Origin: Enterococcus silesiacus
GTDB taxonomy: Bacteria; Bacillota; Bacilli; Lactobacillales; Enterococcaceae
Assembly (NCBI GenBank): GCA_001465115.1
Contig: CP013614.1
Coordinates: 3,038,001 to 3,102,000 of the forward strand
Direction: 5' to 3'
Length of the DNA: 64,000 nucleotides
Shown here: positions 1 to 64,000 of the stretch, in pieces
Numbering within the stretch: the stretch's first letter is position 1
How the letters are laid out: each line of letters begins with the position of its first letter
Notes under the pieces: model-generated
Seen by the model: the letters and a program-made list of their open reading frames with translations, nothing else
Databases searched by the model: none
What the model was told of the DNA's origin: nothing
Position numbers and translations under genes: made by a program

Positions 1-21
1 GTTCGAATCCTGTCTTCCCGA
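1..21 (+). tRNA. tRNA-Pro, 3' end only
   Basis: The window opens inside a tRNA. The T-loop (GTTCGAATC) and the 3' acceptor strand CTTCCCG followed by discriminator A are visible. This matches the 3' half I remember for Gram-positive tRNA-Pro(UGG), whose acceptor starts CGGGAAG. No CCA is encoded, because TTT follows directly, so CCA would be added after transcription. The anticodon lies outside the window, so the identity is inferred from the 3' end alone. Confidence 0.7.
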
Positions 22-26
22 TTTAA

Positions 27-55
27 AGAACAGAGCAAATGCTCTGTTCTTTTTT
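27..55 (+). terminator. Intrinsic terminator of the tRNA gene
   Basis: A perfect 10-bp stem (AGAACAGAGC / GCTCTGTTCT) with an AAAT loop is followed by a T run. It ends the tRNA transcript before ctsR. Confidence 0.85.
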
Positions 56-139
56 CTTCTACTATTTAAATCTAAGAATAAATATTTATCTTTTCTTATC
101 AAATCAGGCATTCCTCTTTATTAAACAGTTGAAGTTATG

Positions 140-165
140 TATAATTAAGGTCAGTATTAGTCAAG
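140..165 (+). promoter_or_regulatory. ctsR-clpC promoter -10 with CtsR operator
   Basis: A TATAAT box (140-145) is followed at 149-165 by two direct heptads separated by 3 bp, GGTCAGT-att-AGTCAAG. The known CtsR operator is a tandem RGTCAAA heptad with 3-bp spacing, so this is a good but imperfect match. It sits at the expected transcription start, just before the ribosome binding site, which fits autorepression. The -35 is poor (TTTATT at 117-122 at 17-bp spacing). Confidence 0.75.
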
Positions 166-173
166 GGAAAAGG

Positions 174-650
174 ATGAGTGTGATGAGTAATCAAAATACT
201 TCAGATTTAATAGAAGCATATCTAAAGAAGATTCTTGAAGAAAGCAGTAAGATTGAGATTCGCAGAGCTGAAATGGCTCATTTGTTCAATTGTGTTCCTT
301 CCCAGATTAATTATGTTATCAATACTCGTTTTACGATTCAACGAGGTTATTCGGTTGAGAGTAAGCGTGGAGGCGGTGGATATATTCGGATTGCCAAAGT
401 ACAAATTTCTGATAGTGATCAATTATTAAAACAAATTGCTCAGTTCACGGGTAATGAACTTTCAGAAAAAGATGCGTTGATTTTTGTACAGAAGTTATAT
501 GAAGAAGAAGTCATCACTAAAAGAGAAGGAAATCTGATGTTGTCTGTTCTTGGAAAATCAGTTTTAGGCAAAGCAGGATCAAATGAAGATTATTTACGTG
601 CTCAATTGATGCATTCATTTTTAGAACGTTTGAGTTACGAGGAGGAATGA
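174..650 (+). CDS. ctsR: CtsR, heat-shock repressor
   Basis: CtsR is a DNA-binding repressor of class III heat-shock genes (clp genes) and releases DNA on heating or protein stress. From the ATG at 174 it is 158 aa. The N-terminal winged helix covers about residues 8-75, with the family signature CVPSQINYVINTRFT and the glycine wing KRGGGGYIRI (about 64-73); the rest is the dimerisation and McsB-recognition domain. Two starts are possible: 174, with AAGGG six bases upstream, or 183 (MSNQNTSD), with AAGG nine bases upstream. A CtsR box precedes it. clpC follows after 4 bp, so the two are co-transcribed. The mcsA and mcsB genes that separate them in Bacillus are absent here. Confidence 0.95.
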   Translation: MSVMSNQNTSDLIEAYLKKILEESSKIEIRRAEMAHLFNCVPSQINYVINTRFTIQRGYSVESKRGGGGYIRIAKVQISDSDQLLKQIAQFTGNELSEKDALIFVQKLYEEEVITKREGNLMLSVLGKSVLGKAGSNEDYLRAQLMHSFLERLSYEEE

Positions 651-654
651 TAAT

Positions 655-3144
655 ATGGATGAATTATTTACAGAAAGTGCCAAGGCGGTATTAGCTATTG
701 CACAAGAAGAAGCAAAATATTTTAGGCATCAATCCGTGGGCTCAGAACATTTATTGTTAGCACTAGTTTTAGAGCCAAATGGAATTGCTGGGAAGTCATT
801 ACGCCAGTTGAACGCAGATAAAAATGATATTCGTGAAGAAATCGAACACTTAACTGGCTATGGAACTGTTAAGGCTTATCCTAAAGGTGCGTATTTACCT
901 TATTCCCCTCGTGCAAAACAAATATTTGCTTATGCAGGTGATGAGGCAAAACGTTTAGGCGCACCAAATATTGGAACGGAACATATCTTATTAGGATTAT
1001 TAAGAGATGAAGATATATTAGCTTCACGTATTTTATTGAATTTAGGTTTAAGTTTATCTAAGATGCGTCAGTTGCTGATGAAGAAAATAGGTATTACTGA
1101 TCCGCAAATGAGTGGAAATGTAGGACGTCGTCGCAATAATCAAGCTCAAAAAGCTGCGCCGAAAGGAACACCAACGTTAGATTCATTAGCACGTGATTTA
1201 ACGAAATTAGCCCGTGAAAAAGATCTTGATCCAGTTGTGGGACGTTCACAAGAGGTTAGACGTTTGATTCAAATTCTAAGTCGCCGTACAAAAAATAATC
1301 CAGTTTTAGTTGGCGAGCCTGGTGTCGGTAAAACGGCAATCGCTGAAGGTTTGGCACAAAAAATTGTGAACGGTGAAGTGCCTGAAGATATGCAGGAAAA
1401 ACGCTTGATGATGTTAGATATGGGCGCTTTGGTAGCTGGTACTAAATATCGTGGAGAGTTTGAGGATCGATTAAAGAAAGTTATTGATGAAATATATCAA
1501 GATGGTGAAGTGATTTTGTTTATCGATGAATTGCATACCTTAATTGGTGCTGGCGGTGCTGAAGGGGCAATTGATGCATCGAATATTTTAAAACCAGCAC
1601 TTGCAAGAGGAGAACTGCAAACAATCGGTGCAACAACTTTGGATGAGTATCAAAAATATATCGAAAAAGATTCTGCTTTGGAACGCCGTTTTGCCCGTGT
1701 GCAAGTTGATGAACCAACACCAGAAGAAGCCGAAGAAATTTTAAAAGGACTCCGTTCTCGTTATGAAGAACATCATGGTGTGGAAATCACAGATGACGCT
1801 CTGCATGCAGCAGTTCAATTATCTGTTCGTTATATCAATTCACGTCAATTACCGGATAAAGCCATCGATTTGATGGATGAGTCTTCAGCTAAAGTTCGTT
1901 TAGATTTAGCCGACGAACCTTCCGAAATTAATAATTTACGTGTTGAAATTGCTCGTTTAGTTCAAGAAAAAGAAGAAGCAATCCAATCGCAGTCATTTGA
2001 AAGCGCAGCGAGATTGCGTCAAAAAGAGAAAAAGCTAGTGCGTAAATTGGAAAATATTTTACTGTTAGAAGAAAAAGAAGCTTCAGGTTACGCTAATCGT
2101 GTAACAGAAGAAGATGTTGCTAACGTCGTTTCACAATGGACAGGCGTGCCGTTACAGCAGTTAGAGAAAAAAGAAAGCGAACGGTTACTTGAATTAGAAA
2201 GTATCTTACATCATCGAGTAGTTGGACAAGATGATGCCGTTCAAGCTGTATCACGTGCAATTCGTAGAGCCCGTAGTGGCTTGAAAGATCCAGACAGACC
2301 AATTGGTTCATTTATGTTCTTAGGACCGACAGGTGTAGGTAAGACAGAGCTTGCTAAAGCTTTAGCTGAAACAATGTTTGGTAGTGAAGATGCACTGGTT
2401 CGAGTGGATATGTCTGAATTTATGGAAAAATACAGCACCAGTCGTTTGATTGGTTCACCTCCAGGTTATGTGGGTTATGAAGAAGGTGGCCAATTGACTG
2501 AAAAAATTCGTCAAAAACCGTACTCTGTTATTTTATTAGATGAAGTAGAAAAAGCCCATCCAGATGTGTTCAATATCTTGTTACAAGTATTAGACGATGG
2601 ACACTTAACTGATTCTAAAGGACGTAAAGTTGATTTTAGAAATACTATTTTGATCATGACATCAAATATTGGTGCAACTGCCATTCGTGATGAGAAGAAT
2701 GTTGGCTTCAACGTACAAGACCTGACAAAAGATTACGGGGCAATGCAAAAACGAATCTTGGAAGAGTTGAAAAAAGCCTTCCGTCCAGAATTCTTGAATC
2801 GTGTGGATGAAACAGTCGTTTTCCGTTCATTGGACCAAGAAGAAATCCATGAAATCGTGAAAATCATGAGTAAATCCATCATGCAACGTTTGAGAGAGCA
2901 AGATGTGAACGTGAAAATCACTGCAGCTGCCATAGAAGTGATTGGAAAAGTTGGTTTTGATCCGGAATATGGTGCACGTCCAATCCGTAGAGCTTTACAA
3001 AAAGAAGTAGAGGATCGCTTAAGTGAAGCATTACTTTCTGGTCAGATCCATCTTGGGGATAAGGTAACGATTGGGGCAAGTAAGGGCAAGATAACTCTGA
3101 ATGTCAAATCACCTAAACCAGAACAAGTATTACAAACAATTTAA
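655..3144 (+). CDS. clpC: ClpC, AAA+ unfoldase of the ClpCP protease
   Basis: This Hsp100 ATPase unfolds substrates and feeds them to ClpP. At 829 aa it has the normal ClpC length. Two ClpN repeats occupy residues 1-145. AAA module 1 has Walker [10 protein letters not shown] near residue 220 and Walker [15 protein letters not shown]-like coiled linker ([18 protein letters not shown]) follows, then AAA module 2 with Walker [15 protein letters not shown] near 556 and the C-terminal D2-small domain. The UVR linker distinguishes ClpC from ClpB, which has a longer M domain. The start follows GGAGGA with good spacing. It is the second gene of the CtsR-controlled operon and ends at a strong terminator. 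Confidence 0.97.
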
Positions 3145-3161
3145 GTCTAAATCAATAATTC

Positions 3162-3198
3162 GCTGTGCAAAACGAATCTGTTTTGTACAGCTTTTTTA
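3162..3198 (+). terminator. Terminator of the ctsR-clpC operon
   Basis: A 12-bp stem with one mismatch (GCTGTGCAAAAC / GTTTTGTACAGC), a 6-base loop and a run of six T lie 17 bp after the clpC stop codon. Confidence 0.85.
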
Positions 3199-3264
3199 TT
3201 TTAATAAAAACTGAACTTGAGTAGGATTTTTGTGAAAAATAGGTGTTAAAATAAAGAGAGACTA

Positions 3265-3293
3265 TTGGAAAGTTTGTGAACCTGTGCTACTAT
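3265..3293 (+). promoter_or_regulatory. Sigma-A promoter for the U32 gene pair
   Basis: TTGGAA at 3265-3270 and TACTAT at 3288-3293 are separated by exactly 17 bp. It is the only good promoter I see between the clpC terminator and the U32 genes. If used, it gives a leader of about 450 nt that contains all three palindromic repeats. Confidence 0.55.
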
Positions 3294-3370
3294 AAAACAG
3301 TTGTTAGAAGACTGTGTGGAAAGGCTCAAAGCATTATTTTTAATTGATATTGTTGGATACTGAACAAGTT

Positions 3371-3735
3371 AGTCTAGCTTTACGGGTTAGCCTTTCGGAA
3401 AAAAAGGTAAAATATGTCTGTGGCAAAAAATACCACATTCCATATTTCCTATTTTTCAGTCAAGGCTAAACGAAATTGCTACGCTTTTAAAATTATCCAG
3501 CTTCATGAACCAGCGTCTCGGAAAAAAGATAAAATTAGTCTGTGACTAAGACCGTCACATTCAAATTTTCCTATTTTTCGGTCGATGCTAAATGGGTTCA
3601 TTCAGCTTTTAAATTATCTAGCTCCATGGGCTAGCTCTTCGGAAAAAAGATAAATATGGATGGTGGCAAAAAACACCACATTCCATATTTCCTATTTTTC
3701 AGTCAGAGCTGAACAAGCCCATTCAGCTTTTAAAG
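3371..3735 (+). repeat. Three tandem palindromic repeat units (about 122 bp each)
   Basis: Three units sit head to tail, with the shared CGGAAAAAA motif at 3396, 3519 and 3640 (spacing 123 and 121 bp). Each unit is a nested inverted repeat. Outer arms are, in unit 3, AGCTCCATGGGCT with AGCCCATTCAGCT. Middle arms are GGAAAAAAG..AAATATGG with CCATATTTCCTATTTTTC. A GTGG/CCAC or GTGAC/GTCAC apex closes it. The outer arms differ between units but change in pairs, for example GGGCT/AGCCC in unit 3 against GAACC/GGGTTC in unit 2. The region has no coding potential and fills the leader of the following U32 gene. Palindromic dispersed repeats (EFAR) have been described in E. faecalis; membership is my inference. 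Confidence 0.85.
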
Positions 3736-3746
3736 GAGGATACAAA

Positions 3747-4667
3747 ATGATTGAACTTATTGCAACTGCTGAGTCTGTTGAACAGGCCGAGGCATTATTA
3801 GCAGTAGGGGTAGACACTTTATACATCGGAGAAGAGGCATTCGGGTTACGCTTGCCAGTATCGTTTTCTCGTGAGGAACAACGGGCTATTACCGAAAAAG
3901 CGCATGCAGCTGGTAAAAAAGTAACTGTCGCATTAAATGGGATCATGCATCCAGAAAAAATGAAGAAAGTCCCTGAATATTTGGCATTTTTAGAAGAAAT
4001 TAACGTGGACCAGGTGACGGTCGGTGATCCTGGCGTTGTATTTGTGATGCAACGTGATGGAATCGATATTCCCTACATCTATGATGGAGAGACTTTGGTG
4101 ACTAGTTCTCGCCAAATCAACTTTTGGGCCAAACGTGGAGCAATCGGTGCTATCTTAGCGCGTGAAGTGCCTTTTGAAGAAATGAAAGCAATGCAGGACA
4201 ATTTGATGGTTCCAGCTGAAGTGCTTGTTTATGGAGCTACCTGTATTCATCAATCAAAACGACCATTATTGCAAAATTACTACAATTTTACTAAAAACGA
4301 TGAATCAGCTAGTAGAGAACGTGGGCTGTTTATATCTGAACCTAAAAAAGAAGAAACCCATTACTCGATTTATGAAGATAGTCATGGCACACATATATTT
4401 GCGGACAATGATGTAAATTTAATTGGCGAACTAGATAAGCTTCATGAGCACAATTACGCAAAATGGAAACTTGATGGCATTTATACACCGGGGGAAAACT
4501 TTGTGAAAGTCGCTAAATTGTTCGTAGAAGCTAGAGAAAAACTAGAATCAGGTATTTGGTCCAGTGAGCAAGCACAAAAAGCAATTGAACAAATTGAGAC
4601 CCTTCACCCAGAAAATCGTGGGTTAGATATCGGATTCTTTGATTTGGATCCAGACGAGATAAAATAA
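3747..4667 (+). CDS. trhP1: Peptidase U32-family tRNA hydroxylation protein, TrhP1/YrrN-like
   Basis: This 306-aa U32-family protein matches Bacillus YrrN in size and in pairing with a longer U32 paralog. In Bacillus the YrrN/YrrO (TrhP1/TrhP2) pair is needed to make 5-hydroxyuridine at the tRNA wobble position; the old peptidase label of the family comes from distant collagenase-like members. The N-terminus (IATAESVEQAEALLAVGVDTLYIG) is the usual U32 TIM-barrel-like opening, and YGATCIHQSKRPLLQNY carries the conserved Cys region. I chose the ATG at 3747 because AAAGGAGG lies just upstream; an open frame further upstream runs back into the repeats. The second U32 gene starts 14 bp after its stop codon. 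Confidence 0.8.
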   Translation: MIELIATAESVEQAEALLAVGVDTLYIGEEAFGLRLPVSFSREEQRAITEKAHAAGKKVTVALNGIMHPEKMKKVPEYLAFLEEINVDQVTVGDPGVVFVMQRDGIDIPYIYDGETLVTSSRQINFWAKRGAIGAILAREVPFEEMKAMQDNLMVPAEVLVYGATCIHQSKRPLLQNYYNFTKNDESASRERGLFISEPKKEETHYSIYEDSHGTHIFADNDVNLIGELDKLHEHNYAKWKLDGIYTPGENFVKVAKLFVEAREKLESGIWSSEQAQKAIEQIETLHPENRGLDIGFFDLDPDEIK

Positions 4668-4681
4668 GGAGAAAAAAACAC

Positions 4682-5923
4682 ATGACAAACGAACGAACAT
4701 TGAAGCGTCCTGAGGTCTTAGCACCAGCAGGGACGCTAGAAAAACTAAAAACAGCCATTCATTACGGTGCAGATGCAGTATATATTGGTGGAAATGCTTA
4801 TGGGTTACGCAGCCGAGCAGGTAATTTCACAAAAGAAGATATGATCGAAGGCGTAGCATTCGCTAATGAGCATGGAGCAAAAGTTTATGTAGCAGCAAAT
4901 ATGGTCACTCATGAAGGCAATCAAGAAGGAGCAGGAGACTTTTTCAGAGAAATTCGCGATGTTGGTATTTCTGCAGTAATCGTTTCTGATCCGGCCTTGA
5001 TTGAAATTTGTGCAGCAGAAGCGCCGGGCTTGCCGATCCATTTGTCTACACAAGCGTCAGCTACCAATTATGAAACATTAGAATTTTGGAAAAATGAGGG
5101 GCTGGAACGTGTTGTTTTAGCACGTGAAGTATCGATGGACGAAGTAGCAGAAATCCGTAAAAATACAGATGTTGAAATCGAAGCATTTATCCACGGAGCA
5201 ATGTGTATTTCTTATTCTGGTAGATGCACGTTATCTAACCACATGTCGATGCGGGATGCGAACCGCGGCGGTTGTTCACAATCTTGCCGCTGGAAATATG
5301 AGCTTTATGATTTGCCTTTTGGCGCTGAACGTACAAACTTGACAGATAAAGGTGAAGTTGAAGAAGAATTTTCAATGAGTGCAGTCGATATGGCGATGAT
5401 CCAGCATATTCCTGAGCTGATTCAAAACGGTGTTGATAGCTTTAAAATCGAAGGACGGATGAAATCTATTCATTATGTTTCAACTGTAGCAAATGTGTAC
5501 AAAAAAGCAGTAGATACCTATATGGAAGATCCTGAAAATTATGAATGCAAACAAGAATGGATCGATGAACTCTGGAAAGTGGCACAAAGAGAACTTTCAA
5601 CTGGTTTTTATTATCATGTACCGACAGACGAAGAACAATTATTTGGAGAACGTCGTAAAATTCCTCAATATAAGTTTATTGGGGAAGTGATGGCGTATGA
5701 TCCTGAGACAAAAGTTGCAACAATTCGCCAGAGAAATCATTTTAGTGTAGGTGATGAAATTGAATTTTATGGTCCTGGGTTCAATCACTTCCATCAAACA
5801 GTAGAAGTTATGTATAATGAAGAGGGCGAATCGATCGATCGGGCACCAAATCCAATGATGATTTTAACGATGCCGGTTGTAGAACCAGTAGCAGTTGGCG
5901 ATATGATTCGTAAGAAGAAATAA
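4682..5923 (+). CDS. trhP2: Peptidase U32-family tRNA hydroxylation protein, TrhP2/YrrO-like
   Basis: This is the longer U32 paralog (413 aa, close to Bacillus YrrO). It begins RPEVLAPAGTLEKLKTAIHYGADAVYIGG. It carries the four-cysteine pattern typical of the family: MCISYSGRC, then NRGGCSQSCRW, plausibly an Fe-S or metal site. The C-terminal 80 residues form a separate beta-rich extension (YKFIGEVMAYDPETKVATI) that YrrN-type proteins lack. It follows trhP1 in an operon, with AAGGAG before the ATG. The expected role is prephenate-dependent hydroxylation of wobble uridine together with its partner. The family is certain; the exact substrate is inferred from Bacillus. Confidence 0.82.
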   Translation: MTNERTLKRPEVLAPAGTLEKLKTAIHYGADAVYIGGNAYGLRSRAGNFTKEDMIEGVAFANEHGAKVYVAANMVTHEGNQEGAGDFFREIRDVGISAVIVSDPALIEICAAEAPGLPIHLSTQASATNYETLEFWKNEGLERVVLAREVSMDEVAEIRKNTDVEIEAFIHGAMCISYSGRCTLSNHMSMRDANRGGCSQSCRWKYELYDLPFGAERTNLTDKGEVEEEFSMSAVDMAMIQHIPELIQNGVDSFKIEGRMKSIHYVSTVANVYKKAVDTYMEDPENYECKQEWIDELWKVAQRELSTGFYYHVPTDEEQLFGERRKIPQYKFIGEVMAYDPETKVATIRQRNHFSVGDEIEFYGPGFNHFHQTVEVMYNEEGESIDRAPNPMMILTMPVVEPVAVGDMIRKKK

Positions 5924-5989
5924 ATAATTTGAGTGAGGGATTGGCTTTTAATAGCTTATCCCTTTCATTGCAGAAAGGATAAGTGAATA

Positions 5990-7342
5990 ATGGTAAAACA
6001 ATATGATTATATTGTAATTGGAGGCGGTAGTGGCGGAATTGCTTCTGCTAATCGTGCAGGTATGCATGGGGCTAAGGTTTTATTGATTGAAGCCGCAGAT
6101 ATTGGCGGAACGTGTGTCAATGTTGGCTGTGTGCCTAAAAAAGTAATGTGGCAAGCAAGTTCAATGATGGAAATGATGAAGCGTGATACAGAAGGATATG
6201 GATTTGACGTAGATGTGAAAGCATTTAGTTTTAACAAACTCGTTCAAAATCGTGAAACCTACATCAGTAACTTACATGCAGCCTATCACCGCGGATTAGA
6301 TAGTAACAAAGTAGAAGTTTTATCTGAATATGCAACATTTATTGATGATCACACAATCGAAGCAGGTGGCGAAATTTACACAGCACCACATATTTTGATT
6401 GCGACTGGCGGACGTCCCAAAAAGTTGGGCATTCCTGGTGAAGAATATGCGATAGATTCTAATGGCTTTTTTGCTTTAGAAGAACTGCCGAAGCGAGTTG
6501 TATTTGTCGGTGCAGGTTATATAGCGGCCGAACTTGCTGGAACGATCCATGGTTTAGGTGCTGAAACGCATTGGGCATTTAGAAAAGAGCGTCCATTACG
6601 AGAATTTGATGAAATGCTTTCTGAAAAAGTCGTTGAGCATTATATTGAAGATGGTATGCATGTTTATCCGCATTCAACACCTCGTTCGATTGAGAAGTTT
6701 GAATCTGGAGAGCTAATGATCACCTTTGAAAATGGGACTAAAATTACAGCGGATAGTATTGTGTTTGGAACTGGACGACAACCTAATACTGATACTTTAG
6801 GTTTAGAAAATACTCATATTGAGTTAACAGATAAAGGCTACGTAAAAGTTGATAAATTCCAAAATACAACGCAATCTGGCGTATATGCTGTTGGCGATGT
6901 CATCGGTAAAATAGATTTGACTCCTGTGGCCATTGCAGCAGGAAGAAGGCTATCAGAACGTTTATTCAATGGGAAAGAAAACGAGCACTTGGACTATGAA
7001 ACAATTCCTACTGTGGTCTTTACACATCCGCCAGTTGCGACAGTCGGATTAACTGAAGCTGCCGCAGAAGAAAAATATGGCGATGAGAATATCAAGATTT
7101 ATCAATCAAGTTTTACGCCAATGTATTTTGCACTAGGAGAATATCGTCAAAAGTGCGATATGAAATTAGTGTGTGTTGGTGAAGAGGAGAAAATCGTTGG
7201 ACTTCACGGGATCGGTTTAGGTGTGGATGAAATGCTGCAAGGATTTGCAGTAGCTATCAAAATGGGCGCTACGAAGAAGGACTTTGATAATACAGTAGCG
7301 ATTCATCCGACAGGATCAGAAGAATTTGTAACAATGAGATAA
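5990..7342 (+). CDS. gor: Glutathione-disulfide reductase
   Basis: This FAD-dependent enzyme reduces oxidised glutathione with NADPH in the cytosol. The 450-aa protein has the FAD fingerprint [16 protein letters not shown] at residues 8-23, the redox-active disulfide [13 protein letters not shown] near residue 40, an NADPH-binding motif [12 protein letters not shown] in the middle, and the C-terminal HPTGSEE that supplies the active-site His of the partner subunit. These are standard for the glutathione reductase branch. AAAGGATAAGTGA precedes the ATG. It is probably transcribed alone, or by read-through from the U32 genes, because only a 66-bp gap separates them and I see no terminator there. 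A bidirectional terminator follows. Confidence 0.92.
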
Positions 7343-7343
7343 A

Positions 7344-7380
7344 AAATAAGGATAAAACGCTAGCCGTTTTATCCTTATTT
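7344..7380. terminator. Bidirectional terminator between gor and dmkB
   Basis: A 16-bp perfect stem (AAATAAGGATAAAACG with its complement) and 5-base loop have A and T runs at the ends, so it can stop both gor (+) and the leftward EET operon (-). Confidence 0.9.
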
Positions 7381-7381
7381 T

Positions 7382-8368
7382 TTAATTTGTGCGAGCAAGG
7401 ATTGCTTGTGTGATCACGAGCAACTGATTTTTAGCATCTGTAGATGTTTCAGGCAACTTGTTGATCCCTTTTAACGCTTGTTGGGTATACTTTTCAGCAA
7501 GTTTTTGTGCTTTAGCAACTCCGTTGAAGGAGTGGACAAGTTCATAGACTTTATTTGTTTCGGTATCTGTTAGCGCCTCGCCTTTTTCAAGATAAGGAAG
7601 TAAAGCCTCACGTCCTTCTTCTAAAGCATATAAGAGCGGCAGTGAATAGATACCTTGTCGGACATCCTCTAACACTGGTTTGCCGATTTGTTCAGGTGTT
7701 TGTGTGTAATCTAAAACATCATCGATAATTTGAAAGGCAATACCAATATTTTCTCCGATTTTCCCGCAGTTTTTAGCAAAACGTTCTGAAGTTCCACTTT
7801 CGTAAGCTCCTACAAAACAGCTAAGTGAAAAAAGTTCAGCCGTTTTTCCAGAAATATTTTCAAGGTATTGATTGATCGTCATCTCAAGATTGTAGCGGTT
7901 ATCCATTTGGCCTAATTCACCGCTCAATATTTTTTCCATACTTCTGGAATTCAGCTGGATACTTTTTAAAGAAGAAGAGTAGTCAGCTAATAGTTTAAAA
8001 CAGCTGACAAACAAATAGTCACCAGCGTAGACAGCGGTACTATTGCCAAATTGAGAACGAATCGTAGGTAGACTGCGTCTGATATCTGCATCATCTACAA
8101 TATCATCATGAATCAAAGTTGCGGTATGCAATAATTCAATAGCAGCAGCTAACGCAACAGCTTTTTTTGGCTCTCTTTTTTCTCCGAATTGTGAAAATAA
8201 AAGTTGATACGCTGGCCGTAAAAGTTTGCCGCCGGAATGAATCATCGATAAGACAGCCTCTTCAACGTCTTTGTTTTTTAAATTGACACTATTTTCCATC
8301 AGCATTAGCGTGTTGTTCAATTCTTTAGCTAATTCAGGATATGTTTTCCACATTGGATGAATGTTCAT
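7382..8368 (-). CDS. dmkB: DmkB, polyprenyl diphosphate synthase of the EET locus
   Basis: This trans-prenyltransferase (328 aa) builds the isoprenoid tail for demethylmenaquinone. Both Asp-rich metal motifs are intact: IHDDIVDDADIRR (first) and FQIIDDVLDYT (second), with GGKLLRP in the N-terminal part. It is the last gene of the leftward ndh2-eetA-eetB-dmkB group and starts after AAGGAG. In Listeria the matching gene is dmkB, which with dmkA makes a quinone devoted to extracellular electron transfer. From sequence alone it could equally serve the general menaquinone pathway; the neighbourhood favours the EET role. Confidence 0.88.
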   Translation of the reverse strand: MNIHPMWKTYPELAKELNNTLMLMENSVNLKNKDVEEAVLSMIHSGGKLLRPAYQLLFSQFGEKREPKKAVALAAAIELLHTATLIHDDIVDDADIRRSLPTIRSQFGNSTAVYAGDYLFVSCFKLLADYSSSLKSIQLNSRSMEKILSGELGQMDNRYNLEMTINQYLENISGKTAELFSLSCFVGAYESGTSERFAKNCGKIGENIGIAFQIIDDVLDYTQTPEQIGKPVLEDVRQGIYSLPLLYALEEGREALLPYLEKGEALTDTETNKVYELVHSFNGVAKAQKLAEKYTQQALKGINKLPETSTDAKNQLLVITQAILARTN

Positions 8369-8406
8369 AAAATGACTCCTTTATTATACTCGGTCAGACT
8401 AAAATG

Positions 8407-8967
8407 TTACTGAAAATATTGGCTCCATTTTTGGTTTGAGGTACGCTCATAATTTAATTGAAACTGCTGCATAGTGCGCACATGACGCAATAGATAATTG
8501 GCAGTGATACCTATAGCAGTACCAGAAAGAATACCGAAAAAAGATAGAAATGGTAGATAGGACATCATTAACCAGGATTGGGAAAAGAAGCACATGGCTA
8601 GTAACTGACCTACATTATGTAAAAAACCACCGGCTGCACTGATTCCGATAATACTGACACGCTTTGGACCTAACTGTTTGAGTGTAAGCATGCCAAAATA
8701 ACTAAGGAAAGCACCGCAGACACTAAAAGCTAAAGTCATGATTGTTCCACCCAAAAAAGTAGTTAGCGCCAAACGCATACAAACTAAAAGAAAACTTTCT
8801 CTTTTTCTCATTGTAAAAATAGCGATGATCGTAATTAAATTTGCTAGGCCTAATTTGGTACCAGGGGCAAATGAGAAGGGAGAAGGAATCATATTTTCAA
8901 TCAAGCCTAAAACAAGGCCTTGGGCTACCAACATGGATATATAGATATCTTTTTGTGTTTTACTCAT
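8407..8967 (-). CDS. eetB: EetB, Gx-transporter / HepS-I-like membrane protein
   Basis: This is a 186-aa integral membrane protein with about five hydrophobic segments. It belongs to the family annotated as Gx transporter or heptaprenyl diphosphate synthase component I. The N-terminus carries the typical MLVAQGLVLGLIENMIPSPFSFAPGTKLGLANLI motif region. In Listeria EetB works with EetA in electron transfer between the EET quinone and the cell-surface flavin carriers; its biochemistry is still unclear. It sits between eetA (15-bp gap) and dmkB. No strong ribosome binding site is visible before its ATG, so translation may be coupled to eetA. Confidence 0.85.
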   Translation of the reverse strand: MSKTQKDIYISMLVAQGLVLGLIENMIPSPFSFAPGTKLGLANLITIIAIFTMRKRESFLLVCMRLALTTFLGGTIMTLAFSVCGAFLSYFGMLTLKQLGPKRVSIIGISAAGGFLHNVGQLLAMCFFSQSWLMMSYLPFLSFFGILSGTAIGITANYLLRHVRTMQQFQLNYERTSNQKWSQYFQ

Positions 8968-8982
8968 AGTTTTCGGCTTTGT

Positions 8983-9387
8983 TTAATAAATTAAACTGCC
9001 ATCCTCACTCCCATCAGAAGCTTCAATTATGATAAATAAATTGTGGGGCAGACAAGCAATCGGCGTTTCACCCGCTTTTGATTTCCAGCCTTGTTGGACA
9101 CAGATCTGATCACCGCAGTTTGTTTCTACGATCCGAATTTTATCACCTTTTACCTCAATTAAATTATAATCACCATCAGAAGCTTCGTATTTATATGTAT
9201 AGGTTGGTCCGTCTTCAACTAGATCAAAGACTTTGATTACTTCTCCATCTACTTTCAATACGGCTGTGTTCCCAGGTTGATGGCTAAAAACAACAAGGGG
9301 CAAGAAAGAACTGATGATCAATAGTAGAATAATGGCGATATCCCATGGTCTTAAATAACTTTTATTAATAAATTCTTTAAAATCCAA
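8983..9387 (-). CDS. eetA: EetA, NusG domain II-like membrane-anchored protein
   Basis: This small protein has one transmembrane segment (AIILLLIISSFLPLVVF) near the N-terminus followed by an extracytoplasmic beta domain of the NusG domain II type. It contains a conserved Cys pair in NCGDQICVQQGWKS and a third Cys in IACLPHN. I chose the TTG at 9387 (134 aa) because GGAGAGG lies six bases upstream; an ATG at 9432 would add 15 residues but has no ribosome binding site. In Listeria and E. faecalis EetA is required for ferric iron reduction by EET. It lies between ndh2 and eetB on the same strand. Confidence 0.85.
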   Translation of the reverse strand: MDFKEFINKSYLRPWDIAIILLLIISSFLPLVVFSHQPGNTAVLKVDGEVIKVFDLVEDGPTYTYKYEASDGDYNLIEVKGDKIRIVETNCGDQICVQQGWKSKAGETPIACLPHNLFIIIEASDGSEDGSLIY

Positions 9388-9495
9388 CTCTTTCCTCTCC
9401 TTTGTAGTTTTTAGTTTAATATATTCTATCATAATGAGAAAAGAAAGTTCTAGGAGTAAACCTAGAACTCTCTTAGATTTTTACTATAAACGTAA

Positions 9496-11403
9496 TTATT
9501 TACTGCCGTATCTAGATTTAGGTGTACCATACCACCATTTACCTAATGTACGTTGTACCCAAGGGATAACCCAGCGGTCTAAACCAAGTGCACGTCCAGA
9601 GCCGTTCATTAAAGCAAAGGCTACGAAGATAAACCAAATATTTACCCAGTAGAACATACCTGATAGACAGAAAGCAATCGTTAAACCAATTGTAGCGGCA
9701 CTACTTAACCAAGTGAATAATCCAGCGATCAAGGCTAAAGCGATCAACACTTCAACGATCGTCATGAATTTTTGCATGAACAAAGCAACTTCTTGGTTTG
9801 GCATCATGAATTTCATCACACTTTCAAACCACTTAGGCATATGATCGAAGACTTGCATTGGTTCTTCACCATAAGCATAGCTTAAACCAAATTGAGCGGC
9901 TTTAGCTGTTGTTTCAGTCGCTTCGGCTCCGCCACCTGCTGCAGATGCACCTGTTGTTACCTGTTCTTGTAACCATGGGAATGGGAATGCTACTTTATCA
10001 GTGAACCATGAACCATCACCAAACCAAGTACTTGGTTTTAAGTAATCGCCAGTTCCGACAATTTTCTTCATAGATTCGACTAACCAAACCATACCATAGA
10101 ATACACGTAATGGAACACTCCATAAAACATTACCATAACGAGATGAATGTCCGCGTGTTACGTTGCGGTCATCTTTAATATGGAAGAACTCATGCATAAT
10201 ATATTGGAACATGTAATAACCAGAACGGATATCAAAGAAATATTTCAAGTTAACGATGTGTTTCATAATGATTGCTAAGAAACCGCTAAGATGAATTTTA
10301 TCAAATAAGTTTGCCACGCCCCATTTAGCGCCGACAGAAACCATGAATCCTTGATAATTTCCTTTAAATTTGTGTTTTTCACTGCCTTTGATGTCAGCTA
10401 CAATATTTGCAGCAGCTGTGTGACCAGTTTGTTCAGCAGCTTGAACGATTTGTGGTGTTGGTGTTTCAGGGAATTCTTCGTAATACACCAAGTCACCAAC
10501 GATATAAATGTTTTTATCTTCATATCCTTTGGCTTGCATAAATTCATTTGCAATCAAACGATTGCCACGAGCTGATTCTAAACCGAAGTCAGCAGCATCA
10601 GAAGTTGCTTTAACACCAGCAGTCCAGATCAATGTGTGCGTTGGAACTGTCGAACCATCTTTTAATTTGATATGATCTGCAGCTACTTCAACGATCGGTG
10701 CATTAAGCAATAATTTCACATTTTTCTTCTCTAAATAACGTTCAGCTTTGGCTGCGTCATTACGAGATAACATGTTTAAGATTGTCGGCATTGCTTCAAC
10801 GACCATTAATGTAAATTCATTAGGGTCAAGTTTGAAGTCTTTTGCAAGACGATCTTTCCAGTCGATCAGTTCGCCGACCATTTCGATACCAGTAAATCCT
10901 GAACCACAGACAACAAATGTCAGCATTGCTTTACGAACTTCTGGATCAGGTTCGATTGCTGCTTTTTCAACTGTTTCCAAGATATGTTCACGAATTTTCA
11001 GAGAGTTTTCAAAAGACCACAGAGTAAATCCATGTTCTTTAACTCCAGGGGTACCAAAGTCATTTGGTTCGCCACCCATACCGATGATCAATTGGTCAAA
11101 TTCATAAGAACCTAACTTCGTTTGAACGACTTTTTTGTCTTTGTCGATACCAGTTACAGTGTCTGTTACAAGAGTAACGTTCTTTTTGCGTGAGAATAAA
11201 CGTTGCAGGTCATATTGGATCGCAGAAGGTTCAACACGTCCTCCAGCTACTTCATGCAACTCAGTCATCATGGTGTGGTAAGAATGACGATCAATTAAAG
11301 TAATCTCAACGTCAGAATCTTTTTTCAATTTTTTTGCTAAAAATTTAGTAGCTGAAACTCCAGCATAACCAGCTCCCACAACGACAATTTTTTGCTTTGT
11401 CAT
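9496..11403 (-). CDS. ndh2: Ndh2-type NADH dehydrogenase of the EET locus with C-terminal membrane domain
   Basis: This type II NADH:quinone oxidoreductase is fused to a membrane domain (635 aa, against roughly 400 for plain NDH-2). The N-terminal FAD motif VVGAGYAGVSATKFL is at residues 6-20; the second nucleotide-binding motif is VVCGSGFTGIEMVGEL; and TPQIVQAAEQTGHTAAANI matches the quinone-site region. From about residue 470 a DoxX-like part follows with several transmembrane helices (VEVLIALALIAGLFTWL, TIGLTIAFCLSGMFYW, WFIFVAFAL). This fused architecture is characteristic of the EET-specific enzyme that passes electrons to demethylmenaquinone; in E. faecalis the corresponding protein has been called Ndh3. 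The ATG at 11403 follows AAGGAGCGG; upstream in-frame residues are untranslated leader. Confidence 0.92.
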   Translation of the reverse strand: MTKQKIVVVGAGYAGVSATKFLAKKLKKDSDVEITLIDRHSYHTMMTELHEVAGGRVEPSAIQYDLQRLFSRKKNVTLVTDTVTGIDKDKKVVQTKLGSYEFDQLIIGMGGEPNDFGTPGVKEHGFTLWSFENSLKIREHILETVEKAAIEPDPEVRKAMLTFVVCGSGFTGIEMVGELIDWKDRLAKDFKLDPNEFTLMVVEAMPTILNMLSRNDAAKAERYLEKKNVKLLLNAPIVEVAADHIKLKDGSTVPTHTLIWTAGVKATSDAADFGLESARGNRLIANEFMQAKGYEDKNIYIVGDLVYYEEFPETPTPQIVQAAEQTGHTAAANIVADIKGSEKHKFKGNYQGFMVSVGAKWGVANLFDKIHLSGFLAIIMKHIVNLKYFFDIRSGYYMFQYIMHEFFHIKDDRNVTRGHSSRYGNVLWSVPLRVFYGMVWLVESMKKIVGTGDYLKPSTWFGDGSWFTDKVAFPFPWLQEQVTTGASAAGGGAEATETTAKAAQFGLSYAYGEEPMQVFDHMPKWFESVMKFMMPNQEVALFMQKFMTIVEVLIALALIAGLFTWLSSAATIGLTIAFCLSGMFYWVNIWFIFVAFALMNGSGRALGLDRWVIPWVQRTLGKWWYGTPKSRYGSK

Positions 11404-11438
11404 TGATAATCCGCTCCTTAAAAAAATAAAATAGAAAA

Positions 11439-11492
11439 TGATAATAATTACACAATCGATTTCATTATATAGCGATTTATAGGTTTTGTCTA
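11439..11492 (-). promoter_or_regulatory. ndh2 operon promoter with Fur-like box
   Basis: On the minus strand TAGACA (complement of 11487-11492) and TATAAT (complement of 11464-11469) are spaced by 17 bp and give a good sigma-A promoter for ndh2-eetA-eetB-dmkB. Downstream of it, 11439-11453 read TGATAATAATTACAC on the plus strand, a partial match to the Fur-family 7-1-7 box TGATAATNATTATCA. The position between start site and ribosome binding site would suit repression by an iron-sensing regulator. Confidence 0.5.
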
Positions 11493-11581
11493 ATAACAAT
11501 TCTTAAATATAGGAAATAAATTTTTATTATTAAAAAAGCGTGAAAAATGGGTAAAATTTTGTCTTTCTTTTATAACTTTAA

Positions 11582-11637
11582 TTGACATACTTGTAATTTT
11601 CTATAGAATGTAAATTATATCACAAACAAATTTTGTG
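11582..11637 (+). promoter_or_regulatory. pplA promoter and overlapping palindrome
   Basis: TTGACA (11582-11587) and TAGAAT (11604-11609) at 16-bp spacing form a strong promoter. Just downstream, CACAAA (11621-11626) and TTTGTG (11632-11637) form an inverted repeat over the start of the transcript that could be an operator of an unidentified regulator. Confidence 0.6.
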
Positions 11638-11669
11638 GAATGTTTAAGAAAAGGAAAAGGTGAACAAAA

Positions 11670-12599
11670 ATGAAAATGAACAAAATTGTAAAGGGCTTCA
11701 CAGCTATCGCACTGTCATCTCTTTTATTAGCAGCATGTGGATCAGATCAAAAGAAAGATACAGCAAAATCATCTGACTCAAGCACTGCAACATCAAAAAC
11801 AGCTGAATCTTCTAAAGCAACAGAAAAAGAAGCGGGTGCAGATTTACAAGATGGTACGTATAAATTAGAAGAAAAAAATGAATCAAACGGTTACCGTGCA
11901 ACATTTGAAATGACTGTTAAAGACGGTAAAATCACTGAATCTAACTATGACAATATCAATGCTGATGGCAAATCAAAAGCAGATGATAAAGACTACAACA
12001 AAAATATGAAAGACAAATCAGGTGTAGGTCCAGATGAATACATCAAAGAATTAAACGAGTCTTTTGTTAAAGCACAAAGCGCTGACGGTGTAGAAGTTGT
12101 AACTGGTGCGACTCACTCTAGTGAATCATTCCAAAACTATGCACAACAATTGATCCAAGCGGCTCAAGCTGGAGACACTAAAACAATCGAAATCGACAAT
12201 GGTGCTGACCTTAAAGATGGTACGTATTCATTGAAAGAAAAAAATAATTCAAATGGCTACCACACTGAATTTTCAATCGTTGTTAAAGATGGCAAAGTAA
12301 CTGAATCTAACTACGATAACGTGAATGATGAAGGCAAATCTAAAAAAGATGACGCTGACTACAACAAAAACATGAAAGACAAATCAGGCGTAGGTCCAGC
12401 TGAATACATTAAAACATTGAACGAAGAATTAGTTAAAGCAATGAATGAAGAAGACGGCTCAGCTGCAAATGTTGAAGTAGTAACAGGCGCAACTCACAGC
12501 TCTCACTCATTCGTAATGTATGCAGAACAACTAGTTAATGCTGCTGAAAAAGGCAGCACTGACGAAATCGTTGTAGACAACATCGTAATGAAAAAATAA
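11670..12599 (+). CDS. pplA: PplA, flavinylated extracellular electron-transfer lipoprotein
   Basis: This 309-aa lipoprotein has signal peptide and lipobox (LLLAAC at Cys 23 or so), a Ser/Thr/Lys-rich linker to about residue 55, then two tandem FMN-binding domains of about 120 aa that are clear duplicates: DLQDGTYKLEEKNESNGY and DLKDGTYSLKEKNNSNGY. Each ends in a flavinylation motif, VVTGATHSSESF and VVTGATHSSHSF, whose second Thr receives FMN covalently. In Listeria PplA is the surface carrier that passes electrons from the quinone to ferric iron or flavin shuttles. Flavinylation would be done by the fmnB product. It has its own promoter, divergent from ndh2, and its own terminator. Codon use is very biased, suggesting high expression. 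Confidence 0.93.
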   Translation: MKMNKIVKGFTAIALSSLLLAACGSDQKKDTAKSSDSSTATSKTAESSKATEKEAGADLQDGTYKLEEKNESNGYRATFEMTVKDGKITESNYDNINADGKSKADDKDYNKNMKDKSGVGPDEYIKELNESFVKAQSADGVEVVTGATHSSESFQNYAQQLIQAAQAGDTKTIEIDNGADLKDGTYSLKEKNNSNGYHTEFSIVVKDGKVTESNYDNVNDEGKSKKDDADYNKNMKDKSGVGPAEYIKTLNEELVKAMNEEDGSAANVEVVTGATHSSHSFVMYAEQLVNAAEKGSTDEIVVDNIVMKK

Positions 12600-12633
12600 T
12601 TTTTCACATAAATAAAACAAAAAATATATACGT

Positions 12634-12668
12634 GCAGAATTCAGAGAGATCTCTGAATTCTGCTTTTT
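12634..12668 (+). terminator. pplA terminator
   Basis: The 30-base near-perfect palindrome starts GCAGAATTCAGAGA, has a loop of 2-4 bases, and runs into five T. Confidence 0.9.
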
Positions 12669-12673
12669 GCTGT

Positions 12674-12822
12674 GAATCACCACGACTGGCTCTGCCAGAG
12701 TGGATGATGAACAGTACTTGGCGACCAGAGGGAGAGAAGTAACCGTGCAAAGAATCACCACGACTGGCTCTGCCAGAGTGGATGATGAACAGTACTTGGC
12801 GACCGAAGGGAGAAAAGTGACC
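12674..12822 (+). repeat. Tandem duplication, two 71-bp copies with 78-bp period
   Basis: Copy 1 (12674-12744) and copy 2 (12752-12822) begin GAATCACCACGACTGGC and are identical for the first 53 bases, through TTGGCGACC; the ends differ at a few positions. Each copy contains the small hairpin CTGGC-TCT-GCCAG. The duplication lies between the pplA terminator and fmnB and has no convincing reading frame. With 12823-12921 it accounts for the gap before fmnB. Confidence 0.9.
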
Positions 12823-12921
12823 ATTTTTACTAAATCACCTCACAAAAAATAGAAAACCCTTCCCATTCACGAAAAAAAGCGCTACTATAAATAAGACAAT
12901 TTTCTATGTAGAAAGAGGGAT

Positions 12922-14004
12922 ATGATGAAAAACAAAAAATCATTAGTTATCTTAATAGCTGTACTATTTTTAGTCATTTTAGCAGGATGCAACTCCAAAG
13001 CGAAAACAGAAGAGTCAAAAATTAATAAGGAGCCTTACACAGATCAACAATCACTGCTAGGGACCTACGTGCAAGTAAGAATATATGACGACGGTAAAAA
13101 AGATGTGCTAGAAAAAGCTTTTGCCAGAGTCAAAGAATTAGGCAACAAAATCACGGTTAATGAAAAAGGATCAGAGGTCGATGAAATTAACGAACAGGCA
13201 GGAATCAAACCAGTCAAAGTTTCCGATGATATTTATCCATTACTGAAACGTGCATATGAGTACAGCGAGGATTCTGCTGGCGGTTTTGATATGGCCATTG
13301 GACCAATCACACAATTATGGCATATTGGCTTTGATGATGCCCGCAAACCTTCACAAGAAGAAATCGACCAAGCTTTAAAATTAGTTGATTACCATAAAGT
13401 GAAACTAAATGATGAAGATCAAACAGTCTATCTTGAAGAAAAAGGTATGCAGCTTGATTTAGGGGCGATTGCCAAAGGGTTTATCACGGATGAAGTCGTT
13501 AAAGTGTTAAAAGACAACGGTGTAACGACTGCAATCGTCGATTTAGGCGGAAATGTTTATGTGCTGGGGCATAGTCCTCGTGGCAAGGATATGGATTGGA
13601 ATGTAGGAATCCAAGATCCAAACAAAGCACGTAATACAGTGGTTGGAACGGTCCAAGAGAGTAATAAAACCTTGGTAACTTCCGGCATCTATGAGCGCTT
13701 TTTAGAAGTAGATGGAAAAAGCTATCATCATTTATTCGATCCGAAAACGGGTTATCCTTTTGACAATGATATTGCTGGTGTAACGGTAATCACAAATAAA
13801 TCGATCGATGGAGATGGGCTATCAACAGCGGTCTTTGCTATGGGCGTCAAAAAAGGCTTAGAATATGCTGAAGGGCTGAAAGATGTTGATGTGATTTTTG
13901 TTACTAAAGATGATCAGGTATTTGTGAGTAAAGATATTGAAAAAGTTTTTGAGTTAGGAAAAGATTCAGGTTACACGATGGGTGATCGTAAAGACCTGAA
14001 ATAA
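12922..14004 (+). CDS. fmnB: FmnB, ApbE-type FAD:protein FMN transferase (lipoprotein)
   Basis: This ApbE-family enzyme transfers FMN from FAD onto Thr in the motif found twice in PplA, outside the membrane. The 360-aa product starts with a lipoprotein signal peptide and lipobox (LVILAGC). Typical ApbE motifs follow: GGFDMAIGPITQLW, LDLGAIAKGFITDEV and DLGGNVYVLG, and the Mg-binding C-terminal stretch with DGLSTAVFAMG. ATG codons at 12922 and 12925 are both possible; the second has better spacing from GAGGG. dmkA starts 11 bp after the stop codon, so both are co-transcribed. It is the obvious modifying enzyme for the neighbouring lipoprotein. Confidence 0.92.
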   Translation: MMKNKKSLVILIAVLFLVILAGCNSKAKTEESKINKEPYTDQQSLLGTYVQVRIYDDGKKDVLEKAFARVKELGNKITVNEKGSEVDEINEQAGIKPVKVSDDIYPLLKRAYEYSEDSAGGFDMAIGPITQLWHIGFDDARKPSQEEIDQALKLVDYHKVKLNDEDQTVYLEEKGMQLDLGAIAKGFITDEVVKVLKDNGVTTAIVDLGGNVYVLGHSPRGKDMDWNVGIQDPNKARNTVVGTVQESNKTLVTSGIYERFLEVDGKSYHHLFDPKTGYPFDNDIAGVTVITNKSIDGDGLSTAVFAMGVKKGLEYAEGLKDVDVIFVTKDDQVFVSKDIEKVFELGKDSGYTMGDRKDLK

Positions 14005-14015
14005 GGAGAACGGAT

Positions 14016-14969
14016 ATGTCGTTGAAAGTATTTTTGCAAGTTGTGGAAATTCAGACGAAATTAGCGAGTCTATTTCCCTTTGCAGTTGGGGTACTATTTT
14101 CTATTGCGTACTTTAATCAGTTTCAAATAGGGTACACAGTATTGTTTTTTATTGGGATGCTGGTTTTTGATATGGCAACAACTGCAATCAATAATTATAT
14201 GGATTTTAAAAAAGCCAAGTCTGAAGTGTATAAATATGAAGAGAATATTATAGGTAGTTCTGGAATCGCACCAACACTCGTTAGAAATATGATTTTTGGA
14301 ATGATTGCTTTTTCAGCAGTTATTGGTATCTTTTTAACGGTCAAAACGGGTTGGCTATTCTTAGTGATGGGCGGTGTGTGCTGTTTTATTGGTATATTTT
14401 ACACATTTGGGCCGATTCCGCTTTCTCGAATGCCTTTAGGTGAAGTGTTTAGTGGATTTACCATGGGACTGGGAATTTTTGCGATGACGATTTATTTAAA
14501 TGTTCAAGAAAATCGCCCATTTTACTTATTGTTGGATTGGCAGCGAGGAACATTTGCTTTGACAGGGAATTTGTGGGCAGTACTCGCAATTATTTGGGCC
14601 TCTTTACCGATGGTCTTTACGATTGCGAATATCATGCTGGCAAATAATTTGAGAGATTTAGATACAGATATTGAAAATCATCGTTATACGTTGGTTTACT
14701 ACATTGGTCGGGAGCATGGAGTGGTTTTATTCCAAATGTTGATGCTAGCGTGCTACGCAGTTGTTTTACTTGGATTACCGTTTGGCGTATATCGCTGGCC
14801 GATTTTGACCGTTTTTGTATCATTACCAGTTGTTTGGAAAAATCTTCAGCTATTCAAAAAAGAATTGCCACAGCCTAAAAGCTTTGGTTATTCGATAAAA
14901 AACTTGATGGCATTTAACGGAAGTTATTTAGTAGGTTTATTGCTAACGATTATTTTAGAAAAAATATAA
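14016..14969 (+). CDS. dmkA: DmkA, UbiA-family DHNA polyprenyltransferase
   Basis: This membrane prenyltransferase (317 aa, eight or nine hydrophobic helices) joins 1,4-dihydroxy-2-naphthoate to a polyprenyl diphosphate to give demethylmenaquinone. The first catalytic motif is NNYMDFKKAKSE and the second is NNLRDLDTDIENHRYTL, both with the Asp pattern of UbiA/MenA enzymes. It follows fmnB after 11 bp with GGAGAACGG before the ATG. In Listeria dmkA makes the quinone pool used only for EET; dmkB at the other end of the locus would supply the tail. A chromosomal menA elsewhere cannot be excluded. Confidence 0.9.
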   Translation: MSLKVFLQVVEIQTKLASLFPFAVGVLFSIAYFNQFQIGYTVLFFIGMLVFDMATTAINNYMDFKKAKSEVYKYEENIIGSSGIAPTLVRNMIFGMIAFSAVIGIFLTVKTGWLFLVMGGVCCFIGIFYTFGPIPLSRMPLGEVFSGFTMGLGIFAMTIYLNVQENRPFYLLLDWQRGTFALTGNLWAVLAIIWASLPMVFTIANIMLANNLRDLDTDIENHRYTLVYYIGREHGVVLFQMLMLACYAVVLLGLPFGVYRWPILTVFVSLPVVWKNLQLFKKELPQPKSFGYSIKNLMAFNGSYLVGLLLTIILEKI

Positions 14970-14972
14970 ATA

Positions 14973-15020
14973 AAAAGAAGGAAGCAGTAACCAACAACGA
15001 CTCTGCTTTCTTCTTTTTTT
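14973..15020. terminator. Bidirectional terminator between dmkA and the LPXTG gene
   Basis: The stem AAAAAGAAGGAAGCAG pairs with CTGCTTTCTTCTTTTT (one G-T pair), a 15-base loop lies between, and both ends have A/T runs, so it suits the convergent genes on each side. Confidence 0.85.
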
Positions 15021-15052
15021 ACGATCTATTTTAACAACCCTTTTTTCAAAAA

Positions 15053-16030
15053 CTACTTTTTATCCTTTTTACTTTTAATAAATAGAAATAGCACAGCTAG
15101 TAAAATAATAGCAATTCCGGCAATTGAAAAGTAAACATTTTTCTTTTCTCCTGTGTTTGGGAATAAGCCCTTTTTCTGCTCTTCTTTTTTCTCGGGAGCG
15201 GACTCTGAACTTTTAACAGGTGTAGATGTGTCTGTTGTTGCAGATGCACCAGCAAATGTTTTATCGTTTAATGTGTAGACAGGTGAATAGTCGCTAGTTT
15301 CACTGTTAAAAGCAAAGAAACTGTAATTGTCTTGGTAAGGAAGTGTAAAGTAACCTTCAGCATCTGTTGAAACAGGATTATTTAGATCAACAAATTGATA
15401 AAATCCTGTTATGTTTGCAGGTACTGAATTATAGCTAGCAGTATTGTCTCCGTAGATAAGAACGTTACTTGCTGGCACGCCATCTACTGATAATACTTTT
15501 CCTTTAACTTGTTTGTTATCAGAATCGTAAGAAATAAACTGGATATTGTAAGCTGGTGCAGTTTTTACTACCGTATACGCCATATTTAGAGTGACTTCTT
15601 GTTTTTCTCCTTCATCTTCTTCCCAAGGATAAAGCATGAAACTAACCTTGACTAAATTTTTTCCTAAATTTTTTGTTGAAGCATCTTCTAACAGTTTGAG
15701 ATCTCTAAAGGCAGCACCGTGATAACCTCCATCTTGGTAGAGCATTTCAGCCGTCACTTTTTCTCCTTGAAATACAACGAGTGTTGTGTTGATAAGATCA
15801 CCATACATATTTCCAATTGTGTTGGATGTTTCAGAGGAACTTGAATCTAAAGTGGAAGAAGAACTACTGTCTACAGTTTTTTCATTATTTTTTTCTGTAT
15901 CCTGTGTTGAAGCTGAGGTTGAAGAGCTTTCAACTTTTGAATCTTCAGTCGTAGATAGTGTTTCCTCAGCAAAGCTTGTGATTGGTAGAGCAAACGATAA
16001 TGCAACCAAACAAAAAACTATTTTTTTCAT
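15053..16030 (-). CDS. Sortase-anchored (LPXTG-like) surface protein at the end of the EET locus
   Basis: This 325-aa protein has all parts of a wall-anchored surface protein. A signal peptide covers residues 1-21 (cleavage near SFAEE). A Ser/Thr/Glu-rich spacer extends to about 70. A globular middle of about 190 residues has no motif I recognise (NTTLVVFQGEKVTAEMLYQDGGYHG). A second Ser/Lys-rich linker leads to the sorting signal FPNTGEKKN, a hydrophobic helix and the tail KSKKDKK. The FPNTG motif deviates from LPXTG at the first position. The gene converges on dmkA and is followed, on its own strand, by the shared terminator. Its link to electron transfer is only positional. Confidence 0.8.
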   Translation of the reverse strand: MKKIVFCLVALSFALPITSFAEETLSTTEDSKVESSSTSASTQDTEKNNEKTVDSSSSSTLDSSSSETSNTIGNMYGDLINTTLVVFQGEKVTAEMLYQDGGYHGAAFRDLKLLEDASTKNLGKNLVKVSFMLYPWEEDEGEKQEVTLNMAYTVVKTAPAYNIQFISYDSDNKQVKGKVLSVDGVPASNVLIYGDNTASYNSVPANITGFYQFVDLNNPVSTDAEGYFTLPYQDNYSFFAFNSETSDYSPVYTLNDKTFAGASATTDTSTPVKSSESAPEKKEEQKKGLFPNTGEKKNVYFSIAGIAIILLAVLFLFIKSKKDKK

Positions 16031-16162
16031 AAATATTCTCCTTTTGTAATATTTGTATCATTCGCAATACAAATGTAACGTAAGTGAAATATTTAGCAAA
16101 TAGTTGTAAGAAAAAATTCTTTTTTCTTAAGGAATTCTTAATAACTTTGTTTGGCAAGTGGT

Positions 16163-17149
16163 TTAAATCGTCGGATTTATGTTACTCAGGCTGATTTCTC
16201 CTGAAGAGAGTACTTTTTCTGTTTTGTCATGAAGTTGAACTATCAATTCGCCATGATCGTTGATAGCTGTGGCGATTCCTTCATAGTCGGTTCCCGCTTG
16301 TGTAAATGAAACTGTCTTGCCAAGTACAAAAGATTTTTGGCGGTATTCTTCTAAGAAAGCTTGTTCAGGGATTTGATTTAGTATAGTGTAAAATTGATTC
16401 CAAATTGCTCCAATCAATTCGTTTCTTGTAACAGTTGGTTCAGCTTCTGGAAATAGAGAGGTCGCTTTTTCTCTTATGTCCTTAGGGAATTCATTTTGTT
16501 TCACAGAAAAATTAATACCCATGCCGATAATAACATTTGAGATTTGCCCAGATTCAACATCACTCATGGCTTCTGATAAAATACCGCAGACTTTTTTTCC
16601 GTTGAGATAGATGTCGTTGACCCATTTAATCTCGGTTTGGACCTTGATCAAATCATCCATTGCACGAGTGATTGCGACAGCCATGATTACAGTATATTGC
16701 GCCATTTCCTCGAAATTTTGATTAGGCCTTAATAGCATGCTCATGTAGATACCGCTGCCAGCTTTTGAAAAGAAAGGACGGCCAAATCGTCCTTTTGGGG
16801 CTTCTTGGATATCTGCTACGATCAATGTGTTATTTGGTTCACCGTTGATTGCTGCTAGCTTAGCGTCTTTCATTGTAGACTCTGAGGAGTTTAAAACCGT
16901 GATTGAAAGATTAGGCGTTGCCGGCTCTAAAGCCAAACGAATCCCCTCTGCGGATAAAACATCTGATTTATCATAGCAGTATCCTTTGTTGCGGCTGCTG
17001 GAAATAATGTGTCCTTCTTTTTTTAATTCATTGATTGCTTTCCAAATGGCAGTTCGAGATAAAGAAAGTTTCTGCGCCATTTCTTCACCTGAAATAAACG
17101 CTGGTGCTTGTTTCATTAATAAGGTTAACACCTGGCTTTTTGTAGACAT
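16163..17149 (-). CDS. birA: BirA, biotin-protein ligase and biotin repressor
   Basis: BirA attaches biotin to acetyl-CoA carboxylase and, in the bifunctional form, represses biotin uptake genes. The 328-aa protein is the long type. An N-terminal HTH_11 winged helix (SGEEMAQKLSLSRTAIWKAINELKKEGH, residues 17-46) is followed by the ligase domain with the biotinyl-AMP loop GRFGRPFFS (GRGRRG-like), KWVNDIYLNGKKVCGIL and the C-terminal SH3-like domain. The HTH implies a regulatory role. It is a single gene; TAAAGGAGCGGATGTT lies before the ATG. Confidence 0.93.
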   Translation of the reverse strand: MSTKSQVLTLLMKQAPAFISGEEMAQKLSLSRTAIWKAINELKKEGHIISSSRNKGYCYDKSDVLSAEGIRLALEPATPNLSITVLNSSESTMKDAKLAAINGEPNNTLIVADIQEAPKGRFGRPFFSKAGSGIYMSMLLRPNQNFEEMAQYTVIMAVAITRAMDDLIKVQTEIKWVNDIYLNGKKVCGILSEAMSDVESGQISNVIIGMGINFSVKQNEFPKDIREKATSLFPEAEPTVTRNELIGAIWNQFYTILNQIPEQAFLEEYRQKSFVLGKTVSFTQAGTDYEGIATAINDHGELIVQLHDKTEKVLSSGEISLSNINPTI

Positions 17150-17333
17150 AACATCCGCTCCTTTATAGTAATTTCATTGTAGCTGATGAATAGAGCGAGG
17201 GTCAACCACAATACGACTGGAAGAGGAGGGGAAAATCCTTCTTAGGATGTATGATTTCTTTTGAGAAACTTGTTATACTTGTGTGGTAGGAATGAACGAT
17301 GATCGTTAGAATTAGAGAGATGGAGTGGGAAAT

Positions 17334-17546
17334 ATGGAAAAGCAACAATACGTTTGTGATAAATGTGGCAACATGCATTATATATCAGATCAGTTTCAAG
17401 CCACAGGAGGAAACTTTTCAAAGATCTTTGATATTCAAAATAAAAAATTTATCACAGTCAGCTGTACGAGATGCGGATTTACGGAATTATACCGTGGGCA
17501 AACATCAGATGGTTGGAATGTTTTAGACTTTTTAATGGGTGGTTAA
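17334..17546 (+). CDS. Small zinc-ribbon protein
   Basis: This 70-aa protein has two CxxC knuckles, YVCDKCGNM near the N-terminus and VSCTRCGFTEL in the second half, enough for one zinc ribbon. It matches the widespread small nucleic-acid-binding-like family (zinc_ribbon_13 type) of unknown role in Firmicutes. The ATG at 17334 follows GGAG by eight bases; a GTG at 17325 would overlap the ribosome binding site. It stands alone and is followed by a strong terminator. Confidence 0.8.
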   Translation: MEKQQYVCDKCGNMHYISDQFQATGGNFSKIFDIQNKKFITVSCTRCGFTELYRGQTSDGWNVLDFLMGG

Positions 17547-17565
17547 TAACTGCTTAAATAAATGA

Positions 17566-17612
17566 AAAGAAGGTGAGGCAAAAGTATTTTTTACTTTTGC
17601 CTCACCTTCTTT
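17566..17612. terminator. Bidirectional terminator after the zinc-ribbon gene
   Basis: A 21-bp perfect stem (AAAGAAGGTGAGGCAAAAGTA and complement) with a T-only loop and T run serves the convergent zinc-ribbon gene and ABC operon. Confidence 0.9.
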
Positions 17613-17616
17613 GTGT

Positions 17617-18423
17617 TTAAACTAATAATAGTTGATCGTCTTTTAATTCAGCGCCGCTATTTTGATGGAACATTTCCATCAATTCATTAACAGTTAAATC
17701 TTTTTTCTGATCAGCAGGTACATCTACCACGACTTGCCCTTGATGAAGCATGATCAGGCGATTGCCGTAACGAATCGCATCTTCCATGTCATGTGTCACC
17801 ATAAATGCGGTTAAATTTTGTTCCTGAATCAATTTTTCAGTCAGTTCCATGACCGTGATCGATGTTTTAGGGTCAAGTGCTGCGGTATGTTCGTCTAATA
17901 AAATCAACTCGGGACGAATCAAGGTAGCCATGAGTAACGTGATTGCCTGACGTTGTCCACCAGATAACAAACCGATTTCCGCGCCTAGACGATTCTCTAG
18001 TCCTAAATTCAAACTAGCTAATTGTTCTTTGAAGAAACTACGGTCATTTTTGCGAACACCATTTCCTAAACCACGTTTTTTCCCTCGTTTCATGGCTAGA
18101 GCCATGTTTTCTTCTACAGTTAAACGAACAGCAGTCCCCATCTTAGGATCTTGGAACACGCGGCTGATTTGTTTTGAGCGGGCGACAACACGTTGCTTGG
18201 TGATATCTTTGTTATTTAAGGTTAGGTGACCTTCTTCAATAGGTAAAGTACCAGCTATGCTATTGAGTAAAGTAGACTTTCCGGCACCATTACCGCCGAT
18301 GATCGTAATGAATTCACCTTGGTTGATCGTCAAATCAATGCCTTTTAGCACATGATTTTCGTTGACTGTGCCGCGTTCGAAATAGTGATGTAAGTTTTTA
18401 ATTGTTAGTACAGGCTGCATCAA
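17617..18423 (-). CDS. ABC importer ATP-binding protein (Trp/Tyr-type system)
   Basis: This 268-aa ATPase has Walker A GGNGAGKSTLL near residue 43, Q-loop, signature LSGGQRQAITL, Walker B LILLDEHTAAL and the switch His in VTHD. It is the third gene of the permease and lipoprotein operon and its start overlaps the permease stop by 4 bp, which suggests translational coupling. The family pairs with PF04392-type binding proteins and single permeases in systems annotated as tryptophan/tyrosine transporters (TrpXYZ-like). Substrate is inferred from that family and from the Tyr/Phe leader peptide upstream of the operon. Confidence 0.88.
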   Translation of the reverse strand: MMQPVLTIKNLHHYFERGTVNENHVLKGIDLTINQGEFITIIGGNGAGKSTLLNSIAGTLPIEEGHLTLNNKDITKQRVVARSKQISRVFQDPKMGTAVRLTVEENMALAMKRGKKRGLGNGVRKNDRSFFKEQLASLNLGLENRLGAEIGLLSGGQRQAITLLMATLIRPELILLDEHTAALDPKTSITVMELTEKLIQEQNLTAFMVTHDMEDAIRYGNRLIMLHQGQVVVDVPADQKKDLTVNELMEMFHQNSGAELKDDQLLLV

Positions 18424-19370
18424 TTTATCCCTCCTTTACGTTTTCTTAGTTTAGAAAAGCCTAATTTTTTTTGAATCAGTGGTGAAGATAGACAGATGAC
18501 TAAAATGATTGCTGAAAATAATTTTAAATCAGCTGGATCAACACGCAGTTCTAAGACACAGGCAAGAATAAAGCGGTAAAGAATGGCTCCGATCACGATC
18601 GTGATTAGGCGTAGGCCAAGTGATTTATTTTTAAAGAGAACTTCTGCGATGATGATTGAAGCAAGTCCGATCACGATCGTTCCGATACCAGAATTCAAAT
18701 CAGCGAAGTTGTTGTTTTGAACAAGTAAAGCACCGGATAAAGCAATACAACCGTTAGAAAGCATATAGCCAATAATTTTCATATTGTCCGTTTTGATCCC
18801 GTTGGCTTCACTCATATCAAGGTTGTCTCCAGTTGCCCGTGTTGCTAATCCAATTTCTGTTTTAAAGAATAAGACAAGTAGGACGATGACTAACAGTACG
18901 ATGATCAAACCAACGAGGATAGTACTGTTGATTTTAGTCAATCCTAGTGACTGAGCATGAGAGAAAATCGAATCGGTACCGATCAAAGAAATATTTGGAG
19001 CGCCCATGATACGTGAGTTGATGCTATAAAGACCCGTCATAGTGATGATCCCTGCTAACAAAGCGGGGATTTTTAATTTTGTGTGTAAAAGTCCGGACAC
19101 AAGACCTGCCAACATACCAGCAATAAAAGCAATGATCAATGCCACGATCGGCGCTATCATATAATGAATGTCAAATAAGGACTGGAGCGGTGTGGGCCAA
19201 GTAGTAGGATCTTTTGCTAAAATAACTGCGGCTACAGCGCCACCTAAAGGAAAGCTCCCTTCAGTGGTCAAGTCCGCAATATCTAAAATACGGTAAGTGA
19301 GAAAGACTCCAATGGCGAGTAAGGACCAAAGAAGACCTTGAGAGGTTGAGGATAGTAATATGTCTAACAA
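18420..19370 (-). CDS. ABC importer permease (Trp/Tyr-type system)
   Basis: This 316-aa membrane protein has about eight to ten hydrophobic helices and the branched-chain permease fold (BPD_transp_2). ADLTTEGSFPLGGAVAAVIL near residues 33-52 is the conserved motif of this subgroup, and EANGIKTDNMKIIGYMLSNG is the cytoplasmic coupling loop. It is the middle gene of the importer operon, 81 bp downstream of the binding-protein gene, and overlaps the ATPase gene by 4 bp. Confidence 0.88.
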   Translation of the reverse strand: MLDILLSSTSQGLLWSLLAIGVFLTYRILDIADLTTEGSFPLGGAVAAVILAKDPTTWPTPLQSLFDIHYMIAPIVALIIAFIAGMLAGLVSGLLHTKLKIPALLAGIITMTGLYSINSRIMGAPNISLIGTDSIFSHAQSLGLTKINSTILVGLIIVLLVIVLLVLFFKTEIGLATRATGDNLDMSEANGIKTDNMKIIGYMLSNGCIALSGALLVQNNNFADLNSGIGTIVIGLASIIIAEVLFKNKSLGLRLITIVIGAILYRFILACVLELRVDPADLKLFSAIILVICLSSPLIQKKLGFSKLRKRKGGIN

Positions 19371-19451
19371 TAAAATCAGCTTCTTTCAATAATATTTATG
19401 TAGAGGTTGAGAAAAAAGTGAGTTACTTTTTTCTCAACGTTTATTTAGGAA

Positions 19452-20429
19452 TTAAGGTGCCTTGATAGCATCAGGATCGATATCTAGTGCTTGTGCCATC
19501 TCTTTGTTTACGAACAGCTCTAAATCTTTCGCTTTTTCAACAGGCATGTCCTCTGGTTTTGCTTCGCCTTTTAGAATTTTTGCGGCCATTGCGCCAGTTT
19601 GTTTACCTAGTGATTTATAATCGATTCCCACAGTTGCTAGACCGCCTTCTTCGACTTGTTCAATCGAACCTGCGATAACAGGAGTTTTGTGTTCTTTCGC
19701 TACCTCACCGATAACAGCCGCCGCAGAAGCAAACGTATTGTCTGTTGGGATATAGATTGCGTCAACATCTTTCGCTAAACTTGTAGTAACCTGTTGCACA
19801 TCGTTTGTTGAATTAGCTGTCAGAACTTTGGTTTTGACCCCGGCCTCTTTCAACGCTTTTTCAGCCATATCTGCTTGGATTTTAGAATTTGCTTCACCAG
19901 CGTTATACATAATACCGACTGTTTTTGCATCGGGGACGATCGTCAATAATAAATCAATCTGTTTATCGATCGGTACAATATCGGTTGTTCCAGTTACGTT
20001 ACCGCCAGGCTTTTCATCGGATTGAACTAATTTAGCGCTGACTAAGTCAGTAACGGCTGTAACTAAAATTGGAATATCAGTTGTTTCATTCAATAATGAT
20101 TGAGCAGCAGGTGTTGCGATACCTAATAACAAGTCTGGTTTTTCTTTGACCAATTTTTCGCTCATGCTTTTTAGTTGAGCTTGATCATTTTGGGCATTGC
20201 TGTATTCGATTGTTAGGTTTTCGCCATCTTTGAAGCCATTATCTGCTAAACCTTCTTTAAAGCCTTCAAAAGCAGCATCTAATGAGCCGTGTTGGACGGG
20301 CTGTAAAACACCGATTTTCTTGTTGTCACTGTTTGATCCATCGTTTGCTTCTTTGCTATTGCCGCACGCGCCAAGTGTTAATAGTGCGACTGCTGATATA
20401 ATACTTAGTCCTACTAGTTTCTTTTTCAT
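19452..20429 (-). CDS. ABC importer substrate-binding lipoprotein (Trp/Tyr-type, PF04392-like)
   Basis: This 325-aa lipoprotein has signal peptide and lipobox LTLGAC, and then the periplasmic-binding fold seen in TrpX-like proteins. It starts IGVLQPVQHGSLDAAFEGFKEGL, and contains LLLGIATPAAQSLLNETTDIPILVTAVTDLVSAKLV and AVDAIYIPTDNTFASA-like stretches. It is the first gene of the operon. AATTGGAGGAATCAAG lies before the ATG. A 5' leader of almost 300 nt with a short peptide gene and a terminator precedes it, so expression is probably set by attenuation. Aromatic amino acids are the likely ligands, inferred from family and leader. Confidence 0.87.
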   Translation of the reverse strand: MKKKLVGLSIISAVALLTLGACGNSKEANDGSNSDNKKIGVLQPVQHGSLDAAFEGFKEGLADNGFKDGENLTIEYSNAQNDQAQLKSMSEKLVKEKPDLLLGIATPAAQSLLNETTDIPILVTAVTDLVSAKLVQSDEKPGGNVTGTTDIVPIDKQIDLLLTIVPDAKTVGIMYNAGEANSKIQADMAEKALKEAGVKTKVLTANSTNDVQQVTTSLAKDVDAIYIPTDNTFASAAAVIGEVAKEHKTPVIAGSIEQVEEGGLATVGIDYKSLGKQTGAMAAKILKGEAKPEDMPVEKAKDLELFVNKEMAQALDIDPDAIKAP

Positions 20430-20455
20430 CTTGATTCCTCCAATTATAGTTGATA

Positions 20456-20494
20456 AAACAAAAAATCCATTCAGACAATATGCCTAAATGGATT
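20456..20494 (-). terminator. Attenuator terminator in the ABC importer leader
   Basis: Read on the minus strand, AATCCATTTAG and CTGAATGGATT form an 11-bp stem (one G-T pair) followed by TTTTTTGTTTT. It lies only about 30 bases upstream of the lipoprotein ATG, inside its own leader, so it must be conditional. Confidence 0.85.
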
Positions 20495-20613
20495 GATAAA
20501 AGTCGTAGGTAAACACTTCTTTATTCGCCACTTAGGATTGTCTACGTGGCTGTTTGTTCAATACAAAGCGCTCTAGCCATCATAGATACAAAAACAGGTT
20601 TTTGCTGTTTGTA
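20464..20613 (-). promoter_or_regulatory. Antiterminator and competing hairpins of the ABC importer leader
   Basis: Minus strand. GACAATCCTAAGTGG (complement of 20528-20542) pairs almost perfectly with CCATTTAGG..ATTGTC (complement of 20474-20491), which contains the left arm of the terminator, so the two structures exclude each other. The same antiterminator arm is partly occupied by the hairpin GCCAC/GTGGC (20527-20531 with 20546-20550). Further upstream CTGTTTTTGTA (20587-20597) can pair with TACAAACAG (20605-20613) or with AACAAACAG (20550-20558). These are visible complementarities; the switching order is inferred. Confidence 0.65.
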
Positions 20614-20636
20614 CCCACGATTGCATGAATACAAAA

Positions 20637-20693
20637 CTATCTAAAGTAGCTAAAGTAAGCTTTATTCAGTTGTGGGTTGATTGAGTGTGTCAT
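20637..20693 (-). CDS. Leader peptide with Tyr/Phe control codons
   Basis: This 18-codon reading frame encodes MTHSINPQLNKAYFSYFR and has a perfect ribosome binding site (GGAGGG, six bases before the ATG). Codons 13, 14, 16 and 17 are TAC TTT TAC TTT, near the end of the peptide as in classical attenuators such as pheA. It lies right behind a strong promoter and before a chain of alternative hairpins ending in a terminator ahead of the ABC importer. The expected role is to sense charged tRNA-Tyr and tRNA-Phe through ribosome stalling. It is too short for ordinary gene finders. The function is inferred from the arrangement. Confidence 0.7.
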   Translation of the reverse strand: MTHSINPQLNKAYFSYFR

Positions 20694-20723
20694 AAAAATC
20701 CCTCCGCAAATTGAATTGTGTTT

Positions 20724-20753
20724 AGTATAAAGGAAAGATGAGTCTGCTGTCAA
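20724..20753 (-). promoter_or_regulatory. Promoter of the ABC importer operon
   Basis: On the minus strand TTGACA (complement of 20748-20753) and TATACT (complement of 20724-20729) are spaced by 18 bp. Transcription would start near 20717, just ahead of the leader peptide ribosome binding site. Confidence 0.8.
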
Positions 20754-20941
20754 CAGATTATTTTAAATTTTCTGAACATTTGTATAATAGAGTTAAAGGA
20801 AAATGCATAAAGGTAGAAAAACTTTGTGATTTTTTTAAGTTGATGCGGATAAAATACGTAACGATGGATATCTTTGTGAAATTTTATGGGTTCATGATAT
20901 TATTTAATTAAAGTAAATAGTCAATAATTAGGAGGATGTAT

Positions 20942-21514
20942 ATGATTTCGAAAAAATTGATCACATTAGGAACACTAGCAGCAACAGTATTGGTATTAGG
21001 TGCATGTAATAGTGATAATAAAGCTTCTAAAGATAGCTCATCTGATAGTAAAACAGAAACATCAATGAGCTCAAGTGTTGATGCAGTAAGTGGAGCTTCC
21101 ATCAGCGATAAACCAGAAGTAATCGAAAAAGCGTTGAGCAAAGATGGAAACTGGATCGTTGCTGCAACAGCAGATCTGACTTTTGATAAAGATGTGACTG
21201 TTTCCGGTGAGTTCCACGACAAAGGCGAAAAATCAGGTGACATTTATAGAAAATTAGCATTATACGCACAAGACTCCGATAAAAAAGTTACGGCTGAATA
21301 TACAGTAACCGTTCCTCAATTGATCGTTGAAACAGAAAACTTCAATATTGTTAACGGAACTGTTAAAGGAGATATCTTGGTTAAAGCGAATGGCTTTGTT
21401 TTAAACGGAACAAAAGTTGATGGTAAGGTAACGTTTGAAAAAGAAGAATACAAAACTTCTGCAACTCTTGACAAAGAAGGCGCTGAAGTAACTGGTGACG
21501 TGACTGTTCAGTAG
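20942..21514 (+). CDS. Lipoprotein of unknown function, bactofilin-like repeats possible
   Basis: This 190-aa lipoprotein begins with signal peptide and lipobox VLGAC, then a short Ser/Asp/Lys linker. The rest is rich in short beta strands (NFNIVNGTVKGDILVKANGFVLNGTKVDGKVTFEK), a rhythm reminiscent of right-handed beta-helix or polymer-forming cytoskeletal folds, with an Ig-like stretch before it (KDVTVSGEFHDKG). I do not recognise a defined family and no function is assigned. The ATG at 20942 follows GGAGG by six bases; an upstream in-frame ATG at 20936 overlaps it. It is a single gene with its own terminator, directly upstream of the rpoB promoter. Confidence 0.75.
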   Translation: MISKKLITLGTLAATVLVLGACNSDNKASKDSSSDSKTETSMSSSVDAVSGASISDKPEVIEKALSKDGNWIVAATADLTFDKDVTVSGEFHDKGEKSGDIYRKLALYAQDSDKKVTAEYTVTVPQLIVETENFNIVNGTVKGDILVKANGFVLNGTKVDGKVTFEKEEYKTSATLDKEGAEVTGDVTVQ

Positions 21515-21539
21515 ACTTGTTGCGTCAAAAAAGGAAGGA

Positions 21540-21569
21540 GACACTCAATTTTTATTGAGTGTCTTTTTT
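21540..21569 (+). terminator. Terminator after the lipoprotein gene
   Basis: A perfect 10-bp stem GACACTCAAT / ATTGAGTGTC with a TTTT loop is followed by six T. Confidence 0.9.
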
Positions 21570-21604
21570 GAAGAGTTTGAGTCTTTTTAAATGCCCAAAA
21601 ACCC

Positions 21605-21633
21605 TTGACTTTTACTATAGAAGGTAGTACAAT
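21605..21633 (+). promoter_or_regulatory. rpoB promoter
   Basis: TTGACT (21605-21610) and TACAAT (21628-21633) with a 17-bp spacer form a near-consensus sigma-A promoter. It leaves an untranslated leader of about 240 nt before rpoB, in which I see A/T-rich stretches but no convincing riboswitch or terminator. Confidence 0.8.
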
Positions 21634-21878
21634 ATATAGATGCAAAAACTATCTGAAAAATGACAAAGCAGGAGCGAAATATTGTCCGTTCCGGTTTTTA
21701 ATAGGGAAACAAAAGTAGAAACGCACGAGAAATTTTCAAGAGCACATTCTATTTTTGGTTTTTTTTTGCCTAAAAACTGCAAAAAATGCTCAATATTACA
21801 GATATTTAATATTTGTAATGTTAAAGAAATATTTTCGGTTAGTGTTTTGATAGACTTTTAATTAGAGGAGTGAAGAGC

Positions 21879-24800
21879 TTGGCTGGACACGTAGTAAAAT
21901 ACGGAAAACACCGCGAACGTAGAAGTTTCGCCCGGATCAGTGAAGTGTTGGAATTACCCAACTTGATCGAGATTCAAACAGACTCTTACCAATGGTTTTT
22001 AGATGAAGGACTAAGAGAAATGTTTGAGGACATTTTACCGATCGACGATTTTCAAGGGAATTTATCTTTGGAATTTGTGGATTATGAATTAAAAGAACCT
22101 AAGTATACGGTAGAAGAAGCGCGCGCGCATGACGCAAACTATTCTGCACCGCTACATGTTACTCTACGATTGACAAACCGTGAATCTGGAGAAATCAAAT
22201 CACAAGAAGTATTCTTCGGTGATTTCCCTCTAATGACTGAAATGGGAACATTTATCATCAATGGTGCAGAACGAGTTATCGTTTCTCAATTAGTACGTTC
22301 ACCAGGTGTTTATTTCCATGGAAAAGTAGATAAAAATGGTAAAGAAGGCTTTGGCTCAACAGTGATCCCTAACCGTGGCGCATGGTTAGAAATGGAAACT
22401 GACGCAAAAGACATCTCTTACGTACGTATCGACCGTACACGTAAAATTCCTTTGACTGTATTAGTTCGTGCTTTAGGTTTTGGCTCTGATGATACAATTT
22501 TTGAAATTTTCGGTGAAACACTAAGCTTACGTAATACAATCGAAAAAGATTTACACAAAAATGCGAGCGATTCTCGTACCGAAGAAGGCTTAAAAGACAT
22601 CTATGAGCGTCTACGACCTGGCGAACCAAAAACAGCTGACAGTTCTCGTAACTTGCTAAACGCTCGTTTCTTCGATCCAAAACGCTATGACTTAGCGAAC
22701 GTTGGTCGTTACAAAGTCAACAAAAAATTAGATTTAAAAACACGTCTATTGAACCTAACTTTAGGAGAAACCTTGATCGATGCTGAAACTGGCGAAATCA
22801 TTGTTGAAAAAGGAACGGTATTAACTCACCAAGTAATGGAAACCTTAGGTGAACATATCGATAATGGCTTAAATAGCGTAACGTATTACCCAAGTGAAGA
22901 TGGTGTGGTTACTGAACCAATGACGGTTCAAGTAATCAAAGTTCTTTCTCCAAAAGATCCAGAACGCATCGTTAACGTAATCGGTAATGGCTACCCAGAT
23001 ACAAGTGTGAAGACTGTTCGTCCTGCGGATGTCGTAGCTTCAATGAGTTATTTCTTTAACTTACAAGAAGACATCGGTAACGTAGATGATATCGATCACT
23101 TAGGTAACCGTCGTATTCGTTCAGTTGGTGAATTACTACAAAACCAATTCCGTATCGGTTTAGCTCGTATGGAACGTGTGGTTCGTGAAAGAATGTCGAT
23201 CCAAGACACTGAAACATTGACACCACAACAATTGATCAATATTCGTCCTGTTGTTGCAAGTATCAAAGAATTCTTTGGTTCTTCTCAGTTATCACAGTTC
23301 ATGGATCAAACAAATCCTCTAGGTGAGTTGACACACAAACGTCGTCTATCTGCCTTAGGACCTGGTGGTTTGACTCGTGACCGTGCCGGCTATGAAGTTC
23401 GAGATGTTCACTATTCCCATTATGGTCGTATGTGTCCGATCGAAACCCCTGAGGGACCAAATATTGGGTTGATCAATAGCTTGTCAAGTTATGCCAAAGT
23501 TAACAAATTTGGGTTTATCGAAACACCTTATCGTCGTGTTGATCGTGCAACAGGAAAAGTAACCGATCAAGTGGATTACTTAACTGCTGACACAGAGGAT
23601 CACTACATCGTAGCGCAAGCAAACTCACGCTTAAATGAAGATGGCTCATTCGCTGAAGAATTAGTAATGGCTCGTCTGCAAAGTGAGAACCTTGAAGTAA
23701 CGATCGATAGAGTCGATTACATGGACGTTTCACCTAAACAGGTAGTTGCAGTTGCGACTGCATGTATTCCTTTCTTGGAAAACGATGACTCCAACCGTGC
23801 CTTGATGGGTGCCAACATGCAACGTCAAGCCGTGCCTTTGATCCAACCTCGTTCACCACTTGTGGGAACGGGTATGGAATACAAATCAGCACATGACTCA
23901 GGTGCCGCTTTACTATGTAAACATGATGGTGTCGTTGAATATGTGGATGCATCAGAAGTACGCGTTCGCCGTGACAATGGCGCATTAGATAAATATATGG
24001 TCACAAAATTCCGTCGTTCAAATTCAGGAACAAGTTACAACCAACGTCCAATCGTTCTTTTAGGCGAAAAAGTTGAAAAAGGCGATACACTAGCAGATGG
24101 ACCTTCTATGGAAGAAGGCGAAATGGCGTTAGGACAAAACGTCCTTGTCGGATTCATGACATGGGAAGGGTATAACTACGAGGATGCGATCATCATGAGC
24201 CGTCGTTTGGTGAAAGATGATGTCTATACTTCTATCCATATTGAAGAATATGAATCAGAAGCTCGTGATACAAAATTAGGGCCTGAAGAAATCACGCGTG
24301 AAATTCCAAACGTCGGGGAAGATGCGTTGAAAGATCTTGACGAAATGGGCATTATCCGTATTGGTGCTGAAGTCAAAGATGGCGACCTATTAGTAGGTAA
24401 AGTAACGCCTAAAGGGGTAACTGAGTTATCTGCTGAAGAACGTTTACTACATGCAATCTTTGGTGAAAAAGCGCGTGAAGTTCGTGATACATCGCTACGT
24501 GTACCTCACGGTGGCGGCGGGATCGTTCATGATGTGAAAATCTTTACTCGTGAAGCCGGAGACGAATTATCTCCAGGCGTAAACATGTTAGTTCGTGTAT
24601 ATATTGTTCAAAAACGTAAAATCAACGAAGGCGATAAAATGGCCGGACGTCACGGTAATAAAGGGGTTGTATCCCGCATTATGCCGGAAGAAGATATGCC
24701 ATTCTTACCAGACGGTACACCAATTGATGTCATGTTGAACCCACTAGGGGTACCATCACGTATGAATATCGGACAAGTACTAGAATTACACTTGGGTATG

Positions 24801-25496
24801 GCTGCTCGTCAGTTAGGTATCCACATTGCAACACCAGTATTCGATGGCGCCAATGATGATGACGTTTGGGAAACAGTTCGTGAAGCGGGTATGGCTCGTG
24901 ATGCGAAAACAGTTCTTTATGACGGACGTACGGGTGAACCATTTGATAACCGTATCTCTGTTGGTGTGATGTACATGATCAAATTGGCCCACATGGTTGA
25001 TGATAAATTACATGCCCGTTCTATTGGACCATACTCACTTGTTACCCAACAACCACTTGGAGGTAAAGCTCAATTTGGTGGACAACGTTTTGGGGAAATG
25101 GAAGTATGGGCACTGGAAGCATACGGTGCAGCTTACACATTACAAGAAATCTTAACGTACAAATCTGATGACGTAGTTGGTCGTGTGAAAACATACGAAG
25201 CAATCGTTAAGGGTGAACCAATTCCAAAACCAGGCGTGCCAGAATCATTCCGCGTATTGGTGAAAGAATTACAATCACTTGGATTAGATATGCGCGTATT
25301 GGACATTGAAGAACAAGAAATCGAATTGCGTGATATGGACGATGATGATGATGACTTGATCACCGTTGATGCCCTAACAAAATTCGCAGAACAACAATCA
25401 GCGAAACAATTAGAAAAAGAAGCAGCGGAAGCAAAAGAAGCAGCTGATGCAGTGCTTGAACAAGAAATAGAAACTGCTGAAGATACAAAAGACTAA
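21879..25496 (+). CDS. rpoB: RpoB, RNA polymerase beta subunit
   Basis: This is the beta subunit of RNA polymerase, 1205 aa from the TTG at 21879 ([20 protein letters not shown]), chosen because GAGGAG lies eight bases upstream and because low-GC relatives use TTG at this place; a GTG at 21870 overlaps the ribosome binding site. The rifampicin region is intact ([33 protein letters not shown] in the usual sensitive form: the Gln, Asp, His, Arg and Ser positions are wild type), and the C-terminal [27 protein letters not shown] is conserved. The acidic tail (MDDDDDDL and an alanine/glutamate-rich end) is typical for enterococci. It is co-transcribed with rpoC 138 bp downstream. Confidence 0.98.
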
Positions 25497-25533
25497 TTGT
25501 TTTACATTTTGTATAAAGTGCCAATGAAATCCG

Positions 25534-25614
25534 TTAGTTATGGGCTAGAAAGATCAACATGATTTTTTCTAGTTCAAAACTACGGTGAATAGCTCATTCA
25601 GCTTTTCTAACTAA
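25534..25614 (+). repeat. Palindromic element between rpoB and rpoC, related to the 3.4-3.7 kb repeats
   Basis: TTAGTTA..ATGGGCTA..CTAGAAA on the left pairs with TTTCTAG..TAGCTCAT..CTAACTAA on the right as a nested inverted repeat. It shares ATGGGCTAG and CATTCAGCTTTT with the outer arms of repeat unit 3 at 3626-3732, but the AT-rich middle arms are absent. It sits inside the rpoBC transcript, 20 bp before the rpoC start. Confidence 0.6.
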
Positions 25615-25634
25615 TTGAATGGAGGGAATCCCTT

Positions 25635-28600
25635 TTGATCGATGTAAATAAATTCGAAAGTATGCAAATAGGTTTAGCTTCTCCAGAAAAGATCAGAAGC
25701 TGGTCTTACGGTGAAGTAAAGAAACCCGAAACGATTAACTACCGTACGTTAAAACCTGAACGTGAAGGTTTGTTCTGTGAACGTATTTTCGGCCCAACTA
25801 AAGACTGGGAATGTGCGTGTGGAAAATATAAACGTATTCGTTATAAAGGTATCGTTTGTGACCGTTGTGGTGTAGAGGTAACTCGTTCTAAAGTGCGTCG
25901 TGAACGTATGGGACATATCGAGTTAGCAGCACCTGTTTCACATATCTGGTATTTCAAAGGTATTCCATCTCGTATGGGTCTTGTTTTAGACATGAGTCCA
26001 CGTGCTCTGGAAGAGATCATTTACTTTGCGTCATACGTAGTAATTGATGCCGGAGATACATCTTTAGAGAAAAAACAATTATTAACAGAGCGTGAATACC
26101 GCGATAAACGTGATCAATATGGTCAAGGGTTTACTGCAGCAATGGGTGCAGAAGCGGTTAAACAATTATTAGACAATGTTGATCTTGATGGCGAAGTTGC
26201 TGGTTTGAAAGAAGATTTGAAAACAGCATCTGGTCAAAAAAGAACACGTGCGATCCGTCGTTTGGATATTTTAGAAGCATTCCGTGCTTCAGGAAATCAA
26301 CCAAGCTGGATGGTTATGGATGTTATTCCTGTAATCCCACCAGATTTGCGCCCAATGGTTCAACTAGAAGGTGGACGTTTTGCGACAAGTGATTTGAATG
26401 ACTTATACCGTCGTGTAATCAACCGTAACAATCGTTTGAAACGTTTATTAGACTTAAATGCGCCAAACATCATTGTTCAAAATGAAAAACGTATGCTGCA
26501 AGAAGCCGTCGATGCGTTGATTGATAATGGTCGTCGTGGCCGTCCTGTTACAGGACCAGGTAACCGTCCATTGAAATCTCTTTCTCATATGTTAAAAGGG
26601 AAACAAGGTCGTTTCCGTCAAAACTTATTGGGTAAACGTGTGGATTACTCTGGTCGTTCAGTTATCGTCGTAGGACCTAACCTTAAAATGTACCAATGTG
26701 GTTTGCCAAAAGAAATGGCGATTGAATTATTTAAACCATTTGTGATGCGTGAATTAGTTCAACGTGAAATTGCAACAAACATCAAAAACGCAAAACGTAA
26801 AATCGAACGCGGCGAAGATGAAGTTTGGGATATCTTAGAAGAAGTCATTCAAGAGCATCCAGTATTGCTTAACCGAGCACCTACACTACACAGACTTGGT
26901 ATCCAAGCCTTTGAACCAGTGTTAGTTGAAGGTCGTGCAATTCGTCTTCACCCATTAGTCTGTGAAGCCTACAATGCCGATTTCGATGGAGACCAAATGG
27001 CCGTTCACGTTCCATTGAACGAAGAAGCGCAAGCAGAAGCGCGTATGCTGATGTTAGCTGCTCAAAACATTTTGAATCCAAAAGATGGTAAACCAGTTGT
27101 AACACCTTCTCAAGATATGGTCTTAGGGAACTATTACCTAACAATGGAAGAAGACGGACGTGAAGGGGAAGGTATGATCTTCCGCGACATGAACGAAGCT
27201 GTGTTAGCATGGCGTAATGGATATGTGCATTTACACTCACGTATCGGTGTTCAAACTACTCTACTTGGCGACAAACCGTTTACGGATTGGCAAAAAGAAC
27301 GCATTTTGATCACAACTGTAGGTAAGATCATCTTTAATGAAATCATGCCTGTAGAATTCCCTTACTTGAATGAACCAACCGACTACAACTTAACGGTGCA
27401 AACACCTGACAAGTATTTTGTAGAAGCTGGTACTGATATTCCTGCTCACATTAAAGAACAAGAATTAGTCTTACCGTTCAAGAAGAAAAACTTAGGAAAT
27501 ATCATTGCTGAAGTCTTCAAGAGATTCCATATCACTGAAACTTCTAAGATGCTTGATAGAATGAAGGACTTAGGGTATAAACATTCTACTCATGCGGGTA
27601 TGACCGTTGGTATCGCTGATATCATGGTATTGCATGAGAAACAAGAAATCATTGATGATGCCCATAAACAAGTCGAAAATATCACGAAACAATTCCGTCG
27701 TGGTCTGATTACAGATGACGAACGTTATGAACGTGTTATTGCTGTTTGGAACAAAGCCAAAGATGAGATCCAACAAAAACTGATCGAAAGTATGGATGCT
27801 AAAAACCCAATCTTCATGATGTCAGATTCTGGGGCCCGTGGTAACATCTCCAACTTTACTCAGCTTGCTGGTATGCGTGGTCTGATGGCTGCTCCGAACG
27901 GACGTATCATGGAACTGCCGATCATCTCGAACTTCCGTGAAGGTCTTTCTGTCTTAGAAATGTTTATCTCTACCCATGGCGCTCGTAAAGGGATGACCGA
28001 TACAGCCTTGAAGACAGCCGATTCAGGTTACTTGACTCGTCGTTTAGTTGATGTGGCGCAAGATGTTATTATTCGTGAAGACGATTGTGGAACTGACCGT
28101 GGTCTAGTAATCCAATCTATTCGTGAAGGTAATGAAATCATCGAGCCTTTAGAAGAACGTCTACTTGGACGTTACACTCGTAAAGCGGTTATGCATCCTG
28201 AAACAGGCAACGTGATTATCGGTGAAGATCAACTGATTTCAGAAGATCTTGCAAGAGAAATCATTGATGCTGGTGTTGAAACAGTAACGATTCGTTCCGT
28301 ATTTACATGTAATACAAAACATGGTGTATGTAAACACTGTTACGGACGTAACTTAGCAACTGGTTCAGGTGTTGAAGTTGGTGAAGCAGTTGGTACAATT
28401 GCCGCTCAATCAATCGGAGAGCCCGGCACTCAATTAACAATGCGTACGTTCCATACAGGTGGGGTTGCCGGAGACGATATTACTCAGGGTCTACCTCGTG
28501 TCCAAGAAATTTTTGAAGCACGTAATCCTAAAGGACAAGCAGTTATCACAGAAGTTACCGGTGAAGTGATCGATATTTCTGAAGATCCTGCAACACGTCA

Positions 28601-29288
28601 AAAAGAAGTAACAATTAAAGGGAAAACAGATACACGTACGTATACAGTTCCTTATACAGCTCGTATGAAAGTTGCTGAAGGCGATACGATCCATCGTGGT
28701 GAACCATTGACAGAAGGTTCGATCGACCCTAAACAATTATTACAAGTTCGCGATGTTTTATCTGTTGAAAACTACCTATTACGTGAAGTACAACGTGTTT
28801 ACCGTATGCAAGGGGTAGAAATTGGTGATAAACATATTGAAGTAATGGTTCGTCAAATGCTTCGTAAAGTTCGTGTCATGGATCCAGGTGACACTGAAAT
28901 CTTACCAGGTACATTATTAGATATCGCTGAATTTAAAGATCGTAACTACGACACATTAGTAGCCGGTGGCGTTCCAGCAACAAGCCGTCCAGTCTTACTA
29001 GGAATCACAAAAGCATCATTAGAAACAAACAGTTTCTTATCTGCTGCATCATTCCAAGAAACGACTCGTGTGTTAACAGATGCTGCGATTCGTGGCAAAA
29101 AAGACCCATTACTTGGTTTGAAAGAAAATGTTATCATCGGTAAGATCATCCCAGCTGGTACTGGTATGGCTCGTTACCGTAACATGGAACCAAAAGAAGT
29201 TGGCGTAGCAAGCGAAAATGTCTACAGTATCTCTGATATTGAAGCACAAATGGCTGCTGAAGATGCTTTGAATGAGTTGAATAAATAG
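25635..29288 (+). CDS. rpoC: RpoC, RNA polymerase beta-prime subunit
   Basis: This is the beta-prime subunit, 1217 aa, the expected length in enterococci. It starts with TTG ([20 protein letters not shown]) eight bases after GGAGGG. The zinc-binding motif [23 protein letters not shown] is near residue 60, the catalytic Mg site [12 protein letters not shown] near residue 450, the second zinc site [19 protein letters not shown], and the trigger-loop region [19 protein letters not shown]. It ends the rpoBC operon at a strong terminator. A palindromic repeat element occupies the gap to rpoB. Confidence 0.98.
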
Positions 29289-29296
29289 TTAAACAG

Positions 29297-29333
29297 AAAA
29301 AGGCTTGAAATCATTTGATTTCAAGCCTTTTTT
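29297..29333. terminator. Bidirectional terminator after rpoC
   Basis: The stem AAAAAGGCTTGAAAT / ATTTCAAGCCTTTTT with a 6-base loop serves rpoC (+) and the convergent NagB-like gene (-). Confidence 0.9.
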
Positions 29334-29335
29334 GC

Positions 29336-30085
<750 letters not shown>

Positions 30086-30190
30086 TTACCATATGGGAAC
30101 CATCCCATGTCAAAGGATTTTTATAGGCAAATCAATATCATTATTTTTTTATTCGGCTTATGATAAGGAAAAAGAAGAGGTGAAGTAATA

Positions 30191-30724
30191 ATGGAACATA
30201 ATTATGAAACAGCAATTTTTGCTGGTGGTTGTTTTTGGTGCATGGTCAAGCCGTTTGACACTCAACCAGGTATTATTTCAGTGGTGTCTGGCTATACAGG
30301 TGGACATGTTGAAAATCCAACCTATGAACAGGTTACAACTGGATTGACGGGCCATACAGAGGCAGTTGAAATAACCTATGATCCGGCAATCATTCCATAC
30401 GAAAAATTAGTGGAAACGTATTGGCAACAGACAGATCCAACTGATGCTTTAGGGCAATTTGCTGATCGTGGCGACTCTTATCGACCTGTTATTTTTTATG
30501 CAAACGAATCACAAAAAGAAATTGCGGAAAAATCGAAAGCGTCATTACAAGCAAGTGGTCGTTTTACTCAGCCAATCGTTACAAAAATTGAACCTGCGCA
30601 GCCGTTTTATCCAGCCGAAGACTATCATCAAAATTACTATAAAAAGCATAGCGTCCATTACAACCTATATAAAGAAGGTTCTGGGCGAGCCGGTTTTATT
30701 CGGAAAAATTGGAAAGATAAATAA
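30191..30724 (+). CDS. msrA: Peptide-methionine (S)-S-oxide reductase
   Basis: MsrA repairs oxidised methionine in the cytosol. The 177-aa protein has the active-site motif GGCFWC at residues 12-17, with W and Cys intact, followed by [40 protein letters not shown] family sequence and [24 protein letters not shown]. No MsrB domain is fused. The start follows AGAGGTGAAGTAAT. It appears to be a single gene. Confidence 0.95.
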
Positions 30725-30733
30725 CTTGTCAGA

Positions 30734-30765
30734 GCGAGATAGAAGCGGTTTTGCTTTTGTCTCGC
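30734..30765. terminator. Probable terminator between msrA and the prepilin peptidase gene
   Basis: GCGAGA and TCTCGC with inner GAAGC/GCTTT pairing form an imperfect hairpin in the 44-bp gap between convergent genes. The T run is weak. Confidence 0.45.
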
Positions 30766-30768
30766 CAT

Positions 30769-31455
30769 CTATTTACATAGGAATACAACAAATAATCCAA
30801 TACTTAAAAATGGTACAAAAGGAAGTTGTCGTATTGTTTTCTTTAAGACGAATCTACAAAATAAAAGAAAAATCAGACCGCTACTGCTAGCAATGAGCAA
30901 TAAAAAGATAAGTGACTTAGCACCTATTAGCGCTCCCCACAATGTTAGGATAACAATATCTCCACCGCCAATTGAATTTTTAAAGATAAAATTTAGGCTA
31001 AGTAAGCTAAGAAAAGTAATCAGACTCGTAAAAAGATAGACTGGCAGTGCTAAATAAATATGTCCAATACATAATATAACGGATAACAAATAAAAAATTT
31101 TAGGCTCAACAATTAAATAGAAAATATCTGTCAAAGATAGAACCACTCCGATAAGTAAAAAGAAAAGTGAATACAAAGGATGGATAGTCTTAAACGACAC
31201 GTTAAGACAAATCAATCCACAAATCAATTCGCTAAAAAAATAAATCCATGATAGTTGATGCCTACAGTAACGACAACGGAAACGCAAAAATAGAATTGAA
31301 ATAATCGGAATCAATTCAAATATTTTCAACTTAGTCTGGCAATATGAGCAGTGGGAAGCAGGATATACAATAGATTTACCAACGGGCACTCGCTCTGCTA
31401 CCAAACATAGAAACGAACCAATCACACAGCCGCAAATAAAATAAATAATTAACAT
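30769..31455 (-). CDS. comC: Type IV prepilin peptidase (ComC-like)
   Basis: This 228-aa membrane protease of the A24 family cleaves and N-methylates prepilin-like competence pseudopilins. The N-terminal zinc-type Cys pairs are present (CSYCQTK and CRYCRHQ), followed by several transmembrane helices. The first catalytic Asp is in VLSLTDIFYLIV, and the second in NSIGGGDIVILTL (GGGD motif). It would process ComG pseudopilins for DNA uptake; those genes are not in the window. It appears monocistronic. Confidence 0.85.
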   Translation of the reverse strand: MLIIYFICGCVIGSFLCLVAERVPVGKSIVYPASHCSYCQTKLKIFELIPIISILFLRFRCRYCRHQLSWIYFFSELICGLICLNVSFKTIHPLYSLFFLLIGVVLSLTDIFYLIVEPKIFYLLSVILCIGHIYLALPVYLFTSLITFLSLLSLNFIFKNSIGGGDIVILTLWGALIGAKSLIFLLLIASSSGLIFLLFCRFVLKKTIRQLPFVPFLSIGLFVVFLCK

Positions 31456-31556
31456 CTAAAAGCTCCTTTCATAAATAAATACGCAAATAAATGCTTTTTT
31501 AACTAGACAAATATTTTTTTATTAGGAATAATGAAAGTGAGAGATGAGGCGAGAAC

Positions 31557-33086
31557 ATGGAAAAAATAGCAATTGGTGTAGATATCGGTACAACACAAAC
31601 AAAGGCTGTTGCTTTTAGGGAGGATGGGACTGTTCAGGCATCTGCCTATGTTCGTTATCCACTCATTCAGGAAACAGAAGGTATGGCAGAACAAGATGTA
31701 AATCAGATTTTCCAAGCAGTAGTGACGTGCATCAAACAAGTAGTGGCTAAAGTTCAACCTTTTGGAATTTCAGTGGTGTCTTTTTCTACTGCGATGCATG
31801 GATTGATCATCATGGATAAAAATCATCAAGCTCTAACGCGTGTGATTACATGGGCAGATAATCGTGCAGAAAAGTATGCAGAAGAACTAAAAGATACAGT
31901 ATTAGGGAAGACACTTTATCAAAATACAGGGTTGCCGATGCATCCGATGACACCTTTTCATAAAATTCGCTGGCTGAAAGAAGAATTTAGTGAGATCTAC
32001 GAGCAGGCAGAAATGTTTATCGGGATGAAAGAATATGTTTTTTATCGTTTGTTTGATCGATATGTTACAGATATTAGCACTGCTTCTGGAACTGGATTTC
32101 TAAACATTCATGACCTGAAATGGGATCAATTAGCTTTAGCAGAGATGGAAATTACCATAGACCAACTACCATTATTAATGACACCAACCCATCAGGTAAC
32201 TGGCTTAAAAGATGAGTGGGCAGAGCAGTTAGGTTTGACAGCACAAACGATTTTTGTTTTAGGGGGAGCAGATGGGCCACTATCCAATCTAGGATTAGGT
32301 GCGGTGACAAAAGGAACAGCCACGTTAACTGTCGGAACAAGTGGTGCTTTGCGTTATATTGTTGACCAACCTCAAATACATCCGCAAGCGGAGACATTTT
32401 GTTGTGTGTTAGATGAAAATCATTGGGTAATTGGAGGCGCCACAAGTAATGGAGCCGGAATTTTCGACTGGGCTTGTGAGAATTTATTGAAGGAAGTCCA
32501 AACAGAAGCGCTTGCAGCTGGAGAAAATTCGTATGATGCTGTGATGGCTCTTGTAAAAGAGACGCCAGCAGGGGCTAAGGGATTGATGTTTCACCCTTAT
32601 TTGCTCGGCGAACGTGCACCATTGTGGGATGCAGAGGCTACGGGTAGTTTTGTTGGTTTAAAACGAAATCATGATGATAAATTGATGATGCGAGCCGTGG
32701 TTGAGGGAATTTGTTTGAATTTGAAACGTGTTTTAACAGAATTGGAAGAGCTAGGCGGAGCGGTGAAAGAAATTCGTGCTACAGGTGGTTTTGCTGATTC
32801 GCAAGTTTTCAAACATGTGATGGCCGATGTTTTAGGATATACGCTTTCATTGACTGAAAGTGTTGAGGCGTCAGCATTAGGTGCTGTTCTATTAGGCTGG
32901 CAAAGTCTAGGCAAAATGACTGATTTAAATACAGCTAGTGAACAAGTAGAAATTTATGAAACCGTAGAGCCCAATAGTGAAAATAATCAAATTTATCAAC
33001 AAATATATCCGCTATTTATTACAACCCAACAACAATTATCTGCGAGCTATCATCAATTAGCAAAACTAAGAGCAGATTTAGATTAA
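31557..33086 (+). CDS. gntK: Gluconokinase (FGGY family)
   Basis: This kinase phosphorylates gluconate to 6-phosphogluconate. The 509-aa length and sequence fit Gram-positive GntK: the N-terminal phosphate loop GVDIGTTQTKAVAF at 7-20, FSTAMHGLIIMD, ITWADNRA with the FGGY substrate-binding residues, GGADGPLSNLGLG, and the C-terminal FGGY signature region LKRVLTELEELGGAVKEIRATGGFADS. It stands alone with no gluconate permease or dehydrogenase next to it. AGATGAGGCGAGAAC before the ATG is a weak ribosome binding site. Confidence 0.85.
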   Translation: MEKIAIGVDIGTTQTKAVAFREDGTVQASAYVRYPLIQETEGMAEQDVNQIFQAVVTCIKQVVAKVQPFGISVVSFSTAMHGLIIMDKNHQALTRVITWADNRAEKYAEELKDTVLGKTLYQNTGLPMHPMTPFHKIRWLKEEFSEIYEQAEMFIGMKEYVFYRLFDRYVTDISTASGTGFLNIHDLKWDQLALAEMEITIDQLPLLMTPTHQVTGLKDEWAEQLGLTAQTIFVLGGADGPLSNLGLGAVTKGTATLTVGTSGALRYIVDQPQIHPQAETFCCVLDENHWVIGGATSNGAGIFDWACENLLKEVQTEALAAGENSYDAVMALVKETPAGAKGLMFHPYLLGERAPLWDAEATGSFVGLKRNHDDKLMMRAVVEGICLNLKRVLTELEELGGAVKEIRATGGFADSQVFKHVMADVLGYTLSLTESVEASALGAVLLGWQSLGKMTDLNTASEQVEIYETVEPNSENNQIYQQIYPLFITTQQQLSASYHQLAKLRADLD

Positions 33087-33148
33087 GCTTTTTTTGACAA
33101 ATAGCACTGAACTTGTTTTACTAGTAGTAAGAGAACGGAGGAAAGGAA

Positions 33149-33886
33149 ATGAAAAAATTATGGATCGCTTCTTTGCTTTTAGTAGGACTTTTCCTAACAA
33201 GTTGCGGCTCAAAAGGAATCTCCGCAGAAGATGCTGGCGAATTATTTGTTGATCGCCTTGTCTATCAAAAAAGAGAAAATGAATTTGCAAAAGGATTTCG
33301 CGATGGGAAACAAGCAGGCAAAGAGTTAGATGAAAATAGCAAAGCTTTCGAGCAAAATTTTGCGAAAGGACTATCGGCCACAGGCGCAAAAGTCCCGCAA
33401 AAAGAGGCAAGTCAATTAACAAAGGAGCTATTACAACAAGCAAAAGAAAAAACATCATATAGGATTATTAAAATAGATGAGACAAAAACTGGAGCTGTGA
33501 TTTCTTATTATGTAACTGGACTAGACCTAGTGAGTGCAATGCAGGAAATGACTAGACAACTTGTAAAAGAAACCTTGGCTGATCCGGAAATAGCCAAAGA
33601 TGATCAAAAAACGCTAGAAGCAACGTTTTCTATTTTGGAAGAGCGAGTTAAAACAATTAAAATCAAGACGGATCCTGTTGAACTGGAGTTGCATTTAGAA
33701 AAGGAAAAGGGTAAGTGGTTTGTGCCAAAAAATCAAAAAGAGGCTGTATCCAACTTATTCATGGCATTTATTTCTGGTGCTGAAAATACAGAAGCGATGA
33801 ATAAAGAGCTAGAAGAGGCGATGAATGAAGTAGCCAAAGAAATTGTGGATTCATTGGATACATTGCCAATACCGAATGATAATTGA
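33149..33886 (+). CDS. Lipoprotein, DUF5105-like
   Basis: This 245-aa lipoprotein has lipobox LFLTSC at residues 15-20. The mature part is highly charged and mainly helical (FRDGKQAGKELDENSKAFEQNF), with a central beta-containing stretch (SYRIIKIDETKTGAVISYYVTG). It resembles the DUF5105 lipoproteins of lactic acid bacteria; I assign no function. It starts 62 bp after gntK with GGAGGAAAGG before the ATG, and has a possible promoter just before. The stop codon overlaps the dps promoter region. Confidence 0.7.
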   Translation: MKKLWIASLLLVGLFLTSCGSKGISAEDAGELFVDRLVYQKRENEFAKGFRDGKQAGKELDENSKAFEQNFAKGLSATGAKVPQKEASQLTKELLQQAKEKTSYRIIKIDETKTGAVISYYVTGLDLVSAMQEMTRQLVKETLADPEIAKDDQKTLEATFSILEERVKTIKIKTDPVELELHLEKEKGKWFVPKNQKEAVSNLFMAFISGAENTEAMNKELEEAMNEVAKEIVDSLDTLPIPNDN

Positions 33887-33911
33887 CCTTTCAGTTTATA
33901 ATTATTATTAA
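33883..33911 (+). promoter_or_regulatory. dps promoter with PerR-type box
   Basis: 33896-33910 read TTATAATTATTATTA, matching the PerR box TTATAATNATTATAA at 13 of 14 defined positions. It lies between a possible -35 (TTGACC, 33883-33888) and -10 (TATTAA, 33906-33911; 17-bp spacing). PerR control of dps is known in low-GC Gram-positives, so peroxide induction is likely. Confidence 0.7.
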
Positions 33912-34008
33912 ATGATAAATAATATAAAAATGAAAGATTTTAGTGTACTTTTTTTTCATTTCGTACTACAATAATAATGTAGATAAAAATTTAGGAGGAT
34001 GATGTATA

Positions 34009-34497
34009 ATGAAATTTGAACAAACTAAAGAAGTGTTGAACCAACTAGTTGCAGATTTAAGCCAGTTTTCAGTGGTAATCCACCAAACTCACTGGTATAT
34101 GCGTGGCCCAGAATTCTTGACATTACACCCTAAAATGGACGAATACATGGACCAAATCAATGATCAGTTAGATGTTATTTCTGAACGCTTGATTACATTA
34201 GATGGCGCTCCTTACTCAACGTTACAAGAATTTGCTGATCATACTGGTATTTCAGATGAGATCGGCACATATGAACGTACAATTCCAGAACGCATGGAAA
34301 AATTAGTTGAAGGCTACCGCTATTTAGCTGACTTATACCAAAAAGGAATTGAAGTGTCTGGTGAAGAAGGCGATGATTCTACACAAGATATCTTTATTGC
34401 AAACAAAACAGATATTGAGAAAAACATTTGGATGCTACAAGCAAAATTAGGCAAAGCGCCTGGTATTGATGCAGATTCACGTGCAAAAACTCGTTAA
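34009..34497 (+). CDS. dps: Dps, ferritin-like DNA-binding/iron-storage protein
   Basis: Dps forms 12-mers that oxidise and store iron with peroxide and protect DNA. The 162-aa protein has the ferroxidase ligands at the dimer interface: HQTHWYMRGPEFLTLHPKMDEYMDQINDQLDVISERLI supplies the His and the Asp/Glu positions. The four-helix bundle continues to the C-terminus. TTAGGAGG precedes the ATG. It is a single gene with a strong terminator and a PerR-type operator. Confidence 0.94.
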   Translation: MKFEQTKEVLNQLVADLSQFSVVIHQTHWYMRGPEFLTLHPKMDEYMDQINDQLDVISERLITLDGAPYSTLQEFADHTGISDEIGTYERTIPERMEKLVEGYRYLADLYQKGIEVSGEEGDDSTQDIFIANKTDIEKNIWMLQAKLGKAPGIDADSRAKTR

Positions 34498-34509
34498 TCA
34501 AAAAAAGTT

Positions 34510-34552
34510 AAAGCTTCTGAAAGATGGCATGCTATCTTTCAGAAGCTTTTTT
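34510..34552. terminator. Bidirectional terminator between dps and argH
   Basis: A 16-bp perfect stem AAAGCTTCTGAAAGAT and complement with an 8-base loop is followed by TTT on both strands. Confidence 0.9.
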
Positions 34553-35936
34553 AGTTTTCTTCGCTTTCTAATTTGCGCTTACTGCGTTCAATTGCGGCTT
34601 TGACTTGATCAAACCCAGTTCCGCCATAGGAATGCCGCCGCTCAATGGCTGTTTTTGATGATAAGGTTTGATAAATATCAGATTGGATCAAAGGTGTAAT
34701 TGCTTGATACTGTTCTAATGGAACCTCTTGTAAATAAATGCCTTGTTTTGTACAATCTAAAACTAACTTTCCGACTATTTCATGAGCTTGTCTAAAAGGC
34801 ATGCCTTTGCTTGCTAGATAGTCTGCTAGTTCGGTTGCATTTGAAAAATCTTTTTCAGTGGATTGTTCCATGATCGCTTGATTCAGCTTCATCGTCTCTA
34901 CCATGCCAGCCATGATCTCTAAACTAGTTAAAATCGTGTGAGACGTATCAAACATGCCCTCTTTGTCTTCTTGTAGGTCTTTATTGTAAGCTAGTGGTAA
35001 TCCTTTTAAAACCGTTAAAAGGCTGAATAAATTGCCATATACGCGACCTGACTTTCCTCGAATCAATTCTGCCATATCTGGATTCTTTTTTTGTGGCATG
35101 ATCGAGCTGCCTGTAGAAAAAGTATCTGTTAGTTCAACAAATTGAAACTCATGACTGCACCATAAAATGATTTCTTCGCAAAATCTGGAAAGATGCATCA
35201 TTAGAATGGAGCTATTGCTAAGGAATTCTAAAATGAAATCCCGATCACTTACGCCGTCTAGACTATTTTCGTAAATGGAAGAAAAACCTAGTAATTCAGC
35301 TGAATAAGCACGATCGATTGGAAAAGTCGTGCCGGCAAGTGCTGCACAGCCTAAGGGGGAAATATCGATTCGCTTCAGACTTTCAGAAAAACGTTCTTGA
35401 TCACGTGTCAACATACCGTAATAAGCCATCATATGGTGAGCAAACGAGATTGGTTGTGCATGTTGTAAATGGGTGTAGCCAGGCATAATGGTCTCAATAT
35501 TGTCTTCGGCTTTGTGGACTAAAACTTGGCGGAATAAGTGGATCTTGCTAATGACTTCTTGAACGATTTCTTTTAAATAAAGATGCATGTCTGTAGCTAC
35601 TTGATCATTTCTACTGCGGCCTGTATGCAATTTTCCTGCAACTGGACCGATTTCATCATGGAGCAGTTTTTCAATATTTAAATGGATATCTTCATTTTCT
35701 ATACTGAATGTCAGTTCATCGGCAAACAGTTTTTCTTGAATCGTCGTAAGTCCTGAACTGATTTGTTCGGCTTCATCTGTCATTAAAATCCCTGTCTTAG
35801 CTAACATTTTTACATGAGCTAAGCTCCCGATAATATCTTGTTTGGCTAATTTTTGATCAAAAGGAATCGAAGCGCCAAACGCATCGATCCATGCTTCGCT
35901 TTTTCCTTCAAAACGTCCACCCCATAATTTTTCCAT
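34551..35936 (-). CDS. argH: Argininosuccinate lyase
   Basis: ArgH splits argininosuccinate into arginine and fumarate, the last step of arginine synthesis. The 461-aa protein starts [28 protein letters not shown] and carries the fumarase-superfamily signature [15 protein letters not shown], plus [17 protein letters not shown]. The ATG at 35936 follows GAGGTG by six bases; a GTG three codons upstream overlaps the ribosome binding site. It is downstream of argG on the same strand, but about 290 bp with a large hairpin separate them. Confidence 0.95.
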
Positions 35937-35982
35937 GCTGCACACCTCATTTATGTATTATTATTCATTGTGATAAGAAAGA

Positions 35983-36042
35983 AGGTTGGACAGAAGCATT
36001 TTACTCCGAGAAAATAAGAAGGAGTGGTTTCTGTGCCAACCG
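35983..36042. repeat. Large imperfect hairpin between argG and argH
   Basis: GGTTGGACAGAA at the left pairs with TTTCTGTGCCAACC at the right, and inside it ACTCC pairs with GGAGT. The roughly 60-base structure could be an attenuating or processing hairpin in the argG-argH transcript, or a dispersed repeat. The rest of the 35937-36226 gap holds only a short unsupported reading frame. Confidence 0.55.
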
Positions 36043-36226
36043 TTTGTTCTGATTTCTTGAGACTAAAATGAAGACGTATCGATTTCCTTATTTTGATCCG
36101 CAGACCAAAAAGAAATTCTCCTTGGATAAGTCATTTAAAATAGGTGAATCGGATAACCTTATTTACAACACTGTAAAAGTTAACTCACATATAGATTCAA
36201 CCTAGAAAAAATAAGCGTATCAGTGA

Positions 36227-37429
36227 TTATTTTTTGTGTAGCGATGCTTGGACTTCTGCGTTGACTTTGGTTGGAAGCCCCCATAGTTTGATAAATCCAA
36301 TAGCAGCGTCTTGGTCAAAGGTATCAGCAGAGGTATAAGTCGCTAAGTTTTCGTTGTATAAACTGTTTTCAGACTTACGCCCTTCAACGATAGCATGACC
36401 CTTGAAGAGTTTTACCCGTACTATGCCATTTACGTATTTTTGGGTAGATTTTAAGAAAGCGATCAAAGCGTCGGTTAACGGGTTGAACCATAATCCGTTA
36501 TAAATGATTTGTGATAATTGATTTTCAATGATTGGTTTGAAATGAGCTACTTCACGAACAAAGGTCAAGTCCTCCAACTCTTTATGCGCAGTCATTAGTG
36601 TGATTGCTGCTGGACATTCATAGACTTCCCGTGATTTGATCCCAACAAGGCGGTTTTCCACATGATCGATTCGACCAATGCCATGCTTACCAGCTAAATC
36701 ATTCAAGTCCAAAATTAAATCGGATAACAGCATTTCGTTTCCATTGATTGCTGTAGGAACGCCTTCAACAAAAGTTAATTCGATAATATCCGCTTCATCT
36801 GGTGCATTCTCTAAACTAGCAGTTAATTCATAAGCACCTTCTGGAGGTGTTGCCCAGGGATCTTCTAAAATGCCACATTCATTGGCACGGCCCCAAAGGT
36901 TTTGGTCGACAGAATAAGGATTATCCAAATCGGCAGGGACGGGTATACCTTTTTCTTTGGCATAATTGATTTCTTCTTCACGTGACCATTTCCATTCACG
37001 AACTGGTGCAATTACATTGAGCTCAGGTGCAAGGGCGTTGATCGCGACTTCAAAACGGACTTGATCATTCCCTTTTCCTGTACAGCCATGAGCGATTGTG
37101 GTTGCACCAGTTTCGTGAGCTAATTCTACTAATTTCTTAGCAATCAGCGGGCGGGATAAAGCGGATACTAGTGGATAAGATTGTTCATAAAAGGTATGAC
37201 CTTGTAATGCAATCAAAGCAAATTCCTGTGCAAATTCTTCCTTAGCATCAATCGTATAAGAAGCAGAAGCACCAACTTCTAAAGCTTTATTTTTGATAAA
37301 ATCTAAATCTTTTTTTTCACCGACGTCTAAACAGCAAGCAATCACATCGTATCCTTCATCCACTAACCATTTAACAGCAACAGAGGTATCTAGTCCTCCA
37401 GAATAGGCTAAAACAACTTTTTCTTTCAT
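36227..37429 (-). CDS. argG: Argininosuccinate synthase
   Basis: ArgG joins citrulline and aspartate with ATP to give argininosuccinate. The 400-aa protein begins [22 protein letters not shown], with the N-type ATP pyrophosphatase loop SGGLDTS, and contains [15 protein letters not shown] and the C-terminal [10 protein letters not shown]. The ATG at 37429 follows AAGGAG by eight bases; an upstream GTG at 37438 overlaps it. It is the first gene of the leftward argG-argH pair. The presence of only these two biosynthetic genes suggests conversion of citrulline rather than full synthesis, unless others lie elsewhere. Confidence 0.96.
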
Positions 37430-37473
37430 GAGTAACACTCCTTATTTTCTAATTGTCTTTTTTGATTGTTCTC

Positions 37474-37502
37474 ATCATATCACTTGAAAATGCAAAAATC
37501 AA
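37474..37502 (-). promoter_or_regulatory. argG promoter
   Basis: On the minus strand TTGATT (complement of 37497-37502) and TATGAT (complement of 37474-37479) are spaced by 17 bp. Confidence 0.65.
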
Positions 37503-37519
37503 CACTTTTTATAAATAAA

Positions 37520-37592
37520 TATACATAAAAATAAATATTTTAGGAATAATATACATTTTAGTTTTTAAAAGGTGCGTAATATACATTACGCA
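37520..37592. promoter_or_regulatory. Possible ArgR operator cluster upstream of argG
   Basis: Three AT-rich near-palindromes lie here: TATACATAAAAATAAATATT (37520-37539), AATATACATT (37548-37557) and TGCGTAATATACATTACGCA (37573-37592, a perfect 8-bp inverted repeat). The recurring ATACAT half-site and 18-20 bp size resemble ARG boxes, which fits arginine control of argG. The match to any fixed consensus is loose. Confidence 0.4.
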
Positions 37593-37682
37593 TATTTAAG
37601 TATTTTCTATTTTGAAATTAGAAGTAAAATTTTTTAATCGTAAAAAATTAGAAGAAAAATAGTGGAAAACCTTAGAAATTCA

Positions 37683-37711
37683 TTGACTTTACTAGTGATA
37701 GAAGGTATCAT
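37683..37711 (+). promoter_or_regulatory. rplM-rpsI promoter
   Basis: TTGACT (37683-37688) and TATCAT (37706-37711) with a 17-bp spacer precede the rplM leader. Confidence 0.75.
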
Positions 37712-37716
37712 ATTAA

Positions 37717-37780
37717 ATGGTATTGTTTGCCCCACAATGAGCCCCGGAAACTCAAGTGAATGTCAAACATCGAATAGAAA
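37717..37780 (+). ncRNA. Probable L13 ribosomal leader
   Basis: The roughly 80-nt untranslated leader of rplM contains TGTTTGCCCCACAATGAG and CCCGGAAACTC followed by GAATGTCAAACA, able to fold into a compact structure (TGTTTG with CAAACA). Low-GC Gram-positives carry an L13 leader at this place that L13 is thought to bind for feedback control. I assign it by position and folding potential, not by a model match. Confidence 0.45.
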
Positions 37781-37796
37781 ATTGGAGGAAAGAATC

Positions 37797-38240
37797 GTGC
37801 GTACAACATATATGGCCAAATCTGGCGAAGTAGAACGTAAATGGTATGTAGTAGATGCAACAGATATCCCAATGGGACGTCTTTCAACTGTAGTTGCTTC
37901 TATCTTACGTGGAAAAAATAAACCAACATTCACCCCACATGTGGATACTGGAGATTTCGTAATTGTAATTAATGCTGATAAAATCAAATTAACTGGTAAC
38001 AAAGCAAGTGATAAAATTTACTACCGTCACAGCCAATACCCAGGTGGGTTGAAATCTGTTACTGCTGGTGAATTACGCGATAAAAACTCTCGTCGTTTAA
38101 TCGAAACTTCTGTAAAAGGTATGCTTCCTAAAAACACTTTAGGCCGTAAACAATTTACTAAGTTAAACGTATACGGTGGAGCTGAGCATCCACATGCTGC
38201 ACAACAACCAGAAGTATTAGATATTACTAACCTAATTTAA
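37797..38240 (+). CDS. rplM: Ribosomal protein L13
   Basis: This is large-subunit ribosomal protein uL13, 147 aa from the GTG at 37797 ([23 protein letters not shown]), which follows GGAGG by eight bases and matches the usual MRTT start. The signatures [35 protein letters not shown] and [31 protein letters not shown] are intact. A longer in-frame reading upstream runs through the leader and is not the protein. rpsI follows after 13 bp. Confidence 0.97.
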
Positions 38241-38253
38241 GGAGGGAAATTCA

Positions 38254-38646
38254 TTGGCTCAAGTACAATATATCGGCACTGGCCGTCGTAAAAATGCAGT
38301 TGCCCGCGTACGTTTAGTACCTGGTACTGGTAAAATTACTGTAAACAAAAAAGATGTTGAAGAATATATTCCACACGCTGACTTGCGTGAAGTTATCAAC
38401 CAACCATTTGGCGTAACTGAAACTAAAGGCGCTTATGATGTAATGGTAAACGTTAATGGTGGAGGCTACTCTGGTCAATCAGGTGCGATCCGTCACGGAA
38501 TCGCTCGTGCATTGTTAGAAGTAGATCCTGATTTCCGTGCTGCTTTAAAACGCGCTGGACTTCTTACTCGTGATGCCCGTATGGTAGAACGTAAAAAACC
38601 AGGTCTTAAAAAAGCTCGTAAAGCTTCACAATTCTCAAAACGTTAA
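38254..38646 (+). CDS. rpsI: Ribosomal protein S9
   Basis: This is small-subunit protein uS9, 130 aa, starting with TTG ([21 protein letters not shown]) after GGAGGG. The C-terminal tail [12 protein letters not shown], which reaches the ribosomal P site, is complete. It forms the usual operon with rplM. The 3' end of rpsI is a known integration hotspot for mobile elements in streptococci, and here a recombinase remnant lies directly downstream. Confidence 0.97.
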
Positions 38647-38687
38647 TTATTGGAATCGTTGCGAATTTATTCGCTTACGAGTACCAT

Positions 38688-39008
38688 TCAATTACAATGT
38701 TTCAAGACACTTTCCAAACTTTTGGAGAGTGTCTTTTTTGATTTGGTTAAGAGTTTGGTTTGTCTGTCTATATTCTTCCAAGCGTTTAATTGTGTCAATT
38801 TTTGTTTGCTCATTTGTATGTCCGTAAACTTTCTAATCCTGTTAGAAGTTTCTGCATGACCGAAAAGAAATTTAATAATTAGGCAATTAATTCCTTGATT
38901 TAGTAAATCTGAAACAAATGTTTGTTGTAAGCTTTGGGAACGGATGTGAGGAACTCTATATTTTTTATTAATTTCAAAGGTTCTTGAACGATTTTTATAG
39001 AGTAACAT
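38688..39008 (-). pseudogene. Tyrosine recombinase (integrase) remnant, C-terminal part
   Basis: The 106-codon frame contains a degraded version of the catalytic C-terminus of phage-type integrases: PHIRSQSLQQTFVSDLLNQGINCLIIKFLFGHAETSNRIRKFTDI lines up with the HxLRHTFAS..LL..G.....I..LLGH pattern. In it the LR of the HxLR box is disturbed and the final Tyr is lost (RKFTDI for RYTHI). The N-terminal core-binding part is missing upstream, and the last 35 codons run through the rpsI terminator and are probably not original. Its place next to the 3' end of rpsI and its orientation toward it are what an integrase at an attachment site would show. The 38647-39153 interval otherwise holds only this and a TATAAT-type promoter (39097-39102) for the next gene. 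Confidence 0.6.
38704..38739 (+). terminator. rplM-rpsI terminator
   Basis: AAGACACT-TTCCAAA pairs with TTTGGAG-AGTGTCTT around a 2-base loop, followed by a T run. Confidence 0.85.
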
Positions 39009-39153
39009 TTTTTCGCTGTTTTTATTCTCGATCTTTTTTATTTTTTAGTCAGATATATTTTTTTATTTGTCGGGTTTCCTAACTATCCAATGATGTTATA
39101 ATTATTATGGCTGTTTAATTGTTAACGGTAATAATTAATAGGAGTGTGAAAAA

Positions 39154-39438
39154 ATGGGAGAAACGGTCAGTACAGATGGAAATGCAGTTGCTAAATTTGC
39201 TGCGGATATTTTAGTTGCAAAGGGAAGTATTGATTTTAAGCCAATAAATAGCATTAATACGTCTACAAGTCCAGCAACAAATGAGTTGAAAACTTTAATA
39301 ACTAGTTTTCAACATACAATTGATACTTATAAAACCTGTTTAACCACAGAGGTAAGAAATGTACAAGCCGTACATAATGCAATTGAAGAAGCAGATAAAA
39401 AAATAAAAGATAGCATATCAACAACGATGCAAGCATGA
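39154..39438 (+). CDS. Lap1-like type VII secretion partner (TIGR04197-like)
   Basis: This 94-aa all-helical protein is of the small ESX/WXG100-like kind that accompanies LXG toxins (MGETVSTDGNAVAKFAADILVAKGSIDF). Members annotated as TIGR04197 type VII effectors act as targeting partners (Lap1): they bind the LXG helix bundle and help it to the secretion ATPase. The Ser/Thr-rich middle (NSINTSTSPATNEL) separates two helices. It is the first gene of a five-gene rightward cluster; AATAGGAGTGTG precedes the ATG. Family assignment is by length, helical pattern and position. Confidence 0.75.
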   Translation: MGETVSTDGNAVAKFAADILVAKGSIDFKPINSINTSTSPATNELKTLITSFQHTIDTYKTCLTTEVRNVQAVHNAIEEADKKIKDSISTTMQA

Positions 39439-39448
39439 GGTGGAATAG

Positions 39449-39808
39449 ATGGATAAAAATTTATTTAGCTTGCGTATGAAGGTAGAGGAAGCAGAAGAAG
39501 ATTTCAACAGTTTGAAAAAGAAAGCTGGAGAGATTCCATTTGCTTATGAAGAGTGCCAAAAAGCGATCAATCGACAAAAAGAGATATGGGAACGTGTCCT
39601 ACATTATTCTAAAGGGACAGATTCAGAAAGACAAGTCTATCAAAAATTAGATGAACTGGAAGAAAAGCAAAGGGAACTTACAAAAGTTTTTTCTATTGCA
39701 GATGAAGAAATTGAAGACGAACTGACGGATAGAAAAGCAGTTTATGAAAAAGCTGAATTACTATATGAAGAAACTAGAAAGGAGGACTCCAATGAAAATA
39801 ATGTATGA
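39449..39808 (+). CDS. Lap2-like type VII secretion partner (DUF3958-like)
   Basis: This 119-aa, strongly charged, coiled-coil protein (MDKNLFSLRMKVEEAEEDFNSLKKKAGEIPFAYEECQ) resembles DUF3958 proteins that form a three-part complex with a Lap1 protein and the LXG domain before secretion. It begins 10 bp after the previous gene and its 3' end overlaps the LXG gene by 17 bp, so the three are translationally linked. Confidence 0.75.
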   Translation: MDKNLFSLRMKVEEAEEDFNSLKKKAGEIPFAYEECQKAINRQKEIWERVLHYSKGTDSERQVYQKLDELEEKQRELTKVFSIADEEIEDELTDRKAVYEKAELLYEETRKEDSNENNV

Positions 39809-41060
39809 GGAACTAAGTGATGTAAAAAGTAGTATTAGTTCGGAACGTTTAAATGCTGTAGGTAGTTTTAATTCTGTGACAAGTTCAATAGATGGATTAG
39901 CAGGAAATAGAAATTTATTAGGTGGTGGTTGGGTTTCAACTGTGAGCCATCTCCAAGCGTATCAAGAGATAGACAAAGCACTATTCAACGTTTATTATGA
40001 GATGGACAATAGTTTAAATAACTATTTAACAGATTTTGTTGGTGAAGTTGGCAAGACAGATGAAGTATTAAACACAGACGATTTGGAAGGATTGCTTAGA
40101 GATTTACAAACTGCTCAAAATGAATATACTAATTTAATGAGTGATTTGGCTAAATCGATGAAGAATGTTCCAGTATTGGGTGAATTTTTTAAACAACAGA
40201 GCATTGATCCTATTAAAGAAGATATTGAGATTTTACAGAAATATCAAGCTTTTGAATCTAGTCATGCCTCTCATTATTCGGAATTATCTAGTTTGATTAG
40301 TGACGTAAACACAGGATTAGCACAATTAGGCAATCCAGCAAATTTTCTTAATCCAAGAGACGGATATAGAATTGTTGATTATGGTAATCAACAATGGTTT
40401 AAAAATTTAAAAGGATATAATGATAGCCAACCAAAAAGTCGTGTTGAAACGGTGACAGAATTAGATGATGCTGGAAATGTTGTCTATGTTGTTTATACAA
40501 ATGGTGTAAAAGATGAGAAGCTAACAGCTCAACTAACAGAGGCGATGAAAGGAAGTTGGCTTGATCGAAGCATAGATGCGGTTGCTCAATTTTTGGATAT
40601 TGTAGGGAATGTTGTTCAAACGACACTAGGTATTGTTACGACAATTACTGGAATTATTGGGACAATCGGTGGTTGTGCTGTTGTAACGTTAGCCACAGGT
40701 GGTGTAGGAATCCTTGTAGATGGTGTGATTGTGACAGAAGGTGTAGTCGTTACAACCGCTGGTATTGCTATAACTGTTGATGGGTTTAATGGCTTAACAA
40801 CGAGTAATTTTTCTGGAAAAGATAGTACAACAAATCAAATTAATAATCAGATCCAGTCGGGTAAAGCACCTAAAGGAGTAAAGAGAGCTGATAAAGGATT
40901 TAATGATGTAGAAGATGCGCAAGATCATATTCATTTCGATGATTCTAGGTGGACTCTAAACAGAGATGGTTCATGGGGGCATAATTCTAGTGGTCAGCCA
41001 CCTAAACTGACTAAAAAGATATTAAAATGGTTACAAGATATAGGTTGGAAACTACCTTAA
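39792..41060 (+). CDS. LXG-domain polymorphic toxin secreted by type VII
   Basis: This 422-aa modular toxin has three parts. Residues 1-215 form the helical LXG targeting domain (MKIMYEELSDVKSSISSERLNAVGSFNSVTSSIDGL). Residues about 250-345 are hydrophobic and glycine-rich (TTLGIVTTITGIIGTIGGCAV and following), as in the membrane-prone middle of many LXG proteins. The last 65 residues are a small separate toxin module beginning GKAPKGVKRADKGF and containing DHIHFDDSRWTLNRDGSWGH and LKWLQDIGWKLP. Its His pair and polar residues could be catalytic, but I cannot name the activity. The ATG at 39792 follows GGAGG. The likely immunity gene follows after 17 bp. No ESX secretion machinery is in the window. 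Confidence 0.85.
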   Translation: MKIMYEELSDVKSSISSERLNAVGSFNSVTSSIDGLAGNRNLLGGGWVSTVSHLQAYQEIDKALFNVYYEMDNSLNNYLTDFVGEVGKTDEVLNTDDLEGLLRDLQTAQNEYTNLMSDLAKSMKNVPVLGEFFKQQSIDPIKEDIEILQKYQAFESSHASHYSELSSLISDVNTGLAQLGNPANFLNPRDGYRIVDYGNQQWFKNLKGYNDSQPKSRVETVTELDDAGNVVYVVYTNGVKDEKLTAQLTEAMKGSWLDRSIDAVAQFLDIVGNVVQTTLGIVTTITGIIGTIGGCAVVTLATGGVGILVDGVIVTEGVVVTTAGIAITVDGFNGLTTSNFSGKDSTTNQINNQIQSGKAPKGVKRADKGFNDVEDAQDHIHFDDSRWTLNRDGSWGHNSSGQPPKLTKKILKWLQDIGWKLP

Positions 41061-41077
41061 TATGAAGGAGTAATAAC

Positions 41078-41509
41078 ATGGAAAATATAGATGAATTTAT
41101 TGCAGAGTGGCAAGATAGTTCTAATGAAGTTTATTCAGACCACATAGATTTTTTTATAAATAAAACGACATTTGATTATAAAGACTGTTTAATGGTTATG
41201 AAGGAAATGAGAAAAAAACTAAACGCTCAAGGGTTCGACAAAATAAAAATAATGATAAAAATACAATGTGGGCAATCAAAAAAAGTACAAATCTGGGGAG
41301 AAAATTTTTGGGATTTGGTAGATGCTACCTTAACTCCACCAGAACTTTTTATAGGGGGAAAATTTCCAAAGGATTCTTGGTCGAATTGTCATAAGATTAA
41401 TCATTCAAATCAAATAGAAGGTATTGAAAATTATATTGTTTCTTATCCTGTTGAAGATGGATTCATTAGATGCCTTAATTTAGTAGAAAATGAGGTGTCG
41501 TATGTATAA
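41078..41509 (+). CDS. Putative immunity protein for the LXG toxin
   Basis: This 143-aa soluble protein has no signal peptide and no family I recognise. It is acidic at the start (MENIDEFIAEWQDSSNEVYSDHIDFF) and has alternating helix and strand (KIKIMIKIQCGQSKKVQIWGENFWDLV). The position directly behind the toxin gene, with a ribosome binding site (GAAGGAG) and a 17-bp gap, is where cognate immunity genes sit, which is the only basis for the call. Confidence 0.6.
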   Translation: MENIDEFIAEWQDSSNEVYSDHIDFFINKTTFDYKDCLMVMKEMRKKLNAQGFDKIKIMIKIQCGQSKKVQIWGENFWDLVDATLTPPELFIGGKFPKDSWSNCHKINHSNQIEGIENYIVSYPVEDGFIRCLNLVENEVSYV

Positions 41510-42206
41510 TGTTGCTAATTTTTTAGAAAAAGTAGAAAAGAAAAGTAGTAAGCGGATATCTGCAGATGATGTGTTGAATAAAGATATATTTACTTATAGA
41601 GAACTAATATCTTTAATTAATAGTTTTGTTGTGAATTTAAAGAGTGAACAATTTATAGAATGCCAAATCTCATCAGAAACAGAAATAGATACAGGAAGTA
41701 AAGAAGCTTTACTAGATGCACATGTAGATACAGAATGGTCTATTCCAGATATTGAAATTAATGAAAACTTAGTGTGGTATCCTCAAAAAAACGAAACAAC
41801 TATAGAACTTGACGAATTATCAGAATCACTGATTGCTATTTACTCTTCTCAATCGGATTATTGTTTAACAATAGTATCTAAAGAAGTTTTTTATAATAGG
41901 AAAGTTTCAGATATGGTCCAGTCGCTATTAACTGATATTTCTTTTGGAGATATTAATCTGGTTAATAGTGGGAAGCTCATTGGAGAGAAAAAATTTAGAG
42001 AAATTGTAGATCATTTAATTAAATTAGATTATATTTTTGTAGTCAGAAAAAAACTGGTTAAAGATATGGAAGCAATCATTATAGAAAACGTTGTTGATTG
42101 GGAGAATAGAGAAAACTACAGTATTGAATTTACAAAAAAAGGTAGGGAAGATTATTCAAGTAATATAATAGGTCTTGAAGTGATGAGATTTATGAGTTTA
42201 ACATAG
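41502..42206 (+). CDS. Unknown protein, last gene of the LXG cluster
   Basis: This 234-aa cytosolic protein starts at the ATG at 41502, which overlaps the previous stop codon by 8 bp, after GAGGTG. It is acidic, without membrane segments. A middle part EMEIDELSESLIAIYSSQSDYCLTIV-like strand pattern and a C-terminal SIEFTKKGREDYSSNIIGLEVMRF are visible. I do not recognise it. Overlap with the putative immunity gene suggests either a second immunity function or regulation of the pair. Base composition is clearly more AT-rich than rpsI before it. Confidence 0.65.
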   Translation: MYNVANFLEKVEKKSSKRISADDVLNKDIFTYRELISLINSFVVNLKSEQFIECQISSETEIDTGSKEALLDAHVDTEWSIPDIEINENLVWYPQKNETTIELDELSESLIAIYSSQSDYCLTIVSKEVFYNRKVSDMVQSLLTDISFGDINLVNSGKLIGEKKFREIVDHLIKLDYIFVVRKKLVKDMEAIIIENVVDWENRENYSIEFTKKGREDYSSNIIGLEVMRFMSLT

Positions 42207-42258
42207 GATCAGTGAATTAATGAATAAAATGTGAACAAAAAATAACCATCAAAAAAAG

Positions 42259-42303
42259 CTACAGCCACTATGTTAACAAATCGTAGTAGCTGTAGTCTTT
42301 TTG
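42259..42303 (+). terminator. Terminator after the LXG cluster
   Basis: CTACAGCCACTA pairs with TAGTAGCTGTAG (one mismatch), and the flanks add A/T pairs before a T run. It probably ends the LXG operon. Confidence 0.75.
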
Positions 42304-42464
42304 TATAAAGATGTTGTGTTCAGAATCTAGTTAAATAGTATGGTTATATTTTAACTTTTGGTCTTGTTTTTAACTCTTCAATTTGTTTTTCCAAAGTATC
42401 TGTGCAACCTCTTAAAGGTTAAATTCAAAATTTCCATCTGCGTATTAAAGTTTGATTAAGTAGC

Positions 42465-42521
42465 AATAAAGAAGCCAACAGCCGCTATATTTTCCCAACG
42501 ATGCATTTGACTTCTTTTATT
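42465..42521. terminator. Hairpin between the LXG cluster and the MATE gene
   Basis: AATAAAGAAGCCAA pairs with TTGACTTCTTTTATT. The loop contains CAGCCGCTATA..AACGATGC, similar to the loop of the 42259 hairpin (CAGCCACTATG..AATCGTAG), so both may derive from one dispersed element. It may end the leftward MATE gene. The rest of 42207-42580 shows nothing I can assign. Confidence 0.5.
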
Positions 42522-42580
42522 GGTTATATGATTTTGTATTAATCCTCACGAACGCACCAAATAATATTCTGAAAACTTGT

Positions 42581-43906
42581 CTATATATTTTTAGGTACAT
42601 GATTCTCCCTTTTCAATTTCTTTGTAAAAAAGACACTTAAAACAAAAAAGTTAATAAAATATAAGAAGAAAATTGAATCTAATGTTAGCATTTTTTGAAG
42701 ACTGATCATCATCATCCCGAAAATACAAAAAGCATTAACTAAAAAAGTGGTTTTAATCACATACTTTTCATGTTCTGTCGATTGAAGGCTATACTTACTT
42801 ATTTCATATCCCACAGTTGAGATAGAAAAAAGGAAAAGTATAGGCAATTTTTCTGTTGCAAGATTTAATACTGCAGAATCAGTAGAGAAAAAGGACAAAA
42901 ATGGCTCTTTTGCGAAATAAATAATGAAAGAAAACAAGCAATAACCTAGCAAAGACAAGAGAAAGGAGATTTTAGTGATCTTACCTATTTTTTTAGCTTT
43001 TCTTTCTCCGTAAGCTTCGCTGACAAAAACTGTCACAGCATTAGCAAACATAAAAGTAGGCAATTTTATAATAGTTAATCCCTGTGCGATCAATGCATAG
43101 GAAGCTAGGTTTAGTTTACCTGATCGAGCGATGATTGCTTCAAATACAATAATAAAGATAACTCCTTCTAATATTTCCTGCCCAAGTAAAGGCAATCCTT
43201 TTTTTAAGAGGTTCTTTATATAAATTGGTTTTTCTAAAATAGCTAGTTTAATTTGTTCTTTCACTAAAAAAGTATAAACGAATAAAGTAAACAACATAGA
43301 AATGTTTAAAGATAAACCAGCTCCAACTACGCCCATTTTAGGGAATATGAACAAACCGTTGATGAAAGTATAGCTTAGAAATAGTTGTAAAATAGAACTT
43401 GCAAGGGAGATTGTAAAAATATACATAGTCTTTTTTTCTACTTTTAAAATATTCGTTAAAGTAAAAGAGTATAGTGTTAATAAAATATACGGAGACATTG
43501 AGAGTAAATAGATACTGGCTATTTCTTGTAATTCACCTGTGAATCCATAAATTTGATGAAGAAATGTATTTCCAAATAGAACTATTAAGGCTATAACTCC
43601 AAAACCAACGATTGTATTAAGGACTGTAATAGAAGAAATATACTGGTAAAAACTCTTCTTATCTTTCTGTCCCAATGCTTTTGATCCTAACATATTAAAA
43701 GCAACGCTTAAGACTCCTAAAATACCACCAACAGAAAATAGTAAACTATCTATTGTATTGACGGAGGATAAAGTTGACGATGAAAGTCTTGAAACAATAG
43801 CAAATGAGATTTGTCCTATTAAAAGTTGTAATAAGCTTGAAGCTAATAGGGGTAATGAAAATGAACTTAATTCTTTTGTTAATGACAGATTAGCTTTTTT
43901 CTTCAT
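42581..43906 (-). CDS. MATE-family efflux transporter
   Basis: This 441-aa integral membrane protein has about twelve hydrophobic helices in two related halves, the layout of multidrug and toxin extrusion exporters. The first helix region (LSLTKELSSFSLPLLASSLLQLLIGQISFAIVSRL) and the TM5-6 area with NMLGSKALGQKDKKSFYQYISS are typical of the NorM/DinF branch; it exports small molecules by proton or sodium antiport. It is a single gene. A TGTGA-N6-TCACA palindrome lies in its promoter region. The substrate is unknown. Confidence 0.85.
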   Translation of the reverse strand: MKKKANLSLTKELSSFSLPLLASSLLQLLIGQISFAIVSRLSSSTLSSVNTIDSLLFSVGGILGVLSVAFNMLGSKALGQKDKKSFYQYISSITVLNTIVGFGVIALIVLFGNTFLHQIYGFTGELQEIASIYLLSMSPYILLTLYSFTLTNILKVEKKTMYIFTISLASSILQLFLSYTFINGLFIFPKMGVVGAGLSLNISMLFTLFVYTFLVKEQIKLAILEKPIYIKNLLKKGLPLLGQEILEGVIFIIVFEAIIARSGKLNLASYALIAQGLTIIKLPTFMFANAVTVFVSEAYGERKAKKIGKITKISFLLSLLGYCLFSFIIYFAKEPFLSFFSTDSAVLNLATEKLPILFLFSISTVGYEISKYSLQSTEHEKYVIKTTFLVNAFCIFGMMMISLQKMLTLDSIFFLYFINFFVLSVFFTKKLKRENHVPKNI

Positions 43907-43981
43907 AATTTACTTCCTTAAATGGGGAAATTTCTAAATACAAGTGGCTTTGAATTAGATTAGTATAGATAAGATCTTAAA

Positions 43982-43997
43982 TGTGAATGAAATCACA
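43982..43997. promoter_or_regulatory. CRP/FNR-type palindrome upstream of the MATE gene
   Basis: TGTGAATGAAATCACA is an exact TGTGA-N6-TCACA palindrome. On the minus strand TATACT (complement of 43962-43967) lies about 15 bp downstream of it and could be the -10 of the MATE promoter, placing the site near -35 to -40, a usual activator position. Gram-positive ArcR/Flp-type regulators use this kind of site. Otherwise the gap 43907-44198 holds only the esterase terminator. Confidence 0.5.
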
Positions 43998-44111
43998 TGT
44001 TTTTCTGTGAAGAATAATGTATACTTCTCCTTTATACTATTTATTCATTACTAAAAATGGTATCAAAAAGCTTTTTTGTTGTCAATCTAAGGTGTAAATT
44101 ACTTGAATACA

Positions 44112-44155
44112 CAAAAAATGGCTTGGACACCATTCTAAAAATGATATCCAAGCCA
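44112..44155 (-). terminator. Terminator of the MFS-esterase operon
   Basis: Minus strand: TGGCTTGGATATCAT pairs with AATGGTGTCCAAGCCA, followed by TTTTTTG. It lies 44 bases after the esterase stop codon. Confidence 0.75.
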
Positions 44156-44198
44156 CAAGTGATTAATTCAAATGTAAATAATCCTTTCAAACCAAGTC

Positions 44199-45032
44199 CT
44201 ATTCCGCCACATTCCCACTACTCAAATAATTTCCTTTTTCATCCAAAGGTAACCAATCCAAGAAATTTTTCACATATTTATCCCAGAAATCCCACTCATG
44301 TCCACCCTCATCTTCAATATAAGTAAGTGGAATTTCTTTATCATCCGCAAATGATTTAAAGCCTCGAACACTTTCAAGTAAGAAATCTTCTGTGCCGATT
44401 GGAAGATATATCTTAGGAATGTCTTGTTTGTTTTCGATCAATTGATTGATTAAATAGTAATAATCTTTATCACTATCCTTGATCGTATCAATTCCTCCAA
44501 AGGCATTGTCATAAAAGTCTAAACTCCAACCTGTAACGGATAATAATTCAGAACGCGCAATAATTTGATCGATCATCAAACCGGGTGAAAAAGCACCGAT
44601 ATGGCTAAAGGTTTCATGGTATTTCAATCCGTTGATCATAGCACCGTAGCCACCCATTGAAAGTCCTGCGATGAAAGTATCTTCTTTTTTATGAGACAAA
44701 GGAAACATGTTTCTCGTAAATTCAACGAGTTCATCTACCACGTAGGCACCGTAGTTTTCACCACGATTTGGTTTATCGACGTAAAATTGATTTTCACCGG
44801 ATGGCATGATAACAGCTAGATTATGCTCTTCAGCCCAGCGTTGGATTCGGGTACCAGATAAATAATCCGTATAATTGCCAAAAGCGCCGTGTAATAAATA
44901 CAATGTTTTTAGTGGTTTTTGTTGAGCCACTTCTTCTTTTCCAAATGAGATATGATCTAAAGGAATAATTGCGTTAAAGGTTACCGTGCGTGATAACATT
45001 TTCGAGATAAAGTTTACTTGTACTAAAGCCAT
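44199..45032 (-). CDS. Alpha/beta hydrolase, esterase D / tributyrin esterase type
   Basis: This 277-aa serine esterase has the nucleophile motif GLSMGG, an oxyanion-loop region YLLHGAFGNYTDYLSGTRIQRWAEEHNLAVIMP, and a C-terminal EDEGGHEWDFWDKYV that provides the catalytic His. It resembles EstA of lactic acid bacteria, which act on short-chain esters. The start overlaps the MFS stop by one base, so the two form an operon. It probably releases the acyl or sugar part of a molecule imported by the neighbouring transporter; that link is inferred. Confidence 0.82.
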   Translation of the reverse strand: MALVQVNFISKMLSRTVTFNAIIPLDHISFGKEEVAQQKPLKTLYLLHGAFGNYTDYLSGTRIQRWAEEHNLAVIMPSGENQFYVDKPNRGENYGAYVVDELVEFTRNMFPLSHKKEDTFIAGLSMGGYGAMINGLKYHETFSHIGAFSPGLMIDQIIARSELLSVTGWSLDFYDNAFGGIDTIKDSDKDYYYLINQLIENKQDIPKIYLPIGTEDFLLESVRGFKSFADDKEIPLTYIEDEGGHEWDFWDKYVKNFLDWLPLDEKGNYLSSGNVAE

Positions 45033-46252
45033 TATGCATCCTCTTTTCTAATTTTTATCGTATCTTTTTGTATAGCAGTTTGCGCATTCTTTTTCTTTTG
45101 AACACTTAACAGAATAAAAGAGCATGCACTTAATAGAATGAGACCTATTCCACTCATTAAAAAGCTATCGGAAGCGGTTGTCATTCCAAAGGTTTTACTT
45201 AAAAAACTATTGATTGTGGGAGATAAAAAGACGCCTAAGTTGATCCCGACTAATAACACACCTGTCGCTAAGTTAGCGGAATTCTTCGGTGCAATTTGCC
45301 CGACTAACATAAACATGAAGGGAGCCGCTAAACTAAAGGCTAAACCTGAAACAATAGCACCAAGGGTTACAATCGCAACTGAATTGGCGGATAAAATAAT
45401 GATAAAGCCAAGACCGATACCCAATAGTCCAATTGGCAGTACTAGCTGTTTTAACCACTTGAAAATCTTGCCATAGAAAACACCGACAACAATCCCAACA
45501 ATTGTAACGGAGCCTAAAATACTTGCGGCAGTTTCTGGTTTGCCAATGCCAGTTTCCACCAGTAAAGTAGCTGTTTTTAACATGATCACAAAAAATAAAG
45601 CGTATACAATTAAAGCGAAAAGCATTAAGCCGATGGTCGCTCCGTTGATACTTTCTTTTTCTTTTTTAGTGTTAGCGGTTGGATCGTCTAGTTTTTCCGC
45701 TGCAGGTAAGGTCACAAAAAGAGCGAATAATGCTAATGGTAAAACGGTGATTGCGTAAACTAAAAAAGAATTCTGCCAACCAAATTTAGTAAAGTAGCCA
45801 ACTAATAAGGTCATCACAGTGCTGCCAATCGACCCCATTGCTCCTTGAAGCCCCATTAAACTAGCCTGCTCATCCCCAGAATAAAGTTCAGTAATTAAAC
45901 TTACGGCAAGGGCATTAAATAAACCGACTCCTGCTCCAAACATAAAGCGTGAGGCTAAGATAACTGTATAGTTTTCTATAAAAACAGGAATAAGGCCAGA
46001 GATCAACGCAAGGATGAGCCCTAATAAAACCGTCTTTTTCTTGCCTAGAAATTTAACGAAAATATTGCTTAACAAAACAAAAATTAAAATCCCAAAGTTT
46101 GGAACCGTGGCAATAAGTTCAATTGACGAGGTGCTTTGATCTGGAAAAGCCTGCTGCATCAAAGGGATGAGTGATGATACGGCGGGTCCCGCTACCAAAA
46201 CTAATGAGATAGACAGTAGTGATGCTTTAAATAAAAAGCTGTTTTTATTCAT
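45032..46252 (-). CDS. MFS transporter
   Basis: This 406-aa major facilitator has twelve hydrophobic helices and the loop 2-3 motif region FLGKKKTVLLGLILALISG with following RFMFGAGVGLFNALAVSLITELY. The first helix (SISLVLVAGPAVSSLIPLMQQAFPD) resembles sugar/organic-acid type members. It is co-transcribed with the downstream esterase. A perfect cre-like operator lies just before the gene, which suggests carbon catabolite repression or control by a LacI-type regulator. Substrate unknown. Confidence 0.82.
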   Translation of the reverse strand: MNKNSFLFKASLLSISLVLVAGPAVSSLIPLMQQAFPDQSTSSIELIATVPNFGILIFVLLSNIFVKFLGKKKTVLLGLILALISGLIPVFIENYTVILASRFMFGAGVGLFNALAVSLITELYSGDEQASLMGLQGAMGSIGSTVMTLLVGYFTKFGWQNSFLVYAITVLPLALFALFVTLPAAEKLDDPTANTKKEKESINGATIGLMLFALIVYALFFVIMLKTATLLVETGIGKPETAASILGSVTIVGIVVGVFYGKIFKWLKQLVLPIGLLGIGLGFIIILSANSVAIVTLGAIVSGLAFSLAAPFMFMLVGQIAPKNSANLATGVLLVGINLGVFLSPTINSFLSKTFGMTTASDSFLMSGIGLILLSACSFILLSVQKKKNAQTAIQKDTIKIRKEDA

Positions 46253-46273
46253 GATAGGTCCTCCGATAGATTA

Positions 46274-46289
46274 TTGTAATCGATTACAA
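46274..46289. promoter_or_regulatory. cre-like operator of the MFS-esterase operon
   Basis: TTGTAATCGATTACAA is a perfect 16-bp palindrome and satisfies the CcpA cre consensus TGNAANCGNWNNCA. It lies 22 bp upstream of the MFS start. Confidence 0.7.
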
Positions 46290-46345
46290 ATAAAGAATAT
46301 CACGAATTCACAAATTAAAAGGGGCGGAATCTATCGAAAAAAAGG

Positions 46346-47215
46346 TCATTTTCTGCCATTCTGTTTTGTTCGATAGTCCAATTGATATTTTTTGGGTGTT
46401 TGATGGAAAACATCTTCGAAGGTTCTTCTGAATGATTTCTCATTGGGGAACCCAACGACATCAGAAATCACATGAATTGGTTTGTCACTATGAAGTAATA
46501 GTTCTTGTCCTCGATTGATTCGAACCAACTGGACGTATTTCATGACACTTAATCCAAGACTTTTCTTAAAAAGTTTGCTTAAGTAATTTGTCGATACGTG
46601 AAAATGATCAGCTAGGCTCCCGACAGATAATTCTTGCTGATAATTTTTTTGAATAAACGATATGATGGGCTGCATTTGACCTAAATGTTGCTGATAGATA
46701 TTAGAATTGATCGGCATTTTTTCACGATGCATCCAATCTTTTGCCATTAGGTAGATTATTTCGTAAGTTAAACGGATTAATTGTAGCTCTAAAAACTCTT
46801 TCGGTTCCCGTCTGACTAGATGATAAAACTGACTTAGCGCTTCCCGTAATTGATTGACTTGCGCAAGTTTTCCAGAAGGGAGATTATCAAAACGCATAAA
46901 CTCAAAGTGAGGAATCAGCTTACTTAAAAAGTCATAAGGTATCTGGATCGTCAATGCTTCAAGATCGGCGCAATAACTGGAAACAGCACCGTGAACCTCT
47001 GCTGAATTAATGAATAAAATGGTGCCAGGTTCTGTTTGATAGGTCACATTATTGATTGTATAGTTTTCGATTTTTCCAGAATAAGTGTAGGAAATCTCGA
47101 AAGAAGTGTGCCAATGTGGCAATACTGTTCCTGCTGAGTGATCCGCGCCATGAACAATCCAATTGACGGGGATCAATTCGTGTGTATATTCAATAAATTC
47201 ATGCTCAAAAACCAT
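46346..47215 (-). CDS. AraC-family regulator (cupin plus HTH)
   Basis: This 289-aa regulator has an N-terminal cupin sensor (LPHWHTSFEISYTYSGKIENYTINNVTYQTEPGTILFINSAEVHG) and a C-terminal double helix-turn-helix from about residue 185 (LSVGSLADHFHVSTNYLSKLFKKSLGLSVMKYVQLVRINRG, then DVVGFPNEKSFRRTFEDVFHQTPKKY). It resembles sugar-responsive activators. It is the second gene of a leftward pair with another AraC protein 12 bp upstream, and the operon it probably controls lies just downstream (MFS-esterase) or divergently (ROK kinase cluster). Confidence 0.87.
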   Translation of the reverse strand: MVFEHEFIEYTHELIPVNWIVHGADHSAGTVLPHWHTSFEISYTYSGKIENYTINNVTYQTEPGTILFINSAEVHGAVSSYCADLEALTIQIPYDFLSKLIPHFEFMRFDNLPSGKLAQVNQLREALSQFYHLVRREPKEFLELQLIRLTYEIIYLMAKDWMHREKMPINSNIYQQHLGQMQPIISFIQKNYQQELSVGSLADHFHVSTNYLSKLFKKSLGLSVMKYVQLVRINRGQELLLHSDKPIHVISDVVGFPNEKSFRRTFEDVFHQTPKKYQLDYRTKQNGRK

Positions 47216-47227
47216 AATTGCAACTCC

Positions 47228-48328
47228 TTAATTTTTTTCATGCCAATAGCACTTTGGGGTCATATGTTCATATTTTTTGAATACTTTGATAAAATAACTT
47301 GCATCATTAAAGTGAAGCAAGGAACTGATCATATTTAAATCGTACTGTTTAAATTCCAATAGTCGTTTGCTTTCTTCTATTTTTTGTTTCATCACGTATT
47401 GATTGAGTGAAAGTCCTACTTCTTTTTTAAACAATTTAGATAAATGAGGGACAGAGTAATTTGTGTAAGCCGCAATCATTGGGACAGATAAATTCGAGTA
47501 GATATTTTTATGGATGAACTCACATGTTTTTTTGACAGTGGTAGAGTACTTGATATAGTTGTATTTACGTACCTCTTTACAAAATAATAGGAGTATTTCT
47601 AATACGGGCGGTTGGGCTCCATGAAAGTGATTTTTTCGTTCAATGTCTTGAATCAAGTTGTCGCTTAAAGTATACGCTCGTTCATACGGAACGCCGCCTT
47701 TAATCGCATATCTTGTGGAAACCGCTACGGCTACAATTAGGATGTTTTTTTGATTTCTCAATTCTGATTCAGTTGAAAGTATGCCAGTCTGGCTATTTTT
47801 TTGAAAAGCGTAATAGTATCTTTTTAATCCTTCTTCATTGCCGTTCATGACTTCGATAAACATAGCCTCTTCGCTTTCGAAGTCGTGATGATAAAGTTGT
47901 TGTTCGATTTGCTCACTTAGCACTTTTTCAATGATCGTTTCTCTTAGGTAGAGAATGTTTTGATTGAGAGACTGAACTTCTTTAGCTGTGAATTCTTTTT
48001 CCTTCATAAATAGATGAATGGTTTCAGAAATCTTCAATAACCGGTCGTTGTGAGAAATGAAATTGCCGACTTCATCATCAATGAATAGACAAACCAATTG
48101 ATTTAACTCGTCGGTATCGTAAGCGAATAGTAGCAATTTCTGCTCTTTGAAATAATAATTATGAATGACACTTGTTTGCGTGATTATTCGTTGAATTTGT
48201 TTCTCTGTCAACTGATGATTGGTAAGATTCTTCTGGTGGCTGATCTGTCCATTTGTTTTATCCACAACAATATAAGAAAAAATAGCGATATCGGATAGAT
48301 GATTCAAAAATTTTATAAGCGCTATCAT
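47228..48328 (-). CDS. AraC-family regulator with long N-terminal sensor domain
   Basis: This 366-aa protein has a C-terminal AraC HTH from about residue 265 (LSVPMIAAYTNYSVPHLSKLFKKEVGLSLNQYVMKQKIEESKRLL, then LHFNDASYFIKVFKKYEHMTPKCY). The long N-terminus is cytosolic and resembles the YSIRK/AraC-type or GAF-like sensor halves seen in enterococcal regulators; I cannot assign it. I chose the ATG at 48328, nine bases after AAAGGAG; an ATG at 48367 lacks a ribosome binding site. It is divergent from the ROK kinase gene. It forms a two-regulator operon with the next gene, which is uncommon. Confidence 0.82.
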   Translation of the reverse strand: MIALIKFLNHLSDIAIFSYIVVDKTNGQISHQKNLTNHQLTEKQIQRIITQTSVIHNYYFKEQKLLLFAYDTDELNQLVCLFIDDEVGNFISHNDRLLKISETIHLFMKEKEFTAKEVQSLNQNILYLRETIIEKVLSEQIEQQLYHHDFESEEAMFIEVMNGNEEGLKRYYYAFQKNSQTGILSTESELRNQKNILIVAVAVSTRYAIKGGVPYERAYTLSDNLIQDIERKNHFHGAQPPVLEILLLFCKEVRKYNYIKYSTTVKKTCEFIHKNIYSNLSVPMIAAYTNYSVPHLSKLFKKEVGLSLNQYVMKQKIEESKRLLEFKQYDLNMISSLLHFNDASYFIKVFKKYEHMTPKCYWHEKN

Positions 48329-48410
48329 TTTTTTCAGCTCCTTTGATATAAAAATACCATTAATCATAAAATTATACTATTATTTCTCTCTGAAATGAGT
48401 AGAATACAAT

Positions 48411-48424
48411 TGAAAGCGCTATTA
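48411..48424. promoter_or_regulatory. cre-like site upstream of the ROK kinase gene
   Basis: TGAAAGCGCTATTA matches the cre core TGNAANCGNTNNCA at all defined positions but one. It lies 35 bp before the ROK gene, in the divergent control region. Confidence 0.55.
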
Positions 48425-48458
48425 AAATCTTTTCAAGAGATAATAGGAGGAAAGCCAT

Positions 48459-49376
48459 ATGACTGAATTAACCACTCACTTTTTAAGTATTGATATTGGA
48501 GGCACCTACATTAAGCACGCCTTAATTAATCGTAGTGGCCAAATTATTTTTGTGAAAAAGGAAGAGACACCAAAGAATATTGAAGAGTTCAAAAGCTGTT
48601 TAACTGGTATTCTTGATCAATACAAAGGACAAGTTAAAGCGGTAGCTGTTAGCTGTCCAGGTAAAATCGATTCTAAAGAAGGGGTTGTTTATCATGGGGG
48701 AGCCTTGGTTTACTTACATCAATTCCATTTGAAAGAATTTATTGAATCTTATATGAACCTGCGATGCGCCATAATGAACGACGGTAAATCAGCAGCACTT
48801 GCTGAATTGTGGTTAGGGCAGTTAAAAGACATCGAAAATGGTGGTGTGATGACACTTGGTACAGGCATTGGTGGCGGTCTTGTTTTAAATAAAGCACTTC
48901 ACTCAGGCAGTCATTTCCAAGCAGGGGAGTTAAGTTTCATGCTCCTTTCAACGAATCTTCCAATCAGTTTGGAGACTGTGGCGGGAGCGAAAGGTTCGGC
49001 AGTAAATTTCATTCGACAAGCGTCAAACTTATTGAAGTTAGAGGATCCTTTAGATGGTAAAAAAGTATTCGAAGAATTAGAAAAGAAAAATGAATTAATT
49101 TATCCATTATTTGAAGAATTCTGTCGCAATGTGGTGATTGTCATCATGAATGTTCAATCAGTCGTTGATTTACAACGAATCGCTATTGGTGGCGGTATCA
49201 GCGCACAACCCATTCTTGTGGAAGAAATAAAGCAACAATATCAACAATTACTTGCCTCTGCTCCAGTGTTAGAGACGATGTTGACGCCAGTAGAAATTGT
49301 TCCATGTCATTTTAGAAATGAAGCTGGATTGTTGGGAGCCTTGTATCATTTACTTGAAGAATTAGAAGAAAATTAA
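48459..49376 (+). CDS. ROK-family sugar kinase
   Basis: This 305-aa kinase without HTH is therefore an enzyme rather than a ROK repressor. The ATP loop is FLSIDIGGTYIKHALIN at 8-24, the catalytic Asp is in CAIMNDGKSAALAE, and GVMTLGTGIGGGLVLN is the ROK motif; the zinc-binding Cys cluster of typical ROK sugar kinases is not visible (QAGELSFMLL replaces it). It probably phosphorylates a hexose or a glycoside. It is the first gene of a rightward operon with an esterase and a PAP2 phosphatase, and AGGAGG precedes it. Confidence 0.82.
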   Translation: MTELTTHFLSIDIGGTYIKHALINRSGQIIFVKKEETPKNIEEFKSCLTGILDQYKGQVKAVAVSCPGKIDSKEGVVYHGGALVYLHQFHLKEFIESYMNLRCAIMNDGKSAALAELWLGQLKDIENGGVMTLGTGIGGGLVLNKALHSGSHFQAGELSFMLLSTNLPISLETVAGAKGSAVNFIRQASNLLKLEDPLDGKKVFEELEKKNELIYPLFEEFCRNVVIVIMNVQSVVDLQRIAIGGGISAQPILVEEIKQQYQQLLASAPVLETMLTPVEIVPCHFRNEAGLLGALYHLLEELEEN

Positions 49377-49402
49377 TCATTTCACTTTTGGGAGGAATCA
49401 TA

Positions 49403-50512
49403 ATGACACGGGAATACGATCTAAAATTAGTAGAAGCGATTAAAAATAAGCAATATACAGAAATACGTCGTGATGTGTCGGTCATCGTAAAACCAATTCC
49501 AGATTGCGATATTGATGGTGCGATGGATCCACGGGTGTATAAAGGGGCTAAAAAAATGAGTCTACTGATGAAATTTATCCCCAAAAGTATGCTGAAAATG
49601 GATGCTAGTCCAAAATCGATCAAACGTTTGCGAAAAATGTTTAATAGCGTAGATTCAACACCCATGGTTGAAGAAGACATTAAAGAAATGACTTTTACGA
49701 TTAAAGCAGAAGATGGCTTTGATATTCCCATGACTCGTTTTCAATCGGAAAAACCAATGGCTCATTCACCTGTTCTCTATTTTATTCATGGCGGTGGCTT
49801 CTTTGCTGGTAGTACGGATGTTGTTAGAGAAGCCTTGAGGTTATTTGTTAGTCAAACCAATATGATTGCGGTCAGTATCGACTATCGTTTAGCACCTGAA
49901 AATCCTTTCCCAATCGGACACACAGATTGTTACACTGGCTTAAGGTGGCTAGCCGACCATGTGGAAGAATGGGGAGCTGATAAGCGGAGTATTTTCGTCG
50001 CGGGAGATAGCGCTGGTGGGAACTTAACAGCCTATTGTAGTAACCGAAATATTGAAGAAAATCGTGACGATGTATGTGGTCAAATTTTACTTTATCCGAC
50101 GCTTAATATGGGTGGGATCAAAGATGAATATACTGAATTTGATATCGATCAGGATGTAGCGATTTATTCGAAACAAGCCAGCGTTATTCGTCCCGGCATT
50201 GAGATTTTTGGTGAAATGACGACCAGTTTATCCGATATTTTAGGGACAAAAGATATTTTAAATAAATACTTAACACCCTATATGTCAGTCAGTGAAAAAA
50301 TGCCAACAACGATGATCACTTCAGGAGAACATGACTTTTTGACCTTTGAAAGTTTAGCATATGCTAAAAAATTGGTTGATTTAGGAGTGGATACGACCTT
50401 TACTTTATACAAAGGTATGGGGCATGCATACATTGATCACGTAGGAAATTATCCACAGGCAGAAGATTGCATGCAAGATATTAGTGAATTTATTAAGAAA
50501 AATAGGAGATAG
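49403..50512 (+). CDS. Alpha/beta hydrolase of the HSL acetyl-esterase type
   Basis: This 369-aa hydrolase has the hormone-sensitive-lipase oxyanion motif HGGGFFAGS near residue 130, the nucleophile GDSAGGN, and a C-terminal GHAYIDHVGNYP with the catalytic His. It deacylates short-chain esters such as acetylated sugars. The ATG at 49403 follows GGGAGGAATCATA. It lies between the ROK kinase (26-bp gap) and the PAP2 gene (3-bp gap), all in one operon. With the divergent cluster this makes two esterases, a transporter and a kinase, consistent with use of an acylated sugar. Confidence 0.85.
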   Translation: MTREYDLKLVEAIKNKQYTEIRRDVSVIVKPIPDCDIDGAMDPRVYKGAKKMSLLMKFIPKSMLKMDASPKSIKRLRKMFNSVDSTPMVEEDIKEMTFTIKAEDGFDIPMTRFQSEKPMAHSPVLYFIHGGGFFAGSTDVVREALRLFVSQTNMIAVSIDYRLAPENPFPIGHTDCYTGLRWLADHVEEWGADKRSIFVAGDSAGGNLTAYCSNRNIEENRDDVCGQILLYPTLNMGGIKDEYTEFDIDQDVAIYSKQASVIRPGIEIFGEMTTSLSDILGTKDILNKYLTPYMSVSEKMPTTMITSGEHDFLTFESLAYAKKLVDLGVDTTFTLYKGMGHAYIDHVGNYPQAEDCMQDISEFIKKNRR

Positions 50513-50515
50513 AAG

Positions 50516-51325
50516 ATGAAAAAACAAACAAAAATCTTTTTTGGTTTCGTTGCTTGTTTACTACTTATCTTTACTTTTACTGATTTACAGATTTCTGAAA
50601 TGCTTTACAATCCAAAGAGCACGTTTGGTTGGTTCTTTGAATCGTTTGGAGAAGTGATTATCGCATTGATTGGTTGTTTTAGTACAGTTGGAATGATCAG
50701 AACAAGTGGGAAAAAATGGTCTGTTGGCAATATTCTATTAGGAACTCTATTTTTGTTTGATACCTTTATGGCAAGCTTTTTAATTAGGCATTATTTAAAA
50801 TTACCAACTTTTGCTATGGGGTTATTAGGAATTTGTTGCGTGATTATCTTCCCTTTAATTGGGTTTAACATTCAACCTGCTGATTTTGAAGTGGTTCGGC
50901 GAATAGCCAAAGCAGGTGTTGTGATTTCCCTTGCTCCGATCCTCATCGTGACGTTAGTCAAAATGCTGTGGGGGCGTCAACGTTTCCGCTCAATGCTCGA
51001 TCCAGCAGCCGAGTTTACGCCTTGGTATGTGATAAACGGATTTACCACGAATGATGATTTTATGTCTTTTCCTTCGGGACATTCGGCCAATAGTGCTACC
51101 ATCATTTGGATCACTTGGTTACCGTTATGGCTAGAAAGATTAAAAGGGAGAGAGACGCTGCTATCTCTTATTTCTGGTATATGGATCATCTGTGTGATGC
51201 TAAGTCGTGTCATTATGGGGGCTCACTTTGCTAGTGATGTGTTAATGGGAGCGGCGATCGTGTTGTTTTTAAATATGTATTTAAAGAAGAAATGGTATCC
51301 TTCTATTGAACTTGGGACGCATTAA
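50516..51325 (+). CDS. PAP2-family membrane phosphatase
   Basis: This 269-aa membrane protein has about six helices and the three PAP2 motifs: KMLWGRQRFR (K-x6-R type), FPSGHSAN, and SRVIMGAHFASDVLMG. Such enzymes dephosphorylate lipid phosphates (phosphatidic acid, undecaprenyl diphosphate) at the outer face of the membrane. It is the third gene of the ROK operon, 3 bp after the esterase. Why a lipid phosphatase sits in a sugar operon is unclear. A long terminator follows at once. Confidence 0.85.
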   Translation: MKKQTKIFFGFVACLLLIFTFTDLQISEMLYNPKSTFGWFFESFGEVIIALIGCFSTVGMIRTSGKKWSVGNILLGTLFLFDTFMASFLIRHYLKLPTFAMGLLGICCVIIFPLIGFNIQPADFEVVRRIAKAGVVISLAPILIVTLVKMLWGRQRFRSMLDPAAEFTPWYVINGFTTNDDFMSFPSGHSANSATIIWITWLPLWLERLKGRETLLSLISGIWIICVMLSRVIMGAHFASDVLMGAAIVLFLNMYLKKKWYPSIELGTH

Positions 51326-51336
51326 AAATTTGTATG

Positions 51337-51387
51337 AAAATAGGTATGGCTTTGCGAGAAATGGGCAAAGCCATACCTATTTTCTTT
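51337..51387 (+). terminator. Terminator of the ROK operon
   Basis: A 19-bp perfect stem (AAAATAGGTATGGCTTTGC and complement) with a 9-base loop is followed by a T-rich tail. Confidence 0.92.
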
Positions 51388-51465
51388 CGGTCAATGTAGA
51401 CGGAACTCATAATGTATATTACTATGAGACCTATAACGATATACAAAAGACTTGGAGGGTTTGGT

Positions 51466-52176
51466 GTGGAAAAAATGAAGAGAACTATTTTGTTAGGTTT
51501 GAGCCTGGTATTTCTGGGGGTGCTAGTAGGGTGTAATAATTCCGGTAAATCAAGCGTGGATACGGCTACAACATCATCTAGCAGTAGAGAAACTACAGAG
51601 TTGACTACTAGTATTAAAGAAACCACAGAACGAACAACTACGCAATCTAGCATAGTTCAGGAGACGAAAGAAACAGATGGATCACAGGAACAAGCAAGAG
51701 AAGAGCAAGCAAACGAAGCCATTGAATCGATGAATCTCTCTCAAATTCAACAAGGCGATTTCACAAGCCTCAATGGAACTTGGGTAAATGGATTAGGGAA
51801 TACAATTTTTGTGGCAAACAATACAATGAGTTTGACAGACATTTCTAACCAGAAGCAAGCCGCAGAAATAACTGGGCTAAATGTAGATATTCCCCAACTA
51901 AATTCACCAGAGGGGACGCCTGAGTTAGTATCATATATGAGCGATAGTAACAAAGTTAAATCGTATGAACAACAATTTGGGCTTGAAGAGAACCAAGGGT
52001 TTGTTTCTTTACGAAGTAATCTCCCAAGTGCGGTAATCTACGTGTCCTTCTTACCAAAAGGTATAATGGGTGATATATTAGAGGGGGATATCACCAGAGA
52101 TAAAATTGTTGCTGTGGGTACACAAAACACCGCGACATCTGTTCGAGCAGAATATGTCTATTATAAAGCTGACTAA
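51466..52176 (+). CDS. Lipoprotein of unknown function (DUF6287-like)
   Basis: This 236-aa lipoprotein has signal peptide and lipobox VLVGC (Cys near 23), and then about 60 residues of Ser/Thr/Glu-rich linker. A C-terminal domain starts at SLNGTWVNGLGNTIFVANNTMSLTDI; the LNGTW opening is that of DUF6287-type domains of enterococcal and lactobacillar lipoproteins. GTG at 51466 is the best start (GGAGGG seven bases upstream); an ATG at 51475 is the alternative. It is a single gene. Function unknown. Confidence 0.72.
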   Translation: MEKMKRTILLGLSLVFLGVLVGCNNSGKSSVDTATTSSSSRETTELTTSIKETTERTTTQSSIVQETKETDGSQEQAREEQANEAIESMNLSQIQQGDFTSLNGTWVNGLGNTIFVANNTMSLTDISNQKQAAEITGLNVDIPQLNSPEGTPELVSYMSDSNKVKSYEQQFGLEENQGFVSLRSNLPSAVIYVSFLPKGIMGDILEGDITRDKIVAVGTQNTATSVRAEYVYYKAD

Positions 52177-52220
52177 GTTGTTAGAGACCTTGATAACAAA
52201 ACATTGCGATATTTTATATG

Positions 52221-52250
52221 AAGTACCTACAAAAAGTGGGTGCTTTTTTA
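52221..52250 (+). terminator. Terminator after the DUF6287-like gene
   Basis: AAGTACCTAC pairs with GTGGGTGCTT (two G-T pairs), and six T follow. Confidence 0.8.
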
Positions 52251-52284
52251 TACTATTTTTTTCGTAATTACTAAATCTCGGTAG

Positions 52285-52318
52285 TAAAAAGAAAAAGCGC
52301 TCTATTCTAGATGCGCTT
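52285..52318 (-). terminator. Terminator of the dihydrouridine synthase gene
   Basis: Minus strand: AAGCGCATCTA pairs with TAGAGCGCTT around a short loop, followed by TTTCTTTTT. It lies just after the dus stop codon. Confidence 0.75.
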
Positions 52319-52338
52319 AAAATAACTATATAACCATA

Positions 52339-53322
52339 TTATTCTGATAAAGACTCATTTGGTTTCACTTTATAAAACTCTCCTAAAATCTCTCGCACTT
52401 CATCTGTCGATTTCGTCCCCATCAATTTAACGCGCAAATCACTAGCGCCAGGAAATCCCTTCACGTAAATCTTAAAGAAACGGTGCAAACCAACGATTGA
52501 GCGTGGAACCATTTCCGCATAATGATCCTGTAAATCAAGCTGCATCTCTAACAATCCAAGCAACTCTTTCGGCGAATGCTCTTTTGGTTCTTTTTCAAAC
52601 GCATATGGATTCTTAAAAATTCCGCGGCCGATCATAATGCCATCTACACCATATTGTTCTGCCAGCTTTAATCCTGTTTGCCGATCAGGAATATCACCGT
52701 TGATCGTAATCAGCGTTTGTGGCGCAATGCGATCCCGGATTTCCATGATTTGAGGAATCAAGTCCCAATGGGCGTCGACTTTACTCATTTCATTCCGTGT
52801 TCGTAAATGAACAGAAAGATTGGCAATATCTTGTTTCAATAAGTGCGTGATCCATCCTTCCAGTTCAGCGATTTCTGCATAGCCGATCCGTGTTTTTACA
52901 CTAACAGGTAACCCACCAGCTTTGGCTGCTTCAATCAGTTCAGACGCTACTTCTGGTCGTAAAATAAGACCGCTCCCTTTGCCGCGTCCGGCTACATTAG
53001 GGACAGGACACCCCATATTGATGTCGACACCTTTAAAACCCATTTCGGCTAAACCAAGGCTCATCTCTCTAAAGAACTCAGGTTTGTCACCCCAAATATG
53101 AGCGACCATCGGCTGTTCATCTTCGGTAAACATCAAACGCCCCTGGACGCTTTCTATACCATCAGGATGGCAATAACTATCGGAATTTGTAAATTCAGTA
53201 AAAAAGACATCCGGTGCGCCTGCTTCTTTGACAACATGGCGAAAGACAACATCGGTCACATCTTCCATCGGTGCTAAAACAAAAAAAGGCTTCGGTAGTT
53301 CTGCCCAAAAATTATTCATCAT
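52339..53322 (-). CDS. dus: tRNA-dihydrouridine synthase
   Basis: This FMN-dependent reductase converts uridine to dihydrouridine in tRNA. The 327-aa protein has the Dus start [17 protein letters not shown] (APM motif), the [11 protein letters not shown] signature with the catalytic Cys, KTRIGY, and [21 protein letters not shown] phosphate-binding motifs. Family placement is near DusB/DusC, not exact. It is a single gene. A start at 53322 or 53319 (MM) is equivalent. Confidence 0.9.
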
Positions 53323-53390
53323 TCTATAATCTCCACTCTATTGCTTTCGGTTAGGTTCTGAAAAACATACTCATTATACTAATAATACTG

Positions 53391-53432
53391 AAAAGAATCA
53401 AAGGGAAGTTTTGTCCTCCCCTTGATTTTTTT
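53391..53432 (-). terminator. Terminator after the amidinotransferase gene
   Basis: Minus strand: AATCAAGGGGA pairs with TTCCCTTTGATT (one mismatch), and TTTT follows. It ends the leftward MarR-CDF-amidinotransferase operon. Confidence 0.65.
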
Positions 53433-53455
53433 CAGCATTCATCTAGACACCAATA

Positions 53456-54382
53456 TTATTTCCTACGTTCCAAGGGACAGGATGCACATCTGAATGCACC
53501 ATCTAAAAGAGTATGCCAAGTAAACGATAATGGCAAAACAGTAAAGCCGCGGTTCAGCAATTCTTTTTGTAATGCCTGATGTCGTTTTTGTACAATGACC
53601 TTTTTTTCACCAATGACTAGGACATTACCACCCATTTCTTGTCGGGTCTTAGCATTGATTGGAATAAACGTATAGTCCTGTAATTCTTCTGGTAACTGTT
53701 TTAAAGAGTCACGATGGATGATCGCTGTCTTAGGTGCGATGATTGTCATACAACAATCTAAATGAAGAATGGCATCATCATTTAAGAAGACAGGAATAAT
53801 ATGCCAGTCACTATTCAACTGTTCCTTTAGCCATGCAATCCCAGCGATATTACTAGCATATTTTCCGATACCGACAAAAACATTTGGATAATCAACTAGT
53901 ACATCACCGCCTTCTAGAAAGACTGGATCTGACTGAGAAATAGTTGCTACGTTATTCTTTTTTTTGATTTCTTCGATTAATTTTTTATAGCCCAAACGTT
54001 CCTTTTTTCTCATTTCAATTTGCAAATGACCTTCTATTAATAGATCTCCAACACACATAACGCTGTCTCTAGCATACATTTGGCCTAAGCCAAATGGTTC
54101 CGACTGTCCCAAAGTAATGGGGGCTACCTTTAAAACGGTTATATCATTTTCCAGCAATAATTTTTCGAATTCAGCGAGCTCGTTTCGGAATTTTTGAACT
54201 ATAAAGCGAGGTACGCGTTTGCCACGGAGTAGACGATAAACAATATTAGTCATAAACTTTTTCCATGTAGGCATATTTTTTTCTTTTTCTATATCATGGC
54301 TATCTGGGAAAAATAAGTTCTGTGCATCACCAATAATAACTGTTTTTAATGGATCGTATTCGTTGTAGACATTAATATTCAT
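53456..54382 (-). CDS. Amidinotransferase / arginine-deiminase superfamily protein
   Basis: This 308-aa protein has the guanidino-modifying enzyme fold. MYARDSVMCVGD and LEGGDVLVDYPNVFVGIG give the conserved Asp/Glu-Gly-Gly-Asp core, LHLDCCMTII supplies the catalytic His, and the active-site Cys is at the C-terminal FRCASCPLERR. The overall pattern suggests dimethylarginase, glycine amidinotransferase or agmatine-like substrates; it is not an ordinary arginine deiminase (arcA), which is longer. It is the third gene of an operon behind MarR and a CDF-like transporter. The substrate is not deducible. Confidence 0.75.
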   Translation of the reverse strand: MNINVYNEYDPLKTVIIGDAQNLFFPDSHDIEKEKNMPTWKKFMTNIVYRLLRGKRVPRFIVQKFRNELAEFEKLLLENDITVLKVAPITLGQSEPFGLGQMYARDSVMCVGDLLIEGHLQIEMRKKERLGYKKLIEEIKKKNNVATISQSDPVFLEGGDVLVDYPNVFVGIGKYASNIAGIAWLKEQLNSDWHIIPVFLNDDAILHLDCCMTIIAPKTAIIHRDSLKQLPEELQDYTFIPINAKTRQEMGGNVLVIGEKKVIVQKRHQALQKELLNRGFTVLPLSFTWHTLLDGAFRCASCPLERRK

Positions 54383-54403
54383 TGTTTATTTCACTCCTTT
54401 TGA

Positions 54404-55306
54404 TTAGTAGATAAATTCGAGTGTAACGAATTCATATTTCTTACCAAGCTCATTTAATATAGACTGCTGTTTTTTATGCAAATAATCAGTGTCAATAGCT
54501 TGCATCTGATTACTTAACTTGATACATATCTTAAAAGACATGCCTAGCTTGTAAATGAAACAATGTTTGATTAATGATTTTTGTTTGATATGTGAATGGA
54601 CACAGTTCTCGATTTCTTCATAAATCGTTTTATCTGCTAAAGTACTACCTAATATTTCAAAAAGTGAATTTTTTAAAATGTTAAACGGTGTTTTTATTGA
54701 ACTAATAACTAATAATACTGTTACGAAAAAATCTGCTGTATAGAGTAGAAAACCTAGTGAAGAATTTTGGTTAATGAACAACACTAATAAAGCGGCAATT
54801 CCTACACCAGCTGACATAATACCATCAATCAACGTATTTTTAGTTTCGGCTAGTAGTAGGGTGCTTGTTGAGTTTGTTGCTTTATTTTGTCGACTATAAA
54901 ATATGGATAAACTAAAACATAGTATAACCATCACAAGTGCATAAGGGATGATCGGCAAAAGATTAAGAATTTTTCCATGTCCTAGAACAAAATAGGCGTA
55001 TGCCTTATTACTCACAGAAATAGTTGAGAAAACTAATAGAGCAATTGTGAGCATTGATTTAGCTAAAGCGTAAATAGGTTCTAGAATAAAAAAACCGTTA
55101 GGAAAGCGTGTTGTTCTATTTGCACTTACTTTGGAGATGAAAATAGCGAAAGCCCCAGATAACACTGTCATGACTGTAAAATAGGCATCGATAAACAAGG
55201 CTTCTACTTTAGTGGTCCGATAAGCAATTAGTCCGGCTATGCCCATTAGTATATTAAAGAAAATCCCGATATATAAAGCACGCTGTTCTATTTTTTTTTG
55301 ATCCAT
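54404..55306 (-). CDS. Cation diffusion facilitator-like transporter with altered metal site
   Basis: This 300-aa membrane protein has six helices and the CDF layout, with a cytosolic C-terminal domain. Metal-binding positions are unusual. In TM2 the DxxxD pair reads D-A-Y-F-T (ALFIDAYFTVMT), and in TM5 the HxxxD pair reads N-T-L-I-D (AETKNTLIDGIMSAGV), so two of four ligands are missing. It may carry a different substrate or use a different site. It lies between a MarR regulator (9-bp gap) and an amidinotransferase (21-bp gap), all leftward. Confidence 0.72.
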   Translation of the reverse strand: MDQKKIEQRALYIGIFFNILMGIAGLIAYRTTKVEALFIDAYFTVMTVLSGAFAIFISKVSANRTTRFPNGFFILEPIYALAKSMLTIALLVFSTISVSNKAYAYFVLGHGKILNLLPIIPYALVMVILCFSLSIFYSRQNKATNSTSTLLLAETKNTLIDGIMSAGVGIAALLVLFINQNSSLGFLLYTADFFVTVLLVISSIKTPFNILKNSLFEILGSTLADKTIYEEIENCVHSHIKQKSLIKHCFIYKLGMSFKICIKLSNQMQAIDTDYLHKKQQSILNELGKKYEFVTLEFIY

Positions 55307-55315
55307 TCTTCCCTC

Positions 55316-55738
55316 CTAAATCTTTTCATTTATTTTATGCATAAGACGATGTAACTCTTTTTGTTCGTTTTCAGAAAGAACCGAGAGACATTCAGAAAAA
55401 ACGTGATCAAATAACTGATAATTTTTTTGGCAATGTTCTTTTAGTTCAGGGCTAAGTTCTAGATACTGGATTCGTTTGTCGACAGGCGAGGGGTGTTTAG
55501 TCAAAAAGCCTCGTTCTAAAAAACCGCGTATAATTCGAGTAGAAGCTGGTTTGGAAATTTCAGCTTTTTCAGCAAAGCTTGTCAATGTAGGCTTTTTTAG
55601 GCTATATAGGATATCAATGTAGTGCTCATCATTTGCAGATAAGTCAGGGAAGGTGTCACTTCGCTGTGAATTATTTTGAAACTGAATTAACACATTGTCG
55701 TAGATTTCTGAAAAAATTTGTCCAATCGGCTGCATCAA
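55316..55738 (-). CDS. MarR-family regulator (first gene of CDF-amidinotransferase operon)
   Basis: This 140-aa winged-helix regulator (YIDILYSLKKPTLTSFAEKAEISKPASTRIIRGFLERGFLTKHPSPVDKRIQYLELS) has the HTH in residues 50-85 and the wing DKR motif. It heads the leftward operon with the CDF-like transporter and amidinotransferase and presumably controls it, itself included. An inverted repeat TTAGTTAA..TTAACTAA lies immediately upstream (55749-55782). Confidence 0.85.
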   Translation of the reverse strand: MMQPIGQIFSEIYDNVLIQFQNNSQRSDTFPDLSANDEHYIDILYSLKKPTLTSFAEKAEISKPASTRIIRGFLERGFLTKHPSPVDKRIQYLELSPELKEHCQKNYQLFDHVFSECLSVLSENEQKELHRLMHKINEKI

Positions 55739-55748
55739 TAGTTCCCCT

Positions 55749-55782
55749 TTAGTTAATTAAAGTAATTACCTTTGTTAACTAA
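55749..55782. promoter_or_regulatory. Inverted repeat before the leftward MarR gene
   Basis: TTAGTTAA (55749-55756) and TTAACTAA (55775-55782) form an 8-bp inverted repeat within an AT-rich region with the secondary repeat TTAATTAAAGTAATTA. It is a probable operator for the leftward MarR operon. Confidence 0.5.
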
Positions 55783-55874
55783 TTTAATGCAAAATAGCTT
55801 GATTGTCAAGTATTATCTTATATTTATCTATTTTAATGAGAAGTATTCTGATTGAAGAAAAGAGTATTTTCAAC

Positions 55875-55928
55875 TTGCTTATTTTTAGTAAGTATATTAT
55901 ACTAGCGTTATCAGTTTAGACCTAAACT
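55875..55928 (+). promoter_or_regulatory. Promoter and operator of the rightward MarR operon
   Basis: TTGCTT (55875-55880) and TATACT (55898-55903) are spaced by 17 bp. Just downstream, AGTTTAGACCTAAACT (55913-55928) is a perfect palindrome over the expected start site, well placed for autorepression by the MarR protein that follows. Confidence 0.65.
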
Positions 55929-55946
55929 AAAAGGGGGATCAGAAAA

Positions 55947-56372
55947 ATGGGGAAGCTATCACTTACAGAAAAAGTAAAATTAAGTTGTTGGATGTCCATC
56001 TTGCAGTTCGTTCAAAAGAGCAATCTCCAGTCCAATGAGTTTCTAAAACAATATGACTTGAATGCTTCAAAGTTTGATATGCTTCATCAGATTCAGGAAA
56101 ACCAACCAATCACACAAAAGGAACTAGGAGAGAAATTACTTATCTCTAAGGGCGGTGTTTCGCAAATGATCAAACAGTTTGAATTGGATGGCTGGATCAC
56201 ACGCCAACAAGAGTGGAAGGAAAAATACATTTCCTTGACTGCTAGAGGGCAAGAACAACTAGATAATTGTTTTATTGCCCAAAGTAAGCTGCAAGCGTCA
56301 GCTTTTGATAATTTAACGAAACAAGAAGTCCTTCAATTAGCAAAAATCAGCAAAAAATTGATGAAATCATAA
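55947..56372 (+). CDS. MarR-family regulator (flavin monooxygenase operon)
   Basis: This 141-aa winged-helix protein contains DASKFDMLHQI-like and QPITQKELGEKLLISKGGVSQMIKQFELDGWITRQQEWKEKYISLTARG, with the HTH in residues 50-90. It is the first gene of a rightward operon with an FMN-dependent oxidoreductase and an FMN reductase; a palindrome sits on its start site. It probably senses a redox-active or phenolic compound handled by the oxidoreductase. Different from and divergent to the other MarR gene 208 bp away. Confidence 0.87.
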   Translation: MGKLSLTEKVKLSCWMSILQFVQKSNLQSNEFLKQYDLNASKFDMLHQIQENQPITQKELGEKLLISKGGVSQMIKQFELDGWITRQQEWKEKYISLTARGQEQLDNCFIAQSKLQASAFDNLTKQEVLQLAKISKKLMKS

Positions 56373-56406
56373 CAATAGTTAGAGAATGAAAAAGGAGTGT
56401 AGGAAA

Positions 56407-57486
56407 ATGAACAAAAAAATGAATGAAAAATTCGGTATCGATTCTTCAAAAGGTATGGAAATCGGGTTATATTCACTAGGAGATCACGTTAAAAATCCAA
56501 TGACAGGAAAACTAATCAGTGAGCAACAACGAATCAATGACATTATCGAAGCAGCAAAATTTGCCGATGAAGCAGGAATCGATGTGTTTGGTGTTGGTGA
56601 AAGCCATCAAAGTCATTTTATCGGGCAAGCGAACCAAGTGATTCTATCAGCAATCGCAGCGCAAACAAAAGATATTAAGATTTCTAGTTCCGTTACCGTT
56701 TTAAGTACTAACGATCCAGTCCGAGTGTATGAAGAGTATGCCACGTTAGATTTAATTTCAAATGGACGTGCTGAAATCGTGGCTGGTCGAGGTTCACGTG
56801 TTGGTGTTTATGAACTTCTTGGATTTGATTTAAAAGATTATGAAGAACTGTTTGAAGAAAAAATGCACTTGTTAAAATTATTGAATGAAGCGGCACCAAA
56901 TGAACGAATGAACTGGGAAGGTGCATTTCGTGCGCCGCTACAAAATGCAGAAATTTTACCTCAACCGCTTCGTGGACAATTACCTGTTTGGCGTGCAGTG
57001 GGTGGTCCAGCAGATAGTGCTATCAAGGCTGGATTAGATGGTATTCCAATGATGTTGACGACATTAGCAGGACCTGCACCGATTTTCAAGCGGGCAGTGG
57101 ATGCGTATCGTTTATCTCTAACAGAAGCAGGGTATGATGAAAAAGAATTTCCACTTGCAACAACAAGTTTATTTTATGTTGCAGAGACTGGTAGCCAAGC
57201 GCGGAAAGAAATGTATCCATTCTTAAATGCCGGTTGGTCAGCGATTCGTGGTGGAACGTATCCAAAACAACATTTTGCTCAATCACAAGATACCAGAGAT
57301 ACGCTAATGGTTGGAGGCGTCAATGAAATTATCGAGAAGATGCTTTATCAATACGAGTTATACGGACATCAACGTTTTATGGCGCAAATCGATTTTGGCG
57401 GTATACCGCTTGATCTAGTGAAGAAAAATATTGAATTGATTGCGACAAAAGTGATGCCGGAAGTTAAAAAATATACCAAAGAATAG
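56407..57486 (+). CDS. LLM-class flavin-dependent oxidoreductase
   Basis: This 359-aa luciferase-like enzyme uses reduced FMN supplied by a partner. The barrel begins MEIGLYSLGDHVKNP, with ADEAGIDVFGVGESHQSHFI and the conserved ISSSVTVLSTNDPVRVYEEYATLDLISNGRAEIVAGRGS, the luciferase-like signature. GGPADSAIKAGLDGIPMM follows. The ATG at 56407 was chosen because GGAGTGTAGG lies before it. The gene is 34 bp after MarR and 11 bp before the FMN reductase, which supports a two-component monooxygenase. Substrate unknown. Confidence 0.88.
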   Translation: MNKKMNEKFGIDSSKGMEIGLYSLGDHVKNPMTGKLISEQQRINDIIEAAKFADEAGIDVFGVGESHQSHFIGQANQVILSAIAAQTKDIKISSSVTVLSTNDPVRVYEEYATLDLISNGRAEIVAGRGSRVGVYELLGFDLKDYEELFEEKMHLLKLLNEAAPNERMNWEGAFRAPLQNAEILPQPLRGQLPVWRAVGGPADSAIKAGLDGIPMMLTTLAGPAPIFKRAVDAYRLSLTEAGYDEKEFPLATTSLFYVAETGSQARKEMYPFLNAGWSAIRGGTYPKQHFAQSQDTRDTLMVGGVNEIIEKMLYQYELYGHQRFMAQIDFGGIPLDLVKKNIELIATKVMPEVKKYTKE

Positions 57487-57497
57487 GATGATCCCTT

Positions 57498-58064
57498 ATG
57501 AAAATCGTTGCGATAATCGGATCCGCTTTTGGTAGTAAATCAAGAGTGGCTGTCAATTATACGATCAATAAAATAAAAGAAGTGCGGGAAGATGCTGTTG
57601 TGGATGTTATTGATTTTTCTGAAATCCAATTTCCATTCGCTGACGGGCGGGAATACCTTCAGCATGAAGGCGAAGTTGGGGCAGCATTGAAAAAAATCAT
57701 GGAGGCAGATGGCTTGATTATTGGTACACCGATTTTCCAAGCATCGATGCCTGGAACGTTGAAAAATTTGTTTGATATGTTGCCAGTTAATGCTTTCCGC
57801 AATAAAGTAGCAGGAATGATCGTCACTGCGGGGTCAGACAAACACTTTTTGATTCCTGAGCAACAAATCCGTCCTGTACTAAGTTATATGAAGGCTAATT
57901 TAGTCCCGAATTATGTGTTTATTACAGATCAAGATATTATTCGCCAAGAAATTAAAAATCCCGATATTGAATTTCGATTGGATCGATTCGTGGATGACTT
58001 TTTCTTATTGCTAGATACGTATCAAACGATGATTCAGCAAAAAGAAGCAGAATATGATTTTTAA
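57498..58064 (+). CDS. NADPH-dependent FMN reductase
   Basis: This 188-aa flavodoxin-like reductase has the opening IVAIIGSAFGSKSRVA (phosphate-binding loop) and the flavin motif GLIIGTPIFQASMPGTLKNLFDMLP. It supplies reduced FMN to the luciferase-like enzyme upstream. It is the last gene of the MarR operon and is followed by a strong terminator. Confidence 0.87.
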   Translation: MKIVAIIGSAFGSKSRVAVNYTINKIKEVREDAVVDVIDFSEIQFPFADGREYLQHEGEVGAALKKIMEADGLIIGTPIFQASMPGTLKNLFDMLPVNAFRNKVAGMIVTAGSDKHFLIPEQQIRPVLSYMKANLVPNYVFITDQDIIRQEIKNPDIEFRLDRFVDDFFLLLDTYQTMIQQKEAEYDF

Positions 58065-58084
58065 AAATAGTTAGTTATTTTAGG

Positions 58085-58130
58085 GTTTAGAACAAAAGTG
58101 AATGTTACTTTTGTTCTAAACTCTTTTTTA
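58085..58130 (+). terminator. Terminator of the MarR-monooxygenase operon
   Basis: GTTTAGAACAAAAGT pairs with ACTTTTGTTCTAAAC, loop of seven bases, then TCTTTTTTA. Confidence 0.92.
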
Positions 58131-58225
58131 TATCGTAAAAAGCATAAGCTAGCGCTTACTAGAAATGGTATCATGAAGATAACTTGTCTAATAATGAATA
58201 AATGATGTGTAAGGAGACTCATAAT

Positions 58226-58816
58226 ATGGAAACATTGGATCAGAATCATTTAAAAAGTTTAGTAAAGAAATTTCTTGTTGAACATAATTGTTTAAAAACG
58301 TATGATCACTGTATTTCTGTAGGGGAGTATGCTTATGAATTAGGAAAAAATTACTTAGATGAACCAGATAAAGCTCGAATTGCAGGCTATCTACATGATA
58401 TCTCGGCAATTTATCCAGATGATCAACGAATCGCTGTAGCCAAGAAGATGGGAATTGATTTATACAAAGAAGAAATAGAGCTTCCGATGATCATTCATCA
58501 AAAAATTTCAAAGGAAATTGCCTTTAACGAATTTAACGTGACGGACCCAGTAATCTTATCGGCTATTGAATGTCATACGACGTTAAAAGAGGACTACTCT
58601 GATTTAGATCTAGTTGTATTTATAGCAGATAAAATAAAGTGGGATCAACAAGGGGAACCACCTTATATTGAAGGTCTGATGATCGCTTTGGATCATTCGT
58701 TGGAAGCTGCGGCTTTTTATTATATTGATTATTTATTGAATCATGGTATTCAGGTGCTTCATCCATGGCTGAATGAAGCTTATGTGAAATTGAAATATGA
58801 TTTAGGCTATAACTAG
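58226..58816 (+). CDS. HD-domain phosphohydrolase, YqeK-like
   Basis: This 196-aa HD protein has H..(HD)..D metal ligands: YDHCISVGEYAYELG, the GYLHDISAIYP pair, IECHTTLKEDYSDLDLVVFIADKI. This matches YqeK-type enzymes, which split Ap4A symmetrically, although the usual yqeK sits next to nadD and this one does not. It starts at 58226 after GGAGACTCATAAT. It is a single gene. Another nucleotide phosphohydrolase role is possible. Confidence 0.75.
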   Translation: METLDQNHLKSLVKKFLVEHNCLKTYDHCISVGEYAYELGKNYLDEPDKARIAGYLHDISAIYPDDQRIAVAKKMGIDLYKEEIELPMIIHQKISKEIAFNEFNVTDPVILSAIECHTTLKEDYSDLDLVVFIADKIKWDQQGEPPYIEGLMIALDHSLEAAAFYYIDYLLNHGIQVLHPWLNEAYVKLKYDLGYN

Positions 58817-58984
58817 GTTTATGAAAAAGTAGAGTGGAAATAGATCCGTAAAAGTGATTGTGGGTGTCTGGGTTATGGTTATCGTTCTTAGTGCTCATCT
58901 CTTTTTTGTTAAAACCTGTAAAAAAATGAAACAGTTTTAGGAATCATGAGACAAACAAGATTTGCTAGAGGTGTAATAAATTTA

Positions 58985-59317
58985 ATGATAAAAATAGAGT
59001 ATTTTATTCTAAATAAGAATTTTAGTAATAATATTGATTTTGACATTTTTGAAAGTATAAACAGTAGCAAATTTAAAGAAAATTATTTCTATTTAAAGGG
59101 TAAAAGTTTAGAGACAGAAATTATCTTTCTTGATGAAAGTAAGAAATTGCTATTAAAAAATAAAGTAGTGCAGAAATATTATGATAAAAATGATGCAAGT
59201 GTTTTTCCGTTAGTATTTTTGAATGACAGAGTAATTAAACAGGGAAGCTTTTTGAGTTCCGATGAGTTGTCAGATATCTTAGATATTGGTCTATCAATAC
59301 AACAGAATCCAGAATAA
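58985..59317 (+). CDS. Small thioredoxin-fold protein, ArsD-like without cysteines
   Basis: This 110-aa protein starts MIKIEYFILNKNFSNN and ends with DASVFPLVFLNDRVIKQGSFLSSDELSDILDIG. The end matches the cis-Pro region and the last helix of ArsD-type proteins (PL..V.G.....G.YP...EL...L). No Cys residue is present, so the arsenic-binding function cannot apply. The ATG at 58985 is chosen by similarity; an ATG at 58946 would add 13 residues. Flanked by no ars genes. Low-GC composition. The role is unknown. The 170 bp upstream contain only a short GTG frame encoding a hydrophobic peptide. Confidence 0.55.
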   Translation: MIKIEYFILNKNFSNNIDFDIFESINSSKFKENYFYLKGKSLETEIIFLDESKKLLLKNKVVQKYYDKNDASVFPLVFLNDRVIKQGSFLSSDELSDILDIGLSIQQNPE

Positions 59318-59330
59318 TAATTAGAATTTT

Positions 59331-59368
59331 AAACTAGTGAGATACGTCTCTGTTTTTACTAGTTTTTT
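59331..59368 (+). terminator. Terminator after the ArsD-like gene
   Basis: AAACTAGT pairs with ACTAGTTT enclosing GAGA/TCTC, followed by six T. Confidence 0.8.
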
Positions 59369-59507
59369 TATAGGCTAAGAAACACTTTTTCTAATAGAAT
59401 TTGTTATTTATCGTTTTGGTTAGTTAAAAACACCGAATATATTTGTAGTCATAGTATTTCTACCTGTTTAAATCAAATCGGAGTCCTTCAAAATATCCCC
59501 AATAAAG

Positions 59508-59575
59508 GAAGCGATGTGTCCTTCAGACACATTGTATTGTAACTCATCGACTCATGCTGTTCTTTGCGAGTTACA
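59508..59575. repeat. Palindromic non-coding region before the HxlR gene
   Basis: Two inverted repeats follow each other: ATGTGTCCTTCAGACACAT (59514-59532) and TTGTAACTC..GAGTTACAA, separated by about 21 bases. A further T-rich tail follows. There is no coding sense on either strand that I trust. It probably is a dispersed palindromic element. The rest of 59369-59643 shows nothing else assignable. Confidence 0.5.
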
Positions 59576-59643
59576 ACAATGAGATCGAAGTGTAATGTAG
59601 TGGAGTAGCTTTTTCTCGTCGTTTATTCGCACTCTGGATACAT

Positions 59644-60006
59644 TTATGCATGTGAAATAGTGACTGTATTTTCTGCTGATGTACAGCTCGAATCACTAAG
59701 GATTTTTGATCCAAGATCTTGCATGATTTTCAAAGCTTCTAGTAACTCTAAGCCAGAACTACTCAAGCTATATTCGACCTTTAAAGGGTAACCCTGATGA
59801 CTATTCTTTATTACAAGGCCGCAGTCAGTTAATTCTGAAAGCTGTTGTAAAAGCATTTTTTCAGTGATATTCTCAATATCTTTGTGAAGCTTGGATAAAC
59901 GTGTGGGGCCTAATCTTAGCCTCCATAAAATGATCGTTTTCCATTTGTCTCGTAACATATCAGTAACAACTTCGATAGGGCAAGTGTATTCGCTTCTTAT
60001 TTTCAT
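59644..60006 (-). CDS. HxlR-family transcriptional regulator
   Basis: This 120-aa winged-helix protein has the HxlR start YTCPIEVVTDMLRDKWKTIILWRL (Cys near residue 9) and the recognition helix region RLSKLHKDIENITEKMLLQQLSEL. It often responds to reactive electrophiles through that Cys. GAGGATTGTACG precedes the ATG. A PEBP-family gene lies 73 bp upstream on the same strand and could be in the same transcript. Confidence 0.9.
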   Translation of the reverse strand: MKIRSEYTCPIEVVTDMLRDKWKTIILWRLRLGPTRLSKLHKDIENITEKMLLQQLSELTDCGLVIKNSHQGYPLKVEYSLSSSGLELLEALKIMQDLGSKILSDSSCTSAENTVTISHA

Positions 60007-60079
60007 CGTACAATCCTCTCATGACTGATTAAACGGTGAGAAATAAGCAGCTCTGTTATCGAAAATAACTATGTTTATC

Positions 60080-60592
60080 TCAGTCAAGTTTTCTATATTT
60101 TCCGTCAATTTCTGCAGTAGCTAAAATACGGCCTTTCATTTTGGCGACTAAATCGTTTAGGTAAAAACCAGATTTTAAGTCTAATTGTGTATCTAAAGCA
60201 ACGATCTTTAGCGTATAAACATGTGTTTTGTCAGGTGGTGTCATACCGCCGTAGTAGGCTGATAATTCTTTTGACTGGTTTGCACCAAGTGTGCTGTGCC
60301 AACTATTGATTCCTTGAACGAAATCAGTGGCTGTTTGACTTTCGTTTTCCAAAATTTCTTGTCTAGTTAGATTTCCAATCACCCAATGAATCCACGGAAA
60401 CCCCTTGGTTGTTTCAAACGCGTCTAGATCATATAAAATGACCGCAAAGCTTTTAGTATTTTCAGGAGCCTCTTCTATTTTAAAGGGAATCGAGTAAGTA
60501 GGGACGCCCGTTTCATTAAAAGCTGTACCGTGACCACCATAACTATCTAAAAAATAACCATTTTCAATTACTGTACTACTAATCTTCATCAT
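60080..60592 (-). CDS. YbhB/YbcL-family (PEBP) protein
   Basis: This 170-aa phosphatidylethanolamine-binding-like protein, related to Raf kinase inhibitors, contains FAVILYDLDAFETTKGFPWIHWVIGNLTR (conserved D..P..HW core) and YYGGMTPPDKTHVYTLKIVALDTQLDL. The role in bacteria is unclear. ATG codons at 60592 and 60589 are both possible after AAAGGA; a longer frame from 60628 has no ribosome binding site. Upstream of the HxlR gene on the same strand. Confidence 0.88.
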   Translation of the reverse strand: MMKISSTVIENGYFLDSYGGHGTAFNETGVPTYSIPFKIEEAPENTKSFAVILYDLDAFETTKGFPWIHWVIGNLTRQEILENESQTATDFVQGINSWHSTLGANQSKELSAYYGGMTPPDKTHVYTLKIVALDTQLDLKSGFYLNDLVAKMKGRILATAEIDGKYRKLD

Positions 60593-60680
60593 ATCATCCT
60601 TTGCTGCTTTATTTTGTAAATTAATCATAAAGGAAAATACTGTAATTGAAAATTACTTACTTTTCAGTGGGTATACTTAT

Positions 60681-61490
60681 TTATGCGACAACTGTCCATT
60701 CGTTAAGTGTTTTTCCATTGGCATCAACCAATTCTAGCCAACTATTTGTCCCACCAAAATATAAAAATAAGCCCACTTCATTGACGCTTTTTAAAATGAT
60801 ATCTTCAGTTGTAACGAAATTCTTGATTTTATCTACGTGATCTGCCCGGATTCTCTCACCCATTTTAGCTGAGAAACCTAATGAACCATCTTTATTGAGT
60901 GGCGGAGTTGGCATCATTGTAGCCCCAGATTTTAGCAGCATTTCATTGCGCTTGTGCCAAAGAGCAGTTGCTTGGCTGTCTCTTGTATCAATAAAAAATT
61001 CTATTTGACTAACTTCTTTGGTCCATTTGTGTCGAGCTTTAGCAGGTTTTGCTTTGGCTTTTTTAGGTTCTTCCTGTTGTTTAAAATAGTAGCCAAATTT
61101 CTCTAGAATAAGCAGGATTTCGTCTTTGTAATTTGCAACAGTTTTGTTAGAGCTTGTCGGAATGTTGAGTTCTGCTTGGGAGGTATGAGCGAGCGTTAAC
61201 CCATTTTCTGCAGCTTCTGTAAGAAAACTTTGTTCTAAGTAATTTAATTCGATATCCCATGGTGGAGTGATCGTAATCAGCTTATTGAAGTCTGCAGCGT
61301 CTTGGAACAGCCCGGCTTCGGTTTGACCTATTGAAACAATTGTATTGTTTTTTAATGAGAGATAGACAGTGGGCTGATTTAATTTGATTTCGTTGTCTAC
61401 ATATTCATATATATCGATTGTTCCTTGAGTGTGATTAAATGTGATGCTCGTTTTGGTTTCTGTAATAAGTACTTCTAGTTTGATTTCCAT
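60681..61490 (-). CDS. Unknown protein with degenerate GIY-YIG-like N-terminus
   Basis: The 269-aa protein has an N-terminal half of the pattern TVYLSLKNNTIVSIGQTEAGLFQDAADF, then LITITPPWDIELNYLEQSFLTEAAENGL. This recalls GIY-YIG proteins of the DUF4357-linked kind (VYFL..D..VYIGQTE, then KAHIKYLE), but the GIY/YIG residues are altered. A Lys/Ala-rich linker (KKAKAKPAKARHKW) leads to a C-terminal domain of about 110 residues that I do not recognise. AAAAGGAGCCTAGC precedes the ATG. It is a single gene, no signal peptide. Confidence 0.55.
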   Translation of the reverse strand: MEIKLEVLITETKTSITFNHTQGTIDIYEYVDNEIKLNQPTVYLSLKNNTIVSIGQTEAGLFQDAADFNKLITITPPWDIELNYLEQSFLTEAAENGLTLAHTSQAELNIPTSSNKTVANYKDEILLILEKFGYYFKQQEEPKKAKAKPAKARHKWTKEVSQIEFFIDTRDSQATALWHKRNEMLLKSGATMMPTPPLNKDGSLGFSAKMGERIRADHVDKIKNFVTTEDIILKSVNEVGLFLYFGGTNSWLELVDANGKTLNEWTVVA

Positions 61491-61978
61491 GCTAGGCTCC
61501 TTTTAAGGTTATTGATTGGGGCTACTGTCATTTATGTAGTAAATAGATTTTATCATGAAAATAGCAATAAGTCTTACAGCAAAGACCTTATTGTCTGATT
61601 ATTAGTGAGTAGAAGATAAGGGCTTAAGAGGATAAGGTGCGTTATTTATTTTTCTGATCGAGATCTAGTTAAAGTGGTATGAAACAGGTGTGTAGAGTGT
61701 TTTATAGATGGTTGGATCAGTTAAGTAATTTTATGAGAATGATTCTAATTTCATTGCACTTTAATTTCTTTTTATTCTCATTTTCAACAAGTTAAGTCGG
61801 GAAAAAATAGTATGTTTTTTGAAGAATTATAAGGTTTTTTTGATTAGAATATCAGGTTAACTGTAAAAAAGAAAATGAGAGTAAACTCATTTGGTTTTCG
61901 TTTGATTATAAAATCATAGTTGAAAAAGCTTCTGCCTCTTGTTATTCTGTTCAGTAAAATAGTACAGGAGGTTTTTTG
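61491..61978. other. Intergenic region before the DUF2264 gene
   Basis: No gene is seen in these 488 bases. There are two candidate operators: AGAATGATTCT, a perfect palindrome within a Fur-like AT-rich stretch near 61736-61746, and AATGAG-agtaaa-CTCATT near 61877-61894, a 6-bp inverted repeat about 85 bp before the start codon. AGGAGG at 61966-61971 is the DUF2264 ribosome binding site. Confidence 0.35.
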
Positions 61979-63730
61979 ATGGATGTGTTAAGAAATAACC
62001 ATTTTTTGTCTCAAGAAGACTATCAAATTGCTTTGGCAAAAATCATCGAACCATTAAGAAATAGTGTACTTGTAACAGATCTTGCTGGGCTTCATTTAGG
62101 GAGCAGCGGAGCCGTCTACGATCAGCAACGGGCAGATATGGAAGCGCTTGTTCGTCCTTTGTGGGGAATTGCTCCTGCTTGGAAATTTCAGGAAGATGAT
62201 GAGTTAAGAGATGCATATTTAGACAAATTAACTAAGGGAACAGATCCACAAAGCGCTGATTACTGGGGAGCAATCCAAGATTATGATCAATATATGGTTG
62301 AAACGGCTGCGTTGTCAGTCACGTTGCTACTTCACAAAGATTATTTTTGGGCATTATTGTCAGAGCAGGCTCAAAGAAATGTTGTGAACTGGCTGACACA
62401 TGGGCTAGAACAGAAAGTTCCTAAAAATAATTGGACTTTCTTTAAAGTTTTGATTCGAGTTGCGTTGTTTTATTGCGGTGAGAAACTGGATCGTAAACGA
62501 TTAACAGAAGAGCTTCAGCTGATTGATTCAATGTATGTTGGAAACGGCTGGTATGTGGATGGAAAAAAGACACAAAGAGATTATTATGTTGCGTTTGCGT
62601 TTCATTATTATGGCTTGATCTATGCAACTTTTATGAAAGAAGAAGACCCTGAATGGTCGGATCGTTTTATTGAAAGAGCGACAGTATTTGCCCAAGATTT
62701 TATTTATTATTTTGATGGCGACGGGGAAGCATTGCCGTATGGTCGGAGTTTAACGTATCGATTTGCGCAGGGAGCTTTTTTTTCAGCACTCGTTTTTGCC
62801 GATGTTGAAGCTATTCCGTGGGGAGAAATGAAAATGCTCTTGGCAACGCATTTAAGGACTTGGATGAAGCATGATATTTTTACCTTTGATGGTCGACTTT
62901 CAATTGGTTATCATTATGAAAATTTAGTCATGGCAGAAGGCTATAATGCGCCAGGCTCACCTTATTGGGCGTTAAAGACTTTTTTACTTTTAGCTGTTCG
63001 AGCGGATCACCCTTTTTGGCAAGCAGAGCCTGTCAAGATCAAGAAAAAGCCGAAGCAGCTGATTCAAAATGGAAATATCCTTTTATTACAGGAAAATGAT
63101 GGAGCACAAGTATTGGGCTTTCCAGTTGGTATGCTAGTTGAAGGTCAAGCGCATGCGGAAGCAAAATATAGCAAGTTCGTTTATTCAACAAAATTTGGTT
63201 TTAGTGTGCCAAAAGCAGGTGTCCTTTATGAAGAAGGGGCATTTGACAACACCTTGGCAGTTTCTTGTGATGGCCGATACTTTAGAACCAAGAGAGAAGT
63301 AAGTAACTATCGACTGACTGAGGATTCTGTTTTCCAGAAGTGGTCCCCATTTACTGGCGTAACGATCGAGACAGAGGTCTATCCTTTTGGGCAGTGGCAT
63401 CTACGTGTTCACACGATTGATACTGAGATTTCTCTAGAAATTAGAGAAGGTGGCTTTAGCTTACCGTTATTAGAAAGAAAACCCAAAGGAGCGGTCGGCG
63501 AAAATTGGGTGTTTGTAACAGAGGGAAATTTAACTTCGCAAATCGTTGGGATCGAAGGCTATGAAGAAGCTATGTTAGTAAGGCCAGAAGTCAATACTTC
63601 TCTATTTTTCCCTAGAACGAGTTTGCCTGTTTTGAGAAAAATATTGCCAGCTGGAAAGCATCGGGTAATGTGCCTTGTCGGCGGCATCGTTATGCGTGAT
63701 GAAGGGATGGAAAAACATGATAAAAATTGA
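61979..63730 (+). CDS. DUF2264-domain protein
   Basis: This 583-aa cytosolic protein of the DUF2264 family has an N-terminal alpha-helical barrel of about 370 residues (LFVRPLWGIAPAWKFQEDDEL, NWTFFKVLIRVALFYCGEKLD, FDGDGEALPYGRSLTYRFAQGAFFSAL) and then a beta-rich domain of about 200 residues. The fold recalls alpha/alpha-toroid glycosidases and polysaccharide lyases, so a sugar-chain-related role is possible but not shown. It starts with ATG at 61979 after AGGAGG. Its end overlaps the next gene by 14 bp. Confidence 0.82.
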   Translation: MDVLRNNHFLSQEDYQIALAKIIEPLRNSVLVTDLAGLHLGSSGAVYDQQRADMEALVRPLWGIAPAWKFQEDDELRDAYLDKLTKGTDPQSADYWGAIQDYDQYMVETAALSVTLLLHKDYFWALLSEQAQRNVVNWLTHGLEQKVPKNNWTFFKVLIRVALFYCGEKLDRKRLTEELQLIDSMYVGNGWYVDGKKTQRDYYVAFAFHYYGLIYATFMKEEDPEWSDRFIERATVFAQDFIYYFDGDGEALPYGRSLTYRFAQGAFFSALVFADVEAIPWGEMKMLLATHLRTWMKHDIFTFDGRLSIGYHYENLVMAEGYNAPGSPYWALKTFLLLAVRADHPFWQAEPVKIKKKPKQLIQNGNILLLQENDGAQVLGFPVGMLVEGQAHAEAKYSKFVYSTKFGFSVPKAGVLYEEGAFDNTLAVSCDGRYFRTKREVSNYRLTEDSVFQKWSPFTGVTIETEVYPFGQWHLRVHTIDTEISLEIREGGFSLPLLERKPKGAVGENWVFVTEGNLTSQIVGIEGYEEAMLVRPEVNTSLFFPRTSLPVLRKILPAGKHRVMCLVGGIVMRDEGMEKHDKN

Positions 63731-64000
63731 ATTGAAAAACAAAGAGAACCAACCGATCATTGGACGAATCGATCATGAAAAAGAAGTCCAGCCATTTATG
63801 GCACAAGGAGAAGACTTAGCGGTGCTTGCAATTAAAGACTACTCATATGAATTAGGGGATAAAATCGTTGTAACAACACCTGAAAAAGATCGTTATTTTG
63901 CGGTGCAATTGGATGAAACGATGCCAATTTCGATCATTTACCTCCCTCAAGAAGTATGGGAATATCAAATTCCATTGACCGAAGCGGCTCGAAAGGCATC
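63717..64000 (+). CDS. Unknown protein, start of a gene running off the window
   Basis: An open frame from the ATG at 63717 overlaps the end of the DUF2264 gene by 14 bp and has no stop before the window ends (94 codons seen). It begins MIKIELKNKENQPIIGRID and continues with short strands (DRYFAVQLDETMPISIIYLP), a beta-sandwich-like start. AAGGGATGG precedes it. Translational coupling with the DUF2264 gene suggests a joint function, perhaps in glycan breakdown. Not identified. Confidence 0.7.
   Translation, partial: MIKIELKNKENQPIIGRIDHEKEVQPFMAQGEDLAVLAIKDYSYELGDKIVVTTPEKDRYFAVQLDETMPISIIYLPQEVWEYQIPLTEAARKA

Follow-up and report, generated by a model that had tools for sequence, protein, structure and literature searches.

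On the minus strand of the window, by which we mean the whole 64,000-nucleotide stretch of Enterococcus silesiacus DNA analysed here, the three components of an ABC importer are encoded behind a leader that contains a promoter, a short open reading frame and an intrinsic terminator. The features of the locus are as follows.

20748-20753, minus strand: -35 hexamer TTGACA, of consensus sequence
20724-20729, minus strand: -10 hexamer TATACT, with an 18-base spacer to the -35 hexamer
20700-20707, minus strand: ribosome binding site (Shine-Dalgarno sequence, SD) GCGGAGGG of the leader ORF
20637-20693, minus strand: leader ORF MTHSINPQLNKAYFSYFR followed by a stop, 18 codons; all 150 readable copies keep this frame and its aromatic tract
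20643-20657, minus strand: control codons UAC UUU AGC UAC UUU (Tyr Phe Ser Tyr Phe)
20637-20655, minus strand: segment 1, the end of the ORF; pairing partner c (covariation and duplex energies)
20624-20636, minus strand: segment a, directly 3' of the stop; pairing partner b (covariation and duplex energies)
20607-20619, minus strand: segment b; pairing partners a or c (covariation and duplex energies)
20571-20594, minus strand: segment c; pairing partners 1, b or 3a (covariation and duplex energies)
20541-20552, minus strand: segment 3a (CAGCCACGUAGA); pairing partners c or 3b (covariation and swap test)
20527-20542, minus strand: segment 3b (GACAAUCCUAAGUGGC); pairing partners 3a or the left arm and loop of the terminator (antiterminator)
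20464-20494, minus strand: intrinsic terminator stem-loop, then TTTTGTTTT; U-rich tract at 20455-20463
20450-20653, minus strand: match to RF02863 (sRNA_2410) in an Rfam search, whole model covered
19452-20429, minus strand: substrate-binding lipoprotein, PF04392, TrpX-like, with its ATG at 20429 and Tyr271 at the Tyr279/Gln284 selectivity position
18420-19370, minus strand: ABC permease, PF02653 (domain match)
17617-18423, minus strand: ABC ATPase, PF00005 (domain match)

The original prediction had described a promoter, an 18-codon frame with its SD sequence and a terminator, and all of these are present on the minus strand at, or a few bases away from, where it had put them. The promoter has 11 of 12 consensus bases and ranks first among 18 promoter-like sites in 17000-22500, an interval whose shuffles average 14.6 such sites, and so is exceptional in quality only. 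The proposed antiterminator arm GACAATCCTAAGTGG (20528-20542) is indeed complementary to the left arm and loop of the terminator. Tyr and Phe codons had been said to alternate at positions 13-17; codons 13, 14, 16 and 17 do specify Tyr or Phe, but codon 15 is Ser, so that the description was almost right. Folding of the leader RNA likewise bore out the expectation of structure: the 288-nt leader is more stable than its dinucleotide shuffles by 3.8 standard deviations, and 0 of 200 shuffles was as stable.

Other structured elements were seen in the window. Adjoining the 3' end of the ATPase gene, 17566-17612 reads on either strand as a hairpin of 20 or more pairs that resembles a terminator. 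The L13_leader family (RF00555) is matched on the plus strand at 37719-37773 with 46.6 bits, and Lacto-rpoB (RF01709) at 21658-21712, 5' of an rpoB-like ORF, with 43.3 bits.

Identity and distribution of the element

The leader matches the Rfam family RF02863, 'Enterococcus sRNA 2410', at 134.7 bits against a gathering score of 61. Rfam gives this family the type 'Gene; sRNA', and its model begins within the leader ORF. According to the accessible text of the paper that reported it, the E. faecium RNA of the family was a 195-nt RNA-seq candidate, for which a Northern blot showed two transcripts (PMC5593968); that RF02863 includes a discrete short RNA is thus an experimental fact. The same accessible text assigns it neither a function in cis nor a leader peptide or a set of regulated genes downstream, and the strings 'attenuat' and 'leader' are absent from it.

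At E<=0.001, 101 of 105 Enterococcaceae genomes contain RF02863, 95 of them with a score above the cut-off, and two or more copies per genome are common. A Lactobacillales sample, own family included, has matches in 215 of 395 genomes at E 0.001 (99 over the cut-off; 52 of 80 genera), and a class-level sample in 27 of 299 genomes, of which 5 lie outside the order; 0 of 14 control genomes had a match. The genome of the window holds two copies, the second scoring 56.1 bits, under the gathering score. Five genomes of one genus, g3 (G002, G006, G007, G012 and G014), have 5-6 matches each, and the copies fetched from this genus stand before importer paralogues and, apart from these, before aro genes; the regulon there looks dispersed. 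The leader-peptide reading of the original prediction gains support from the comparisons below, but the element is no local oddity, being found across the order and already filed in Rfam as an sRNA. In a survey of mainly open-access literature, judged by titles and the beginnings of abstracts, we found no earlier report of this leader and no experiment on its regulation.

The comparisons use 151 Lactobacillales copies, comprising 111 from the family (among the matches listed) and a further 40, picked by hand for spread, from elsewhere in the order; L112-L115 of the order-level search are repeats and were left out. One copy with an unread base (L050) is excluded from codon, folding and segment counts, one at a contig end (L157) from terminator, folding and downstream counts, and two in which the script did not locate the hairpin or the c motif (L094, L148) from the segment tests.

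Conservation of the leader peptide

All 151 copies have an ATG leader ORF, and in 117 its last six residues are YFSYFR; the remainder are aromatic variants (FFSFFR, YFSFFR), short extensions beyond the usual stop, and the one unreadable copy. In every one of the 150 readable copies, the best SD sequence upstream belongs to an ATG whose frame runs without a stop into the aromatic tract, at an ATG-to-tract distance of 33-69 nt that changes in steps of 3; the two alternative frames each contain a stop in 149 copies. The four control positions are Tyr or Phe in 149, 148, 150 and 150 of the 150 leaders, and the final Arg is kept in 146. We looked for relatives in which the hairpins stay and the frame or its Tyr and Phe codons are lost, the outcome that the original prediction had named as contrary to it, and found all 150 in frame. 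Part of the conservation of YFSYFR is expected from RNA pairing alone. Judged by this comparison, the conservation of the frame is what translation predicts, and not what a chance frame over a structured RNA would be expected to give.

Conservation of the leader also extends upstream of the control codons. Within at most 7 codons before the control tract, 130 of 150 leaders have Leu followed by Asn or His (L[N/H]). The Leu codon is CTG in 97, TTG in 22, CTA in 6 and TTA in 5, changes that are synonymous by construction because these leaders were picked by a pattern demanding Leu, and the codon after it is AAT in 126, CAT in 4 and AAC in 0. The 20 leaders that lack the motif include three (L026, L040, L042) with Ser or Pro replacing Leu. 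Plain codon starvation has no need of a conserved Leu-Asn before the tract, and its presence counts against the explanation that we otherwise find best.

It could be accommodated by an arrest peptide in the manner of TnaC: the QLNN..YFSYFR chain would itself stall the ribosome, in response to free Tyr or Phe or to slow release, and not through empty Tyr or Phe tRNA sites. The motif with its varied Leu codons and the retained Arg do extend conservation beyond the control codons, and Leu-Asn recurs in 12 of 32 leaders of a related tryptophan element described below. Against this, the synonymy at Leu is a product of selection by pattern, 20 leaders lack the motif, and the near-exclusive use of AAT points to a constraint at the level of RNA. 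Arrest induced by the product would also have the opposite sign to the induction by starvation that biosynthesis and import genes need, and in the tryptophan element the control codons switch to Trp along with the pathway. We regard arrest as the sole basis of control as improbable; selection on Leu-Asn/His may be mixed between the peptide and the RNA level, and the nascent chain may contribute to stalling.

Competing helices between leader and terminator

A terminator was found in 150 of 151 copies, the exception being the copy at a contig end, and it lies 121-176 nt behind the leader stop (median 141, 150 copies). Between the two, six candidate helices can be drawn, namely 1:c, a:b, b:c, c:3a, 3a:3b and 3b:terminator, and helices with a segment in common are mutually exclusive. 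We scored them as three alternative structures in an 82-row alignment that leaves out rows longer than 235 nt or more than 88% alike. Pairs in which both sides have changed number 18 in the set 1:c, a:b and 3a:3b, where shuffles give 4.4; for a:b with c:3a there are 11 such pairs against 3.4, 9 of the 11 lying within a:b, and for b:c with 3a:3b there are 8 against 2.9. For each structure the observed count was reached by 0 of 500 shuffles, controls that leave shared ancestry in, and 94.8-96.6% of cells are paired in the three structures against 29-48% in slid controls. Helix by helix, double-changed pairs number 9 of 12 in a:b, 6 of 15 in 1:c, 5 of 12 in b:c, 3 of 5 in 3a:3b and 2 of 11 in c:3a, so that support for the middle of the putative relay comes chiefly from complementarity that hardly varies (c:3a has 95.0% of its cells paired).

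The antiterminator, 3b:terminator, was tested separately because its register differs. Double-changed cells number 9 against a shuffle maximum of 5 in the 49 rows from importer loci, and 9 against 7 in the 33 other rows; counted as pairs, there are 2 in the importer rows, a number reached by 72 of 500 shuffles, and 6 in the other rows, reached by 1 shuffle. Duplexes of 3b with the terminator come to -12.05 kcal/mol for cognate partners against -8.57 for swapped ones, and the cognate is the stronger in 138 of 147 copies. In the same swap test the cognate is better in 138 of 147 copies for a:b and in 94 of 147, with little contrast, for c:3a. For b:c the test had a single usable row, because c hardly varies, and this row went against b:c; the helix is favoured by its covariation count and by energies. 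Duplexes of -8 kcal/mol or lower form for a:b and 1:c in 147 of 147 copies and for b:c in 146. The alternative hairpins of the original prediction thus find support in helices that covary, thinly for c:3a and for the importer antiterminator, but the wiring looks longer than the attenuator, antiterminator and terminator that it had envisaged.

Ribosome positions were modelled by masking bases in partition functions of transcripts that end before the right arm of the terminator, an equilibrium model. With a mask at the first Tyr codon, 89 of 149 copies gain more than 0.1 in the probability of 3b:terminator and 2 lose; with a mask at the stop 47 gain and 13 lose, and with a control mask on the N-terminal codons, which thus also acts, 53 gain and 24 lose. 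For the window copy the antiterminator probability is 0.34 without a mask and 0.61 when the first Tyr is masked, but also 0.56 when the stop is, with 0.27 in the control; stall and stop are barely separated, and the model does not turn the stop state off. The second copy of the genome (L002) gives 0.18 unmasked, 0.88 in the stall, 0.83 at the stop and 0.87 in the control. On average, therefore, the folding model appears to support the expected sign, without itself showing how the stop state stays off.

Genes behind the element

The first gene behind the element encodes a homologue of the importer binding protein in 98 of 150 copies. The classes of first gene tested include aroE, aroF, aroC, aroK-like and pheA-like genes. 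NCBIfam was applied to part of the other 52, L138 excepted, the rest being classed by resemblance to the aroE of the window's genome; its cut-offs were exceeded for DAHP synthase and chorismate synthase, shikimate kinase and prephenate dehydratase were best matches that fell short of theirs, and there was no match at the threshold used for the first gene of L110. By these sequence assignments, the named first genes other than the importer are aromatic-pathway genes.

The second copy in the window's genome, with the leader MTTMKHNQLQLNNYYFSYFR followed by a stop, stands before eight genes on the same strand, aroE-aroF-aroB-aroC-tyrA-aroA-aroK-pheA, the aroK being under its NCBIfam cut-off. As annotated, this row is a path to Phe and Tyr, and it is a candidate co-transcribed unit.

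Outside the order, eight weak matches in the 5 genomes stand before DAHP synthase (three), prephenate dehydratase (two), and a TrpX-like binding protein, a sodium-dependent transporter and transketolase (one each); one first gene of each kind was classed by NCBIfam and repeats by eye, and the script listed leader frames for 5 of the 8, those of L201, L205 and L208 being read by eye. Two of these eight have leaders of some individual interest. In L204 the leader MFRIISTNIWYSYRR, with Trp and Tyr codons, precedes the transporter, a member of the SNF family, and may represent a further codon swap; in L202 a leader ending in QLNRYYYFGWFS precedes transketolase, the source of the shikimate-pathway precursor erythrose 4-phosphate.

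These genomic contexts bear directly on the possibility that the element is what Rfam calls it, a small RNA gene whose product, the terminated leader, acts in trans on other mRNAs, with the ORF and the position before an importer secondary. The type assigned by Rfam and the discrete bands on the Northern blot (PMC5593968, accessible text) would be natural under such a function. Yet an importer protein follows 98 of 150 copies and the other classified first genes belong to aromatic amino-acid metabolism, the frame bears the marks of translation, and the antiterminator pairing follows the terminator; a trans-acting function as the main role appears very unlikely to us, though a side role of this kind is conceivable.

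Substrate of the importer and a tryptophan sister element

The window binding protein scores 339.5 bits against the TrpX equivalog NF041285, below its cut-off of 390, and named close relatives of it are found in Enterococcus ureilyticus, E. crotali, E. plantarum, E. ureasiticus, E. termitis, E. moraviensis and E. caccae. It is closer to the Tyr binder CD0873 (266.6 bits) than to the Trp binder SP1069 (217.6), and the reverse holds for the protein behind the Trp leader of the same genome (206.1 against 323.3 bits). As described in the accessible part of PMC6816091, crystal structures exist of CD0873 with Tyr, VC_1101 with Phe and SP1069 with Trp, and selectivity lies at two positions, one with Glu263 or Ala and one with Tyr279 in the Tyr/Phe binders or Gln284 in the Trp binder. 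Transferred by alignment, using the 16-residue spacing between them, these positions are Ser255 and Tyr271 in the window protein, which has no Gln of the SP1069 type. All 98 proteins behind Tyr/Phe leaders carry Tyr at the second position, and all 31 behind Trp leaders carry Gln there, although the two types are two paralogous groups and the counts are not independent events; at the first position the 98 have mostly Ser (88), with Ala in 6, Phe in 2, and Trp and Glu once each. The suggestion that the transporter carries tyrosine and/or phenylalanine is therefore backed by the pocket residue and also by CD0873, the nearest relative with a solved structure, which has tyrosine bound, and the agreement of control codons with predicted pocket supports Tyr and/or Phe as the probable substrate.

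The Trp leaders belong to a second family, RF04312, 'trpB ncRNA motif', to which the window element itself gives a weak cross-match (32.9 bits, gathering 59). RF04312 matches 104 of 105 genomes of the family at E 0.001, some of the weak matches being cross-matches to RF02863 copies, and is over its cut-off in 42. Two Trp codons stand in the leader of all 32 fetched loci, SWQNWRR being one example; a TrpX-like binding protein follows in 31 and trpB in 1. Like the Tyr/Phe element, this sister has a leader peptide, a:b and b:c alternatives and a terminator; unlike it, it uses Trp codons, and its terminator lies a median of 97 nt behind the stop against 141, with some RF04312 terminators mis-picked. 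Direct pairing of c with the terminator arm, at a median of -8.6 kcal/mol, is suggested only, and 1 of the 32 loci (L116) is without the c motif. The sister in the window's own genome (L168, G000:C1:834047-834155) lies outside the window and has the leader MNRLSKPISELNNSWQNWRR before a Trp-type binding protein. A T-box match is found about 1.7 kb from it on the opposite strand.

The replacement of Tyr and Phe codons by Trp codons in the sister also bears on a sensor of the riboswitch or T-box type, in which the RNA would bind tRNA or the free amino acid and the ORF would be incidental. An RNA structure conserved over the order is what such a sensor would leave, T-boxes are common in the genome (26 matches, 19 over the cut-off, none within the window), and a T-box controls trpX in Streptococcus suis (PMC9382623, accessible part). 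The original prediction had reported T-box motifs to be absent, and the searches agree: no T-box match reaches the gathering score in the window, none appears even at E<=1 in 20350-20850, Rfam finds neither a T-box (RF00230) nor a known riboswitch at the locus, and ten related loci give none of either at the gathering score. With the frame kept in 150 of 150 copies and its ATG distance varying in steps of 3, we attach very little probability to such a sensor.

Proposed mechanism of attenuation

Taken together, these comparisons make it quite probable that the element is a ribosome-mediated transcription attenuator that senses tyrosine and/or phenylalanine. Comparison among copies speaks for the reading frame and its codons, for the terminator and the genes behind it, and for most of the helices, less well for c:3a and the importer-type antiterminator; from these we infer where transcription starts, that the ribosome stalls for want of charged tRNA, in what order the helices fold and how the element responds to the amino acids, as follows. 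The transcript would begin near 20717, and the 18-codon leader peptide would be translated. Were Tyr- or Phe-tRNA scarce, the ribosome would stall at codons 13-17 and mask segment 1; a:b could then form and leave c free to pair with 3a, and 3b, thereby released, would pair with the left arm of the terminator, so that RNA polymerase would continue into the importer genes (on). Were Tyr and Phe plentiful, a ribosome at the stop would mask a and allow b:c to form, and once the ribosome was released from the leader 1:c would form; in either event c would be occupied, 3a:3b and the terminator would fold, and a short RNA of about 260 nt would be released (off), which would be Rfam's sRNA_2410. The parity of this chain of helices gives the right sign for biosynthesis and import.

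The competing helices covary, suggesting a relay longer than that of a textbook attenuator. The original prediction had contained neither the Rfam identity nor helices 1:c, a:b, b:c and c:3a, the second copy before aroE or the Trp sister. A bolder version, which we put forward as doubtful though conceivable, is a regulon-wide aromatic relay attenuator in Bacilli, built of six neighbour-competing helices, in which the long relay would buy time for a loosely coupled ribosome and the QLNN..YFSYFR nascent chain would add to the stall.

Relation to known systems and significance

The trp, pheA and his attenuators of Proteobacteria combine a leader peptide with control codons, alternative helices, an intrinsic terminator and cognate genes downstream. 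The Tyr/Phe element would work like them, and those of their sequence-level hallmarks that were tested were found in it. It differs in belonging to another bacterial group and in having the extra segments 3a and 3b before the terminator, which account for the distance of the terminator from the stop.

Among Firmicutes, leader-peptide attenuators have been predicted for histidine, in few lineages, and T-boxes have been reported for histidine regulation in Lactobacillales (PMC2965389, PMC9413887, accessible parts). The predicted histidine leaders are likewise Gram-positive leader-peptide attenuators and differ in the amino acid. The importer homologue trpXYZ of S. suis is under a T-box (PMC9382623, accessible part); it shares with the present locus transcription attenuation by amino-acid supply, but its sensor is a tRNA-binding RNA and not a translated leader. 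The nearest known system is RF02863 itself, the same RNA family as the window element, which differs in being filed as an sRNA gene.

If the attenuator reading is true, an element that Rfam lists as an 'sRNA' would turn out to control a Tyr/Phe regulon in cis across Lactobacillales, and in a few further Bacilli, where T-boxes would be expected. Importer substrates would then be assignable from control codons and could be checked independently by the binding pocket. The coupling of transcription to translation in Firmicutes is debated, and the relay segments would offer a concrete, mutable prediction of how ribosome-mediated attenuation can work in these bacteria.
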